DNA of 64,000 bases from Rhizoclosmatium globosum (Eukaryota; Chytridiomycota; Chytridiomycetes; Chytridiales; Chytriomycetaceae), in contig MCGO01000111.1 of assembly GCA_002104985.1 (NCBI GenBank), positions 62,001-126,000 on the forward strand, written 5' to 3'. This document shows, piece after piece, positions 1 through 64,000 of this stretch. The stretch's first letter is position 1, and every line of letters begins with the position of its first letter. Under the pieces are notes generated by a model that did not search any database, was not told where the DNA came from, and was given only the letters and a program-made list of their open reading frames with translations. Both the position numbers and the translations under genes were made by a program.

Positions 1-102
1 AACTTCAAAAAGAGAAGTATAATTTGAATAAAGCTTTTAATCACTACTTATGGGTATAAAACGGCCTCCGTACAACCTAAACTACAAAGATCCAAAATCT
101 GT

Positions 103-1335
103 CTACACAGACGAAGTCACAGATGTCATTGGGAAATGCCCCGTCTCCTTATTCGACAGATTCTCCCCCTTCCCCCATCCATCATTAAAAATCGCCTCAA
201 TCTTGATCCGATGTCCTGGCTTCACATGAATCTCGTCCGGGTTATCAGGCACATACTCAGCCACAGCCGTCCTAATTTCATTCACAACCGTCATAATCGA
301 CGCCCCACTAGCCACAGGTGCGTCCTCCAAGAACGTGGAGGAAGACCTCGAAAACGATGCAGGGGTAGTGAGGGGTCGTTTCATGCTCTTTTCAAGGGTT
401 GGTTGTCTCGAAACGGTGGAGAGTAAACGACCGACTGATGTCGTTGGGGTTGTTGGGGATGTGCGTTTCGTGGAATGCGTGCGGCCGAGGGATGCATTCA
501 CGTGTAGGGATTTACTGGGTCGACGCGATGCGGGTTTATGGTCGGATGGGGCAAAGTATGTCGCGTCGGTGTTGGAGGTGCGGGATCGCAGTTTGTAGAT
601 TAGGAGTCCGATTGCAATGGATGCGCAGATTAGGACTGCGGCTACGGAGCCGCCGATAACAGCGGGAAGATTTGATGTTTGAGGCGGAGTTGGGGGATCT
701 TGGGCGGCTCTTGTTCCATCCAATACCAGGACTCTGAACGAGTCACTCGATATTTTAGCCAAGTTTGAACAGCATGGTGGTGCGTTGCTGTAATACTTGC
801 AAAACGCGTTGGCAATGTTCAAGTTTCCACCATATCCACACGACGTGGTATCTGCGATTACACCAATGCTGCACGTTGTCTGTTGTGATACTGTACATTG
901 TCCAGCTTGAATTCTCTCACGTTGAATGTTTGGATCATATGAGTTTGGACAGGTCACAGTATCTTGAAGCATATGGCTGATATCGTTGGTGTATGCTTGA
1001 CAAGTTCCAGTACATAGTTGTGGTAGTGGTGTTCTGCCCTGGTTGCAACCCTTCGATCGCTCAATGTCCGCCTGACACATGGCAGTCGCCGAATAGCGAA
1101 CGGTGTAGTCGTCGTTGCATCCAAGCAACGAACGGAATGATTTCAAGTTGGAGAGACGGGCAGCTTCCCACTGCGAGAGAGATGGATTCGAGGGGAGACC
1201 GTAAAACCGGGAAATGGCTGTTACGTTAAGAAAGAGACCCGTTGTCAGAGGAGCACACGCTGTTTCAAAGTTTCCAATTGGAACGCATTCGTTGGTGGAC
1301 ATTGATTGTTTAAGGTTCGATTTTGAAATGGGCAT
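103..1335 (-). CDS. Cys-rich single-pass membrane protein with C-terminal SH3 domain (paralogue A)
   Basis: Single-exon frame of 410 residues starting at an ATG. Residues about 15-205 are a Cys-rich, Thr/Ser-rich extracellular-type region with paired cysteines (for example PPCCSNL and SCGYGG) shared with the genes at 1426-4288 and 7687-9302. A strong hydrophobic segment near residues 225-248 (AVIGGSVAAVLICASIAIGL) is followed by a basic stop-transfer patch, a Ser/Thr-rich cytoplasmic linker, and an SH3 domain at about 350-410 (NPDEIHVKPG, NDGWGKGENL, GHFP). No clear signal peptide is visible at this start, so a short upstream exon may be missing. The layout suggests a surface sensor or adhesion protein that passes signals through SH3-ligand contacts. 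This is inference; no named orthologue is recognised. Confidence 0.7.
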   Translation of the reverse strand: MPISKSNLKQSMSTNECVPIGNFETACAPLTTGLFLNVTAISRFYGLPSNPSLSQWEAARLSNLKSFRSLLGCNDDYTVRYSATAMCQADIERSKGCNQGRTPLPQLCTGTCQAYTNDISHMLQDTVTCPNSYDPNIQRERIQAGQCTVSQQTTCSIGVIADTTSCGYGGNLNIANAFCKYYSNAPPCCSNLAKISSDSFRVLVLDGTRAAQDPPTPPQTSNLPAVIGGSVAAVLICASIAIGLLIYKLRSRTSNTDATYFAPSDHKPASRRPSKSLHVNASLGRTHSTKRTSPTTPTTSVGRLLSTVSRQPTLEKSMKRPLTTPASFSRSSSTFLEDAPVASGASIMTVVNEIRTAVAEYVPDNPDEIHVKPGHRIKIEAIFNDGWGKGENLSNKETGHFPMTSVTSSV

Positions 1336-1425
1336 TTGCTGACTTTGATGTGTTCTGCTTCTTGTGGCTTGGCGGTGGCTGGTTTCTCTTTTCCGCCATT
1401 TTATTTTATTGATAGTGCAAAGATG

Positions 1426-4288
1426 CTACTTAATTCTTGGAGCCACGACACAAATCAATGGGAACCATCCCTTCTCCTTTGTACTGACATTCTCTCCGCT
1501 TGCCCACCCATCGCTGCTTACGTCCAGAACTTTGATTTCATGGCCAACACGGATAATTATCTCGTCTGGACGTTGAGGTGTGTAGTCTGCAATCGAGGTG
1601 CATGTCTTGTTGATTAAGGCAGTCAACGTAGTTGGTCCAGACGATTCCAAAAACGTGTTGTTCAATGAAGACGCGTTATTTTTCTCCATGTCAGCCTCGT
1701 TGGTTGTTGGGAACCGCATAAACATGGTCATGTTTCGATCAATTGGGTTAGTGGGGCTAGGTCCACTTCCAATGTAGTTGGAAGACGCTTGAAACTTGTA
1801 GCGAAACGATCAACTTCAGAGCTAAGCACAGTCATAGAACCATTTATAGAAGGATCAGCATCAACGGTTTCGAACGATGTTGGTAGGCGCGTAAAACTAG
1901 TTGGATCACGTCCAATTGTGATACTTGTCACGTTTTCAGGATCAAAACTCGACCCTGTTTGAAACGATGTTGGAAGACGCTGGAAACTTGTCGTGACACG
2001 GTCAACCTCGGAGCCGGGTGTTGTTACGGTGCCTCTGGCAGGAGAATCATTATCACCGGTTTCAAACGATGTTGGTAGGCGCATAAAACTAGTTTGATCA
2101 CGTCCAATTTGAGTCTGTTTCGCGTTATCAAGATCAAAGCTTAACCCTGTTTCAAACGATGTTGGAAGACGCTGGAAATTTGTAGTGAAACGGTCAACCT
2201 CGGAGCCGGATGTTGTTGCAGTGTCACTGACAGAAGAATCAATCTCAACTGTTTCAAACGATGTTGGCAGGCGCATAAAACTTGTAGCATCACGCGTGAC
2301 ATTTGCAGATGGGGTTGCCTCCTCTGAAGGGCTTGACCCCGTTTGAAATGACGTCGGTAGGCGCATAAAACTTGTGGCATCACGTCCAACATTTTTAGAC
2401 GGCGCATCATAAGAATTTATATCTGGTTCAAACGAGGTTGGCAGACGCATGAAACTAGTTGCATCACGCCCAATTGCGGCCGGCGCTGGACTGTCCGAAG
2501 TATTGAAGCTCGACCCTGTTTCAAACGATGTTGGAAGACGTTGGAATCTTGTAGTGAAACGGTCAACCTCGGAGCTGGAGGTAGCCATGGTGGTTGAAGC
2601 ATCAGCATCAAATGCTTCAAACGACGTTGGCAAGCGCATAAAACTCGTAGCATCACGTCCAACACTTGCAGACGACGTTGTACCATTTCCGTCAGATTCA
2701 AACGTTGTTGGCAACCGCAAGAAGTTGGTTTCAGCACGTAAAATCCCAGGTTTGCCAGTTCTGGTGCGATTCTCCTCGGGTTTGAACGATGTTGGAAGAC
2801 GCATATTGGTTGTAATCCCGCGGTTAGCTGTGGACTTCAATGGAATTCCGGACACTTCGGAATCCTTGGCTTCAGTCGTTGTTGGGATCCGCATGAAACT
2901 TGTGGTTGCACGATCTAAAATCCCGGTATCGGAGCCTGTGAGATTCGTATTTAATGTCGTAGTAGACGAATTTTGTTTAACTCACGTTGAACTCTGGGTT
3001 GAACAGGTTCAGCCTCGACAGTCGTTGAAAGCCGGAACAAGTTTGTGAAATAACGCCCAACTTGACCAACAGACGACTTAGGAGTATTGTAAGACTCATT
3101 ATCTTCGCTGGTAGTAGGTAAACGCAAATTCGTTGTGACAGCACGAGTCGTATTGTCGGAATCGAAAGTAGAAGGCATAACGGCAACTGCATTATTCATT
3201 CCTACCTCGTTTGTTGTTGGAAGTCGCATAAAGTCCGTTTCTGGGCGATTTACGTTTGAATTGATTGATGGAACTCGTCCCGCAATTTCCGAAACTGTGG
3301 ACGAGAACCTGACGGTACGACCGCGAGTGAGAGATTTGAATAGACTCACGGTTGATGCCTCTGTCATAATTGATGCTGTGTCTTGGTCGCTAGAGTCCAA
3401 CAATTCGGCTTCTTGGTGAGGTTCAAGGTGTAAGGTTTTGGTACGACGAGCTCTACCACGATAGATAAATATACCGACTGCAGCTGCGATTAAAGCAAAG
3501 ACAGCAACGATGGAACCCCCAATGATGGCAGGGAGATTTGAGGTTTGATGTGGACTGCTTTCGTTCGTTTGACTAACATTCTGGGCTGAACCGGGAACAG
3601 CTGCGTTGGCTCTCGATGAAGAGATTGAATCATTTAGAGTAGAGCAGCAAGAGGGAACGAATGCGTTGTGTTGGCAAAAGGCTGTCGCCGCAGCCATATC
3701 ACCGCCAAAACCACACGACGCCATGTCAGCTTCTGTACCACCAGCACATTGTCTAGCGTGCGCTCCTTCGAGGCACACGCTGTTGACGACGCGTGTTGAG
3801 ATCTCGCGAAGGTTTGAAACGGGGCATTGAGTGTTAACCACATTGACATTGGCACGAACGGCATCGCAGACATCCAGACACAATTCAAGTTGAGAATTGT
3901 TACTGTTGTCGTTGTTGTTGCATCCGATCGAGGTGATGTAGATGTCGCTGAGGCAGAGCAGCGACGCCGCAAAGCGAGTTGTTGAAGTTGCGCAACCAAT
4001 CGACGCGCCAATCGAGTTGTTCAAGTTGTTCACGTTGTTCACGTTGTTCAAGTGGCTGAGACGCGCGGCTTCCCACTGCGACAGCGTTGGTTTCGGCGGA
4101 AGTGAATAAAGAACCGCGATCGACGTCAAATTAAGATAGGCATTCGTCGTCAGTGGCGCACACAATGTCGGAAAGCTGCTAATTGGGATGCACTCGGTGG
4201 CGACCATGTTTTGGGCGAGCTTTGTTGGGGCCTTGGTACAATTCCGGTGAATGAAATGGGTGATGAAGGGATGATGTTCTGCCACCAT
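1426..4288 (-). CDS. Cys-rich single-pass SH3 protein with a 17-copy linear-motif array (paralogue B)
   Basis: Exon 1 (2986-4288) encodes the Cys-rich ectodomain, a transmembrane segment (AIIGGSIVAVFALIAAAVGI) and the start of the cytoplasmic region. A GT-AG intron at 2936-2985 (GTGAGT donor, CACAG acceptor, phase 1) joins it to exon 2. Exon 2 holds most of a tandem array of the motif F-x-R-L-P-T-[ST]-F-E and ends in an SH3 domain (RPDEIIIRVG, SDGWASGENV). The reading frame slips once near 1745-1747. Restoring one C to a CCC run on the coding strand would make the last repeat and the SH3 domain continuous; a GTGGAC..AG intron is a weaker alternative. The start may be the internal ATG at 4207 (MVATECIP), which aligns with paralogue A. 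Function unknown; a receptor or scaffold role is inferred. Confidence 0.65.
1690..3245 (-). repeat. Tandem array of about 17 F-x-R-L-P-T-[ST]-F-E motifs
   Basis: Within the cytoplasmic part of the preceding gene, units of about 27-37 codons repeat. Each has a core such as RDATSFMRLPTSFET. Two unit types alternate in part: GRDATSFMRLPTSFE and DRFTTxFQRLPTSFE. I count 3 divergent copies before the intron, 13 after it and 1 in the shifted frame. The core R-L-P-T-[ST] is retained in nearly every copy while the spacers diverge, so the array looks selected at the protein level rather than being simple slippage DNA. Confidence 0.85.
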
Positions 4289-4482
4289 TCAAACTTATTC
4301 GTGTGGCTATGCAAGCACAAGCGATCTTCGTTTCAGGAAAAATAGCGAAGCTTTAAGTACACATGTTTTCCTTTTTACTTCATTTCCTTCACTGTCTTGC
4401 AATGCAATACAATGGATAGCCACTTCACAAGCCCATCACCACTGTGTACCCACCGAAAGATCCAAGTTGAAGAACCTCCATT

Positions 4483-7400
4483 CTATTTTATTTGCGTTAT
4501 TTTAGAATATCTCACAAGCGCCATTTGCTCCAATTTTTCAAATGCCTCAACAGTCAAACCATTTTCCTTCAGTACCCCAACAACATCAACCACCCACTCA
4601 ATAAGTCCCCCACTCTTTCGCACCAACAACTCAATCATTTTTTGACGGTCCAACCCATCCTCAACGCCACTTCTTTCCAGCAACATCTCCGCAACAAGTT
4701 CAACATCTCCCTTATTCCTTTCATCCGTCACTTGAACCTCAAACCAGCCACCCCACTCCTTAAACGCATTCACATACGCGTCGGTTATTCGACTGAATGC
4801 AACAACACGTATACATTCTGCTGGTAACAACGGAACACACTTTTCCATTATCCCCACCAAATCCTCACTCCGAACAACGCGTCCACTTCCGTCTACTTGT
4901 CCCGCCTCCCCGCATTCATCAAGTCCGTCAAGGATAAGCACGAGGGGGGTTTCAAACTTGTAATAGATGGACACTTCACGCATGGGTTCAACAATCAGCT
5001 GAAGAAAGAGGGATGATGGGTTTGATTTTGAGTAATCAATGAGGGAAGCTTGGAATAGAGACAGAATGTAACGACCGACAGGTGGAATTCGGAGGCATAG
5101 GGTGTATGCGATTGTTTGAATCAAGTCTGAAGGTGTGGCCAGGTGTTGGGTTTCTCTGCTGAATGGGAAATAGGCTCCAAGTTCATCCCTTTTCTCTAGT
5201 TCCCGTGCCAATAAAGCACCGATTGTAGACTAAATAATGATTCAGATGATCTGATGGTTAAGTACGCAAACGTACCTTGCCGACCCTTCCTTCGCCACCA
5301 ACCCAAACATGACCACCCTCCAGTAAAGCTTTAATATCATTCACAGCCCAATTTCTGGTTTCTGAAACGATTGCATCAAGTAACATTTTTTGGACTTGAT
5401 TGACTTCATTCAAACTGGGCTTCAAAAATCCATAAAGCTCTCGCATTTCAGTCTGACTCAATTTATCTGGATTAGAATCAACTCCTTCCGTGTTCAAGAG
5501 ACCCAGCACGATCTGGCGCGCGGCGAGTATTCTTGGTGTTGATCTCTTTGCATCAGATGTGTCTATTCGAAGGCCTTGAAGAAGTAATAAATTTCTCAAC
5601 GTTGGTGAAACCTCCGCTCTTGAATATGTGTACGACAGTAGCGATGGAATGCTGAATTCGGCGCCATCACGCTGGAGGAAAATGGGCAGACAGTGCACTC
5701 CTTGTTCCAAGCACAAATGAACCTGAATTCAAAATGTCATCGAACTTAAACTAACTTTGATGAAAACTTACTTGCTCTATAAACTTGCTGTTCCCATCGT
5801 CTAGAGCCCCAATAGCTTGATTCGAGAGCACAAACAACACAAAAGTCTTGTCTCCAATCAAACCCTCACACCCCTCCCCCAAGACACAACACGAACATTA
5901 TGCGTCCCATTCAACCTCAACCCCATCGCCAAATCCCTCACAGCCCTTTCATCCTTCTCACAAGCATAATAAACAACAAACTCCCCCTTCTCCTGTCCCC
6001 TCAACGTAACCCCAACAACCCGCCATCCCCTTCTTTCGAATCAACAACAGATCCAGGCACCCACCCCTCGCGCAACACGTCTTCACCACTGGTACCACCG
6101 ACACGATCAATAACGTTAAACATCGTGATAGACCCTGCAATGGAATCCATGTACGCTACATCCCGCGTGCTCGTTGCACCCACGAACAGGATTTTATAGC
6201 CTTGTGGGAGGTTGTCGACTACGGACTGTATGAACTCCTGTGCGCCTGGGTGTGTCATGTCTTGGATGGGGAGGATGACGACGCGGTGGTGTGTGGACTC
6301 GGTGAGCAGGAATTTGAAGAGGGCGAGAAGGGAGAGGGAGGTTATGTGGGATGGAAGTGTGGACTTGAATTTTTGGAGGAGTTCGCGGGCGGTGGAAGGG
6401 ATGGAGTTGCTGAGGGATTGTGTGAGGTCGAGGAGGAAGTCGCGGGCGGGTTTTTTGGGTGGAGTGTCTTGGAATGAGATTGTTGAGGCGTATGTGTCCG
6501 TTTTTAGAAGGGCGTGGGCGATGTTGGTTGTCATTTCGGACTATAGCGAGTGTGGTTAATGATTCTCAGGGGTTGAAAGGATTCTTACCAGCTCTTCTTC
6601 TCCGATCTGTACTAAAATAGCTCGAGGCGATTCAATATCTTTTGCCCAATCTGTAATATCTGCCACCAAGAGGCTGTTCCTCGAAGTACTTTGAGGGTAA
6701 GGAATCCATTTGTGGTTGACTTGTGAAGATGCTGAAACACCAACTTCAATGTGTCGAGTGACTTTGATTTCAATCACAGAACGTGTCTCGTTCCTATTAG
6801 AACCTTTAGTCACAGAGGTGGTCGTTGTTTTCACAGTCTGCAGGCTGACTGATTCACTTCCCGAGAACAAAATATATAGATCAAAGAATGCATCAAATTC
6901 TGCTTGCTCCTTTGTTGATAGACCAATTTCAGTCGAATGCCGCCACTTGATGAGTTGAGTCAGACTCCAAGAATCCAATTCGCCATTCTTATCAACTTTT
7001 CCATGAATACCATGAATATTATACAAGAATTCGACAATGTTGCGCAGCGTGAGTTGTCGTGGACTCTTTGGATGGTCGTGCAATTCATCAGCGAAATCAG
7101 ATATTGGTGGGAAGCTGTCGGCAGTGCTATCATGGATAAACACCGGTATCAGTTTGGCGAGACCGTGTTGGTGTCGTTGAATCGCAAGCTCCCACTGTTG
7201 GTGATGTACATAGTATGCAGGTTGATGTGATGGATCACTTGAGCGGACTCACCTCAAGCACCACACTATCATGGTAAGGTTTGAGTGATTTCAAACAGGC
7301 AATAGAAACAAGCGGTACAATAACGACGGCTCTCTCGAGACCAGCGAGGAAGCCTTGTTCCCAATGCGACGAGGCAACCAGGCATTGACGATCGAGGTAG

Positions 7401-7543
7401 CAGTGGAATAGGCCCGCATCAGATAGCTGAGCTGACAAAGATACAGCAACGTTGCTATCTGTGGATACACGGTAGCTTATGAAAAAGTCGTGACTGGAGT
7501 ATCCTCTGGCGCATTTCCATTTGGAAGACATATTAATTGGCAT
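4483..7543 (-). CDS. TIR-NACHT-TIR-NACHT NLR-like protein
   Basis: Five exons (7253-7543, 6589-7194, 5772-6540, 5276-5723, 4483-5229), all junctions GT-AG and phase 0. TIR1 starts HDFFISYRVSTDSN and has the helix HWEQGFLAGLE, whose Glu sits where TIR NADases carry their catalytic Glu, then WELAIQRHQHGLAKLIPVFI. The first NACHT-like module is degenerate: its P-loop position reads QIGEEELSEM and its Walker B position ILPIQDM. TIR2 (GEFVVYYACEKDERAVRDLA) is shortened. The second NACHT has an intact P-loop, GGEGRVGK split by an intron from ST, and Walker B LVLILDGLDECG. No C-terminal repeats are seen. Frames slip at about 5876-5880 and 6010-6013, each explained by one base missing from a G run on the coding strand. 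NACHT ATPases with TIR domains act in innate immunity or self/non-self recognition in other groups; a similar role here is inference. Confidence 0.72.
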
Positions 7544-7686
7544 GAGCTGAAATCACATCTGATATTAAAATTGAATAAAGTCAATTCCTTCTTTTATTTC
7601 ATAATTCAAGACAGTGGTTTGAGACACACTGGCGGCATACAGTTTGGATGTTAGAAGGTTCGACACACCCACCCAAAAAAAGCATT

Positions 7687-9302
7687 ATGCAAATCGCACT
7701 TGCACTCTCTCTTGTGGCTCCAGCACTTGCAGCCTACCGATTTGACAAGAGCGTTGACCGAATTGCCGTTGCACAGCCGAATGCAGTTGAGTGTTCTGTG
7801 TTCTCTCTTAAGTTGTTCTGATGCTAACTTCCTTTGACTCCAACCAAAGGAGTGCGCTGTGATCCCCGCGCTGAGTTCGTGCTCGCCACTGTTTTCCGGG
7901 TCGTTTGTGAACTTGACGGCCGTTGGAGCGACGAGTGTGGCTGAGTGGGCGTCGCGGATTGGCGGTGTTGATGTCGCTGCGGGTCTTGGATGCAGTGGCG
8001 GTTCTTCAAAGGGCGTCCAGTTTGTGTCGACGTATCAGTGCGTGCGCGATGTTGTTGTTCTGTCGAAGGGCTGCAACAAACAATGTGTGTTACTGAGTTG
8101 TACCGAGTAGCAGTTGGCGATGTACTCACATCCACCTTCAACTAGTACCCTCGCCCGCCCTCTGCTCTGACACCTGCGATGCCCTCGGCGCCTCTCTCAA
8201 TGCCTACATTGGCGACACAGACAACTGCAAACCTGTCGCTTTCAACTCAGACGCCGCAAACGCTCGTGCCAAGGCTCTGAATGCCGCTGCAAACTGTAAA
8301 CAAACAGTCCTCGACTGGCAAAAACAGACTGGCTCTAGTGACTCCAAATGCACTGAGTCCATTACATTAGACTATGAAAGTTGTGGTACGTGAATTACCA
8401 ATCAAAGTCCCACGACTCAAACTCCACCTAGGTTTCGGAGGAAACTATGTTCAAGCGAAGGCATACTGTACTGCTGTCAAAAATTCTCCCTCCTGCTGTG
8501 ACGCTGTCAACAAGGCCTCCATCGCCACTTCAAACAACAAAACAGACACTTCTGCATCAAACAGAGTCTCAACTGGCTCTGCCACCAACTCAAACTCCAA
8601 CAACAAAATAATTGCGGGCTCCTCATTTGCCGCCTCCGACTCTTCAACTCCAACAACAGGAAACCCTGCCCCAACACAAGACCCCTCCTCTTCAAACTCT
8701 GACTCTGGTCTCTCCGTTGGCGCCAAAGTCGGAATTGCAATTGGTGTCGTTCTCCTCGTTGCCCTCATTGCATCCTGTTGGATCGTGTACACAAACAGAT
8801 TCAACATCTTCCCATCCAACCACCCTGTCCTTAAATTCCTTGGTGATGGTGGTCGCCCTTCCTACGTCAAGAGAGGCGCTTCAAGTCAGTACAGGAATTC
8901 TGTTATTAATCTTCAAGGTGGTTCTTCGTCTTCAACTACATTGACGACAACTACCGTGGAGAGAACCTACGTGCGTATTCCGGATGAAGCTAGTACTGGA
9001 GTCGCCATTAAAGGGGAACATGTTGTCAAAATTGAGTATGTTGCGTCTCTACCTGATGGTGAGTAAAGTCTTAAGCGTATATCGTTGTCGAGCGAAGCGA
9101 GAAGCTTTAGTAAATTATAGATTTTGAATCTATCCCAGCCATGCACTAACTTGACACTTCGCTAGAACTGTCGGTCAAGATTGGTGACCTGCTTACAATC
9201 ACAGAAGCATATGACGATGGATGGGCAAAAGGAAGGAAGAGCAATGGTACAGAAGGGTTATTCCCTCTCTCCTGTGTGGGTATTGATACACCTGTTGCTT
9301 AA
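7687..9302 (+). CDS. Secreted-start Cys-rich single-pass SH3 protein (paralogue C)
   Basis: The ATG at 7687 opens a clear signal peptide (MQIALALSLVAPALAA). Exons are joined over introns at about 7786-7849, 8085-8145, 8386-8431 and 9059-9165, all GT-AG. The ectodomain repeats the family pattern (ALCSDTCDALGASLNAYIGD, SCGFGGNYVQAKAYC, SCCDAVNKAS). A transmembrane segment follows (VGIAIGVVLLVALIASCWIV). The last exon completes a C-terminal SH3 domain (LSVKIGDLLTITEAYDDGWA, TEGLFPLSCVGI). This copy has the cleanest gene structure of the three and shows that the family is exported with the Cys-rich part outside and the SH3 inside. Ligands and pathway are unknown. Confidence 0.75.
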
Positions 9303-10445
9303 AGTATCCATCCATTCGTTTATTATCGCATCGCTTGGCGTGGTCTACTTCGCCTCTCGCCCTCTCCTTTTTTGTCTGTTGTTTTGTACTTTGAATGAAG
9401 CTTATGTGTCAATTTGGCTTGATGAGCAATCCTCTCTTTCAAAAACACGCTTCTACTTCATATACATAATTCGAAAGCGTGATTTTCATTACGTCAATGC
9501 ATTTCAAAAAATTCTGGAACAAAGGGAATCAAAAATGAGAATACCCTGCAGACACTTTTCAATCAAGCGCTGATATCTCGGTACGTCATAGAGCCACTCC
9601 ATGTTTCGCTATCGTCTCTTGTTTCTAACGCGCTTCTGTTTGACGGTTTCGTTTAGAAGTTTTAAAGTGATCGCCTCCACTTGCTCATCAATATGTACGT
9701 AGTTGACACAGATTCTTATCCCCGGACCCTCTTCCTGTCTCTTATCGCACACTTCTGATTCCCTTATTAATCTGTACTCTATCATAGCTACAACGCCGTC
9801 ACGAACGTATGATCTGTACGCGTCCATTCATCCAAATTGTCAACTTGTAAATCTCACCTGCATAGCAACTTGCTCCTTCTTCTCGACCGTCGTGTCAACA
9901 CATTTCTTTCTTTATCACATGTTCCGCCTTTGTTTCAGGGGTCCTTTGACTCCGAAAAACGTGGCGAGTTGAGATTCCCTTGAAAAAGGAACTCAATCCC
10001 CCCTTTCAGTTATGGCTACGCTTGTAGTTGTGTTGTTCTCATGTATGGGGTATCATTGATTGTATATCAACTTTCTTTTCATTATATACGTTGTTTGGAA
10101 TGATGGGGTTATATGCAAGGGCTTCTGTATCTCATTTTTATACCACCATTTGTCGATGCGATCCATGGTTCCAAAAGGGAGCTAATGTAGACGTTGGTGA
10201 GAGTTCAGCTGGGGAAAAGTCGGTTTCATCCGATATTGAACTGGTATCTTCAAATCCTTTAGATTGAAGTGGATTTTTTCTATTCGTAGTCGTTGTTCGT
10301 TGACACGGTTACTTCCTGAGGCTGTTCGGTTTAGGAAGAAAGCTACCCTTCAGTTCGTACGGTTGTATGGTTAACAATTATATGTTTTTGGATAATAAAT
10401 GTGGATTTAATCTCATAAATCAATAATTTTTGTGGTTCCTCCTCG
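9303..10445 (+). other. No gene resolved; scattered hydrophobic fragments
   Basis: Short plus-strand frames contain hydrophobic runs, for example near 9840-9940 and 10028-10110, and a polar tail ending at 10267 (SVSSDIELVSSNPLD). They do not join into a convincing splice model. This could be a decayed or intron-rich multi-pass membrane gene. Nothing else is recognised. Confidence 0.3.
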
Positions 10446-12115
10446 TCACTCATGCTTGTTGCGACAGTATTTGCCGTACTCACAGCGTCCACGTTTCCAG
10501 AAGTAGCAAATTTCCTTTTTAGAATTGTTTTGTGGGTTTTCATAAAGTTGTTCCGACGTTTGTCTTGATGAATATTTTGAAACTCGTTGACTTAAAGAAT
10601 ATTCTTCGTGTTCCAAGCGGCGCTTGTTTGAGGGCTTTGGTTGATTGGACTGGCTGCCTGAAGAAGTGCCTGCTTTTGAGGTCATGGCAAAAATTAGTTA
10701 CCAACTTGCATCATATAACCATTATCACCTCCATGATCTGTAGCCATATGATGAGCCGCTTTAACAGCCGAATTATCTTTTCGCTCAATGATTTTATAAA
10801 CGGGAGTTGTTGGGGCGTGTCTTGCAGCAGAAGGCTCGCTGTTTGCTTCGTTATTGGACAACAAACGGTTAACGCGTCGTTGGTCAATTGAAGACGGTCC
10901 TGGCACTGAAACGGTTGGAACCTGCGCCAATGATGTCAATCTGTTCATCTCCGAAAGTTTCTGTTCCTGGACCGGGCTTTTGTTTACTGTTTGGGCAAAT
11001 ACATCTGATGCACGTCCAACAGGTGTGAGAGGGCGAGCGTGTGGTTTAAGGCTAACAAAGTCATTTCGTGGATCTTGATTATAAAAAGTGCTGATTGAGG
11101 TTGTGGCAATGTCTGCGAAAAGGATGAATGTTTAGAAGTTGTCAATCACTTGAACATTCATCACCATTTAAGCCGCGCTTTTCCCCTTTTTGACCGTACA
11201 ACTTGTTTGGCTGACCTTCACTTCCAACAACGTTGACAGGCTTTATCATTTGGCTCGAGGTACGCAGATCAATGCTTTGAGACGTACGCAGTATTGATTT
11301 CAACGCGACTTTTCCGATTGTTTTGGGTACAACTGTATTTGCCGCACTCAAATTGCGTGTCATTGCATCCTCCTGCTCTAGCATCTGAAGTGGGTTAGAA
11401 GGTAAATAAAACAATGTCATGCTTATACTTTTTGTTCCAAAGCCTCGGACCAAATTTCTCTCAACATAGTAGCTTCACCATTAATGTACCCTGATAATTT
11501 TTGAATTAGTGTATTCAAGAGAAACCACAAATCAAACCAGTCGTCATATCTTCGCTTTGTAGTGCTTTCAATACACCAGTAAAAGACTCTACCAACTTGA
11601 AATCAACAGGAAACTTTCGAAGGAGACTGAGCAAATCAGCAATAAACTCTATTTCGTTTTCCATGGTTGCTTTTTCCAGAACTGATCTCAAAATAGTATG
11701 ACCGAGAGCTCCGCTCTCACGACTAAGCCTGTTGCAGAGCGGTTAGATGGAAAAGTTGGGAGTTAAGTACATACTTAAAGTGAAAGTCTTTTGATACATT
11801 GTTTGTGAATAGCTGAGCAAGTAAGCGTCTCTCAAGTGTAGAAGAAGCGTTGACTATACGCTGCAGGCATATTTTGGCTGCTTGTGGATTGTTAAAGTCG
11901 ATGTCACTGTACGATGATGCGGCGATCAACAATGCTTTGAGTTGTCCTACAGATTTGGCTTTCACTTCTTCATCTGAAAGCATAACTGTCGTCGGAAGGT
12001 TTGTTCTTTTGATGTGATCACTTCTTCTGTCCCTTGTCATATCATCGCGAAGTTCGGCGACAACACTTTCCAGGAGTACCACTCGAGAATGTAGTAAATC
12101 CAAGAGTATTTCCAT
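10446..12115 (-). CDS. Multi-exon protein with helical N-terminus and C-terminal CCCH zinc finger
   Basis: Exon chain on the minus strand: 11775-12115 (MEILLDLLHSRVVLLESV), then 11728 onward after a GTATGT..CAG intron (FHFK joined to LSRESGALGH), an exon with REIWSEALEQK, an exon beginning MLEQEDAMTRNLS, an exon with DIATTSISTFYNQDPRND, and the last exon ending in a CCCH finger (C-x7-C-x5-C-x3-H, ICYFWKRGRCEYGKYC). The final join near 10660-10690 needs an unusually short intron (about 30 nt) or contains an error. A helical N-terminal regulator-like region plus a terminal CCCH finger recalls PP1 nuclear targeting subunit (PNUTS)-type proteins, but no clear RVxF motif was found. That comparison is tentative; an RNA-binding nuclear role is inferred from the finger. 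Confidence 0.5.
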
Positions 12116-12764
12116 GTCGACTAAAAATAGCTGGGTAAGACAGAATTTTGCTTAGAAACTGGAATGGGTAGGTAGGTTTTGTTTCATTGTAGTCACAACA
12201 GCGCCTCACAGATCGCCAATATTTTTCGTTCAGATCCCTCAGTACGCCGAATGAAAGCAAGATATAGTATATCTTAAGTGATCCGTAGAAGGAGAAGGCA
12301 TACACGAGCCCAGGAATCACTGTAAATTGAGGACTGACGTGAGGACATAATGCGGGCGGAGGAATGGGGACTCAAGACTTCATAACAACAAAATAATCAT
12401 ACCTCTGAGGTTTGTCTCAACAAATGTATCACAGATTACGATCAGTGGAAGGGTGTTGTGCAGATCCAGATGTTGTTAAAACCAAATCTTTTGACAAACT
12501 TTGCAGATGGGAAAGAGAAGGGAGGAAGAAAATAAGAGCTCATAGTTAGAATTATCGTTTGGGTTTTTTGAACCAATCAAGCTTTCTTAAGTAGACTCAG
12601 CTGGTCCGAAATACTTACATGACGCGAACCAGTATCTGCGATTATCACAGTCAACCATGCAGATGAAGTTCGTGAAAGGTCAAAGTGAATGTCTCTGCAA
12701 CTTTTAAGGGAGGAGGCTATGGCTTGTTTGGTTCAAGGGTAAATAGTGGCAGAACAAAAAACCA
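12116..12764. other. Intergenic; nothing recognised
   Basis: Short overlapping frames only. The interval lies between the divergent start of the CCCH gene and the start of the SH3 gene at 12765, and probably carries both promoters. No repeat or RNA gene was recognised. Confidence 0.4.
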
Positions 12765-13780
12765 ATGAATCCAGCGAACTCAATAGGCCTACCATCAGTC
12801 GCAGATCCTATCAACGAGCGCATTCTATTGGATATGCTACTAGCTGATCTCCAGATGGCAGTCAATGAAAGCACACCAACTACAACACAAGAGCAGCTAG
12901 CCCCAAGCACTATGCCTCCCGCCACCACCTCAAACAGCGAATCAGCAGTTGCAGCGACTGACTCAAAGCCATCTCTCAAACTAACCCGGGACCTGGCCGC
13001 AATGGGAAAGAAGCAAAAGGAGAACAAACCAAGGCCATATAACCACTACTCAACATACCACCCACCATCAACCCAATCTGCCTCCTCCCTTAACACAGCA
13101 TCATCTCTCCAACGCACATCTTCTCGATATTCTCCACCGCCTTCTCGCAACCGCTCGATACCCAAATCTGTGCAGCCCTCCATCCTCTCTGAATCAACAA
13201 CCGCCTCTACAACTCCCTCCCAAACCTCAACGCACACGCCAAAACGATGCATGATAATAATGGGATACAACAAAACCGAGCATGACGAAATTACTGTAAG
13301 GGTCGGCCAAGAAGTCGAAATCACGCACACGTACGATGACGGTTGGGTCCTTGGAAGCATTGTTGGACATCAAATCATGGAGTATTTCCTGGAACTTGTG
13401 TTTCACAGACTCCGAAAGTGAGGAAACCGGCGGCACAACCCCAACAGGCAGAACAGAATCATATTCTAACGCAACTGATTGGGAAACGGATGCGTGTTAT
13501 GGGAGTTTATATGCCGCTATTGCCGGATGAATTGGGTGTCGAAGTTGGGGATTTGATTGAAGTTATAGAGTGCTTCGAGGATTCTTGGGCAAGAGGGCGA
13601 GTGGTTGAGACTGCTCGTTCGGGTAGCGGAAGAGTTGGAGGACTGTTAACAAGTGGGAAGGAGAGGTGGAATTTTGGGTTTTTTGGGAGGAAGACGAAGG
13701 AGGTTGTTGATACGCGAGTTGGAGCTACTGGATTATTCCCATTGGCGTGTTTGGGTGTGGAATTGCGAACTCAGAACTGA
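12765..13780 (+). CDS. Soluble protein with two SH3 domains
   Basis: Starts at the ATG at 12765 with a long Ser/Thr/Pro-rich N-terminus, then SH3-1 (HDEITVRVGQEVEITHTYDD, GVFPGTCVSQ) and SH3-2 (PDELGVEVGDLIEVIECFED, GATGLFPLACLG). SH3-2 carries an approximately 30-residue basic/Gly insertion before its last strands. The frame slips inside SH3-1 at 13364-13365. One G missing from the GG there explains it exactly, since the downstream frame continues the domain into GVFPG. No signal peptide or membrane segment. It belongs to the same SH3 lineage as the neighbouring genes (conserved DGW and FP-x-x-C motifs). Likely an adaptor; partners unknown. Confidence 0.65.
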
Positions 13781-13882
13781 GCTGTCGGATTAGGGATGTC
13801 TCATTCGTGTATCTTTGATTTATCGTAAGTAGTAATATAGAAGAGTTATGTTTAAATGTGCTTTGTTTTGAACTTTCCACAA

Positions 13883-16800
13883 ATGGCAGCATTGACAGCT
13901 CCTCAACAAACGGCGCTGGCTACTGTGGCAACCATCGCAGTATTGGCTGCTGGATTACTAGCATTAAAGAGAATGCGTAGGGTGAGGCAGCTCGGATCCC
14001 TGCCAATTTCAAGTTCAGATGTTTGTTATGCTCCGCCTGCTGGAGGAACCAACACCTTGACGTGGACAAAGCACAGTTTAATCATCAACGGTACGCCTTT
14101 AGTCATTCTCGCAGCTGAGTTCCACCCTTGGCGTATCCCAGACCGTAAACGATGGGAGGCTGTGTTAAAGCTATACAAAAGCATTGGCTTCAACGCAATA
14201 CGCATTTACTTTCACTGGGGATTTCATTCGCCGAATGAAGGCGTGTATCATTGGGATGGAAACAGAGACATGGACTACCTCTTGACGCTTTGCGAAGAGT
14301 TGGATCTTTTCGTGATTGCTGCACCGGGCCCGTATATCTGTAGTGAAACGCAGGCGGGTGGATTGCCGTCTTGGTTAGTGGCGAAAAAGGATGTGCGCAT
14401 TAGGCACTCAAACTTTGATTTTGACAAGCCATACGACATGCAGGTGTGTCTCCTTTTTGTGATTAGGAACACCCGTTCTGATTTAAATCGTTTAGTATTC
14501 CCTATATTGTCGAGAGTGGATGCAAGCTATTCTACCAATAATTGCAGCACATCAAATCACACAAAAGCCAAACGGATGTGTAATTTTGCTTCAAATCGAG
14601 AATGAGAACTTTGAGACGCTGATTGGAATTCCAATTGGATCTTCGGATGACATGCGCTTTTTGGCGCGAACTGCGCGAGAGTGTGGGATTGACGTTCCTC
14701 TTTTTCACAATGATGGATTCGAGGCTAGTACTAGCACCATTGATTAGTTTGAAACTGACGTGATGTGCAGGCTGGATCATGGATTGCACGCGACGAGAAA
14801 CACAAAGAATGCGGAAAGGCGACATTTGGACTGGATCTTTACGCATACGACAAATATGTAGTCTTTGCTCCGACTTCTGACCCGTCAAACTTGGCTGTGA
14901 ATGCAGATACTCATAGAGACCACTCAAAGTGGACTGATTGGGAACCCAAAACTGTTGAATCTGCAATGGATCAAATGGAAAGGAAGGTTCGCGGGTTTGG
15001 TGGATGTGCAGCCACTGGGCCAATGTTTATTGCGGAGCTTCAAGGTGGCTGGTTCAACCATTATGAACTTGGATGCTCATATGACACTATTTATGAGTGA
15101 TTATCCTGTTTTGCGCCAGGTTCGATACTTATTTGCCTCATTAGCTTTTACGGCGAAGACTATACGCGACTAGTATATGACTCTTCATTCGCTCAAGGTG
15201 TTACCATGATCAGCTACTATATGGGTTACGGCGGCACTAATTGGGGCACCCTTGGAGATCCTGACGTTTGTGAGTGCATTCCTTCCACTGTTTTCCTATC
15301 TCATACCGATTCTCAGACACATCATATGATTATTCTGCCTGTATTCGTGAGTTTATGTATCTCTCCGGACGAGGACGCAAATTACGCCTGGGTTTAGCAT
15401 TCACGCGTTCGTTCAATCTTCTCACGCGTACCGATCGGATTCCCCCAAAAGCTCAAACGATTAAAGTAACGCCACCAAAATTTCTCAATAATCAACGCGT
15501 CAGTGCTGGCGATAAGGTTGCCGAGCTGGCGTTTATCCGTAATTTCTCGCGGGAAAAGACAACTAAGTATACTGTCACACTTATCAAAAGACCTGCCGTC
15601 AAATTGAAAGGTACATTGGAGTATAAAAGGTCCTTTATTGCGTTGGGGGCCTATTCTAGTGATACCAGTGGTGTGCACCTGCTGTTTTCCACTGCACCAA
15701 TTCATCTGCGAACCCATATTTTGGTTGAAGGTCGTCGAACAGAAGTTTGGATTGTTCAGAACGATTCTAAAGCTGGAGGAGAGTTGGCTTTCCAGGGAGA
15801 AGTTTGGGTCACAAGAGGACGTGGAGAGTTGGGGGCCAGTGTCAACGTAGTCAAAGAGGCCAGTGCAAGCATTATAAGTTTCAAAGGAGCGTATGGTTGG
15901 TGCGGCGTTTCGTCCATGTCTGCCAAGGAGAATACGGGTATGCGTTGCAGTAGTCGTTACTCCGTTTTAATGTTTTTACCTCCAGATCACAGACCCAGCG
16001 AATTGTTAATCCTTGCGCTTCCTGAGGAAGAACTATATAAACTGTCTCCTACTTTTGAAGAGGGATTCTGGGCAGACAAAGGGCGCATTGGCGACATGAT
16101 TAGAGCTTGTGGAAGTGATCCAGTTTCCGTCAGTTGGGGCTCTTATTTCGCCCAACATGATATTAAGCGAGGAACTTTTGAAGTTGAATGGCAAGAAGGG
16201 GAAGATTGTGTCTTTGCTCTGTTTTCTGCTGGATTGGCTTCACGACAGCATTTCGGATTTAAGCCTTTCACAATTGAAGCCGATGCTGGAAGAAGACATC
16301 CGCTCGCTGGATTCCCAGGACTTGAATTCAAAGAGAGACATTCGACTGATGCCCCTCTTTCGACACTTCAGAATCATTCGATGGGACAGTTCCATTCTTG
16401 GTCTGCACGATCTGTCGACTTTGATTCGTATTCTTGGATACCTCTCGCGATGAGTACCAAAAAAGCTACAGTTCCTGCTTTGGATACAATTGACCTTGGA
16501 TACACTTCAGGTCATGTGCTTTATAAGATTTCTGTTCCAGCAACAGAGTATATGCCAGTTGAAGCAAGAAATTTGGTCCTTTCACTTGATACTAGACACC
16601 GCTGCATCATATATTTGAACAAAGAATATGTTGTTGGGGGTCACACTTCATACGCGTTGCAGTTGTTCAGTCATGGGGCTAAACAGGGTCCCGACCCTTT
16701 CCAAGATCTTCAGCGATACATAATTCCTCATGAAAAATTGAGAAGAAGCGGTGTAAACACATTATACATCTTGGTTGAAAGTTGGGGATTGAATCGTCAA

Positions 16801-17472
16801 GCGTTTGCCCTCAACGACGTAAGAAACGGACGTGGAATTCGTCATCTGAAAGTTGAAAGTGAGCCTGTTGGCGGGACATATGCCGGCTTCTTATTCAACC
16901 GCCGTGTGAAGTTTGGATTGGAAGTTACAGGAGTAGATGTACGCGAGCTGCACCAGCCATTTAATCATTGTGGGCTGCCAGACGAAGAATTTGGGGTAGG
17001 ATACCTCCCACTCATCGGCAGCGAAATTGTTCCTGCAAGTGGAGCACATGATGGAGTGGCGGTTTTGACACTTAGGCCAGAGAAACAACCGCGTTGGTTC
17101 CAAGGTGCCATCAAGCTCTCACTTCCACATGGAGTTCGCGTTCCATTGCGCTTGCATCTCTCCGGTCCCGCAACTGCACATGTTTGGATTCAAAATACCT
17201 ATCTTGCGAAGTACTATGGCAACGGGGATTGCGTGCAGAAAGACTTCATCATTCCTGAAACATATCTCGCAGAAAAGGAGTTGAGCGTGAAGGTCCTTGT
17301 TTATGATGGACGTCGTTTACAAAGTGGAGAAGTTGCGGATTGGGTAGGTTTGTCAGTGAAAGGCTGGAATATCGAGAACGGGGAAGGACAGGCGAAATGG
17401 AGTGGGAATTTGTGGGATGGGGAGACAGGCAGTGGCGTTCTCTTCGCCACAACACAGGAGTCATGGAGGTAA
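13883..17472 (+). CDS. Glycoside hydrolase family 35 beta-galactosidase-like, membrane anchored
   Basis: An N-terminal hydrophobic segment (TVATIAVLAAGLLALKRMRR) suggests a type II signal anchor; an in-frame ATG at 13856 is an alternative start. The GH35 barrel follows: IINGTPLVILAAEFHPWRIP, IRIYFHWGFHSPNEG, APGPYICSE, the acid/base region LLQIENENF, the nucleophile region FIAELQGGWF, and YYMGYGGTNWG. Introns at 14444-14495, about 14725-14770, 15097-15144 and one ending just before YTSYDYSA are supported by continuity of the barrel. The second fits only as a GC-AG intron (GAG followed by GCTAGT) or with a one-base error. The last exon, over 2 kb, encodes the beta-sandwich domains typical of long GH35 enzymes. 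Family activity is hydrolysis of terminal beta-galactosides; the substrate here is unknown. Confidence 0.8.
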
Positions 17473-17543
17473 AAATCAGTTAGGCTTTATTCGTGTACGT
17501 TTCGTGATGTGTGAATGAAGAATGCAGAAATTCGAAAGATTGA

Positions 17544-19130
<1,587 letters not shown>

Positions 19131-19187
19131 ACATTTTGCATATTATTTTATTTTTTGGGTTCAGGCTTGCGGACTTGTGTTCGACTG

Positions 19188-19769
19188 ATGTTCTGCCTGT
19201 CCCAGCAGCCAAGTTTCGCTGTTGGATATTTTGCAAGTCGTGAGACAGAAATCAGCCTCAGTCCTGGTCAGAGCGTCGAAATCTTGGACTTCACAGAACA
19301 ATTGACAGAAACTGGATGGGCTCGAGGAAAACTTGTCCACAACGGCGAAATTGGAATGTTTCCGCTGTGTTGTATCACTCCAGAGACAAATATAAACAAA
19401 ATTGAGTCACAGCCACTTGTCAATGACGTCGTGAAAGAGCCTGTCAAATTCGAAGAAAAGAGAGCTTCGTATTCTTCAGCATATTCTGAAGTTTCGACAC
19501 TTTTTGGTGAAGCGTTTGCAGTTGAGAGTGTGTATCAGATATTTGTTGGATATAACAAGAACGAGCCGGATGAGCTTACTGTGTCTTGCGGGCAAGATGT
19601 GGAAGTATTGCATGTATTCAGCGATGGTTGGATAAAGGGAAGAATCGTCGGAGGCATTGGGGAAACAGGAATGTTTCCTGGCTTGTGTTTGGCACGACCG
19701 AGTAACGCGAACGAGTCGGGGAAACAATCAAGTCGTCCTCTGTCTTTAAAGTTATTCGGTTTCAATTAA
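19188..19769 (+). CDS. Small protein with two SH3 domains
   Basis: About 193 residues from the ATG at 19188. SH3-1 reads AVGYFASRETEISLSPGQSV then GWARGKLVHNGEIGMFPLCC. SH3-2 reads FVGYNKNEPDELTVSCGQDV then FSDGWIKGRIVG and TGMFPGLCLA. A linker of about 55 residues separates them and a short basic tail follows. SH3-2 closely resembles the first SH3 of the gene at 12765 (MGYNKTEHDEITVRVGQEV), which indicates local duplication. The start is uncertain because a CAG acceptor-like site lies just upstream of the coding region. Presumably a cytoplasmic adaptor. Confidence 0.6.
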   Translation: MFCLSQQPSFAVGYFASRETEISLSPGQSVEILDFTEQLTETGWARGKLVHNGEIGMFPLCCITPETNINKIESQPLVNDVVKEPVKFEEKRASYSSAYSEVSTLFGEAFAVESVYQIFVGYNKNEPDELTVSCGQDVEVLHVFSDGWIKGRIVGGIGETGMFPGLCLARPSNANESGKQSSRPLSLKLFGFN

Positions 19770-19828
19770 ATAAATCGCGTTTATCTTGGAATGCTTAGAC
19801 ACAACTTTTGTCAGCTCCCAAAAACCTC

Positions 19829-20935
19829 ATGCCAAATTCTGTTCTCTTTGCAAGCACCCTTATCTTACTGAGCGCAATCGTTTTTGTTATGCTCTTCAAC
19901 CCTTCTGTTACAAGATTTGCTGTCGATGCAAATGTCGACAAGGTTACGCTCCGAGTTGGAAACAGTTCTCTTGATGTCCTACTGTTTGGGGCAACTGTCG
20001 TAAGTTGGATTCAAGATGGAAAGGAGCGACTCTTTCTTTCCAACAAAACTGTGTTGGACGGCAGTGCTCCTGTTCGCGGAGGAATGTGAGTTGCACTGTT
20101 AAGAGTTGTAAGGAGGTGACTAATCGCAACTAACACCAACGTACAGCCCGATCGCCTTCCCACACTTTGGGCCAAGTGATGCATTTGGGCTCCCTATGCA
20201 CGGGTTCGCAAGAATCTCAAGGTAATTGGTTAAATGGGATTTGAGCCACAAGTTCATAACCAGTCGTTAAATTTCCAGATGGACGTACCTTGGAACTCAA
20301 TCCGTTAATCCGTCTGAAGCGACAGTATCCTTCGCACTGGAGCCTTCTGGAGTTGCAAACGAGGAGCAAGGGAAATGGCCCCACGAGTTCAAGCTAATCT
20401 ATACTGTGACCTTGATGGCAGAATCACTAAAGACCTCATTACGTGTTGAAAATATTGGCGAGAGCTCCTTCGATTTCACCACCGTGCTTCATAACTACTT
20501 TGCAGTCAACGTGAGGAAACTCAAACAGCATGTTGCTACAACGTTTTCTAATCGTGTTATCTAAATACGTAGAATATTGATAATGTGCGAGTCAATGGTC
20601 TTGAAGGCAAAGGCTATTATGACAAGGTTAATAAACTCAAGGTTCCCGAAGAACACAACAAGCTCGTTTCAATCGTCACTGAAACGGATCGCATCTACTA
20701 CAATGTACATTCTGCTTCCGTTATTGAGGGCGGTAATGCATCGGCCATAGTTTCATCAATTGCAGGATTTGAGGATGTTGTCGTTTGGAATCCATGGAGA
20801 GAGAAATCTGTCACGCTAAACGATTTTCAGGAAGGGGGATACAAGTCTATGATTTGTGTGGAAGTTGGAAAGATTGGTGATCCAGTTTTGCTTGGGCCAG
20901 GACAGATGTGGGTTGGAACTCAAGTTATAGTTTAG
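19829..20935 (+). CDS. D-hexose-6-phosphate mutarotase (glucose-6-phosphate 1-epimerase) with N-terminal anchor
   Basis: Exons 19829-20085, 20147-20221, 20279-20510 and 20573-20935 join over GT-AG introns without frame loss. The core matches the aldose-1-epimerase-like family: SLDVLLFGATVVSWIQDGKE, RGGIPIAFPHFGPSD, LPMHGFARIS, a catalytic His in TVLHNYFAV, and EDVVVWNPWREKS near the end. The family interconverts alpha and beta anomers of glucose-6-phosphate. Unlike the soluble yeast enzyme, this protein starts with a hydrophobic segment (FASTLILLSAIVFVMLF), implying a membrane-anchored or lumenal form. Confidence 0.85.
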
Positions 20936-21098
20936 TAAATAACACCTCTTTGTTCGCCCTTCTTTTAGTCAAACAGTATTTAAGGTTCGCAGTTGAAATG
21001 GTTGATGTGACACCTCTTGAATCCAATCTTGATTTTGTGGTTCGACCTCAAACCCAAACACATATTGTTCTGCCCCTCAGCACAATCCATCCATCAAA

Positions 21099-21734
21099 AT
21101 GACTGTAGAAAAGCCATCGATGCCATTCTCCGCAGTATTGAAGCAGGCGAGAAGCAAGAGCACTTCCCAGTTGTTCCAACCATTCTCATCGTCATTGCCA
21201 AGACCCGTCAAAAGAACCCACTCGCTTCCGTCAGAGGCAAACATTCAAAAAACAGCAGAATCTCTTCAGAAACCCTACGTATCGCTTGTTGGCTGGAGCG
21301 AAAGACAGAGGCCAGTTTGCCAAGTTGTCTCTGGGTACATACCAAGTCAGTGGGATGAGTTGGCATTGATTCCAGGACAACTCGTTGAAATTATTGAAGA
21401 GTATATAGATGAATGGGCTTATGGCTACATTATCAATACTGGCATGTTTGGTGTGTTGCCACTTTTTTGTGTGGAAATGGTGTGGATGCAAGAACGGATG
21501 GTCCTTCGTGAACATATCGCCTCTGTTGATGAAGAATTATCGATTATTCCGGGGCAAAAACTTGAGATAATGCAAGTGTTTTCAAATGGATGGGCGTGTG
21601 GTCGTGTTAAATCCGAGAAGAAGAAGCCGGTGTTATGGAATATGAAGGCTAAAGAAACTGTGGAGCCTAACGAAGGACTGTTCCCTCTATCACGAGTGGG
21701 GATATGGAGTTTAAAGGGGCTAACAAAGACGTAA
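21099..21734 (+). CDS. Protein with two divergent SH3 domains
   Basis: Single exon, 211 residues from the ATG at 21099. The N-terminus is Ser/Pro-rich. SH3-1 (VSGYIPSQWDELALIPGQLV, DEWAYGYIIN, GVLPLFCVEM) has lost the canonical DGW and FP residues (DEW, LP). SH3-2 (DEELSIIPGQKLEIMQVFSN, GWACGRVK, EGLFPLSRVGIW) contains a Lys-rich insertion before the last strand. Third soluble double-SH3 gene within 9 kb on this strand. Adaptor function inferred only. Confidence 0.6.
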   Translation: MTVEKPSMPFSAVLKQARSKSTSQLFQPFSSSLPRPVKRTHSLPSEANIQKTAESLQKPYVSLVGWSERQRPVCQVVSGYIPSQWDELALIPGQLVEIIEEYIDEWAYGYIINTGMFGVLPLFCVEMVWMQERMVLREHIASVDEELSIIPGQKLEIMQVFSNGWACGRVKSEKKKPVLWNMKAKETVEPNEGLFPLSRVGIWSLKGLTKT

Positions 21735-21792
21735 ACGTGCAATAAATAGTGCATTCAGTTTCTCCCAAGAATCACACCAGAATCACGCCGCA

Positions 21793-23292
21793 ATGTCCGA
21801 ACATCATGCCGTCAAGCATCTGAATCTGAATCCCGGCCCAGCATCGACGCCGCGCCTTCGCCGTCCAATCCAACGTCCAATCCAAGCCCAAATTCAAAGC
21901 CAAATGCGAACGCAGAGCCACGCGCCTCGAACGCCGCTTTCGTCGAATTCAAATCCGAATCCGAATCCGTTCTCGCTCGACTTTCTCGGCGCAGACACTC
22001 AAACGCCGCCACTGAAACAGACGAAGCCCGCGCTTCAATTTGCGACGCCGCCTGTCAAATTTGGGCTTGGAACTGGCGCTTTGACGAGGACGGCGGCGTC
22101 AACAACTGCTCCGGCTGCGTTGCTGGACTTGCTGCCAGATCCACAAGCACGCGACTCGGATGTCTTTGGCTTTGGCGCTTTCACCGATCTTTTTATCACG
22201 GACAAAGAGCTGGTTTGTGTTTACATACGTTTGTATTCCCCACTGACTGTTTACTTGAAGGAGTGTGCAAAGGAAAAGCTACCCGAGGACGAAATCAAAA
22301 CTAGTGATGAAGTGCTTTCGGAAATTGTGGATACGCTGCTTCAGTGGGATGTTCCATACAGCGGATCTGAATTGGACGATGTGGAGGACATTATGTGGGA
22401 GTCAAAAGGCGCGTCGCTATGCTCAAACTTTGTCGTATTGGGAACTGGAAATCTTCACCTGCATTCAACTCGTATTTCATGGATTGGAACGCTTCCACCC
22501 GTCAGCAATACCCCCGAACCCACCAAAATGCAACAGTTGGTCTGGCCCCTCAATGTCCTCATGGATATTCGAATTAAGATGGTCTCGGTTGTGTCTGACA
22601 CGGAAGAAGAGCCTTTAATGACGATGAAGGCAGCAAAACCTGGAACTTCTGATCTATATTTGCAGTTTAAGTTCAGTTGAGTCAGATCCATTAAGATACA
22701 TATCATTCTAATTCATTATGCCTCAGACGAGCCACGCGATGCCTTTGGATTGTCTGATGCGCTTAATTTGTTGTCGACTACTGCTCCAAAAACTAAATCA
22801 CTTTCCTCTCACATCGAATCAAGTTTAAAGCCGGAGAACCAGTCAAAAGCAATTGAACTTTATCAAGCGGAGCTTATCAAGAATTATGAGTGAGTCTTTA
22901 GTGAGTCCGACAACAACACTAATTCCTTTGCCAGACACAAAAAAGCTATCTTAATGGCGCAAAAAGCAGATGCTATGAATCGAGTGAATGAGGAATATCG
23001 TGCGTTGTTACAGGAGTTGGAGGACAAGCTTGCAGAAGAGCTGGAGAGAAGTCAATTTCTTGAGAAAGAAAACAGTCAGTCCATCACGAATCAGGACTCC
23101 GAAAGCTCGACACGGACTATCAAAGAATGTGGAATATGTTGCGATGGAATGGAAGCATATGGTTTGAATCTTACGGCTGAGTCTCTCGATTCTAAACTGT
23201 TTATCAGAGCTTATTCCATGTTCTCATCGGATCTGCGGGTCTTGCTACAGTCGTCTCTCATCTTCATCTTCGTGGACTTGTCCGTGGGATAG
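21793..23292 (+). CDS. Coiled-coil protein of unknown function ending in a truncated RING-like start
   Basis: Three exons (21793-22675, 22727-22889, 22935-23292). The first 110 residues are Pro/Asn/Gln-rich and disordered. A folded region follows (LWQ-type strands, QQLVWPLNVLMDIRIKMVSV, GTSDLYLQFKF) that resembles a PH-like beta domain by pattern only. The third exon has a coiled coil (ILMAQKADAMNRVNEEYRAL) and then KECGICCDGM, which looks like the first zinc ligands of a RING finger, but no further ligands follow and the frame stops at 23292, about 100 bp before the next gene. It may have been truncated when the DUF4246 block arrived. No orthologue is recognised. Confidence 0.5.
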
Positions 23293-24087
23293 ATTTGTCG
23301 TTACGAAAACTAAACAATTGGTTGACCAATAAAGACTTGTAATCACTGCAACTTCCATCTCCAAACTGAAAAGGTTCCAAAAAACTATCATGGAAATACC
23401 ATCGTTTCGATACAAGACATTGCCGATCCGTACGGACCGTGAGTCCAAGTACATGACGGTTCTCAACGAGATCCTGATCAAGCCAGACTGGTGGATCAAG
23501 CTCAAGGACGAGGCGATCGTCGCCAAGTGGAAGGATGAAGTCCGCGGTGGAATCACTGCGTTGCTGGCGGATGAAGGTAATGCATCGGAAGGCGAGGCAG
23601 AGGAGAATGTGAGGGCGGAAGCTGGCGTTGCTGCTGGTGGGGAAGTTTTGCTTTGACGGCTGACGAATCAGCTGTTGACGAAGGCGACGACAGTCAGTGG
23701 GAGGATGTCAATGAACGCAAGCTTGTCGAGCATGTCACAGATAAGGAATTCGTGAATCAAGTGGTCGACTTTCTGTTCCAGGTTTGTTGATTTGACGGTT
23801 GCTGTTGCTTGCTTTGCCTGACTGCCCCCCAACCCACCCTCAACACCATCCAGGAGCTTCATTACCTTGCTGCCAATTGTTTGATCAGCCACAAGAACGG
23901 CGGTTTGATTACACCGACTTCCAGCCACGGTGTGTTCATCTCCGATTCTGTGGTTCCAATCGAAACAGTCTCTCGCCTGACGAAATCAGCCGATGCGGTT
24001 GAAGCTGATTCGTTGGAAAAGAACAAATGGCACGAAGGGTCTGATGGGAAAGTCCTCGACTTGATCCATCCATCCGATTACTGCTTG

Positions 24088-25580
24088 TGTTACAAGCTTC
24101 GAATAAACAAGCGACTATCGATATTACCGAGTCGAATAATTCTCACCTTGTTTTGATGGGTGCGTGCTCAGGCGCGTGTTCATCTAATTTGGACCGTACG
24201 TAAGGGATAATGGGAAATTGTCGGGATTTTCTTCTTTGTTGCTTTTCCCGTTTTCCCCTTTCTTTTTTTTCCTTCTTCGAAGTTATTGCAGTTTCTTATC
24301 TTAAGCGTTGCGCTGCTCTTAATTAGGTGGAGTGTTGTTCATTGGGTTCTTGTTTCCTTATCGGCGTTTTTCTTATTCGTTGTGATCCTCAGGTTTCTCC
24401 CTCTCATTCAATACACCGCTGCTCCGAGTTTAAGTTCGCTGACTCGACTAAAAGGTGTGATTTTGAGGGTTCATTATGAAACTGATGGACTGGGAACGTT
24501 AGGTGTTTATTGATTTGAGTTGCCGTTGGAAACAAATTGGACTGAACGCGTTATACCTTATTAAGGTGGAGTTTTGGCGGTCTTATACTCTTATCAGTTT
24601 CTTATCTTTCTTTATACCTTTGGTTTTCCAGGTTCTACACTCTCTCCCATTTACTGCTCCCCTTTACACGTTGTTAACGTCAAACTTCGTGCACAAAAGG
24701 TATGAGACAGTGAGAGTGTTGAACATCTCTGATTGGTGGAGTGTCACTAGGTTAGAAGCTTCGGCTTGTTATATTATTGCTCCCCTCTCAACTTACACAA
24801 ACACAATCAAACCAAAAGGTATTTTCGTTTAATAAATTAGGAAGTTATTGCAGTTTCTTATCTTAAGCGTTGCGCTGCTCTTAATTAGGTTTCTCCCTCT
24901 CATTCAATACACCACTGCTCCGAGTTTAAGTTCGCTGACTCGACTAAAAGGTGTTTATTGATTTGAGTTGCCGTTGGAAACAAATTGGACTGAACGCGTT
25001 ATACCTTATTAAGGTTCTACACTCTCTCCCATTTACTGCTCCCCTTTACACGTTGTTAACGTCAAACTTCGTGCACAAAAGGTTAGAAGCTTCGGCTTGT
25101 TATATTATTGCTCCCCTCTCAACTTACACAAACACAATCAAACCAAAAGGTTTCTCCCTCTCATTCAATACACCACTGCTCCGAGTTTAAGTTCGCTGAC
25201 TCGACTAAAAGGTTCTACACTCTCTCCCATTTACTGCTCCCCTTTACACGTTGTTAACGTCAAACTTCGTGCACAAAAGGTTTCTCCCTCTCATTCAATA
25301 CACCGCTGCTCCGAGTTTAAGTTCGCTGACTCGACTAAAAGGTTTCTCCCTCTCATTCAATACACCGCTGCTCCGAGTTTAAGTTCGCTGACTCGACTAA
25401 AAGAATTAGGAACGCCAACACATCATTGCCCATCTTAACCCATTGCTAGTCGTCATACTACCATTGGGAACAATAGAAATCGAATCTATTTTTATTATAT
25501 ACAAGCATCAACGGCTACAGTTGACAAGTTAAATTTATTATTTACATCCATCTATTCGTACTCGTTGGTTGCTTGTTACA
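24088..25580 (+). mobile_element. Putative non-autonomous insertion with short terminal inverted repeats and CTTG duplication
   Basis: Comparison with three uninterrupted paralogues places the insertion exactly between TACTGCTTG and GTCTATGG. The left end is TGTTACAAGC; the right end GCTTGTTACA is its inverted repeat with 1 mismatch in 10. CTTG occurs immediately outside both ends (24084-24087 and 25581-25584) and fits a 4-bp target-site duplication. No transposase-like frame is inside. The interior is a unique left arm, the modular repeat array, and a unique right arm. The family is not recognised. Confidence 0.55.
24279..25403 (+). repeat. Hierarchical modular array of GT...AG units (1-10 / 1-3-5-7-9 / 3-7 / 3 / 3)
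   Basis: Apart from module 1, which starts GAAG, every module starts with GT, and all end with AG, so junctions read AG|GT. Modules: 1 (24279-24326), 2 (24327-24392), 3 (24393-24454), 4 (24455-24502), 5 (24503-24565), 6 (24566-24631), 7 (24632-24699), 8 (24700-24750), 9 (24751-24818), 10 (24819-24840). Second pass: 1 (24841-24888), 3 (24889-24950), 5 (24951-25013), 7 (25014-25081), 9 (25082-25149). Third pass: 3 (25150-25211), 7 (25212-25279). Then 3 (25280-25341) and 3 (25342-25403). Copies of each module are essentially identical; module 3 differs at one site (CACCGCTG or CACCACTG). Confidence 0.95.
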
Positions 25581-26905
25581 CTTGGTCTATGGCCGTTCCC
25601 TCCAAAGAGACAACATTTCGCAGCCTTTTGGATACAAGCCATTTAAATACGCGGGGCCAAAGTATGGCGATGTTTCCCAAAAGTTCCAATGGCTTCCCTC
25701 TGAATTCAAGGTGAAGGACGACGGCAGCGTCGAGATCCGTTCATACATCAACAACTTGAACTGTCGTCAGCACCCAGAACTGCAGGAATCAATCAGATCT
25801 GTATTTGAAATTATGGTTCCCATGTTTGAGCTGGCACTCGGGTCTTTGGAGACGAAACCTGACCGCCGAATTGAAGCTTCTATGGATAACAATGACTACC
25901 AGCAGGATCAGTGGGAATGGCAAATAGATGAATTCCTCCGTCATAAGTATGGAAAGGATGTCAATCTGAGAAATGGGAGGTTGCGCGACGAAGCCCGTAG
26001 CAGTGACGAATTCGACGAGTTCCAAGATGACTTGTGGGAGAGAATGGCGGATCGTCCAGTGAATGTTCCAGGTTTGCCAAAGACGTTTCAAGCTCCTACT
26101 GACTCTGAGGTTCACCGGTTCAACCTCGCTGGTCGAAACCTTCAAGTTATTGTCAAAATGGCAAGCATTCATTTGACTCCAGAGAAGCCATCATTCACTG
26201 GAGGAAGCTGGCACTTGGAAGGAATGGAAAATGAAGCTATCGCGGCAACAGGAATCTTGTACTACGCGATGGACAACATCACGTCATCCCGTTTGACTTT
26301 CCGAAGCGTGTACGAAGCAGACGAGGGTGGTGCCTTCTCTTACGAACAGAGTGACTTTGCTGGTCTCGAGAAAGTCTTCAACATCGAAAACGAGATTTCC
26401 AACAATGCTCAAGTGTGTGGTCAAATTGAAGCTCGTGAGAATCGCTGCGTTGTGTTTCCAAACTACCTCCACCACAAAGTCGAGGACTTTGAGCTGCAAG
26501 ACAAGACGCATCCAGGACATCGTAAGATTCTGGCGTTCTTTGTGGTCCATCCGGACTTCGAAGTTACTTCTACTGCTGATGTAGGAATGCAACAGGTTGA
26601 TTGGGCTGCAGAGGAGTTGTCTGGTATTTGTGGATTCGGAAGCAAGTTGCCCATCGAAATTGTGAGACAGATTGCTCTTGCCACTGGTGCAGTTCTGACA
26701 GAAAGGGAGGCTATTGAGGTCGCCCATCAAGTGATGGAGGAGAGAAAGAATACTCCAGAAGACGCGTACGCTAATATTCAACAGATTTATCTTTGCGAGC
26801 ACTGATAGTTTTCTTCAAATAAATGCTCGATGTTGCAGTAAACATAGTTTATTTTCTATTAACACAATGAATAAATAATAAGCCCCAGAACACGAGAACA
26901 CTGAT

Positions 26906-27853
<948 letters not shown>

Positions 27854-28059
27854 ACGTCAAACAACTGAACAAACTATCATTATTGGGGTTCTTTTTAGAT
27901 ACTGTAGCTTAATAAATCACATTCACGACCGTATCCATGGAGTCTATTCTTTTTATCAAAATGTCAAATGAGAACGTGTTTCGTTCACAAGAGAATGAGG
28001 CAAAAAGGGCGGCGGCCCGAACTGAATTCCAACGGCACTGCTCTTGGTAGTAGACGATG

Positions 28060-28588
28060 CTAATGCAGAAGATACAACAGATGGAGCGTGGTTACAGTCT
28101 GGAGCCCTTTGGTTGTCGAAATCAAGATACCAGCCGTTTGGACAGCCTGAGTTGCAATCGGCTGGGATAAATTACCTTCGCCTTGAGAAACTGATTTAAC
28201 AGCGTCTGGTCCAAAGGCATCGGAAATCCACTGAGTCACATTCTTTGGAACAGGTTGAACAGTGTGGACTGGAACTTGCAATTTGGCCTCGCTGTGACAT
28301 GATGGAAAGTAAGAAATACGTATTATACCCAACAAACTTACATGCAGTTCTGCTTGATATGGTCTTGAACTCTTGCGATATTTTACTCCAGTTGGCTTTT
28401 GCGTCATTGCTGCAGTAGGCATTGAGCGTTTCATAGTCCCAGTTCTGGCAGAAGCACTTGGTCATGTCGGGAATGGATGTTGATCCAATTTGCCCGCATT
28501 CTGCTTGGACCTTTATGAAGGAGAACAAGGCGAATTGGCATGGTTGAGAAACGTCAGTCAAAAGGTCAAGACTGATACTGGAAGACAT
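28060..28588 (-). CDS. Small Cys-patterned protein, possibly secreted (CFEM-like spacing)
   Basis: The first exon from the ATG at 28588 encodes SQPCQFALFSFIKVQAECG, then DMTKCFCQNWDYETLNAYCS, a Cys spacing resembling fungal CFEM-type extracellular domains. A GTAAGT donor near 28342 and a CAG acceptor near 28290 bracket an intron, but the phases of the two sides do not match, so the C-terminal half is unresolved. One downstream frame is hydrophobic at its end (TVTTLHLLYLLH), as expected for a GPI signal. The N-terminus is not a strong signal peptide. Low certainty. Confidence 0.35.
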
Positions 28589-28862
28589 TTGAGTAAACAA
28601 ATTGAAAGGGGAGGCAACACGCTCTATTTGTTCTGTTCATCAGGGTTGTGGCTGTGCAGGAATGATGGAAAGCCAAATGCCCAGTTTAGTAGTTTTGTTG
28701 CCAGAAGGAATATGTAGTTGTTAACTATTTTCAACTAGGAAGGCCCTTACCTAAGAGTGTGCTCCGCTATTGCTCCGATCTTGCTTAATCGCAACATTTA
28801 TTTTTCACTGTTATTTTATAATGTAAGTACAATATAATGTAATATGAGGGATGGAAAACTAA

Positions 28863-28934
28863 GACTCCTTGGCGCAACGGTAGCGCGTTCGTCTCCAAAG
28901 CGAAAGGTTGCGTGTTCAAATCACGTAGGGGTCA
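28863..28934 (+). tRNA. tRNA-Trp (CCA)
   Basis: Full cloverleaf: acceptor stem GACTCCT with AGGGGTC (one G-T pair), D-arm GCGC-AACGGTA-GCGC, anticodon arm TTCGT-CTCCAAA-GCGAA with anticodon CCA, and T-arm CGTG-TTCAAAT-CACG. No intron. It lies on the outer side of the duplicated histone block; a deleted relative lies at 51862-51923. Confidence 0.95.
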
Positions 28935-29100
28935 AATGTTTTCCTTCACATTACACTTGAAGTATTTATGATCTCCTATTGCTTAGGTTTCATTTTACTA
29001 CGTTTCTACAAAGTCTCGTGTCATCCACTTGAAAGAAGCAAGAATGACTGTCTCGAAAGCGTCCCACGAATTTGTTATCACAATCTCAAAAAAACAAACC

Positions 29101-29424
29101 ATGTCCATGTGAGTGATATCAGGTTGTTCGCCTGCTATTCCTGTTACTTACCAATGATATGCCAGCACCTGTACCCTCGGAGATATCCTTGAAATCCTGT
29201 TGGCTCTCACCTTCTCCCCCTTGCCGTCTTGTGAAGGAAGGCTGTGGCTGGGACTTCCTTCTCAACATCCTTCTCTTCTGTTTGGGAATCTTACCTGGTA
29301 AGCGATGTCGTTAATAGCTGTCTTGTACTGTGACTGATAGACACTCTTGTTTCAGGAATGGTTCACGCCCTCTTGGTCCTTCAGAACCACCAACGCAGAG
29401 CTGTTCACTACACTATTGCTTGAG
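29101..29424 (+). CDS. Pmp3-family small membrane proteolipid 1
   Basis: Exon 1 is only MSI plus one base (29101-29108), followed by an intron with GTGAGT donor and GCCAG acceptor (29109-29165). Exon 2 encodes GDILEILLALTFSPL and then, in a shifted frame, KEGCGWDFLLNILLFCLGIL. A further intron precedes MVHALLVLQ. These are the two transmembrane hairpins of UPF0057/Pmp3 proteins, which affect plasma-membrane potential and cation tolerance. The frame slip lies at 29221-29231 and would be removed by restoring one G and one C to short runs. It resembles the next gene, so the pair is a tandem duplicate. Confidence 0.7.
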
Positions 29425-29672
29425 TTTGATATACTGGACCTGGATTGCATGACTCTCATGAGTGTGCTTGGATTTTTAGTTGTTATCAATGTTTCGACGC
29501 TATGTATTTAATGTGCAAAGGCCAAGCTTAATCAATAAACGCTTGTTTTGTTCTGCAGTCTGTCGTTAATTGAATATCGAATATAGCAGGATGCGACCTA
29601 TTGAGCGTAACGAATGATTCCGCCAGTGACCGCCACCCTAACTGTGTGACCCACGAAAAACACCTGAAAAAA

Positions 29673-29980
29673 ATGCGGTTCGTACTGTCGTTCTGCGTGA
29701 TGATTTGGTTCTGAATCCTTGCTAGTTCCTACAATGTTGGCGAGGTTCTCATGATCTTGGTTGCTCTCTTCTTCCCACCCGTTGCAGTCTGGATTCGAGA
29801 AGGCCTTGGCTGGGAGTTCCTCATGAACTTGCTCTTGACAGCTCTCTGTTATTTGCCAGGTAAGCTTCTTGCTTTAAGATCTTCATATTCTATGCTAAAG
29901 GTTGACGTTTGGAAGGTGTTGTTCATGCACTTCTAGTCCTTCAACATACTCGTCAACGTATGTATTACATCCAAGTCTGA
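29673..29980 (+). CDS. Pmp3-family small membrane proteolipid 2
   Basis: The intact relative of the previous gene. A tiny first exon (MR) joins through an intron ending GCTAG at 29725 to SYNVGEVLMILVALFFPPVA, then REGLGWEFLMNLLLTALCYL. After a GTAAGC intron it continues with VVHALLVLQHTRQR. Two transmembrane helices with the FFPP motif and an aromatic/acidic turn are typical of the family. The 5' donor (GTTCGT) is non-consensus, so the first exon is the least certain part. Confidence 0.75.
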
Positions 29981-30046
29981 TAATTTGATCTGTACTTTTA
30001 GCTTTAACTTATCGCAATGAATAAAATAACTTTACAAATCTGATTG

Positions 30047-30991
30047 ATGTGTGGCAACGACCTTTTGGAAACAGTCAACGCCCTCAACCCACCGACACTA
30101 CCAGCAGATCTATGGCAGCATATGCATGACGCACACTGTCACTTGGTCGAGAATCCTGAGACTCTTTCACTTCTCAAGGATTCAGCTGTGAAGAGTTCCC
30201 GAGTCTGGTTAATGTCAGCGAAACCTTCTGAGTGGCCTGCAGTTGATCAAGCTGGAACTGACGAAGCTTTCAAAGACAGAGTAGTCCAGGCCTTCGGTGG
30301 GTTACTTCTACAGTATTGAAGTGATATTAAATCGAAATACAAGGCCTTCATCCCTGGTTTCTTCATCAGCTTACAGACCCGGATGCTGCACTAGCTGACC
30401 TACGAAACTATCTATTAAAACACCCGTCTGCTTTGGTTGGCGAGATTGGTCTGGATGGGGTAGCCACACACCCAAACACAACCACCAAATACGACTTTGA
30501 CCAACAACTCAATTATTTCACCAAACAATGGAACCTTGCCGCAAACTCCGCCGTCCCGTCAGCGTACACGCAGTTGGTGTTACGGAAAACTCGAAGCCTT
30601 TTTCCAAGACTCATTACAAGATGTCCCGAAGGACCTTTCCCGAAAGCAACGCGACAGACTCAAGAAAGACTTTGACTACGTTGAAGAAGACCCAACTCTC
30701 CACCCGTCTCTGAAAAAATGGCCACCAGCAATTATGCTTCACTCCTATTCCGGATCAACAGAGTCAATCCGAAACATCTTGAGGTATCCGTCGACGATAT
30801 CCACGCGGTTTTATTTCTCGTTCTCGCATTTCGTGAATAGTCGGACGCCGTTTGATCGGATGAAGGAGAAGATTTGTGCTGTTCCTGATGACAGGATATT
30901 GATTGAGAGTGACTTGAATGATGCGAGGGTAGTAGATGGGGCGTGTATGCTTGCGCTGGATCTGGTTGCAAAGGCAAGGGGTGGAGTTTAG
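30047..30991 (+). CDS. TatD-family metal-dependent hydrolase (Scn1-like)
   Basis: Exon 1 (30047-30296) has the metal-binding DAHCHLVENP. A GT-AG intron at 30297-30343 joins into GLHPWFLHQL. Later motifs are EIGLDGVATH (conserved Glu), PVSVHAVGV and MLHSYSGS (His ligands) and ILIESDLND (Asp). These are the TIM-barrel metal sites of TatD DNases and related phosphohydrolases. Two frame slips, at 30543-30545 (AAA) and 30580-30581 (TT), each need one extra base of the same kind, and the motifs line up once those are allowed. The gene is therefore probably intact in the organism. Substrate not determinable. Confidence 0.8.
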
Positions 30992-31539
30992 AGGATGCGG
31001 CGATACGGACTGGGGCTAACGCGTTGCGCTTTTTGTCACGCGTTGGAGTATGATGATGGATAGCTTTGCGTAAATAGTTATATCCAAGTGGTTACTTTGA
31101 ATGGACTCAGAGTTGATACAATATACATTCTTTATTCCATATCAATATTTAGCAATAAGCAAGCTATAAAGTTAAAATTCTTAAGCAAACTGGCAGCCAA
31201 GCTCTGATGTACATTTAGTCCATCTCAGTATCTTTCGTGAGCCCTTCCTGAGAAGCGAATCCCAACCCTGACAAGATCCTTTCAGGGGATTCCATAATCC
31301 CCGAAATACATTCTTTCCGTTGCTACTACTAGAATCAATTCAGTACTAAAGTATAAAGGACGTAGACACTTATATGCACCTTGGCCCAGATTCTTTGACG
31401 ATACCACCCTTTCCAGCACCCTTCTTCACTTTTCTTTCTTGACCGTAATTCGACTTGGATATTTCCCAGTTTTCGCACACTTTGCTAAGCTACACGAACT
31501 TTGGCCAGACTTTCACGACTCAATGATGGGTGATCCGCG
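30992..31539. other. Intergenic; nothing recognised
   Basis: A/T-rich sequence with no long frame and no repeat. It presumably contains the 3' ends of the convergent TatD gene and the minus-strand acidic gene. Confidence 0.4.
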
Positions 31540-33060
31540 TCATTGAAAGTTCCGTCTTTTGCAATAGGGATTATGACTGTTGTAGAATCGTCTGCTTCGC
31601 TTTGTAGTTCGGCTGCGGCAAGTAGTGGTAGAGGGGATTCCTGCGGCTCTGGTGTGGAGGAATTTCTGCTTGTTGCGAAGATTCAGAGCAGCCGTAGACG
31701 CGTTCCCAGTCTTGGAGATAGACAGATTCTGTTGGAGGAATCGTACAAGAGGTTTCGGATTGGGCGTTGGAGACTTCAAGGTCAGTTGAGCTTTGTGCTA
31801 GATTTTCATTCTCAGGGGTTGAAGATGGATGTGTTGGAGCAGAATCACTAGATTCCATACAGTCTGCACTTGCGTTATCATTTTCCTCGAGTGTCGATAC
31901 CGTTTGTTCAATTTCATTTGGAAGCATTCCGTCGAGAGCTGAAGTGCCTTCTTCGTCGTCGTACTCATACTCATCATAATTTACGTTGGGAGGAATAGAG
32001 CTTGATACTTCGTCCCATCCAGAGTCGTCCTCACATGTTGTACATTCTCTGGCGCGGCATTATCTCCAAGTCACTTTCAGCCACATATCTGCGTCATCCG
32101 CAATATTTTCTGTACTAAATTCCGGACTAGGTTTGGTCAAATGACGTGGTGGGTTGTGGAACCCATATCAAACTCTCATCATCTTCCTCCTCCTCAACAA
32201 CAGCAGAGTTCGAAGCATCATTCACAGAAACACATAGGGCAAAATTTTGCTGACTAGTGGAAGACGGAGGGTCGACTTCAACAGCAACGTCATTCACAAT
32301 CAATTCTGTGTCTTGAGTTGTAGTCACGACACTGACGTGGATGTCTTCATTCATAAACGATTCATGGGTATACTCTTGAATAGATACTGATGTTGCAGTT
32401 GTGAACTCGTCTGTAGTGAGCCTGTCATGATAGTGGTAATTAAGGCATCACATCAAGCCACACTTCAGACCAAACTTACCATTGGACTGCGCTCGGATCC
32501 TCTTCAATGAGCTCCTTTACACCTGACTGAGCCAATACTTTGTCTGCTGCATCTTCACTGGTTGAGTCAAATTGAAGGGGCGGCTTTGTATCCTCAGAAA
32601 GCATTTTGGGAAGAGTTTCTTTCACAGACACAGGATAAACAGAGAGCAGCCGGAATTGGTAACTTGTTTCGAGTGTGAAAGAATGTTTGAATCGCGGAAG
32701 GGATAACAAGAACTCTGATTCCCTTCGCCACTTGTTTGAATCTTAGACAGAGTTTTGTTGATTTGGGTTCCATCGTTCTCAGTCTAATCGAATCCAATCA
32801 ACACTCACCAAACGCGACATTCACTTCGTCAGCCGAAACGAGGCCACGCGAAAGAGAGTTTTTGATTACGTAAGCGATGGTTTGCTGGCGCCGCGTCAGA
32901 AGCATCGACTAGACTAGTCACAGACGTACCTCGACACGCGCCGCCGTTTCTGCGGAAAGAAGGATTGCGCTTGGTCTGGATTCAAGTTGGTTCAGTGTTG
33001 ATCAAACTGCTCTGCCACCAAAGATTCCTCACATGAACACTGTTGATTGCACAGCCCATG
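31540..33060 (-). CDS. Unresolved multi-exon acidic protein
   Basis: Several minus-strand exons are visible. Near 32810-32990 two pieces (LSAETAARVE and QTIAYVIKNSLSRGLVSADE) join over a GTACGT..CCAG intron. Later pieces include PPLQFDSTSEDAADKVLAQS, VSVNDASNSAVVEEEEDDES and ESVYLQDWERVYG. The C-terminal half is rich in Asp, Glu, Ser and Thr. The start and several junctions could not be fixed. No family recognised. Coordinates mark the region, not a proven CDS. Confidence 0.35.
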
Positions 33061-33294
33061 TGCGCGTGTTGACGGAGTCGTGGCATACAAAGAATGCGGT
33101 GTGCTGAATGTCCTCAAAAGATGCATCTCGTCGACATGTGGCTGGCGGAGTTTGCATCTCGTGTTCCAATTTCGGACACCGTTATTTCGGACTTTAAAAA
33201 TAAGAAGTTTATTGTTTATTTATTCATTTCGTACTTGGTTTCGCAGATAAGACTGGCAGAAGGGGTTAAGGGACTTGGAAAAGGTCTCAAAGCG

Positions 33295-34953
33295 ATGAGT
33301 TTCCGAGACCGAACTTTACCAATTCGCACAAGACGCGAATTCATGTACATGGAAGTCTCAATGGGATTCTGATGAAACCACAGTGGTGGATTGGCTTGGA
33401 GGACGAGGCGATCGTTTGTGGGTGGCAACAGGAGGCCCGACGAACATTGACCGAGAGGTTAGCATCGAACGAGTCAGAAACCTCTAAAGAAAGTGATCAT
33501 AACATCGATGGACATGTCACTGACGAAGAGTTTGTGAACCAGGTTGCAAACTACTTGGTGCCTGTATGTGTTGATTGTTTGCATAATTGTACACCATCAC
33601 CCATCCAACCACGTTTTAGGAACTTTGTTACATAGTCGACAATATGTTAGTCCAACACAAAAACGGCGGCACAATTGTGCCCACAGCGATTCACGGCGTC
33701 TTCTTCTCGGATACAATTGTTCCATCAACGACAGCCTCTGTTTGTCAAAGTATGCAGCTTTTCTTGAAGCTGAGGCATTGAAAAAGAACAAATGGCGTGA
33801 AGGAACCGATGGACGAATTCTCGACTTGATTCATCCCTCCGACTACTGTCTAGTTTTCGGCCGCTCCTTACGTAGAACAAACGATACTCAACTCACTGGA
33901 AAAGAAAACATTCCGGCATCAGATTGGTTGGGAGCCTCCGGCAGATGCCAATGGCTTCCATCTGTTTTCGAGGTTGAGGACGATTCAGTCGACATTTATT
34001 CATACATCAACAATTTGAACAGCAGAAAGCATCCTGAGCTGCAAGATACCATCAAATCCGTGTTTGAAGCTATGGTTCCCATGTTTGAACTTGCTTTAGG
34101 CTCTTTACGACTTATCGACCCTGAAACGCGAATTGAGGCTTCAATGGATATAAATGATTATCAGCAGCGTCAGTGGGAATGGGAATTCAACGAATATGTC
34201 CGTCACAAATTTGGAGTGAAGGATTTGAAAGATCCAACCATGCCAAAAACCATCGATGAACGCGACTTTACGGAGTTTCGCCATCAACTTGAAGTGCAAC
34301 AGCGGAGTCCTCCGTTTAAAATTCCAGGATTGCCGGCGTCGTTTGAGGAGCCCATTGATTCTGGGATTTATAGCCTTAGTCTGGCTGGACGTGGAGTTCA
34401 GGTTATTGTCAAAATGGCAAATATTCACTTGACACCGGAAAATCCTGTTTTTAATGGAGGCAATTGGCACCTGGAGGGAATGGATAATGAGGCGATCGCT
34501 GCTATAGGAATCTATTACTACTCCACAGAAAACATCACAACATCCCGCTTATCGTTCCGAAACGTTTGTACATCAGACCAATGGCTCCTGCCTAGCTTTC
34601 TGCGCCATAAAATCTTTGATGAGATTTTTGATGTTATTAAGAGGAACGATTCTGATCAAATCGCCCAAGTGGCTGGTCACATCGAAGCCGTTCAAAGTCG
34701 ATGTGTCGTGTTCCCAAACCACTTCCATCATAAAGCTGGTGCGTTTGAGCTGGAAGACAAAACACGAGTGGGACACAGGAAAATGTTGGCTTTCTTTTTG
34801 GTCAATCCGGATTACCAAACAATTTCTACAGCTGATGTTGGAATGCAGCAGGTGGATTGGCTTGCGGAGGAGTTGTATGAGGCGTGTGGGTTGAAGGCGA
34901 AACTACCACTTGAGGTTGTCGCCATATCGCTCTATTCACGGGAGCTGTTATGA
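33295..34953 (+). pseudogene. DUF4246-family gene, copy B (diverged, frame-damaged)
   Basis: Family N-terminus FRDRTLPIRTRREFMYMEV, then a slip at 33355-33359, then MKPQWWIGLEDEAIVCGWQQ. An intron precedes the main part, which has LDLIHPSDYCLVFGRSLRR, YINNLNSRKHPELQDTIKSV, MANIHLTPENPVFNGGNWHL and VGHRKMLAFFLVNPD. Near 34918 the frame slips again; homology continues in other frames (HIALFTGAVMTER) to about 35035, but the usual LCEH terminus is lost. It is the most divergent copy (for example WLLPSFLRHKIFDEIFDVIK where others have a YEQSD-type segment). Whether it is a pseudogene or suffers base-call loss is undecided. Confidence 0.6.
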
Positions 34954-35138
34954 CTGAAAGGAGGCACGTGTATACGCACGTCAGGATTTGGAGGACAGGA
35001 AGATTGTCGGACAGGGAAGGATAAAATCCAATGTTATTTCAATTAAAGGATTGAACCCTCTCAATGTTTTACGTCAATAATATGGCACAATGAGCATCAA
35101 TGATAATAAATGAAAGCTCGTTTTTGCAGGACCAGAGT

Positions 35139-36123
35139 TTATTCCTTGTGTTGCACATCGTGACCGTCCACTTGTACAACCTCAGTTCCACCACTCTTGT
35201 CCAATCCTCTCACATGTTCAACAGTCCCACGAAACCCTCTCTCCGCAGCAACCGCCTTCTTTTTCGCATAATATTCTCCCAACACTTGATCCTGAAACGC
35301 AGCCTCCTCCTCATACTTCTTGATCCTCTGTTTCGCAACATACAAAATCCCACTCCCAGCAACCGCCGCAATAGTCATGACTGCAAGCGCAACCTGCCAA
35401 TTCGGTGCATAAATCGGCCCCGTGTTCATAGGCCCATAATACGTCGCATAGTCTTCATTAAACCCTTCCTTCATCGGTCCACGGCCATACGGGTTCCTCG
35501 GATCCCAATTATAATCCGCTTTCCAGTTCCCAGTTCCGCTATCAGGTGCCTCGCCTTTGCTTCCCGCGCGTAGCGGGCAGTGTCACCACGTGCAGAGTCC
35601 ATGTCGTAGGCGCGGCGACGGTCAGGGTCGGAGAGGATTTCAAAGGATTTTACAGTTTGCATGAATTCTGTGGTTTTGGCGGCGTGGGCGGGTGTTCCTG
35701 GTTTTGGGGCGCCGCCGGGGAGGGAAGCGAGGCGGTCAGGGTGGAGGTGGAAGACTTTGGAGTAGTATGCCTTTTTTATTGTGGCGAGGTCGGCGGTTTT
35801 TGTGATTGATAGGGTTTTGTACTGGTTTGGTTTGTGGTGGTTGAATTGGTAAGCAAGTTTGGTTGTGAGGGGATCGCCGAAGGAATCGGAAGGATGCTCA
35901 CAGGACAGAATTGTTTCAAGGTTTGAGACGTTGAAGAAAATAGTCTTGCATGGAATGATAGTTTAATGAGAGGTCTGTGGATCAGGGGCTAAGTATGAAG
36001 GTTAGACGTGGTTGCAAGAGAATAGAGGAGAGAAGACCATACGGAAATTCCAGAGCTACAGGCTGTGGCCCGCGAGAGAAGCCGGTGAAATCGATGGATC
36101 CGAGGGGCAGTAGAGGGCTGCAT
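35139..36123 (-). CDS. Mitochondrial-type J-domain protein with C-terminal membrane helix
   Basis: Exon 1 (36043-36123) is a basic presequence (MQPSTAPRIHRFHRLLSRAT). A GTATGG..AAG intron (35945-36042) leads into the J-domain: YKTLSITKTADLATIKKAYY, the HPD motif in KVFHLHPDRLAS, and FMQTVKSFEILSDPDRRRAY. Near 35556-35558 one A missing on the coding strand shifts the frame. Beyond it come NWDPRNPYGRGPMKEGF and a hydrophobic helix (QVALAVMTIAAVAGSGILYV). J-proteins stimulate Hsp70 ATPase; an inner-membrane mitochondrial site is inferred from the presequence and helix. Divergent from URM1 with about 150 bp between starts. Confidence 0.7.
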
Positions 36124-36270
36124 CACAGGAAGAGGCAATGTTGAGTTTGGAGACAAGATTTCTTTTGCCCACCAATCGAACGAATGAACATCGAGCTGCA
36201 GTTCAGGTGTGACTCCCCCAACATTGAAGCAACTTCGTAATTTAACCACTTTCAACTAAACAGTGGTGGT

Positions 36271-36657
36271 ATGGAGCTCCTGTTTGATGGCCAAAGGTCC
36301 ATCAAGGTTGTTCTGCCATCCAACGTCACAACAATGCGGGACCTTATCGCACACACAAAAGACCATTATCTGAAGGAACGACCGGAACTGTTTGTGCAAG
36401 GCGATTCAGTGTGAGTACCTTGCACTGTATTTGGGTTGGGTTGGGTTGAGCAAACACTGACCCAAAAAACGACAAATCCGCCAACCATCCAAAACACACA
36501 TTCCCGTCATGTCCGTTCAACGCGCGTTCCGAACTTCAGACGACCTGGAATACTTGTGTTGATCAATGATGCAGACTGGGAGTTGGAAGGAGAGCTTGAA
36601 TACGAGTTGGCGGAGAAGGATGTGATTGTTTTTATAAGCACACTGCATGGAGGGTGA
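36271..36657 (+). CDS. URM1: Ubiquitin-related modifier 1
   Basis: Exons 36271-36410 and 36540-36657 flank an intron with GTGAGT donor and TTCAG acceptor. The product starts [17 protein letters not shown], has [20 protein letters not shown] and [20 protein letters not shown], and ends STLHGG. The C-terminal Gly-Gly is the site activated by the E1-like Uba4 to a thiocarboxylate, used as sulfur donor for tRNA wobble-uridine 2-thiolation and for protein urmylation. Length (about 86 residues without frame problems) fits a compact URM1. Confidence 0.92.
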
Positions 36658-36903
36658 AAGGGTGTGTGCTATCCCAGAAGCGAAAAGAACAAAAAAACCA
36701 TCGAGAGTCTTTCTGTCACACTCTCTTTTTGCAGCCTTTCCGTTCTTGCCGCACTCGGGACCAGTTCTGTTTATATCTGAACCATCCTTGTTTGCCGCAC
36801 TTTGTTTGCCGTCCTTCAAACCAGCAACCACCTTGGCTTCGCTGAAGCTTTCCCTTGCACAATACACGCTCCTGCGCTTCCACCTGAGGCCACTTCGTCC
36901 ACG

Positions 36904-39900
36904 ATGCTCGGACCAAAGAGTGAAAGTCGGCGCGGCGAAGAAGGCGAAGTTGTGAGTTGTTTTGAGCTGTTGATTTGTTGCCTCAATCCATCCTCTAACC
37001 AACCAACCAACCAACCAACCAATCAAATCACAGCAAAACAAGCGCCGAAAGACCGTCCATGTCGTTGCTGACTCATCAGACTCAGCCGAATCAGACTTTG
37101 CCTCTGAATCAGACGACGAGTCCTCGGACCGCGCAACAAACCGCCGCCGTCTAAGAACACGCGCCACACAGCAACAACAGCCACACACCCAGTCCGCCTA
37201 TCCCACGCGAAGAGCCACGCGCCACTCTCGCGACCCGTCTCTCTCGCCACCACCACCAGTCTCAGAGCGCCTTCAGCGAATGCGCGAAGCTCGTGCTGCT
37301 AAACCAGTACAAAAAACTTATGCAGAAATCGGAAGCGATGACGACGATGATGCATTTGCTGCGACAATGGCTTCAACGCGTCCGAGATCAGCTGCTTCTT
37401 CTGCCCAGTTTGCATCAACTTCAACTCTAGTAGACGGAATTCTCTCGTGGAAGACGAATCGGCTCGTAGACAAACTCGCAGGGCTTCGGCTCCCCCCAAA
37501 TGCGTCAGAAGGTGAAGATGATGGATTTATGTCTCATCGTGCCACTCGTTCAGCACGTGGTAGCAGACGACCATCTGAAGAGCCAAGTGCCTCACTGGAA
37601 GCGAAGAAAGAGATATGGAAGTTTCAGAATCAAATGAATCAGCTCCGAACGACAATCAAGAATCCAATCAACTAGAAAACTCACTTCAGCCACAAGACCA
37701 ACCGCAACAGCAACAGCCCCAAATTCAAAAAGATTTCTCTAAAACTAGGCCCCAATACAGACGAAGTCGAGGCTCCTTCCTCCGCGGATAATCAACACGA
37801 ACTCAACATTGAAGACGACGATGAAGGAGGAGAACCCATTGTTACCAGTTCCAAGTCCCGTTCCAAGAGACGCATTACCTCTGATGATGAAGATGACGAG
37901 TTTGAGCCTCCTGAAGATGCTGTGGACGATGAGTACGAATATGACGATCCTGTTCCATCAGATGAAGACGAGGACCTATATAACCGCCGTCGTGGTCGAG
38001 ACCGTGAGCACACATCCCGTTACGAAACTCGTCGGCGCAGTGAGCCGAGATACTCCTCGTATCCAACTCGCGAGTCTCGCTCCCTTCGTTCACGTTCATC
38101 CACAGCCCCAACAACAACTACATCCTACGACATTGACCATGACCATGACGAAGCCACTGAAACTCAAAAACAACCATCATCAAGCTCCCATTTATCCCGC
38201 GCTGCACGCGCTGCAAACCGTCAACGCCGCTACGAAGACGAATACGAAGACTTTGATATCCCCTCAGACGACTTGGACTCTACAGGCCGACGCAAACGGA
38301 AACTACGGCCACGAAACCAACAAGTTGATTACTCGCGGCAGCTTCATCCAGGTGCTGGGTGGAATGGACAGAGTGCTGAAGTTTTGCTTGTGGAGCGAAG
38401 TCTTGGACGGATTAACGCGAATGGGAGGAAGGTAGAAAGAGGATCGTGATAGGAGTCCTGATAGAGACAGAGCGTTTCATTATCGACCTGGACGGTTTAA
38501 TGCTGGTGTGGGCGGTGATACCAATGCTTCTGCTGATTCTGTAAGTCTTACATTTTGATGCTCACAATTGGTCACTTATATTTCTTTTAAAAGGATGACG
38601 AAGATAAAGGCGGAGGTCGTTATGAAGGTGGTGGGAGATCACGCGAACCAAGTGGTGGGATCTCTGTTCAAGGTGGAGGAAGCCTTGACCCTGTAAATAT
38701 TATGGAGATTCTGCGTGCACAAGAAAGTGCGATCATCAAAGACTTGCCGGAAGAAGAGAGAATCAAGTATCAAGAAAATGCACGGTTGTTCCGATCCACT
38801 GGTGGCAAGGACCTGGCTGACACGGACCCTGTATCAACGTCAACAGTAAACTTCGACTCTATTGGTGGATTGGAAGAGCATATTCGTTCTCTCAAAGAAA
38901 TGGTTGTGATGCCGCTTTTATACCCGGAAATTTTCTCTGGTTTCCAAATCACCCCTCCCCGTGGAGTACTATTCCATGGACCACCAGGTAAATCCCATAT
39001 AATTAACCTATTATTATCTGACGAACGAAAACAGGAACTGGAAAAACTCTCATGGCGCGTGCACTAGCAACATCCTGCTCGACTTCAACTCAAAAAGTAG
39101 CCTTCTTTATGCGAAAAGGTGCAGATGTACTTTCAAAGTGGGTGGGAGAAAGTGAACGCCAGCTCCGACTTTTGTTTGAACAAGCAAAGACTCACCAGCC
39201 AAGCATCATCTTTTTTGATGAGATTGATGGATTGGCGCCAGTGAGAAGTAGCAAACAGGATCAAATTCATGCTTCGATTGTTAGTACCTTATTGGCTTTG
39301 ATGGATGGATTGGATAGTCGAGGTTTGTGTTCAATCTTTCGTGTCGTTGTATTGTTCTGACGGAGTGCTATCAGGTCAAGTCGTTGTTATTGGAGCTACT
39401 AATCGTATTGATGCAATTGATCCGGCCCTCCGTCGACCCGGTCGGTTTGACCGAGAGCTGTACTTTCCGCTTCCCTCTGAACCAGCCCGCAAGAAGATTA
39501 TTTCAATCACAACAGCAAAGTGGACACCGCCGCTTCAAGAAAAACTGTTGGATGATTTGGCTAAATCGACGCGAGGTTATTGCGGAGCAGATGTGCGGTC
39601 GCTCTGCACTGAGGCGGCATTGAATGCTGTACGAAGATCGTATCCAGAAATCTATGAAAGCGGCCATAAACTGCAAATTGATACGAATGATATTCTTGTT
39701 ACAGCAGAAGACTTTGCGAAGAGTATGAAAAGTATGTATCTCCGTTTATTCTGAAATTTTTGGCTAACTCATTCTGGAAACAGATATTATTCCATCCACA
39801 CAACGTACCTCAACTGTATACTCGAATCCAATCCCAGCACACCTTCGACCCCTCGTTCAAACTTCCTATGACGACATTCTCGCATCTCTCAATGTTCTAT

Positions 39901-42057
39901 GCCCACTGCTTCAACAAGTTGCCGAAGCAAACGTGTCCGGGTTCATGGCAGACAGTGGCAGCAGCGCTCCAATCCAACTTGCATCAAACCCATACCTCCA
40001 ATACTCCTTCTCCTTCCAACCCCGCCTTCTCATTTGCGGAAGTCCAGGAATGGGTCAACGTCTTCTCGGCCCGGCAGCGTTAGAACGCCTTGATGCTGCG
40101 AAAGTGTATATCCAAAGTTTAGACCTTTCGACACTCCTAAATGACTCCGCACGAACTCCTGACGCTGCATTGATTCAACTGTTCCATGAAATGAAGCGGC
40201 ATAGGCCTGCAGTTCTATACATCCCAGATATCGACTTATGGTGGGAAACGCTACCAGATGCTGCGAAACATATTTTCACGGCGTTGTTGGAACGGGATGC
40301 TGTTAATCCTGTTATGGTTTTGGCGACAAGTGAAAAGGAGTTTGGTGCGTTGCCTGGACCTGTAAGACGGCTGATTCAGGGAAGGTTGGGTGAAGCTTGT
40401 GGATTGAAGGGTGGAAGAGAGTTATCGAGGCAGGAAAACCTGGAGAGGTAAGCGTTGATGATTGTGTTCTGTCTTTGATTGGGTACTGATATGCCTTGAC
40501 AGGATGCTCGAAAATCGTTCTTTGTGGATTTGATTGCATCAGTGAGTAAACCGCCACGACCTATTGTCGTGCCAAAAGAACCAAGTGAGCTACCGAAACC
40601 TAAACGTAAAGCACCTTTGGAACGAGCACCATCCCCACCTCCTCGAGACCTCACACCCGCCGAAGTACAAGCTCTCTTTGACCACGATGAAGCTCTTAGA
40701 CGTCAGCTTAGAATAGAACTGCGCTTCATCATAAATGATATGAAAAGGTCACGAAAGTTTGGAGACTTCCACCGTGGTGTAGATCGAGACCAATTTCCCG
40801 ACTACGACGCTGTCGTCACGCGCCCAATGGACCTCGAAACGCTTCTTTTAACATCAACGACGACCAATACGCAACTCTCCAAGAATTCATCAACGACTTC
40901 GAATGCATTATCGACTCTGCTGAGGAATACAATGAACCTGGAAGTGTCATCATTGGAAAGGCGTATGACTGCAAGACAACTTCATGATGTATGTTGAGAC
41001 GTTGAAGAAGAAGGAGCCGCGATTCGTTTGGGAACTTGAGCAGAGCCAAGTACGATGTCGGCTATTGAATTTAAGACGGAAACGCGAAGGGTTACCACTG
41101 TTGGGACGTGAGAGGAGGCATGAAGGGTTAGAAGAGATGAGGAGGGAGAAGAGGGAAGAGTTTCGAGCAAAGTTGGAGGAACGACGACAGGCGGCTGAGT
41201 TGAAGCGGGAACAGTGGGAGAAACAGAAGGCTGAACGGGCTGCTCGTGCTGCTGCTGAAGTTGATGGGGATTTGGAGACTGATGGTGGTCCGGACAATAA
41301 CGAGGATAGCGATATGGTTGTTGTTGGACCGTCTCCAAGAAAGCACGTTCGCGTAATCGTAGATGATGAGGATGAGGAGGAGACACAAGAAGGGTCTAGG
41401 TTGAATCCAGATGGAAGCTCCTCTTCTTTAATTTCAGTCGTTGAACAAGGAATTGAAGGAACTGGATGCTCTTCGACAACTGAGCCACTTGTCTCAGAAG
41501 CTGTTGCGCAAAATTTAGAAGATGTTGAAATGGCCGAAACCGAAAAAGAAACTCCAGTCCCAGTTGATTCTGTTGTAGTCCAACCTGAGGTGGAATCAGA
41601 AATTGGCGATACCGGAAGCAAGGAATGCGGAACTCAAGGTATTCCGACAATCGCAAATCAAACGTCTTCAGCAAATTCCGAGGAAGCTGTGATTCAAAAC
41701 GATGATGATGAGGATGTTCAAATGCTGGAAGAAGAAGACCTCGCCGCAAAGATCTTCGAGGACGAAATCGCTGATGACTCTGCAGCGCAAATTGAAGCAG
41801 AGCCTGAAGAACCTGCAAGAGATGTTGTCGTAGACATGGAAAAGCTTGCCGCCTTTGAAAGGAGTTTAGTGACCAAGACTGATGGACTTTCAGTTTCAGA
41901 CTTGGAGGCATTGGGTGTTGCGTTGAGTGGTGTTGTCTATAGGCATTCGCAAGAATGGGAAAGGGACGAAATGCTTCGTGAATTGGAGGCTGTGCTGTGC
42001 AACGCTGAACGGGTTTGGATCGCAAGAAGGGATGATAATGATGATCAGGACCTTTAA
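36904..42057 (+). CDS. Yta7/ATAD2-type AAA ATPase with bromodomain
   Basis: The ATG at 36904 opens a short first exon (MLGPKSESRRGEEGEV), then an acidic and Ser-rich N-terminus. AAA-1 has Walker A GPPG split by an intron from TGKT, Walker B SIIFFDEIDGLAP, and VVVIGATNRIDAIDPALRRP with Arg finger RPGRFDREL. AAA-2 is degenerate (CGSPGMGQRLLG, LYIPDIDLWW). A bromodomain follows (FIINDMKRSRKFGDFHR, PDYDAVVTRPMDLETLL, DFECIIDSAEEYNEPGS), then a charged coiled coil. This order is diagnostic of the family that loads or evicts H3-H4 at chromatin. Frame slips at 37607-37609, 40846-40849 and 40969 each fit one missing repeated base; further slips lie in the disordered N-terminus. Confidence 0.88.
36996..37022. 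repeat. (AACC)n microsatellite
   Basis: About six perfect AACC units lie in the first intron of the AAA-bromodomain gene, followed by AATC-type variants before the acceptor. Simple slippage repeat. Confidence 0.9.
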
Positions 42058-42151
42058 TATATTATTTCAAACAGGGTGCAAATGAAAGTTAGTGGAGATT
42101 TTTATACTCCGCCTATTCCATTTTCTGTTGAACATTGTTTTTCATTTCACC

Positions 42152-43523
42152 ATGGTTGGCCGCTCATTCTTCCTGCCCCTACTACTTACGAGTCTGGTAC
42201 TGCTCTTCTCCCTCGGAGCATTCATAATGGTTTATGAAACTGGGGAACAGAAACCAATCCAACCACAGAGTCCAAAGTTATCGCTGTCACAACCACAGCT
42301 GCTACAAGTCAGAGTCAATCATCAATGGGAGATCTAGATATTGTTGTTGGACTGCGGACTGGAAAGGAAACCTTGCACAGAGCCCAAGTTCAGCTGCAGA
42401 CGTTTTTGAAGGGTCATGATAAGATTGTTGTATTCAGCGACCAAGGCGGGGAACTAGAAGGCTTCAAAATCCACGATGTCGTCACCAATCTACCATATAT
42501 GAGTTCGATCAACAAGCGAGATAACGGTACCAATCCTCTTGATGACATCAAACCAGTCGGCGGAACCTTTGGTATGAAGGGATGGTAAAACAACAAGATT
42601 GATTGCTTGCATCACTCCCTAACAAATTTCTATTTAGGGAACGAGACGCTCATAAATTCCTTCCTGGTTTGAAACTCCTCTATGAAAAGCATCCTAACTC
42701 TAAATGGTACATCATTCTTGATGATGATGCGTTTGTGAACCTGGTTTCCCTGTCACACTTCCTGAAAGGACATGACTCTGACAAGGAACATTACCTTGGA
42801 AACGCATTTGTGTTTAGTGGATGCGTGGATTATGAGCCAAAACCTGCTTTCGCTCATGGAGGACCCGGTATTATTATTTCAAACGGGGCGATGAAGAAAA
42901 TCCAAACTGTAGTCGATACGTGTATTCCAAAGTATAAAGATTGTTGGGGTAAGTTGATTTTGATTTAGTTTGCCAGTATTGAGTTTTGTTTTAGCTGGGG
43001 ATATTCGAGTGGCTATTTGTATGAAAGACGCCAATATTTACGCTTCAGGAGGGAAGATGCAGTTTAATGAAGGGTGAGTCTTATCATCTGCCTGAAGTGT
43101 TCAACTAACTTTGGTTCCAACAGCCCCGATGTAGTATTCTACGACCAGGATCCTTGCGAATCCCCCAACACTTTTCACAAAATGTCGCTTAATCAAATTC
43201 GAAAACTCGATAAGCTGATGCGTGATTCAAACTTCAAACCAACAATGGCTGACGTGTTTCGAGAATTTCGAGGGTATAATCATTCATCAGTTATTCCCAA
43301 GATGGATTATGAAATTGGTGGCGATCCATTCAAAAAGCGTACTACAGAAGATGAGTTTGGATGTATGGTTGCGTGTATTGAAGACGCTGAGTGTGCGTCA
43401 TTCAGTTTTTGGGTTGAAAAGAAACAATGCTCGTTAAAGAGACGGCCTGGACGGCAAGAAGAGAAGAAAGGATACGCCAGCGGATATATTGGGGAGAGAT
43501 ACAAATGCGTTCCAGCCTCGTAA
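42152..43523 (+). CDS. Type II membrane glycosyltransferase (Fringe/GT31-like) with C-terminal PAN/Apple domain
   Basis: The ATG at 42152 begins a signal anchor (FFLPLLLTSLVLLFSLGAFI). The catalytic part has LDIVVGLRTGKETLHRAQVQ, SKWYIILDDDAFVNLVSLSH (the DDD metal/nucleotide-sugar motif), HGGPGIIIS and DCWAGDIRVAICM, a layout shared with Fringe/core-1 beta-1,3-glycosyltransferases. Introns at 42585-42637, 42949-42994 and 43075-43123 are all GT-AG. The C-terminal about 70 residues (DEFGCMVACIEDAECASFSF, KKQCSLKRRPG) form a PAN/Apple-like disulfide module. A slip at 42242-42245 (GGGG) just after the anchor fits one missing G. Golgi residence is inferred; the acceptor is unknown. Confidence 0.78.
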
Positions 43524-43660
43524 ATAATACTTGTTATGAATTCTTGATTTACCAGTTCATATGCCCATGGGATGTGTCAGTATTTTTTCTGAGGTTGGAA
43601 GGAGCGACTATTGTTGTTTCAACAAGCAATACTAAAAGTTATTTATTGCGATAAAGAATA

Positions 43661-44746
43661 TCATTGAGGACCAATCAATCGGATAATATTCTGACAGGGA
43701 TCTTGAATGAAGATTGATGACAGTCCCTTAGCCGCAGGAACAAATCGCTTACTTAAAAACTTGAGTTCTGAAGTTTCAACATCCCTTTCAAGTACAACCG
43801 GGACACCCTCTGCTTTCAAATTCACAGCCACGGCAGAAATGCTCTCCTCAATGCTCCAGAACGCGTATAAAATTCCAGGAGCAACAGAACCACCAGCAGT
43901 CAACACATGCTCTTTAGGCCTTTCATTCGTATTCAAGATCAAGTTGATGTCTGTTCCCGACTGTGTGCGTGAAATCCAGGGACGGCCGTTCTTAAGGGGA
44001 ACAGTTGGATCATACTCAAACTTGGCGACGAGATTATTGAACCCGAGTTTCTCGGCATACCAGGTTAGAGTGGAGTCTGGGTCAAAAACGCGAATTCCAA
44101 CGTGGTCGATTGGACGATTCTCGCCAATCATTGAGGCGGTGAAATGTTCGACTGACAAGAACTCTTCTCCATGATTGTTTTCAAACTCGATTGTTGTCAT
44201 ATCTGGGTCGCGTATGAAAATGGCATAGATTCTTGGGTCATTGGGGTATTGACGTTTATCCTTGATTGTAATTCCCTTCGATTCAAGGAATCCCTTGCAT
44301 GCTGCACTCAGTTAGTTGTGTCGTTGGGGTAGATAATGGCACTAACCAGTAACGTTGGGAACAGAGTACGACATGTGGTTGATACCAGGATACTTGTTTT
44401 CATCATAATCCATCAAGATGTTTTTGTTATCGACATGCTGGCATTATGTGAGCACACTTTAGATATGAGAAATGAATCTTACGGCACGATCTGCCTTGAA
44501 AACATGTAGTTCAAGGCCGCCTGGATGGGTAAGAACATTCACGTTGTCCACACTCTTCTCCTTTTCGAGATCAAATCCGAAGCGGCTGTAGAATTCAGTA
44601 GCTGCCTCGACATTTGAAACAGCAAGTCCCAGCGCCTTGTACGCCACAACGTTGGCAATTGGATTCTTTTGAGAGATGCGTGTATCCATCAATCCATCAG
44701 TCACTTTGTTGCCATGCGTAAGGCCAGAGGTCTTTGATGTTGCCAT
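43661..44746 (-). CDS. Two-domain VOC (glyoxalase/dioxygenase fold) protein
   Basis: The first VOC half reads YKALGLAVSNVEAATEFYSR and HPGGLELHVFKADRA. After introns near 44436-44480 and about 44300-44345 come KNILMDYDENKYPGINHMSY and PNDPRIYAIFIRDPDMTTIE, then a second domain (RPIDHVGIRVFDPDSTLTWY, FIQDPCQNIIRLIGP). His and Glu ligands at the expected positions (HMSY, TTIEFEN, DHVGIRV) suggest a metal site. A basic stretch upstream (44898 down: SRSVFGSQKVVQGGWKSISN) in another frame looks like a mitochondrial presequence that would join with a one-base correction. Substrate not assigned. Confidence 0.7.
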
Positions 44747-45039
44747 GCTCGTGTTGTACTTTTGGAGGCTGGTTTTGGTGAGGGAGGATGCTGGCTTGCA
44801 CTTGAGAACTTAAGAAGTCGATTTGAAATCGATTTCCAACCACCTTGAACAACCTTTTGACTACCAAAGACGCTACGTGACATCAAAGTAGAATGCATCT
44901 GGAGTGTGGATAGATTATTGTAAGTCCGACTTGTTCTTGGAACGGTGGTATAAACTCTTTAAAGGAGAGATTTAGTCTTTAGAAATTTGAAGAGATGAAA
45001 ATCGTTAAAATGGACATACTTGTTATTATTCTGTGAACA

Positions 45040-46353
45040 ATGGAGGACACGACCCACACACCTGATGCAGCAGTTCCCCAACCAACAAAAGACCCTTCTA
45101 CTAGCTCAGATTCACCAGCTCCAACACCTGGCATACAAAAAAACTTGTCCAAAGCACCGCGAAAGCTGAAATCTAACAGTGCTTCACTATCCTCCATCTC
45201 GACTTCGAAACCAGCCAACGTTAACGGCGGAACTATTGCTTTCCACCAAATCGCTCAGACTCCAACCTCTCCTAGTTCAGCACCGCCAAGTTCTCCGACA
45301 CCAGCTGCCCCAACACGTCATTCCCAGATCGCTCGAATTTCATCGACAAGGGGAAAAAACCGTCACGCACCACACCCAGTTCGAACGTCTCAGACAGTGA
45401 AACCCAACGCTAATGCGTCAAGCTCAAACTACAACGGAATTTATTGTGGGCCTGAAGAGGATCCGTCTCCACCGGTACATAGTTCCATTACGAAGCTGAA
45501 AGACAGTGCACAATCTCTTACGGGACACGCACTGCAACAACAGCCCGCTGGGACTTCACCAAAAACTAGGAGTCGAATAGCTTCGCGTGAAGACGACTTA
45601 TGGATGATTGGTGGGCCATCTCCAGCCATGAGTCGCGCGTCATCGTATTTAGGCGTACCTGGATCCGTTGGAAATAGTTCAACCAATAGTATGAAGACTG
45701 TAGATATTGATGATGGAAGCAGCGGTGCTGTTGGAGCCGGTACAGTTCCAGGATCTGTCACACCTCCTATGGTACGCGCCAGTACACACGGGAACATCGC
45801 ACAGGCCCCGCCAATGACGGGACCCATCAACGGGAATAAAGGGACCAAGAGTCAAAACTCGCCAAACAACGCGTTGCCAAGAACGGGATCTGCCGGAAGC
45901 TCAAGTGGTCTTGCATTCTTTGGAAAACAGTTATCAAGACTAGGAAACTCGATATCAATGTCGCGAAAAAAATCGCTAGGGGTCTGTACGGTTTCAAGCT
46001 CCATGTCCAGTTCAAGCATAAGTCAAATCAGTCAAATCAACCCTGAGTCGGACGTCCAATCTACGGTTAACCAATTGAAAGATACAATCGGAAAGATGCG
46101 GACGGAGCAATACGAACTGATGAGGCAGCTTCAAGATGAAAAGAGTGCTCGTATACGGATGGAGAAGGAGGTTTTGTCGTTGAAGGAGCGACTTCAGGCT
46201 CTAGAAAATTCCAACGATACATTGAGTCGGTCGATTGCAATACATAGTCGAGTAATTCCTTCAGTATATTCGACGCTGCAGCCGAGCATTGCCGAGGAGT
46301 CTCTCCAACCAAGTTCTGGCGCCACATCACGAAATCACTCGATTGTACCGTAA
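45040..46353 (+). CDS. Ser/Pro-rich protein with C-terminal coiled coil
   Basis: Single exon, 437 residues from the ATG at 45040 to TAA at 46353. The first about 330 residues are low-complexity Ser/Thr/Pro/Asn with basic patches, consistent with a phosphorylated disordered region. Residues about 340-410 form a heptad-like coiled coil (VNQLKDTIGKMRTEQYELMR, EKEVLSLKERLQALENSNDT). No domain of known function was recognised. Possibly a cytoskeletal or polarity scaffold, but there is no direct evidence. Confidence 0.65.
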   Translation: MEDTTHTPDAAVPQPTKDPSTSSDSPAPTPGIQKNLSKAPRKLKSNSASLSSISTSKPANVNGGTIAFHQIAQTPTSPSSAPPSSPTPAAPTRHSQIARISSTRGKNRHAPHPVRTSQTVKPNANASSSNYNGIYCGPEEDPSPPVHSSITKLKDSAQSLTGHALQQQPAGTSPKTRSRIASREDDLWMIGGPSPAMSRASSYLGVPGSVGNSSTNSMKTVDIDDGSSGAVGAGTVPGSVTPPMVRASTHGNIAQAPPMTGPINGNKGTKSQNSPNNALPRTGSAGSSSGLAFFGKQLSRLGNSISMSRKKSLGVCTVSSSMSSSSISQISQINPESDVQSTVNQLKDTIGKMRTEQYELMRQLQDEKSARIRMEKEVLSLKERLQALENSNDTLSRSIAIHSRVIPSVYSTLQPSIAEESLQPSSGATSRNHSIVP

Positions 46354-46587
46354 AAGTGAAATTATTTATAAATTGGAGTAATAAAGGATAAATTGCGTCT
46401 GTATATTTCAACTTGTTCCAGTGATCAAATCCACGAACAACATATAGCAGTTTTCATAGTTGTCCAAGGGCCAACGTTCGTCAGGCTGAATCCAATTACG
46501 ATGGCGGGGTAAGTATTACTCCAAAGGATAGAGACGTCTGCAAACCGTCAAAGTTGAAGGAACCCGTTTATTATATACCAAATCAAA

Positions 46588-46933
46588 TCAAATCAATTCG
46601 TTGAATCTACGAACTTCGTATGGCTTCTCGAGAAGTGGTTGCATGTATGGACCAAAGGTTGCAAAGAATGGGTTGGCACGATGGATGTCAAGACTCTATT
46701 TTACGGAATCAGTTCATATCCACGCACCAGCTCAGTTAACTTACTGCTTCGACGTCGTATCTTTCGACGATGGTAAAGGCGCGCTTGTCTTGGTGGTCCT
46801 GCATTACAAACCAGTCCAAGGTCCCCTTGTCTTTCACGTATATCTGCGAAGCCTCAACAAGTTTGGAAGCCACCTTGGCGATAGCATCAGCGTCATCTTT
46901 AGCGTACAAGTGGACAACGACAGTATGGACCAT
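46588..46933 (-). CDS. Antibiotic-biosynthesis-monooxygenase (ABM) fold protein
   Basis: Exon 1 (46745-46933) starts MVHTVVVHLYAKDDADAIAK and runs to FTIVERYDVEA. A GTAAGT..AATAG intron (46696-46744) leads in phase 0 to SLDIHRANPFFATFGPYMQP and the stop at 46588-46590. The total of about 98 residues is the size of a dimeric alpha/beta-barrel ABM protein such as quinol monooxygenases. The conserved order (strand, helix, DWF, ERY, H-x-x-NPFF) supports the fold. The substrate is unknown. Confidence 0.8.
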
Positions 46934-47067
46934 TCTTTTTGGGGTTTTGAAGATAGTTTTGTACAGCAGTGATACCTTTATCAGCCAAACAACATAACAA
47001 ATCAAATCAAATACAATCTGGCACTTGTGAAGCAATATCTTACGACTCGATTGACTAATCTTTGCAC

Positions 47068-48834
47068 TTATATTTCAAAAGCCCCTCTCACCCACAAGTT
47101 CTCCAACACTTGTTTCGCTGTTGGTCGTTTCTGTGGATCCTTTGCTAACATCCAGTTCATCAACTCCATCACTTTCGGATCGCATTCGTATCGCGGAGTT
47201 TTAGGTGGCTCGGAAACGACTTGAATCACTGAAGAAAATGGCGTTTCGCCACAAAGAATCGTGTATCTTACAAATCAACTTAGATGTCTATCCCACCACA
47301 AGACGACGCACTTACAACAATATTCCACACGCCCAAATATCTGCCGGTCGTGCATGGTACCGATATCCACTCAACACTTCCGGCGGTGCAAATTGCAACG
47401 TTCCTTGAAACCGCGAATGATAATTTCCCTGCATATTCTCCTTCTCCGCAACATCCCTCACATCCAAATCAACTTCGTCATTCCACTCGTGTAATAGAGT
47501 CGCGCTTCCAAAGTCAATCAGCTTAACGGCATACTCCGCGTCGATCACAATGTTTTCGTCTTTGAGGTCTCGGTGCGCTACGCCGTGGGAGTGGAGATAC
47601 GCGACTGCACTCATGATTTGCTTGAAAATGTAGCGAGAGGTTGCGTTGTCGAGGCGGTCGTTTCGCTCAATGCATTCAAAGAGGTCCATGGATGGAAGGC
47701 GACGAAGAGTGGAGATATTCTATGGTATACGCATAATGCATGTAAGTTTGGCTCTTGAACAGTATAGTGATGCATACCGGGCATGTTAGAGAGCGGGATA
47801 AATCGGCGAACTGTAGTGGATCTTCTTGCAATCTTAAGGACACCTTCTTTTGCGACTTTGATGACGGTGCCCATTGACGCTTCAGAGGTTGGTTTGCAGT
47901 TGTAGGATCGGAAGTTGCACGCGGTTCTTCCAAGTCACCAGAATCCTTCTTACGAAGTAGATGATATAATCGCGAGCCTGAATGGGCACCTGAACCTGAA
48001 CCCGATCCAGATCCAGATCCAGAGTCTGTATTTGGTGGAAAGGACTGTTTCTGTGGAGTTTGCACTAATGCATTGGAACCACCGCTTGATTTAGCTTTCT
48101 GCCTTGATTCTGGGATGACAGAGTTTTGAACAGAATCAGGCGGTACAAACAAGTCTCTGGAAGCCGCGTCAGTGGGCTCTAGCTCCCAGGGAGTTCCAAA
48201 GATTTCCGTAACCAAGTAGAAGAATTTTTCGTCTTCAAAGTAGTCAACGTATGATATAATGTTTGGGTGTTTGACCTGCTTCAGAGTTAGCCGAAGCGAT
48301 TAGACGTCAACGAAATACCTGTTTGAGAATATATATTTCAAGGGGGATTTTATGCAATCCATCTGCGTGCCAGGTATGCACTCGGTGTTTCACGATAAAC
48401 TTGACAGCGACGCTACGGCCATCCGTTCGACGAACAGCTCCACAAACAAAGCCAAATCCTCCAACTCCAAGCTGAGAAACCAAATGATAGTGCGCGAGAA
48501 AGTCCTTATTCAGGTTTGGATTCTGATTGATAAAATGGGCGAGAGCAGCGGTCGCGGCATCTGCGTTCTTTGAGGCTCTCGAGTTTTTTGACGAATTTGA
48601 TTGTGTATTCGACGTTGACTTTGAGTTTGAGTCTGTTGAGACCGAGTTTTCGTCAATGTATTCTGCGGCTTGAAATCGCGGCGGCGGAGTTTCAATCTTT
48701 GGCTTTTCTCGCTGAATTTGGCGCACGGGAGACTTTGGAGGCATCGGTTGTTTGTCTGGATGAGGAGCAGGGCCGCGGAGGCTCTTGAAGACAAATGATT
48801 CTGATCGGTGGCGCGGCGAAAGAAACGAAAACAT
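47068..48834 (-). CDS. Ser/Thr protein kinase, PAS-kinase-like, with a long insert
   Basis: The start at 48834 opens a basic, Pro/Ser-rich N-terminus. The kinase domain has a Gly loop LGVGGFGFVCG, VAVKFIVK, an alphaC-like EIYILKQ, then an approximately 130-residue low-complexity insert containing (SG)n and LYHLLRKKDSG. Next come MDLFECIERND, the catalytic loop HRDLKDENIVI, metal motif KLIDFGSATLL and GTLQFAPPEVLSGYRYHARP. The DLFECI/HRDLKDEN/DFGSA set is typical of the PAS kinase (Psk1/PASK) group, although no PAS domain is visible in the encoded N-terminus. The family links nutrient status to sugar storage and translation. Several introns. The C-terminus ends WVRGAFEI. Confidence 0.75.
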
Positions 48835-48910
48835 TTGATTGAGAAAGAATTAAGAGAAAACGAATAGTTTTGTTTATTGGACACCAATCTAGTTATTAAT
48901 AGGGCCTTCT

Positions 48911-51177
48911 TTACATTGACTCGAGAGACTTCATTGTGGTTTCAAAGTCGGTTTTAAGGGCTGTGTGCTTTTCATTCAAATCATCGTGCTTGGCTTCCAA
49001 AGCTGCCTTCTCAGATTCAAGCTGGCGTGCCTTGCGCTCGTATTGTTCAGCTTGAACTTCGAGGGTTCGGAGCCTGGAAAGCTGTGCATTAGTGATCACA
49101 TTCTAGAACAACAAGCTACAAGGCCAGTGCATCCAAACTACGCGAGATTCTCAAGCTTCTGCATTTTGACTTTAATGGTTTGCGGAATTGGAAGAACCTT
49201 TTCTGGTGACGCTCGTCTCTCTTCCTCCGCTACTTCGGCCGGGTTGGTGACACTGGTAATTTCAGCAAGTGGTGGAACTTGGATTGCACCTTCTGAAAGC
49301 GTTTTAGAAAGTCCACCCAAATGATCTTTGTTGATTTCTGGTTCGCGCTCTAATTCCTTGAACACATCTTCGTCGCCCCTTCTATGAGGTGTAGCCTTTC
49401 CAGATTTTGCAGCCATTGTAGCTTCCTTGACAGCGAGTTCTTTCGCAGCGAGAGCTGCGGCTTCTTTTGCAGCTTCCGCAGGGTCAATTGTTTTTGGAGT
49501 GAATATTTCGAGATGCAATTCGTTATTTGGGTCTTTGAAGCGTTGATATTGTCCAATGCCAGGAATGCGAATTCTTCCTGGTTCCCTGATTCATGAAATT
49601 CAGTATTCAAGTCTCACTGTGAAGGAAATAATACCATAATACTTCGTTGGGCCGTTCCCATTCCCAACGCTTCAACAATCCATCCAAACTGGGTACCTCG
49701 ATCCCTAAATTCAATCAGTTTCATTTGTCTGAGCCAATATAAACTTACCAATACCCATCAATAATGAATCAGACCGATCCATCTGTCGCGCCTCTTGTGA
49801 TTCTGCAATCACTTTCCCGGTAAAGCAAATCGACGTTCCCACACTCCTCGGCTCATTACCAAACCACAAAAACTGCGTCTTCGTCAACCCAACAACATAT
49901 TCTTCGGAGTCGATCAGTCGGACACCCTATTTAAAGGTAAGTATTCACCCAATTTCAACGATACTCAACAGCTGTATTCGCATGCGTTCCCGCCTCCGCC
50001 GCCATACCCTTCTTCTTCTTTTCTTTCTTCGCTGGCGGCGCTGGGATACCTCCGGGTCCAGCTGCCGGCGCAACGGGAGCTCCAATATACGAAAACATGC
50101 GTTCATAGTATCGCGACGTGAGGTCTAGTTTCACGCTTGGTATCGTATAGTATCCTACTCTTGCAAACCATTGTCGCTTGACGAGAATGTTGGGGTCCTC
50201 TGACTGTGCTTCTGTAAGTTCGATGAGCCGAACTTCGATTCCATTTGGATCTTGTAAGATGGCGATTTGAGCACCTTGGAAGGGTGTGATGGGTAAGGAG
50301 CACACGAAGCCTTTATTTTCTGGTTAGAAGGTGTGGTTGACAAGGAAAGTGGAAACCTTTTTGAGCGAGACGTTTGACAAGACGAGGCAAAAGATGGACG
50401 TATATCACCAAGTATTCTTGGTTCCGCTCCTTTTTCTTGTTCTCGTTTTTATCCTCAACTCCAAAATTGAAGTTGATGGACCTGTTGATGGCAGAGTTGT
50501 TTCGAGAATTTACTCTCGAGTTGGTACGTGAATTGGATTGAGAAGATGGTTTCTATTTTTAGTGAGTATAAGATTGATGGATCAAATTCAAAGTTTTAAC
50601 TATACATGTGTACTGATATTCGAGAAAATGAGTTGAAACTGTGTGGGATCAGGATGCTCCGTGCTGTTTGACGGCGTAATTGAGAAGGACATGCATAAAT
50701 CCGTTTTGAATACGTTCGGCGATCCAGCGGGTGGTTCTGGTTGTTGTGGCTCGGGTTTGACCTCTTCCACAGGAGCTGCCGTTAAGATTCCAGCCAGCTC
50801 ATCCGCGGCCTTTTTTGCAGCCGCGTCTTGAGCAGCTTTCTTGTTTGCCGATATTTGTTGGATTTTTTGAACTAGTGATGCTGTGATTTATACTTGTTAG
50901 AATTAAGTTGGGAACGCGAAGAGAAGACCGCACGTCGTCTCTTCTCTGGATCTTTAGTCGCGTCTGCTGTAGGAGGAACGTTTGGAGTTGCTGGGGTCTG
51001 TGTATTTAATGGGGTTTTGCTGCTGCGAAGTTGCCATTCTACCGACATTCCCAGCGTCACATAGAACTCTTTGGTTCGCGCCAGATCGTTACAGCTGAAG
51101 CGTAAATATTTGAGCTGGAACTGCTCCTTTGGTGATCCATCGGCAGCTGCTTTACTTCCTTTCGAGACTTTCCCCAT
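48911..51177 (-). CDS. Multi-domain VOC-fold protein with C-terminal coiled coil
   Basis: The ATG at 51177 begins a short Lys/Ser-rich start and a VOC half-domain (LKYLRFSCNDLARTKEFYVT). An Ala/Pro-rich linker follows, then DPNGIEVRLIELTEAQSEDP and a second unit (FARVGYYTIPSVKLDLTSRY, YVVGLTKTQFLWFGNEPRSV). Later exons give WEWERPNEVLW, REPGRIRIPGIGQYQRFKDP and NNELHLEIFTPKTIDPAEAA. An Ala/Glu-rich coiled coil closes the protein (VQAEQYERKARQLESEKAAL). Exon borders were traced by eye only. VOC proteins are metal-dependent isomerases or dioxygenases; the fusion to a long coiled coil is unusual. Function unknown. Confidence 0.5.
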
Positions 51178-51231
51178 TGACAAAACTCTTTTTTCATGAG
51201 AAATAAGAATATTATTTGTAATGACGAGGTA

Positions 51232-51831
51232 CTAAATAAGGAAGTAGGGTGGTTCAAAATCAAATAGAAAGCCACGTTCTGCATCGTAGTATGGAGTTAG
51301 AGTGGCGACGGCTTTCTCTACTTCACTGGCGTTTCCACCCTGTCGCAAAGCTTTCTGTAGAACAATAATAGCTTCTTTCGCCTTGATTGCAGTTGATAAT
51401 AGCCCGGAAACCATAATGATGGCGTTGATAGTCATTTGCCGTGCCGGTGAACCTGCATCCATCATATCTCGTCGCAGTTCATGGTTCTTCAACGCTTCCT
51501 TCAATTGATCAATCTCGAGTGATATACGATCCAAAGCTGTTGCGAGGACGTCCCTATTGATCGTTTCTAATGAGAAAGAGTCCCCAGGAACCCAAGATTT
51601 GATCGTGGATGGTACAGACTCCGACTGAGACTTGACCAACTTCTCAGGATGGTACTCGGATGTAAGCAGAGACGGGGGGCAGGAACGAGGCTGTGGGCCT
51701 GGTGTTGAACAAACACCTGCAGAAGCTGCTCGCTTCACAGATCCAGGCCTTTGAGAATAATAGCGATAGGTACCATGGGTTCCATTGAGGCGTAGAGTAC
51801 GGGAAATGCGGAACGAAATTGTACAGGACAT
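51232..51831 (-). CDS. Hypothetical, probably mitochondrial protein
   Basis: Single exon, 199 residues. The N-terminus (ISFRISRTLRLNGTHGTYRY) is basic and Ser/Thr-rich without acidic residues, as in a mitochondrial presequence. A helical middle (VLATALDRISLEIDQLKEAL) and an Ala-rich helix (INAIIMVSGLLSTAIKAKEA) follow. The end is YYDAERGFLFDFEPPYFLI. No family recognised. It is adjacent to the tRNA pseudogene at 51862. Confidence 0.5.
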   Translation of the reverse strand: MSCTISFRISRTLRLNGTHGTYRYYSQRPGSVKRAASAGVCSTPGPQPRSCPPSLLTSEYHPEKLVKSQSESVPSTIKSWVPGDSFSLETINRDVLATALDRISLEIDQLKEALKNHELRRDMMDAGSPARQMTINAIIMVSGLLSTAIKAKEAIIVLQKALRQGGNASEVEKAVATLTPYYDAERGFLFDFEPPYFLI

Positions 51832-51861
51832 TCCAAGAGAAATACAAAAACATAAAACATT

Positions 51862-51923
51862 GACCCCTACGTGATTTGAACACGCAACCTTTCGCTTTCG
51901 CGCTACCGTTGCGCCAAGGAGTC
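51862..51923 (-). pseudogene. tRNA-Trp pseudogene lacking the anticodon
   Basis: The reverse complement matches the intact tRNA-Trp at 28863 along its whole length, including acceptor stem, D-arm and T-arm, except that 9 nt (TTCGTCTCC) are missing. This removes the 5' side of the anticodon stem and two anticodon bases. It cannot form an anticodon arm. Flanks differ from those of the intact gene. Confidence 0.9.
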
Positions 51924-51991
51924 CTGCTTGTGTGAACCTAACATAGACACTCTATTCCCTTTATTTGTCTCGTCATAAACGTTTTATTTAT

Positions 51992-53775
51992 TTAAGATTC
52001 AGAGCCACGATAAGTACAAGCTATACTCCATTTCGATTCGTTTTCTGAATCATCAACATTCTCATCCGTGTCATCTGGGGATTCTGTCGCCACATCTGGA
52101 GAAGAAAACTCACGAAGGTTACTTGGTCGTAATGGCTTAGTTGTAGTGAGTTTCGACAATGTGTCAGTCGATCCTCGAAACCGATCAATTGAAATATTGG
52201 TTCGGCTGTCGCGATCAAATTGCCGGGGATTATTGCTATCAAGAGAGTTTGATCGCTTTGGACTTTGCCGATCGAGCGACTGATATGGACTGTTTTCTTG
52301 TGTCGTTGACTTGGGAGGACACTTTGGCTCGGACGCGGTGGTATCGCAAATATTAATTAGGTCAATATCACTGATCGCATCCTGTTTATCGTGGTTGGAA
52401 TATAGCTCTAGTAGACTCTTGGATTTGGAACCCAATTCATTTGCATTACAGCCATATTCATCCTCGTCATCGGTTTGGAGAACAGACTTTCTGGGTGAGG
52501 ACTGAACGGATTTATGCCTGTGCAAGGGTTTCTTCTTGGGAGTGGACATTGAGCTCACAGAATCACGAAGAGATTCAATAGAAGCATATCTCATCAATGA
52601 CCCTGGCCCTTTCTGCAGTTTAGTGGACTCTGGTCTGTCGAATGAATCTCGAGATAAATCCATGGAATACTTTCGAAGCTCAGATTTTTCGCTGGTTTTG
52701 TCGGCTGAAAAGCCACTGTTGGTAGACTCTCGCTTGTGGTGTGAAAAGTTACTCAAGTTGTCAAGAGATTCACGAGAGGGAAACAAAGCCGAAAGATAAA
52801 TATTGCTATCGATTGAGCCTGATCTGCTGTGGGCATCTAAGGACCTTTGTTTCCGTTTTTCCATCTCCTCTTTGCCAATGACTTGTTGCAACTTTGAGTT
52901 TTCCTCTTCCTCTTTCCGTGTTTTGTCCCAAAACAACGCCACTTTCAACATCACCAATGACACATACGTCAAGAACAACAGAACATGCGCAGATATTCGA
53001 AGAACAATGAAAGAATTCGTACCATTGACTACATAGGACAATATTGTTGATGTAAGAGTGAATGTCAACGAAAGCAGCGCGAGCAGGCCGTAATTGAGAA
53101 CAATACCAAAGTGCGCATCAACACTGTCAGCATCATTCATCTTGGTTTCGATTGTATGCATGCGGAATACCAGAAGAACAATTCCATCAAACAGAATTGT
53201 TTGTGTTAAAACAAAAACAGAGAGGCCGAAAACCAAGTTGTAAGTAGTCGATACAGTGAACATAATACTGCGTACTATTTGAGAAACAACAGAAGCAATT
53301 GACGTAAGGATTGAGAAACGTATGAAACACTTGAACACAATAAGCCTTTCTGGCATCATAGACTCAACAGACTTATCACTGTATTCAGGTTAAGCTACAA
53401 CTTTCAACAATTAACAATTTACCCTCTTTGCCAACTATAGTATAGATAAGACTGAGAAAAGAGTGCAACGCACAGAGTTTGAATTGGACGAACAAAACGT
53501 ATCCAAAGATCATCAATCTCCGCAGACGAGAACCAAAAGAGCGAAATAGTTTCGGATAAGAATATAAGAAGAATCGACAAGTTCATCACAGTGAGAATTT
53601 TGTTGAATGGAGTCAAGACAAGTTGCCAAGTAAGGCGAGAGTGAAGCCTGATGATCTCAAACGAAGCGAACCAGAATAGAAAAAACATCAGGCAAACGGA
53701 TAAAATCAAAAGGACGGCAACGACATAGCCGAGCGAAAGAACAGCATGATCCGAGAAAACGGTCGGATTGACCAT
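51992..53775 (-). CDS. Seven-transmembrane protein with long Ser-rich cytoplasmic tail
   Basis: Exon 1 (from the ATG at 53775) encodes three hydrophobic helices (SLGYVVAVLLILSVCLMFFL, TVMNLSILLIFLSETISLFW, IQTLCVALFSQSYLYYSW). An intron (GTAAAT donor, ACAG acceptor, about 53372-53420) leads to four more (ILTSIASVVSQIVRSIMF, GLSVFVLTQTILFDGIVLLV, LLALLSLTFTLTSTILSYV, HVLLFLTYVSLVMLKVALFW). Seven helices with a roughly 260-residue Ser/Asp/Lys-rich tail are a GPCR-like layout. The tail has repeated R-x-x-S-type sites (RQSPKRSNSLDSN, RHKSVQSSPRKS), suggesting phosphorylation-dependent regulation. No class-defining GPCR motif was recognised; an orphan receptor is the best description. Confidence 0.65.
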
Positions 53776-53887
53776 GGATGTAAATCTCTTGATAATAATC
53801 AGTTACGTACAAATGTATATTTCTTTTATTATGCTACAGTATCTAAAGAGAACCCCAATAATGATAGTTTGTTCAGTTGTTTGACAT

Positions 53888-54854
<967 letters not shown>

Positions 54855-54942
54855 ATCAGTGTTCTCGCGTTCTAAGGCTTATTATTTATTCATTGTGTTA
54901 ATAGAAAATAAACATAGTTCATTTCAATGCAATTTATCTAGG

Positions 54943-56812
54943 TCAATGCTCGCAAAGATTGATGTGTTGGACGTTTGCATACCATTCCTCCGGAGTATTT
55001 ACTCTTTCTTCCATCACCAGATCAGCTATCTCATTGGCCTCTTTCTCTGAGAAACAACCGCCACTTGCGACAACAATCTGTCGTACAATCTCCATGGGCA
55101 ACTTGGATCCAAAGCCACCAATCCGGAACAAATCCTCCGCAGCCCAGTCAAGTTGCTGAATTCCGACATCTGCGGTTGAAATAACTTTGAAGTCTGGGTG
55201 AACCAAGAAGAAAGCCAGAATTTTGCGATGACCAGGACGAGTCTTATCCCGAAGCTCAAAATCTTCAACTTTGTGATGCAAAAAGTTTGGGAACACGACG
55301 CAGCGATTCTCCCGAGCTTCAATTTGACCGCAGATTTGAACATTGTTTGTCGCCGCATTTTCAAAGTTGAATACCTTTTCCAGACCTACGTAATCATGCT
55401 GCGCATACGTAAAGTTAACGTCTTCATCATGCTCGTGCACGTTTCGGAAGGTCAATCGCGAAGATGTAATGTTGTCCATTGCATAATATAAGATTCCTGT
55501 TGCTGCAATAGCTTCGTTCTCCATTCCTTCCAGATGCCAACTTCCACCAGTGAACGACGGCTTCTCAGGCGTCAAATGAATACTCGCCATTTTGACAATA
55601 ACTTGAAGGTGGCGACCAGCAAGGTTGAAACAGTGTGCCTCAGAGTCAGCAGGTGCTTCAAACGATTTTGGTAATCCAGGAACGTGAATTGGACGGAATC
55701 TTTTTGATTCCCAAAGGCTGTCAATGAACTCGTCAAGTTCATCATCATCCTCAGCGGCTTCTCGCAGCAATTGATCCTTCAAATTGACATTCACACCGTG
55801 TTTGTGACGTAAATATTCATCGAATTGCCACTCATATTGATCTTGCTGGTAGTCGTTGTTATTCAAGGAGGCTTTGATTCTGTTTGTAGGTTGTGTCTCA
55901 AAAGATCCAAGCGCGCGTTCAAACATTGGAACCATACTTTCAAATATTGATTTGATTGCATCATGCACCTCAGGATGTTTGCGACGGTTCAGATTGTTGA
56001 TGTAGGAACGAATCTCGACACCACCATCTTGATTCACCTTGAACTCTGACGGTAGCCATTGAAACTTTTCGGACACATCACCGTAAGTTATACCAGTGTA
56101 TTGAAAGGGCTCGGATCCAATAAGCTGTGTGAGTTTCCCTCTTTTCAACGAACGTCGATATACCAAGCAGTAATCCGACGGATGAATCAAGTCAAGAACT
56201 TTTTCGTCGGAGCCCTCGTGCCACTTATTCTTTTTCAATGATTCAGATTCAATGGCAGCAGCATATCGAGCCAAATGAGAGATGGTCTGTGTTGGAACAA
56301 CGTTATCCGAGATAAAGACACCATGGCTGGACGTTGGAACAATTGTTCCGCCATTCTTGTGAACGATTAAGCGATTCGCGGCAATGTATTCGAGTTCCTG
56401 TCAGGGTTGTTTGAGTAAGATGATGCGATCAGTCCCAAACAGATTAGCAAACCTGGAATAGAAAGTTTACGACCTGGTTTACAAACTCTGAATCTGTGAC
56501 ATGTCTTATAGGCTGTTGTTCTGTGTCTATGTCGGCATCCACGGCTGTTGGTTCAACATCAGCACTACGTTCCAATTCCACAGCCTCAGGTCCGGCATTC
56601 GCTTGCCCAACTCCCGTTTCACCATTGTTGCCAAGAAGTAATGCCGCGATTCCGGATCGGGCCTCCTGCCTCCAATTGTCAACAACCGCTTCTTCTTTGA
56701 TCTTGATCCACCACTCCGGCTTGATGAGGATTTCGTTGAGAACTCTCAAGTATAAAGACTCGCGATGCGTGCGGATTGGGAGCTTCTTGTATCGGAACAC
56801 AGGATCTTGCAT
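54943..56812 (-). CDS. DUF4246-family protein, copy C (intact)
   Basis: Exon 1 (56453-56812) and exon 2 (54943-56397) flank a GTTTGC..CAG intron; no frame slip. Landmarks: FRYKKLPIRTHRE, HVTDSEFVNQVVNFLFQ, KNKWHEGSDEKVLDLIHPSD, SYINNLNRRKHPEVHDAIKS, VIVKMASIHLTPEKPSFTGG, SWHLEGMENEAIAATGILYY, NRCVVFPNFLHHKVEDFELR, PGHRKILAFFLVHPD, and the terminal NLCEH. The order H-x-E ... H ... G-H-R-K resembles the metal and co-substrate ligands of Fe(II)/2-oxoglutarate oxygenases, a structural inference only. It is the reference copy that defines the insertion in copy A and the partner of the second histone pair. Confidence 0.85.
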
Positions 56813-56993
56813 CTTTTATTTGGAGATTATATGGGGAAATCAAGATATTGGCCCACTCGCTCGATATTCAGAGGAGGGTAGGGCCGGAAGGGTCTTGAAA
56901 TTGATATGCAATACAGAACAGCAATATATTCAGGTTTAAATCAACAAGGAAGGTAATTATGATTATTTGTTAAGCCACAGTTTTCATGGCTGA

Positions 56994-58877
56994 TTAATGC
57001 TCACACAGGACAATACTCTGAACATTAGCATACCCATCCTTGGGAGTATTCTTTCTCTCTTCCATAACTAGATGAGCTACTCTCTGTGCCTGCTTCTCTG
57101 TCAATGTTGCACGAGTGAAACCTGCAATTAGACGAACAACTTCGAGAGGCAGTTTCGACCCAAGTCCACAGATCCCATACAACTCTGCTGCAAGCCATTC
57201 AAGTTGTTGCATCCCCACGTCTGCTGTTGAGGTCACATTGAAATCGGGGTGAACTAAAAAGAATGCTAGAATCTTGCGATGGCCTGGCTGTGTCTTGTCG
57301 AGTAACTCAAAATCTTCCACCTTGTGTTGAAGATAATTCGGGAACACAACGCATCGGTTTTCACGCGCTTCGATTTGTCCACATACTTGAACGTTGGTGG
57401 AAACCTCGTTAGTGAAATTAAAGACCTTTTCAAGTCCACCGAAATCACTTTGCTCATACTCAAAAACACCATCTCTGTCAGATTCGTGAACATTTCGGAA
57501 CGTCAAGCGAGAAGACGTTATGTTGTCCATTGAGTAGTACAAGATTCCTGTGGCTTCAATAGCTTCGTTTTCCATTCCTTCCAAGTGCCAACTTCCGCCA
57601 TTAAAAACTGGCTTCTCAGGAGTCAAGTGAATGCTGGCCATTTTTACGATTACTTGCAGGTTGCGTCCAGCCAAACTGAATCTGCAAACTTCTGAATCAT
57701 TCAGTGAGCTAAACTCCGTTGGGAGGCCTGGAATATTCACGGGTCGTCTAGAAATTCGTTCCATGAGGTTGTCCACGAACTCGTCATAATCATCGTCATA
57801 AAGCGCACTATGTTGAAGAGCTTGGTCATTCAAGTTCACATTCGCACCATATTTATCGCGTAAATACTCGTCAAGCTCCCAGCGCCCTTGACTAAGCTGA
57901 TAAGCATTATTAGCCAACGGAGCTCGAATTCTGTTGACGGGAACTGACTGTAATGATCCCAACGCAAGTTCAAACATGGGAACCATAGTTTCAAATACTG
58001 ATAGAATACTACTTTGCAACTCGGGGCACTGGCGACGGTTCAGATTGTTGATATATGAACGAATAGAGACATTTCCTTCACCATTCACTTTGAATTCACT
58101 TGGAAGCCATTGAAACTTTCGAGAAATATCTCCACCATTAGGTCCCTTGTATTCAAGTACTTTGAATCCCACAGGCTGCGTAATTCTTTCCCGTTGATGC
58201 GAACGTCCATACACCAGACAATAGTCAGAGGGATGGATCAAGTCCAGAACTTTTCCATCAGATCCTTCGTGCCATTTCGCTTTTGTGAACGAGATTGCTT
58301 CAACGGATGCAGCATGTTGAGCTAACTGCGATACCATATCCCGAGGAATGAGGGAATCAGAAATGAAGACGCCGTGACTAGACGTTGGAGAAATAATAGC
58401 GCCATTCTTTTGTGTTATTAATCGATTATTTGCTATATAGTGAAGTTCCTATGTTTCGGTGAGTTTTGCTCATTAGTAAATATCACAAGCTTCAATGCAG
58501 AGGATGGCGAATATACCTGAAACAGATAATCAGTGACTTGATTCACAAACTCGCTGTCAACGACGTGCGCGACCAGGTTTTCCTTTGTGTCTGTGACAGA
58601 TTGTTACTCATGTTCCGCCATTATTCCTCCTCCGATCAAAAATACCTTCTGCATTCCCATAGACGTCGTTTAATTCACCTCCACCGGGCCTGAGCAAAGC
58701 CGTGATTCCGCTGCGGATTTCGCCCTTCCACTTTGCTGCAATCGCCTCGTCCTTGAGCTTGATCCACCATTCCGGTTTGATTATGATCTCATTGAGCACG
58801 ACCATGTATTTGACTTCACGGTCTGTACGAATTGGAAGCGTCTTGTAACGAAAGTTTGGAGTAGCGGGAGGTTTCAT
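56994..58877 (-). CDS. DUF4246-family protein, copy D
   Basis: Tandem neighbour of copy C on the same strand. The first exon from the ATG at 58877 (MKPPATPNFRYKTLPIRTDR) runs to about 58610, where the frame is lost before DTKENLVAHVVDSEFVNQVT. The remainder after the intron is fully open: LDLIHPSDYCLVYGRSHQR, SIHLTPEKPVFNGGSWHLEG, SRLTFRNVHESDRDGVFEYE, VFPNYLQHKVEDFELLDKTQ, GHRKILAFFLVHPDFNVTST, ending VLCEH. The break near 58600 could be a missed intron, an indel or a base-call error. Divergent from the hydrolase at 58897 with only about 20 bp between the two start codons. Confidence 0.75.
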
Positions 58878-58896
58878 TGAATTCGAGTTTGAAAAA

Positions 58897-59964
58897 ATGG
58901 TTGAATGGACAGAAACCTCCTTTGTAGCGTCCAATGGTCTCTTGATCGCAGGCAAGAAATACCAGCATTTATCATCTTCTAGTGGGCGTGAAGTGCGGAT
59001 ATTGGCTGTTCATGGCTGGGTGAGTCTCTGTTTCGTGCCATCGCCAAACAGGTCTGACCCCTTCTTCAACTAGCTCGACAATGCAAACAGCTTCGACTCC
59101 TTTGCCGCAAATCTATTCACCAATCTGTCAATCACGTCACCATCCATCACCCTCATATCAATCGACCTTCCCGGGCACGGCCACTCAGACCCCCTCCATC
59201 GTGGCCAAACCTACTACCTGTGGGACTTTGCCCTCGCAATCCACGACGTCTCAATCTCTCTCAACTGGGACAAATTCACACTCATCGGTCACTCTCTTGG
59301 CGGTCACACCTCATACCTCTTTGCAGGAACGTACCCAGAAAAACTTGAATCACTCGTGATTATTGAAAGCATTGGATTCGTGAATAGACTGAATACTGCG
59401 AACGATGACGCGGCGTCTATGCGGGTGTATATGGATAGGCGGCGTGTTTTGAATTTGGAGGAGGCTGGGGTGAAGGCGGAGAGTCCACGGACAGTGTATG
59501 AGAGCTTGGATGCGGCAGCGCGAGTTCGGATGGATGGAGTTACAAAAGTTTCGTTGGAGGCCGCTTTGTGCTTGTGTACACGGGGATGTGAGGCTGTTTT
59601 TGGAGGAGACGGGGAAGAGGTTGTTGGGTATAAGTTGCGGACAGATAAAAGGCTGTTGATGCGTCATTTCTTTCAGTGGGATCACACAGGGGTTGTGAAT
59701 ATTATCCGGAATATTAGTTGTGATAAGTTGGTTGTATTGGGATCCGCATCTAATTTGTTGCGTGAGGGAGATCCTCTTGTTGTTGAACGGATGGACGCGT
59801 TAAAGTCAAGGAAAGGGGGCGAGACTCAAGTAGTGTGGGTAGAAGGAGGAACTCATCACCTCCATTTGGAGGCGGAGACAAGTGCGGTGGTATCCAATTT
59901 GGTAAAAGAATTCTTGAGTATTGGAACTGAAGATAATCGAGGAGTAGGACTTATTTCTGAATGA
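58897..59964 (+). CDS. Alpha/beta-hydrolase (serine hydrolase-like)
   Basis: Exon 1 (58897-59019) encodes EVRILAVHGW, and a GT-AG intron (59020-59073) continues with LDNANSFDSFAANL, giving the oxyanion HGW-L-D motif. The nucleophile elbow is TLIGHSLGGHTSYLFAG (GHSLGG), and the late His is in VEGGTHHLHLEAETSAV. ISIDLPGHGHSDPLHRGQTY is typical of SERHL/MEST-like esterases. About 338 residues, no frame break. The substrate is unknown. Confidence 0.85.
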
Positions 59965-60105
59965 AGTTTGCTTTGTATTCATATGACGCAAAAAGATGAC
60001 CTGAAAAACTATAAACGAGAAGATTACACCGCGTATCTAATTCGCGTAGACGAAGAAAACGAAGAAAGAATAGTTCACAATCAGAAGCGAGCCTGGATAC
60101 TCCAT

Positions 60106-62004
60106 CTACACCGGCAAGGAAGTATGTTTCCTCCTCCCGTCCAGAAACTCAACATCTTCTCCACCATGAGCCTTGTCTCCACCCCCAATCCCTTTACTAT
60201 TCCCAACCTTTACTTCCATCTTTGCTCGATCGTACATATACAGTCCAACAAACGTCAGGACAAGTCCAAGCCACTGCACAGGCCCAACCTTACTCGTCTC
60301 CCCAAAGTACACTATACTCGCGACAATCACCACAATTCTCTTGAAAAGAGACGCGATGGAGAAAGTGACGGGGTTGTGCACTTGTGCAAGGATACTGAAA
60401 CTCAGGGCGGCTTGTGCAAAGTGCGAGACTCCGTTCACGAGGAAGAGGCGTACAATTTCACCCGTGGTTGCTGTGATTCGAGTCGTCTTTGTCGCTATTG
60501 TAACGCCTGAGGATGTTGTGGTGTGAGTGGATGGGGCGGCCTGGTATGGGTTCGTGGCAGATCCGATAGGTCCAAAACCTGGCGGCCGTTTGTAGTCTCC
60601 ACCAAACATACTCATTCCATCAGCGTAGAACCAGAGTGGAGCCATGAGAATGAAGGCAGTGACGGATGAGTAGAACAAGAGGTTGTACTTGTCCATCTTC
60701 TTGTGTTTCTTGGCTTCTTGTTTGTTGAAGATTGCCTTTGAGACAATGTTTTGAACTACGAAGATGACTGTGGATGTGAGGGCGCAGAGGAAGCCGAGGA
60801 GGTGGAAAGTGAGTTTGTTGGTGCAGACGAGCATAACACCGATTGTAAGGGGGATGAGAGATACGTATACTTTTGATGCGTATTGGACATTAAAGATAAA
60901 TCGGTAGATTCCGATTGTAAAGAGAGGTGACAGTGCCTTTTTTTTGATTGTTAATAGAGAGATTGATTGGATTGGTGATTCCTTCATGCTACACTTCTCA
61001 CAGCTTTGTCAAGTCTGCCGGCTGCATTATTATTTCCATACTCGTTCCTCGCACATTCTTTCAACTCCGTCGATTCATTTCGACTACGTAGATCGTTCTT
61101 TACTTCATGGATCACTCGTTCGGAATTGATGCTCGTTCCTCGCTCGCCCTTTCTCTCAACTCCATCGATTTCTTTTCGACTTCTTCGAGCCTGCCGGTGG
61201 CATTGCTCGCTCCGCTCGCTCATTCCTCTTCGCTGGCTCATTTCTATTTTACAATACCTTGATGGTATGCGCAAAACTGACGGGGACACGAGAGATGGCC
61301 ATACTAGAAAAAGCATGGCCAGAAATCAAAAAGAGGGAGAGGGGAGCGGTAGTACGAAAAGCATCGATAGTAGGAAACTTGATTCCAGCTGATTGAACAC
61401 CAAAGAGATAATGTTGGATGGAAGTGACAATCAGACAACCGGCCGCGACAAACAAGAATTGGATCCAAGAGAGAGTGAGGGGGTAGTTGTAGACATTGAG
61501 TAAATCCTTTGCAATGTTTGAAGTGACAGAGGAGGCAAAGTACCACATGAGACAGAGGGCAATGAATTTAGCATTTTCGAGCAAGTGGGACTGGTTCCTG
61601 AAGGCAGCAATGGGAGAGGGTGACGAGGAAGACGATGAAGTTCCCATTAATAAGGTTGACAGGAGTCTGTTCTTTGACGGAGAAGTAAAGACCTTCTGCC
61701 GCGACAGATCGACCGAGTAGTCCGAGTCGTCATCGGACAGCCGCTGACTGGCGCCAGGCATCTGTTTCGCCGTTCGAGCGGGCGATCCGATGAGCGGCGA
61801 CGGCGAGGACGAGTTTGCGAGCGAGGCAAAGGCCGAGTGTTGGTGGCTGTGGCTGTGGCTGTGGCTGTGGCTGTGGCTGAAGTGCGTTGCGGGCGGCGAG
61901 TACGGCGGTGGCTGAGGCGCTTCGGCGTCGGTTGGTTGTGCGTGTTGTGCGTGTTGCGGGTGAAGGTGGTTGTGGTTGTGGTGGTGGTTCAGAGAAGTCG
62001 ACAT
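60106..62004 (-). CDS. SLC35/triose-phosphate-translocator-family transporter
   Basis: Exon 1 (61258-62004) has a His-rich cytosolic N-terminus with (HS)n repeats, a Ser-rich stretch, then KFIALCLMWYFASSVTSNIA and PLTLSWIQFLFVAAGCLI, ending SRVPVSFAHTIK. A 321-nt intron (60937-61257) precedes ALSPLFTIGIYRFIF. The rest shows the family pattern, including FLCALTSTVIFVVQNIVSKA, FNKQEAKKHKKMDKYNLLFY, HNPVTFSIASLFKRIVVIVA and FVGLYMYDRAKME. This matches the TPT/Sly41-like group of nucleotide-sugar or phosphate-ester antiporters of the Golgi/ER. An Asn/Ser/Thr-rich loop of about 60 residues separates two helices. The intron holds a degenerate tandem repeat (CTCGTTCCTCGC). Confidence 0.85.
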
Positions 62005-62209
62005 CGTCTCTCTCTTTCTAACTGGTTAAAGACTTGGTTCGGGACTTGGTTCGGGTCCAGCAAAACTAATGAAGTGAGCTGACTGAGGGAAGTGTGTGCT
62101 GCCAAACCTATGAAACAAAAATTCAATCGACACCAGAGAAAAATCTCTACTTGCCCTTCTAAACCTTCTTTGTTTGCCCGCCATTACTCGAACCTGTACA
62201 CTCGATACC

Positions 62210-64000
62210 ATGCTTCCTAGGCCGCCTCCCTCGCACGAATCCTCAATCATAGTAGATGCAAATCAAAGTAATGAACAGCAGCAACGACCACGCTGGACTC
62301 TGAGGAACATGGGAAACTCAGCTAAACGGCTTGCTGCCATCGTGCTGGCCACGATTGGTCCAGGTGGCTTTGTCGCTGTCGGTTACATGGATCCTGGAAA
62401 CTGGGCTACAGATCTGCAGGGTACGTGTTGGGGTGATGTCTTACGATTGAGCCACCACTCAAACGAATTCGTTATTCTGTACAATAATAATGGATCTCCT
62501 AATGACTTGATACAACAGGTGGTACACAGTTCAACTATTCACTTCTCTTTGTCGTACTCTTGTCTGGATTGTGTGCTATTGCACTCCAGAGTCTGACTAT
62601 TCGTCTGGGCATCGTCACAGGCAAGGATTTGCCTCAAATGTGTCGCAAGGAGCTTCATCCTGTCGCCAACTTCTTCTTTTGGATCCTGGCCGAGGTGGCA
62701 ATCATTTGTACCGATCTGGCAGAGGTGATTGGGGCAGCAATGTCCCTCAAACTACTGTTTGGGCTACCCATAACGTATGGTGTTTTAATCATGGGACTTG
62801 ATGTTCTTATTGTTTTGTTTGGGTACGTGTCTTTTGTTTTTGATATGGCCATGAACCAATTTGCATTACAGGTGGAACCAAAAGTACCTCCGTTACTTTG
62901 AAATCTTTATATTTATTCTCATTCTCGGTGTTGGTGTCTGCTTCATGGCCTTGCTTCCTCGACTGGGTGTGGATTGGGGCCAGGCATTCAAAGGTTATCT
63001 GCCATCGTCGATTCTCGTCACCGACTCAACTGCACTCTACACCTGTCTCGGAATTCTCGGTGCGACTGTCATGCCACACAACCTATACCTCCACTCATCC
63101 CTAGTCCACTTCAAGTCCCCCTCATACCGCGAACGCCTTGAAAAGAACAAAGTGGGTGCCAAGAAAATGGATCAAGTCCAAGAACCACGAGAATCCACAG
63201 AAAACGCAACACAACCTTTACACCCCGACGCCGAAATAACCCCCTCAGCATTACCCCCAACACGCACCGAATCCGCAAACACCCTCGTCACCCTCGTCAC
63301 AAACCCACCATCTCCAACAACCCCAACATCCCTCCACAAGACCCCCCGTTCCCTCCCAGACCACCTCCTCCCCCTCCTAAAACAATGCCTCCACCACTTG
63401 AACGTAGACAGCATCGTATCCCTCCTCTACGCAACAATCATAAACTCCTTCATCCTCATAACCGCAGCCGCAGCCTTCTACACCCCAGACCAAAGCGTAT
63501 CCGTCGGCGGCATCGAAGACGCATACGATCTGTTGATGCAGATGCTTGGAAGCGGTGGCGCGACGCTGTTTGCTGTGGGTCTGTTTTTCAGTGGACAGTG
63601 TAGTACGGTTACGGGGACGCTTGCGGGGCAGGTTGTTATGGAAGGGTTTTTGGGTGGGGAGGATACGTTGGATGCTGTACCTGGGGATGAAGGGGAGTTT
63701 TTGGTTTCGGATGGGGTGAAGAGGAAGGAAGGGGTGGCTGGTGAAGGGAATAGAGTTACGGCGAGGGTTCAGAGTGCGACGGGGAAGATGGTGTTGTTTT
63801 TTAGGAAGAATATGTGGGCGAGGCGGTTGGTTACGAGAGGTGTTGCGATTGTTCCGGCTTTGATTGTTGTTCAGACGCAGGGATCGCATGGGATTGATGA
63901 TTTGCTTGTGTTGTCGCAGGTTATTTTGGGTGTGCTGTTACCGTTTGCGGTGTGGCCGTTGGTTATTTTTACTAGTTCGAGGAGGGTGATGACTGTGCGG
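62210..64000 (+). CDS. NRAMP-family divalent metal transporter (3' end outside window)
   Basis: The ATG at 62210 begins a short cytosolic N-terminus. Exon 1 ends at 62420 in the signature GYMDPGNWATDLQ, whose Asp and Asn bind the metal. Introns at 62421-62518 and 62823-62871 are GT-AG. Further motifs: EVAIICTDLAEVIGAAMSL, ILGATVMPHNLYLHSSLVHF (MPH motif of TM6), SGQCSTVTGTLAGQVVMEGF (consensus transport motif). A roughly 100-residue cytosolic loop rich in Pro/Thr/Glu lies after TM6, longer than in yeast Smf proteins. NRAMPs import Mn2+, Fe2+ and related ions with protons. The gene runs off the right edge after about TM10. Confidence 0.9.

What the first reader, a model, noticed from the sequence alone, without database searches (positions are those of the whole stretch)
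24279..25403. Self-similar array in which successive passes keep every second module
Seen directly: GT...AG modules occur in the order 1-2-3-4-5-6-7-8-9-10, then 1-3-5-7-9, then 3-7, then 3, 3. Each pass is the previous one with alternate modules gone, and all joins are AG|GT. Module 3 carries A at one site in passes two and three but G in pass one and the last two copies, so pass three derives from pass two. Unequal crossing-over or slippage does not predict exact alternation. Two ideas fit. One is repeated removal of intron-like modules from RNA followed by reverse transcription and insertion next to the parent; since exons here also begin GT and end AG, splicing recreates new donor/acceptor pairs each round. 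The other is the reverse direction, with new modules inserted at every AG|GT junction each time the unit duplicates. Against simple spliceosomal removal: module 10 is only 22 nt and branch sites are weak.
Basis: partly seen in the sequence, partly recalled or inferred. Interest (0 to 1): 0.92.

Follow-up and report, generated by a model that had tools for sequence, protein, structure and literature searches.

The report
LTR that stores its spliced leader
A jumping element in what is likely a fungus carries, in its end repeats, ten intron-like blocks followed by exactly what is left when every second block of the whole stretch is cut out, an order likely renewed at each jump because the element's RNA would be spliced and then copied back into DNA.

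Summary
It is not a local array. It lies inside a 1,493-bp solo LTR (24088-25580, TG..CA ends, 4-bp target duplication CTTG) inserted in a DUF4246 gene; a near-identical allele has the empty site. The same order occurs at three more insertion sites of a Ty3-like LTR retrotransposon. The order has a simple law. Call the first ten modules A and the other nine Q. If module 10 and the following module 1 count as one 70-nt GT..AG unit, removing every second unit from A+Q returns Q: 563 nt, 0 mismatches in three of five LTR copies tested, 2 in the window, 2 in C19. Q is a fixed point of 'splice the leader, copy it back', reached in 3-4 rounds from all five short starts tried. All 17 AGGT sites of the LTR are module boundaries. 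Variants of modules 3 and 5 are mostly shared between A and Q. Best reading: the leader is spliced, its strong-stop cDNA becomes Q, and A is renewed from the unspliced 3' end. Splicing is inferred; no RNA data were available.

The parts
24084..24087 (.). target-site duplication CTTG, left copy
   Evidence: single copy in the empty allele L027
24088..25580 (+). solo LTR, 1,493 bp, TGTTACAAGC...GCTTGTTACA
   Evidence: related LTRs on C146, C347, C411, C19
24088..24278 (+). U3 part upstream of the array
   Evidence: 13 genome matches to 24098-24278, the window itself included
24279..24840 (+). A block: modules 1-10 (inferred: transcribed leader, renewed from the unspliced 3' end of the RNA)
24279..24326 (+). 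module 1, exon role; its start is the inferred cap site; the only module that does not begin with GT
   Evidence: the copy at 24841 starts at the same base
24327..24392 (+). module 2, GT..AG, intron role, 66 nt
24393..24454 (+). module 3, exon role, 62 nt
24455..24502 (+). module 4, GT..AG, intron role, 48 nt
24503..24565 (+). module 5, exon role, 63 nt
24566..24631 (+). module 6, GT..AG, intron role, 66 nt
24632..24699 (+). module 7, exon role, 68 nt
24700..24750 (+). module 8, GT..AG, intron role, 51 nt
24751..24818 (+). module 9, exon role, 68 nt
24819..24888 (+). module 10 (24819-24840) plus second module 1 (24841-24888): one 70-nt GT..AG unit, intron role; the second module 1 is also the inferred R / landing site
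24831..24836 (+). AATAAA, candidate poly(A) signal that starts 10 nt before the second module 1
   Evidence: role inferred
24841..25403 (+). Q block: 1-3-5-7-9-3-7-3-3, 563 nt, equal to the array with every second unit removed (2 mismatches here)
24889..24950 (+). Q module 3 (exon role), carries A at site 26
24951..25013 (+). Q module 5, GT..AG, intron role in Q context
25014..25081 (+). Q module 7, exon role
25082..25149 (+). Q module 9, GT..AG, intron role in Q context
25150..25211 (+). Q module 3 (exon role), A at site 26
25212..25279 (+). Q module 7, GT..AG, intron role in Q context
25280..25341 (+). Q module 3 (exon role), G at site 26
25342..25403 (+). Q module 3, intron role in Q context, G at site 26
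25404..25580 (+). tail (rest of the U5 side), begins AATTAGGAACGCC
   Evidence: 13 genome matches to 25404-25579, the window itself included and one LTR counted in two pieces
25581..25584 (.). target-site duplication CTTG, right copy
23854..24087 (+). DUF4246 gene, exon 5' of the insertion (start after an intron read by eye at 23782-23853)
   Evidence: PF14033 profile 9-84 in 23791-24087
25581..26805 (+). DUF4246 gene, part 3' of the insertion
   Evidence: PF14033 profile 115-401 in 25573-26805

Best explanation
The array is the core of a solo LTR of a Ty3-like retrotransposon whose right half Q (1-3-5-7-9-3-7-3-3) equals the whole array with every second unit removed, most likely because Q is re-made at each retrotransposition as the cDNA of the element's own spliced RNA leader. 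Inferred cycle. (1) Transcription starts at the first module 1, so the 5' leader of the RNA is A+Q+tail. (2) The leader is spliced; units 2, 4, 6, 8, 10+1, and then 5, 9, 7, 3 of Q leave, giving 1-3-5-7-9-3-7-3-3-tail. (3) Minus strong-stop cDNA of this leader transfers to the 3' end of the RNA, which ends in or after the second module 1; that copy is its matching landing site. (4) Synthesis runs on through unspliced A and U3. The new LTR is U3 + A (from the 3' end) + Q + tail (from the spliced 5' end). Each round Q becomes splice(A+Q), which converges to the observed order and then stays there. A likely side effect is that Q, as the landing site, shields the introns of A from the loss that copying of spliced RNA would cause. 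The order and the self-consistency are shown; splicing, cap site, poly(A) site and strand transfer are inferred.
For: Self-consistency: splice(A+Q)=Q by symbol, and by sequence over 563 nt in five copies tested: 0 mismatches in C146_333k, C146_343k, C347_9k4; 2 in the window; 2 in C19, whose interrupted first module was left out. Only 1 of 840 orders of the same nine modules is self-consistent, and only fusion 10+1 of 18 works. Of 131,072 keep/remove patterns 9 return Q and one of these has all removed stretches under 100 nt. The map reaches the observed order from all five short starts tried, in 3-4 rounds. Splice anatomy: 9 of 9 removed units are GT..AG, 48-70 nt; four host introns read by eye are 57-72 nt; all 17 AGGT of the LTR are module boundaries; module 1, the only one that never begins an intron in the model, is the only one that does not begin with GT. 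Shared variants: module 3 site 26 is G in all five copies of both C146 LTRs and A in every copy read on C347, C411, C19; module 5 site 33 is T in both A and Q of C19 and A in both of the other six copies where both were aligned. LTR context: ends, 4-bp duplications, two-LTR elements, RNase H and integrase domains, empty allele. C364 holds an inverted 1-3-tail block with module 2 precisely gone, starting within a few bases of the inferred cap site.
Against: No RNA evidence. Several Q donors are weak (GTTAGA, GTTCTA, GTTTCT). The A block must stay unspliced at the 3' end although introns 2, 4, 6, 8 are complete there; no call explains this. The same module must act as exon in one place and intron in another. 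The window's pattern at module 3 (G, then A, A, G, G) needs recombination between G- and A-type elements. C411_122k has another order (1-2-3-4-5-7-9-3-7-3-3), C411_130k has a damaged Q and C347_1k6 many small differences; these three were not put to the 563-nt test. C19 has a variant in only one of its five module 3 copies. Even modules are absent from Q, so their variants cannot test the model. No primer tRNA was found for the PBS-like stretch. From 4 of 6 random starts the map ends with one extra last module, so the final module also depends on the start.
Confidence: 0.8

Rival explanations
1. DNA-level tandem duplication, deletion and gene conversion inside the LTR made the passes, without splicing.
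For: C411_122k looks like a join between the module 5 of A and the module 5 of Q, so homologous joins between modules do occur; concerted evolution would also spread variants between copies.
Against: It does not predict exact alternation, the parity flip at 10+1, or the match of Q with the spliced whole over 563 nt.
Confidence: 0.07
2. Reverse transcriptase jumped between AGGT microhomologies without any spliceosome.
For: The joins inside Q that differ from A lie at shared AGGT, so the breakpoint is ambiguous by up to 4 nt (sequence).
Against: Jumps among 17 equal AGGT sites would not skip exactly one unit each time; one of 131,072 patterns does so. All removed units also have intron size.
Confidence: 0.08
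3. One reading: processed copies inserted beside the parent in several separate events, or new modules inserted at each AG|GT as the unit duplicates.
For: The order alone allows both.
Against: The six complete copies share one order inside one LTR, and a single repeated step explains all passes including the parity flip.
Confidence: 0.04
4. Assembly artefact or collapsed repeat.
For: C347 is a 14-kb contig, and one of its LTRs has many small differences in Q.
Against: The same order at four sites with different target duplications, and an allele with a clean empty site.
Confidence: 0.01

Closest known systems
Ty3-like LTR retrotransposons and their reverse transcription (PMC5371799, passages seen)
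   Same: TG..CA LTRs, target duplications, RNase H and integrase domains; minus strong-stop synthesis and minus-strand transfer are the standard steps used here.
   Different: The LTR holds a chain of intron-like modules and a second half that equals its own array with every second unit removed.
LTR retrotransposons with introns (Ogre, EVADE, BARE1; PMC12786077, passages seen)
   Same: Introns in the RNA of LTR elements that persist in the genomic copies.
   Different: The passages seen tie EVADE and BARE1 splicing to a short gag RNA and mention no intron in an LTR; here the modules lie in the LTR, so the leader would be copied back into the LTR each round.
Intron loss by reverse transcription (TyH3 intron test in PMC12786077; mini-Tnt1 in PMC2923131; passages seen)
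   Same: Spliced RNA is copied into DNA and introns vanish precisely; the mini-Tnt1 authors infer that more than one RNA serves as template.
   Different: Here the loss would act only on Q, while A keeps the introns, so the loss is repeated and settles at a fixed point.
Retroviruses with the main splice donor in R (HTLV, BLV, foamy viruses; recalled, no call)
   Same: Splicing that involves the repeated end of the RNA.
   Different: One donor; no chain of alternating units and no stored spliced copy known to me.
Introners and stwintrons (recalled, no call)
   Same: Intron units that multiply or nest.
   Different: Introners are copies of one sequence in many genes; here ten different modules sit in one LTR.

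Membership tests
Ty3/gypsy LTR retrotransposon | Two similar LTRs around an internal pol region | tested here: met
   C146 (1 mismatch in 1,421 aligned bases and 2 gap positions, over the part up to an insertion in one LTR's tail), C347 (11 in 1,462, 30 gap positions; noisy contig); C411. The window copy itself is a solo LTR
Ty3/gypsy LTR retrotransposon | TG..CA ends and short target duplication | tested here: met
   4-bp duplications CTTG, GAGC, CATG, CCAG at C15, C146, C347, C19; the C411 copy has none
Ty3/gypsy LTR retrotransposon | RNase H followed by integrase | tested here: met
   PF17919 E 8.1e-8 and PF17921 E 5.4e-18 in one 722-aa frame
Ty3/gypsy LTR retrotransposon | Reverse transcriptase palm domain | tested here: inconclusive
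   No PF00078 in the six open frames given, of 12 listed; all 7 protein relatives found carry it
Ty3/gypsy LTR retrotransposon | Primer binding site matching a host tRNA | tested here: inconclusive
   TGGCGAGCGTACC two bases after the 5' LTR; four pattern hits for a matching tRNA, and the one put to ARAGORN is no tRNA
Spliceosomal introns | GT..AG ends of each removed unit | tested here: met
   9 of 9 in each of five copies
Spliceosomal introns | Length class of the host's introns | tested here: met
   48-70 nt against four host introns of 57, 61, 62, 72 nt, read by eye; a small sample
Spliceosomal introns | Removal from RNA | not testable with these tools
   No RNA reads for this genome; indirect only (Q in the LTRs, 1-3-tail in C364)
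Introner elements | Similar sequence inserted as introns in many genes | tested here: not met
   Modules differ from one another (highest Z among window modules 2.6); matches to the A block lie in this LTR family and its diverged relatives, apart from one short match on C73 (the search scores only the best candidates)

The most novel reading that the evidence does not exclude
An LTR whose U5 side is the inherited cDNA of its own spliced leader: the array is the fixed point of splicing plus reverse transcription, the stored copy is the landing pad that lets introns survive inside an LTR, and the chain A3 to Q2 to Q6 to Q8 to Q9 is a shift register that records module 3 over the last four rounds of retrotransposition.
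Probability: 0.66. Interest if true: 0.92.

Novelty: new variant of a known kind. Interest (0 to 1): 0.84.

Why it matters
Introns inside the repeated end of an RNA-copied element should be lost as soon as spliced RNA is copied. This LTR suggests a way to keep them: store the spliced form next to the unspliced one, so that the cDNA lands on its own image. It would be a case in which a genome carries the exact output of a splicing rule applied to itself, so splicing choices and past rounds could be read from DNA alone. It also offers a sharp test of how introns are chosen when nearly every boundary is both donor and acceptor.

Full report
What is there. Positions 24279-25403 hold 19 modules: 1-10, then 1-3-5-7-9, then 3-7, then 3, then 3. 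Repeat copies are identical except for module 3 site 26. The LTR holds 17 AGGT tetramers, all at module boundaries; the boundaries 10|1 and 3|tail lack it. Across the first ten modules 9 AGGT are seen against a mean of 2.0 in 2,000 base shuffles, maximum 8.

Where it sits. The window is part of contig C15 of a 56.9-Mb genome in 420 contigs. Module 3 gives 42 matches there on eight contigs; the clusters on C15, C146 and C19 have the spacing 496, 261, 130, 62, and one on C347 differs from it by one base. C146, C347 and C411 each have two clusters, 7.6-9.3 kb apart. The segment 24088-25580 begins TGTTACAAGC, ends GCTTGTTACA and is flanked by CTTG on both sides. It splits a DUF4246 gene (PF14033 profile 9-84 on the left, 115-401 on the right). 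A near-identical stretch on C46, likely the other haplotype, lacks the insertion and has one CTTG. So the window carries a solo LTR, likely present in one haplotype and absent in the other. The full elements have RNase H and integrase domains, and the seven relatives found by protein search also carry reverse transcriptase domains. Target duplications are 4 bp: CTTG (C15), GAGC (C146), CATG (C347), CCAG (C19). C411 shares its 5' flank with C347 (96.96% over 1,677 aligned bases) but has no matching duplication, so these two are not counted as independent. The two C146 LTRs differ at 1 of 1,421 aligned bases with 2 gap positions, over the part up to an insertion in one tail; the two C347 LTRs at 11 of 1,462 with 30 gap positions.

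All copies. Fifteen sequences were annotated. Complete order in 6: window, C146 (two), C347 (two, one with many small differences), C19 (with a 3.2-kb insertion inside module 1). C411_130k has the order with part of Q (7-9-3-7) damaged. C411_122k reads 1-2-3-4-5-7-9-3-7-3-3-tail. C380 and C46 read 1-2-3-tail and share a 3' flank. C146:304k and C205 read 1-2-(7-like)-tail and share flanks. C364 reads 1-2-3-4-5-6 (last module partial) followed by an inverted 1-3-tail. C374 keeps U3 and most of module 1. C73 has a short 3-4 match.

The law. Write the array as A (1-10) plus Q (1-3-5-7-9-3-7-3-3). Take 10 and the following 1 as one unit of 70 nt that begins GT and ends AG. The array then has 18 units. 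Keep units 1, 3, 5 and so on, up to 17: the result is 1-3-5-7-9-3-7-3-3, which is Q. By sequence this was tested on five of the eight array-bearing copies: 563 nt with 0 mismatches in C146_333k, C146_343k and C347_9k4, and 2 each in the window and C19 (for C19 the interrupted first module was left out). C347_1k6 and the two C411 copies, with damaged or other orders, were not tested. The 10+1 unit shifts the parity, which is why the third pass keeps the even members of the second. Controls: without fusion the result differs; of 18 adjacent fusions only 10+1 works; of 840 orders of the same nine modules with 1 first, one is self-consistent; of lengths 1-12 only 9 and 10 can be self-consistent. 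Of 131,072 keep/remove patterns 9 return Q; eight of these contain a removed stretch of 130-562 nt, and one has only removed stretches of 48-70 nt. Each of modules 2-10 begins with GT and in the model each begins an intron somewhere; module 1 begins with GA and in the model never does.

How it arises. Repeat 'Q becomes splice(A+Q)'. From tail only, 1-2-3-tail and 7-tail the observed Q is reached in 4 rounds, from 1-3-tail and 1-3-5-7-9-tail in 3; of 6 random starts of up to 31 modules 2 reach it and 4 reach it with one extra last module. Reverse transcription of LTR elements takes the U3 side of the new LTR from the 3' end of the RNA and the U5 side from the 5' end (established knowledge, recalled; strong-stop and transfer steps in PMC5371799, passages seen). 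If the 5' leader is spliced and the 3' end is not, this is exactly the map above. Q starts at the first base of module 1, where likeness to the U3 border ends, as a cDNA that ran to the cap would. An AATAAA starts 10 nt before the second module 1, so an RNA end in or after that module is likely. The second module 1 would then play R, and Q would be the perfect landing site for spliced strong-stop cDNA. These steps are inferred.

Variants. The model says that odd modules of A feed Q (module 3: A3 to Q2 to Q6 to Q8 to Q9; module 7: A7 to Q4 to Q7; module 5: A5 to Q3). Module 3 site 26 is A in C380, in C46, in one of the two C364 copies (the inverted one was not read by the pattern), in all five copies of C19 and of both C347 LTRs, and in the four copies read in each C411 LTR. 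It is G in all five copies of both C146 LTRs. Module 5 site 33 is T in A and Q of C19 and in the one module 5 of C364, and A in A and Q of the window, both C146, both C347 and C411_130k. Q has no even modules, so variants there test nothing. The window reads G in A and then A, A, G, G along the chain; as a register this says that module 3 of A was A, A, G, G in the last four rounds, which needs exchange between G- and A-type elements. Such exchange is visible anyway: at most variable sites the window's U3 is like C19, and its A block is like C146 at module 3 and 8 sites. Gene conversion could also share variants. Against the model: one C19 variant is in a single module 3 copy, which could be a change after insertion.

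Host. Four host introns read by eye in two genes are 57, 61, 62 and 72 nt, GT..AG, the size of the modules.

Limits. There is no RNA. Donors in Q are weak. Why the 3' copy of A would stay unspliced is not explained by any search; selection for LTRs that keep A is one possibility. The origin of A and the age order of short and long LTRs are open. Literature: ten searches of an open-licence library, with passages read in six papers, gave introns in LTR elements and intron loss by reverse transcription, but nothing like this array. On checking, the even-module variants were dropped as evidence because they are no test; the confidence was lowered from 0.82 to 0.80 and the novel case from 0.68 to 0.66 for that reason.

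Noticed in passing
L023:2256-3725 (G000:C347): An open frame with an endonuclease/exonuclease/phosphatase domain (PF03372, E 1.3e-16) lies upstream of the RNase H/integrase frame of this LTR element, which seems an unusual partner.
   Followed up: partly
L012 (G000:C411, LTR near 121580-122613): LTR with order 1-2-3-4-5-7-9-3-7-3-3-tail, as if the module 5 of A had been joined to the module 5 of Q.
   Followed up: partly
L019 (G000:C364:56826-57486): Rearranged LTR in which modules 1-6 are followed by an inverted, precisely spliced 1-3-tail block.
   Followed up: partly
window 23333-26805 and C46:144993-145593: DUF4246 gene split by the solo LTR on C15 and without it on C46; further DUF4246-like DNA matches lie on C15 and C46.
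   Followed up: partly
G000 (for example C15/C46, C126/C2, C112/C300): Many matches come in near-identical contig pairs, so the assembly probably holds both haplotypes.
   Followed up: no
L015 (G000:C19:77300-82800) and L009 (G000:C146:340400-343300): A 3.2-kb insertion sits inside module 1 of the C19 LTR; an insertion of about 0.4 kb lies in the tail of one C146 LTR.
   Followed up: no
window 1777-2294: 192-bp tandem repeat, 2.7 copies.
   Followed up: no
L039 (G000:C387:43500-53400), 8947-9685: A repeat with a period of about 243 bp, over 99% identical, near another integrase-like match.
   Followed up: no
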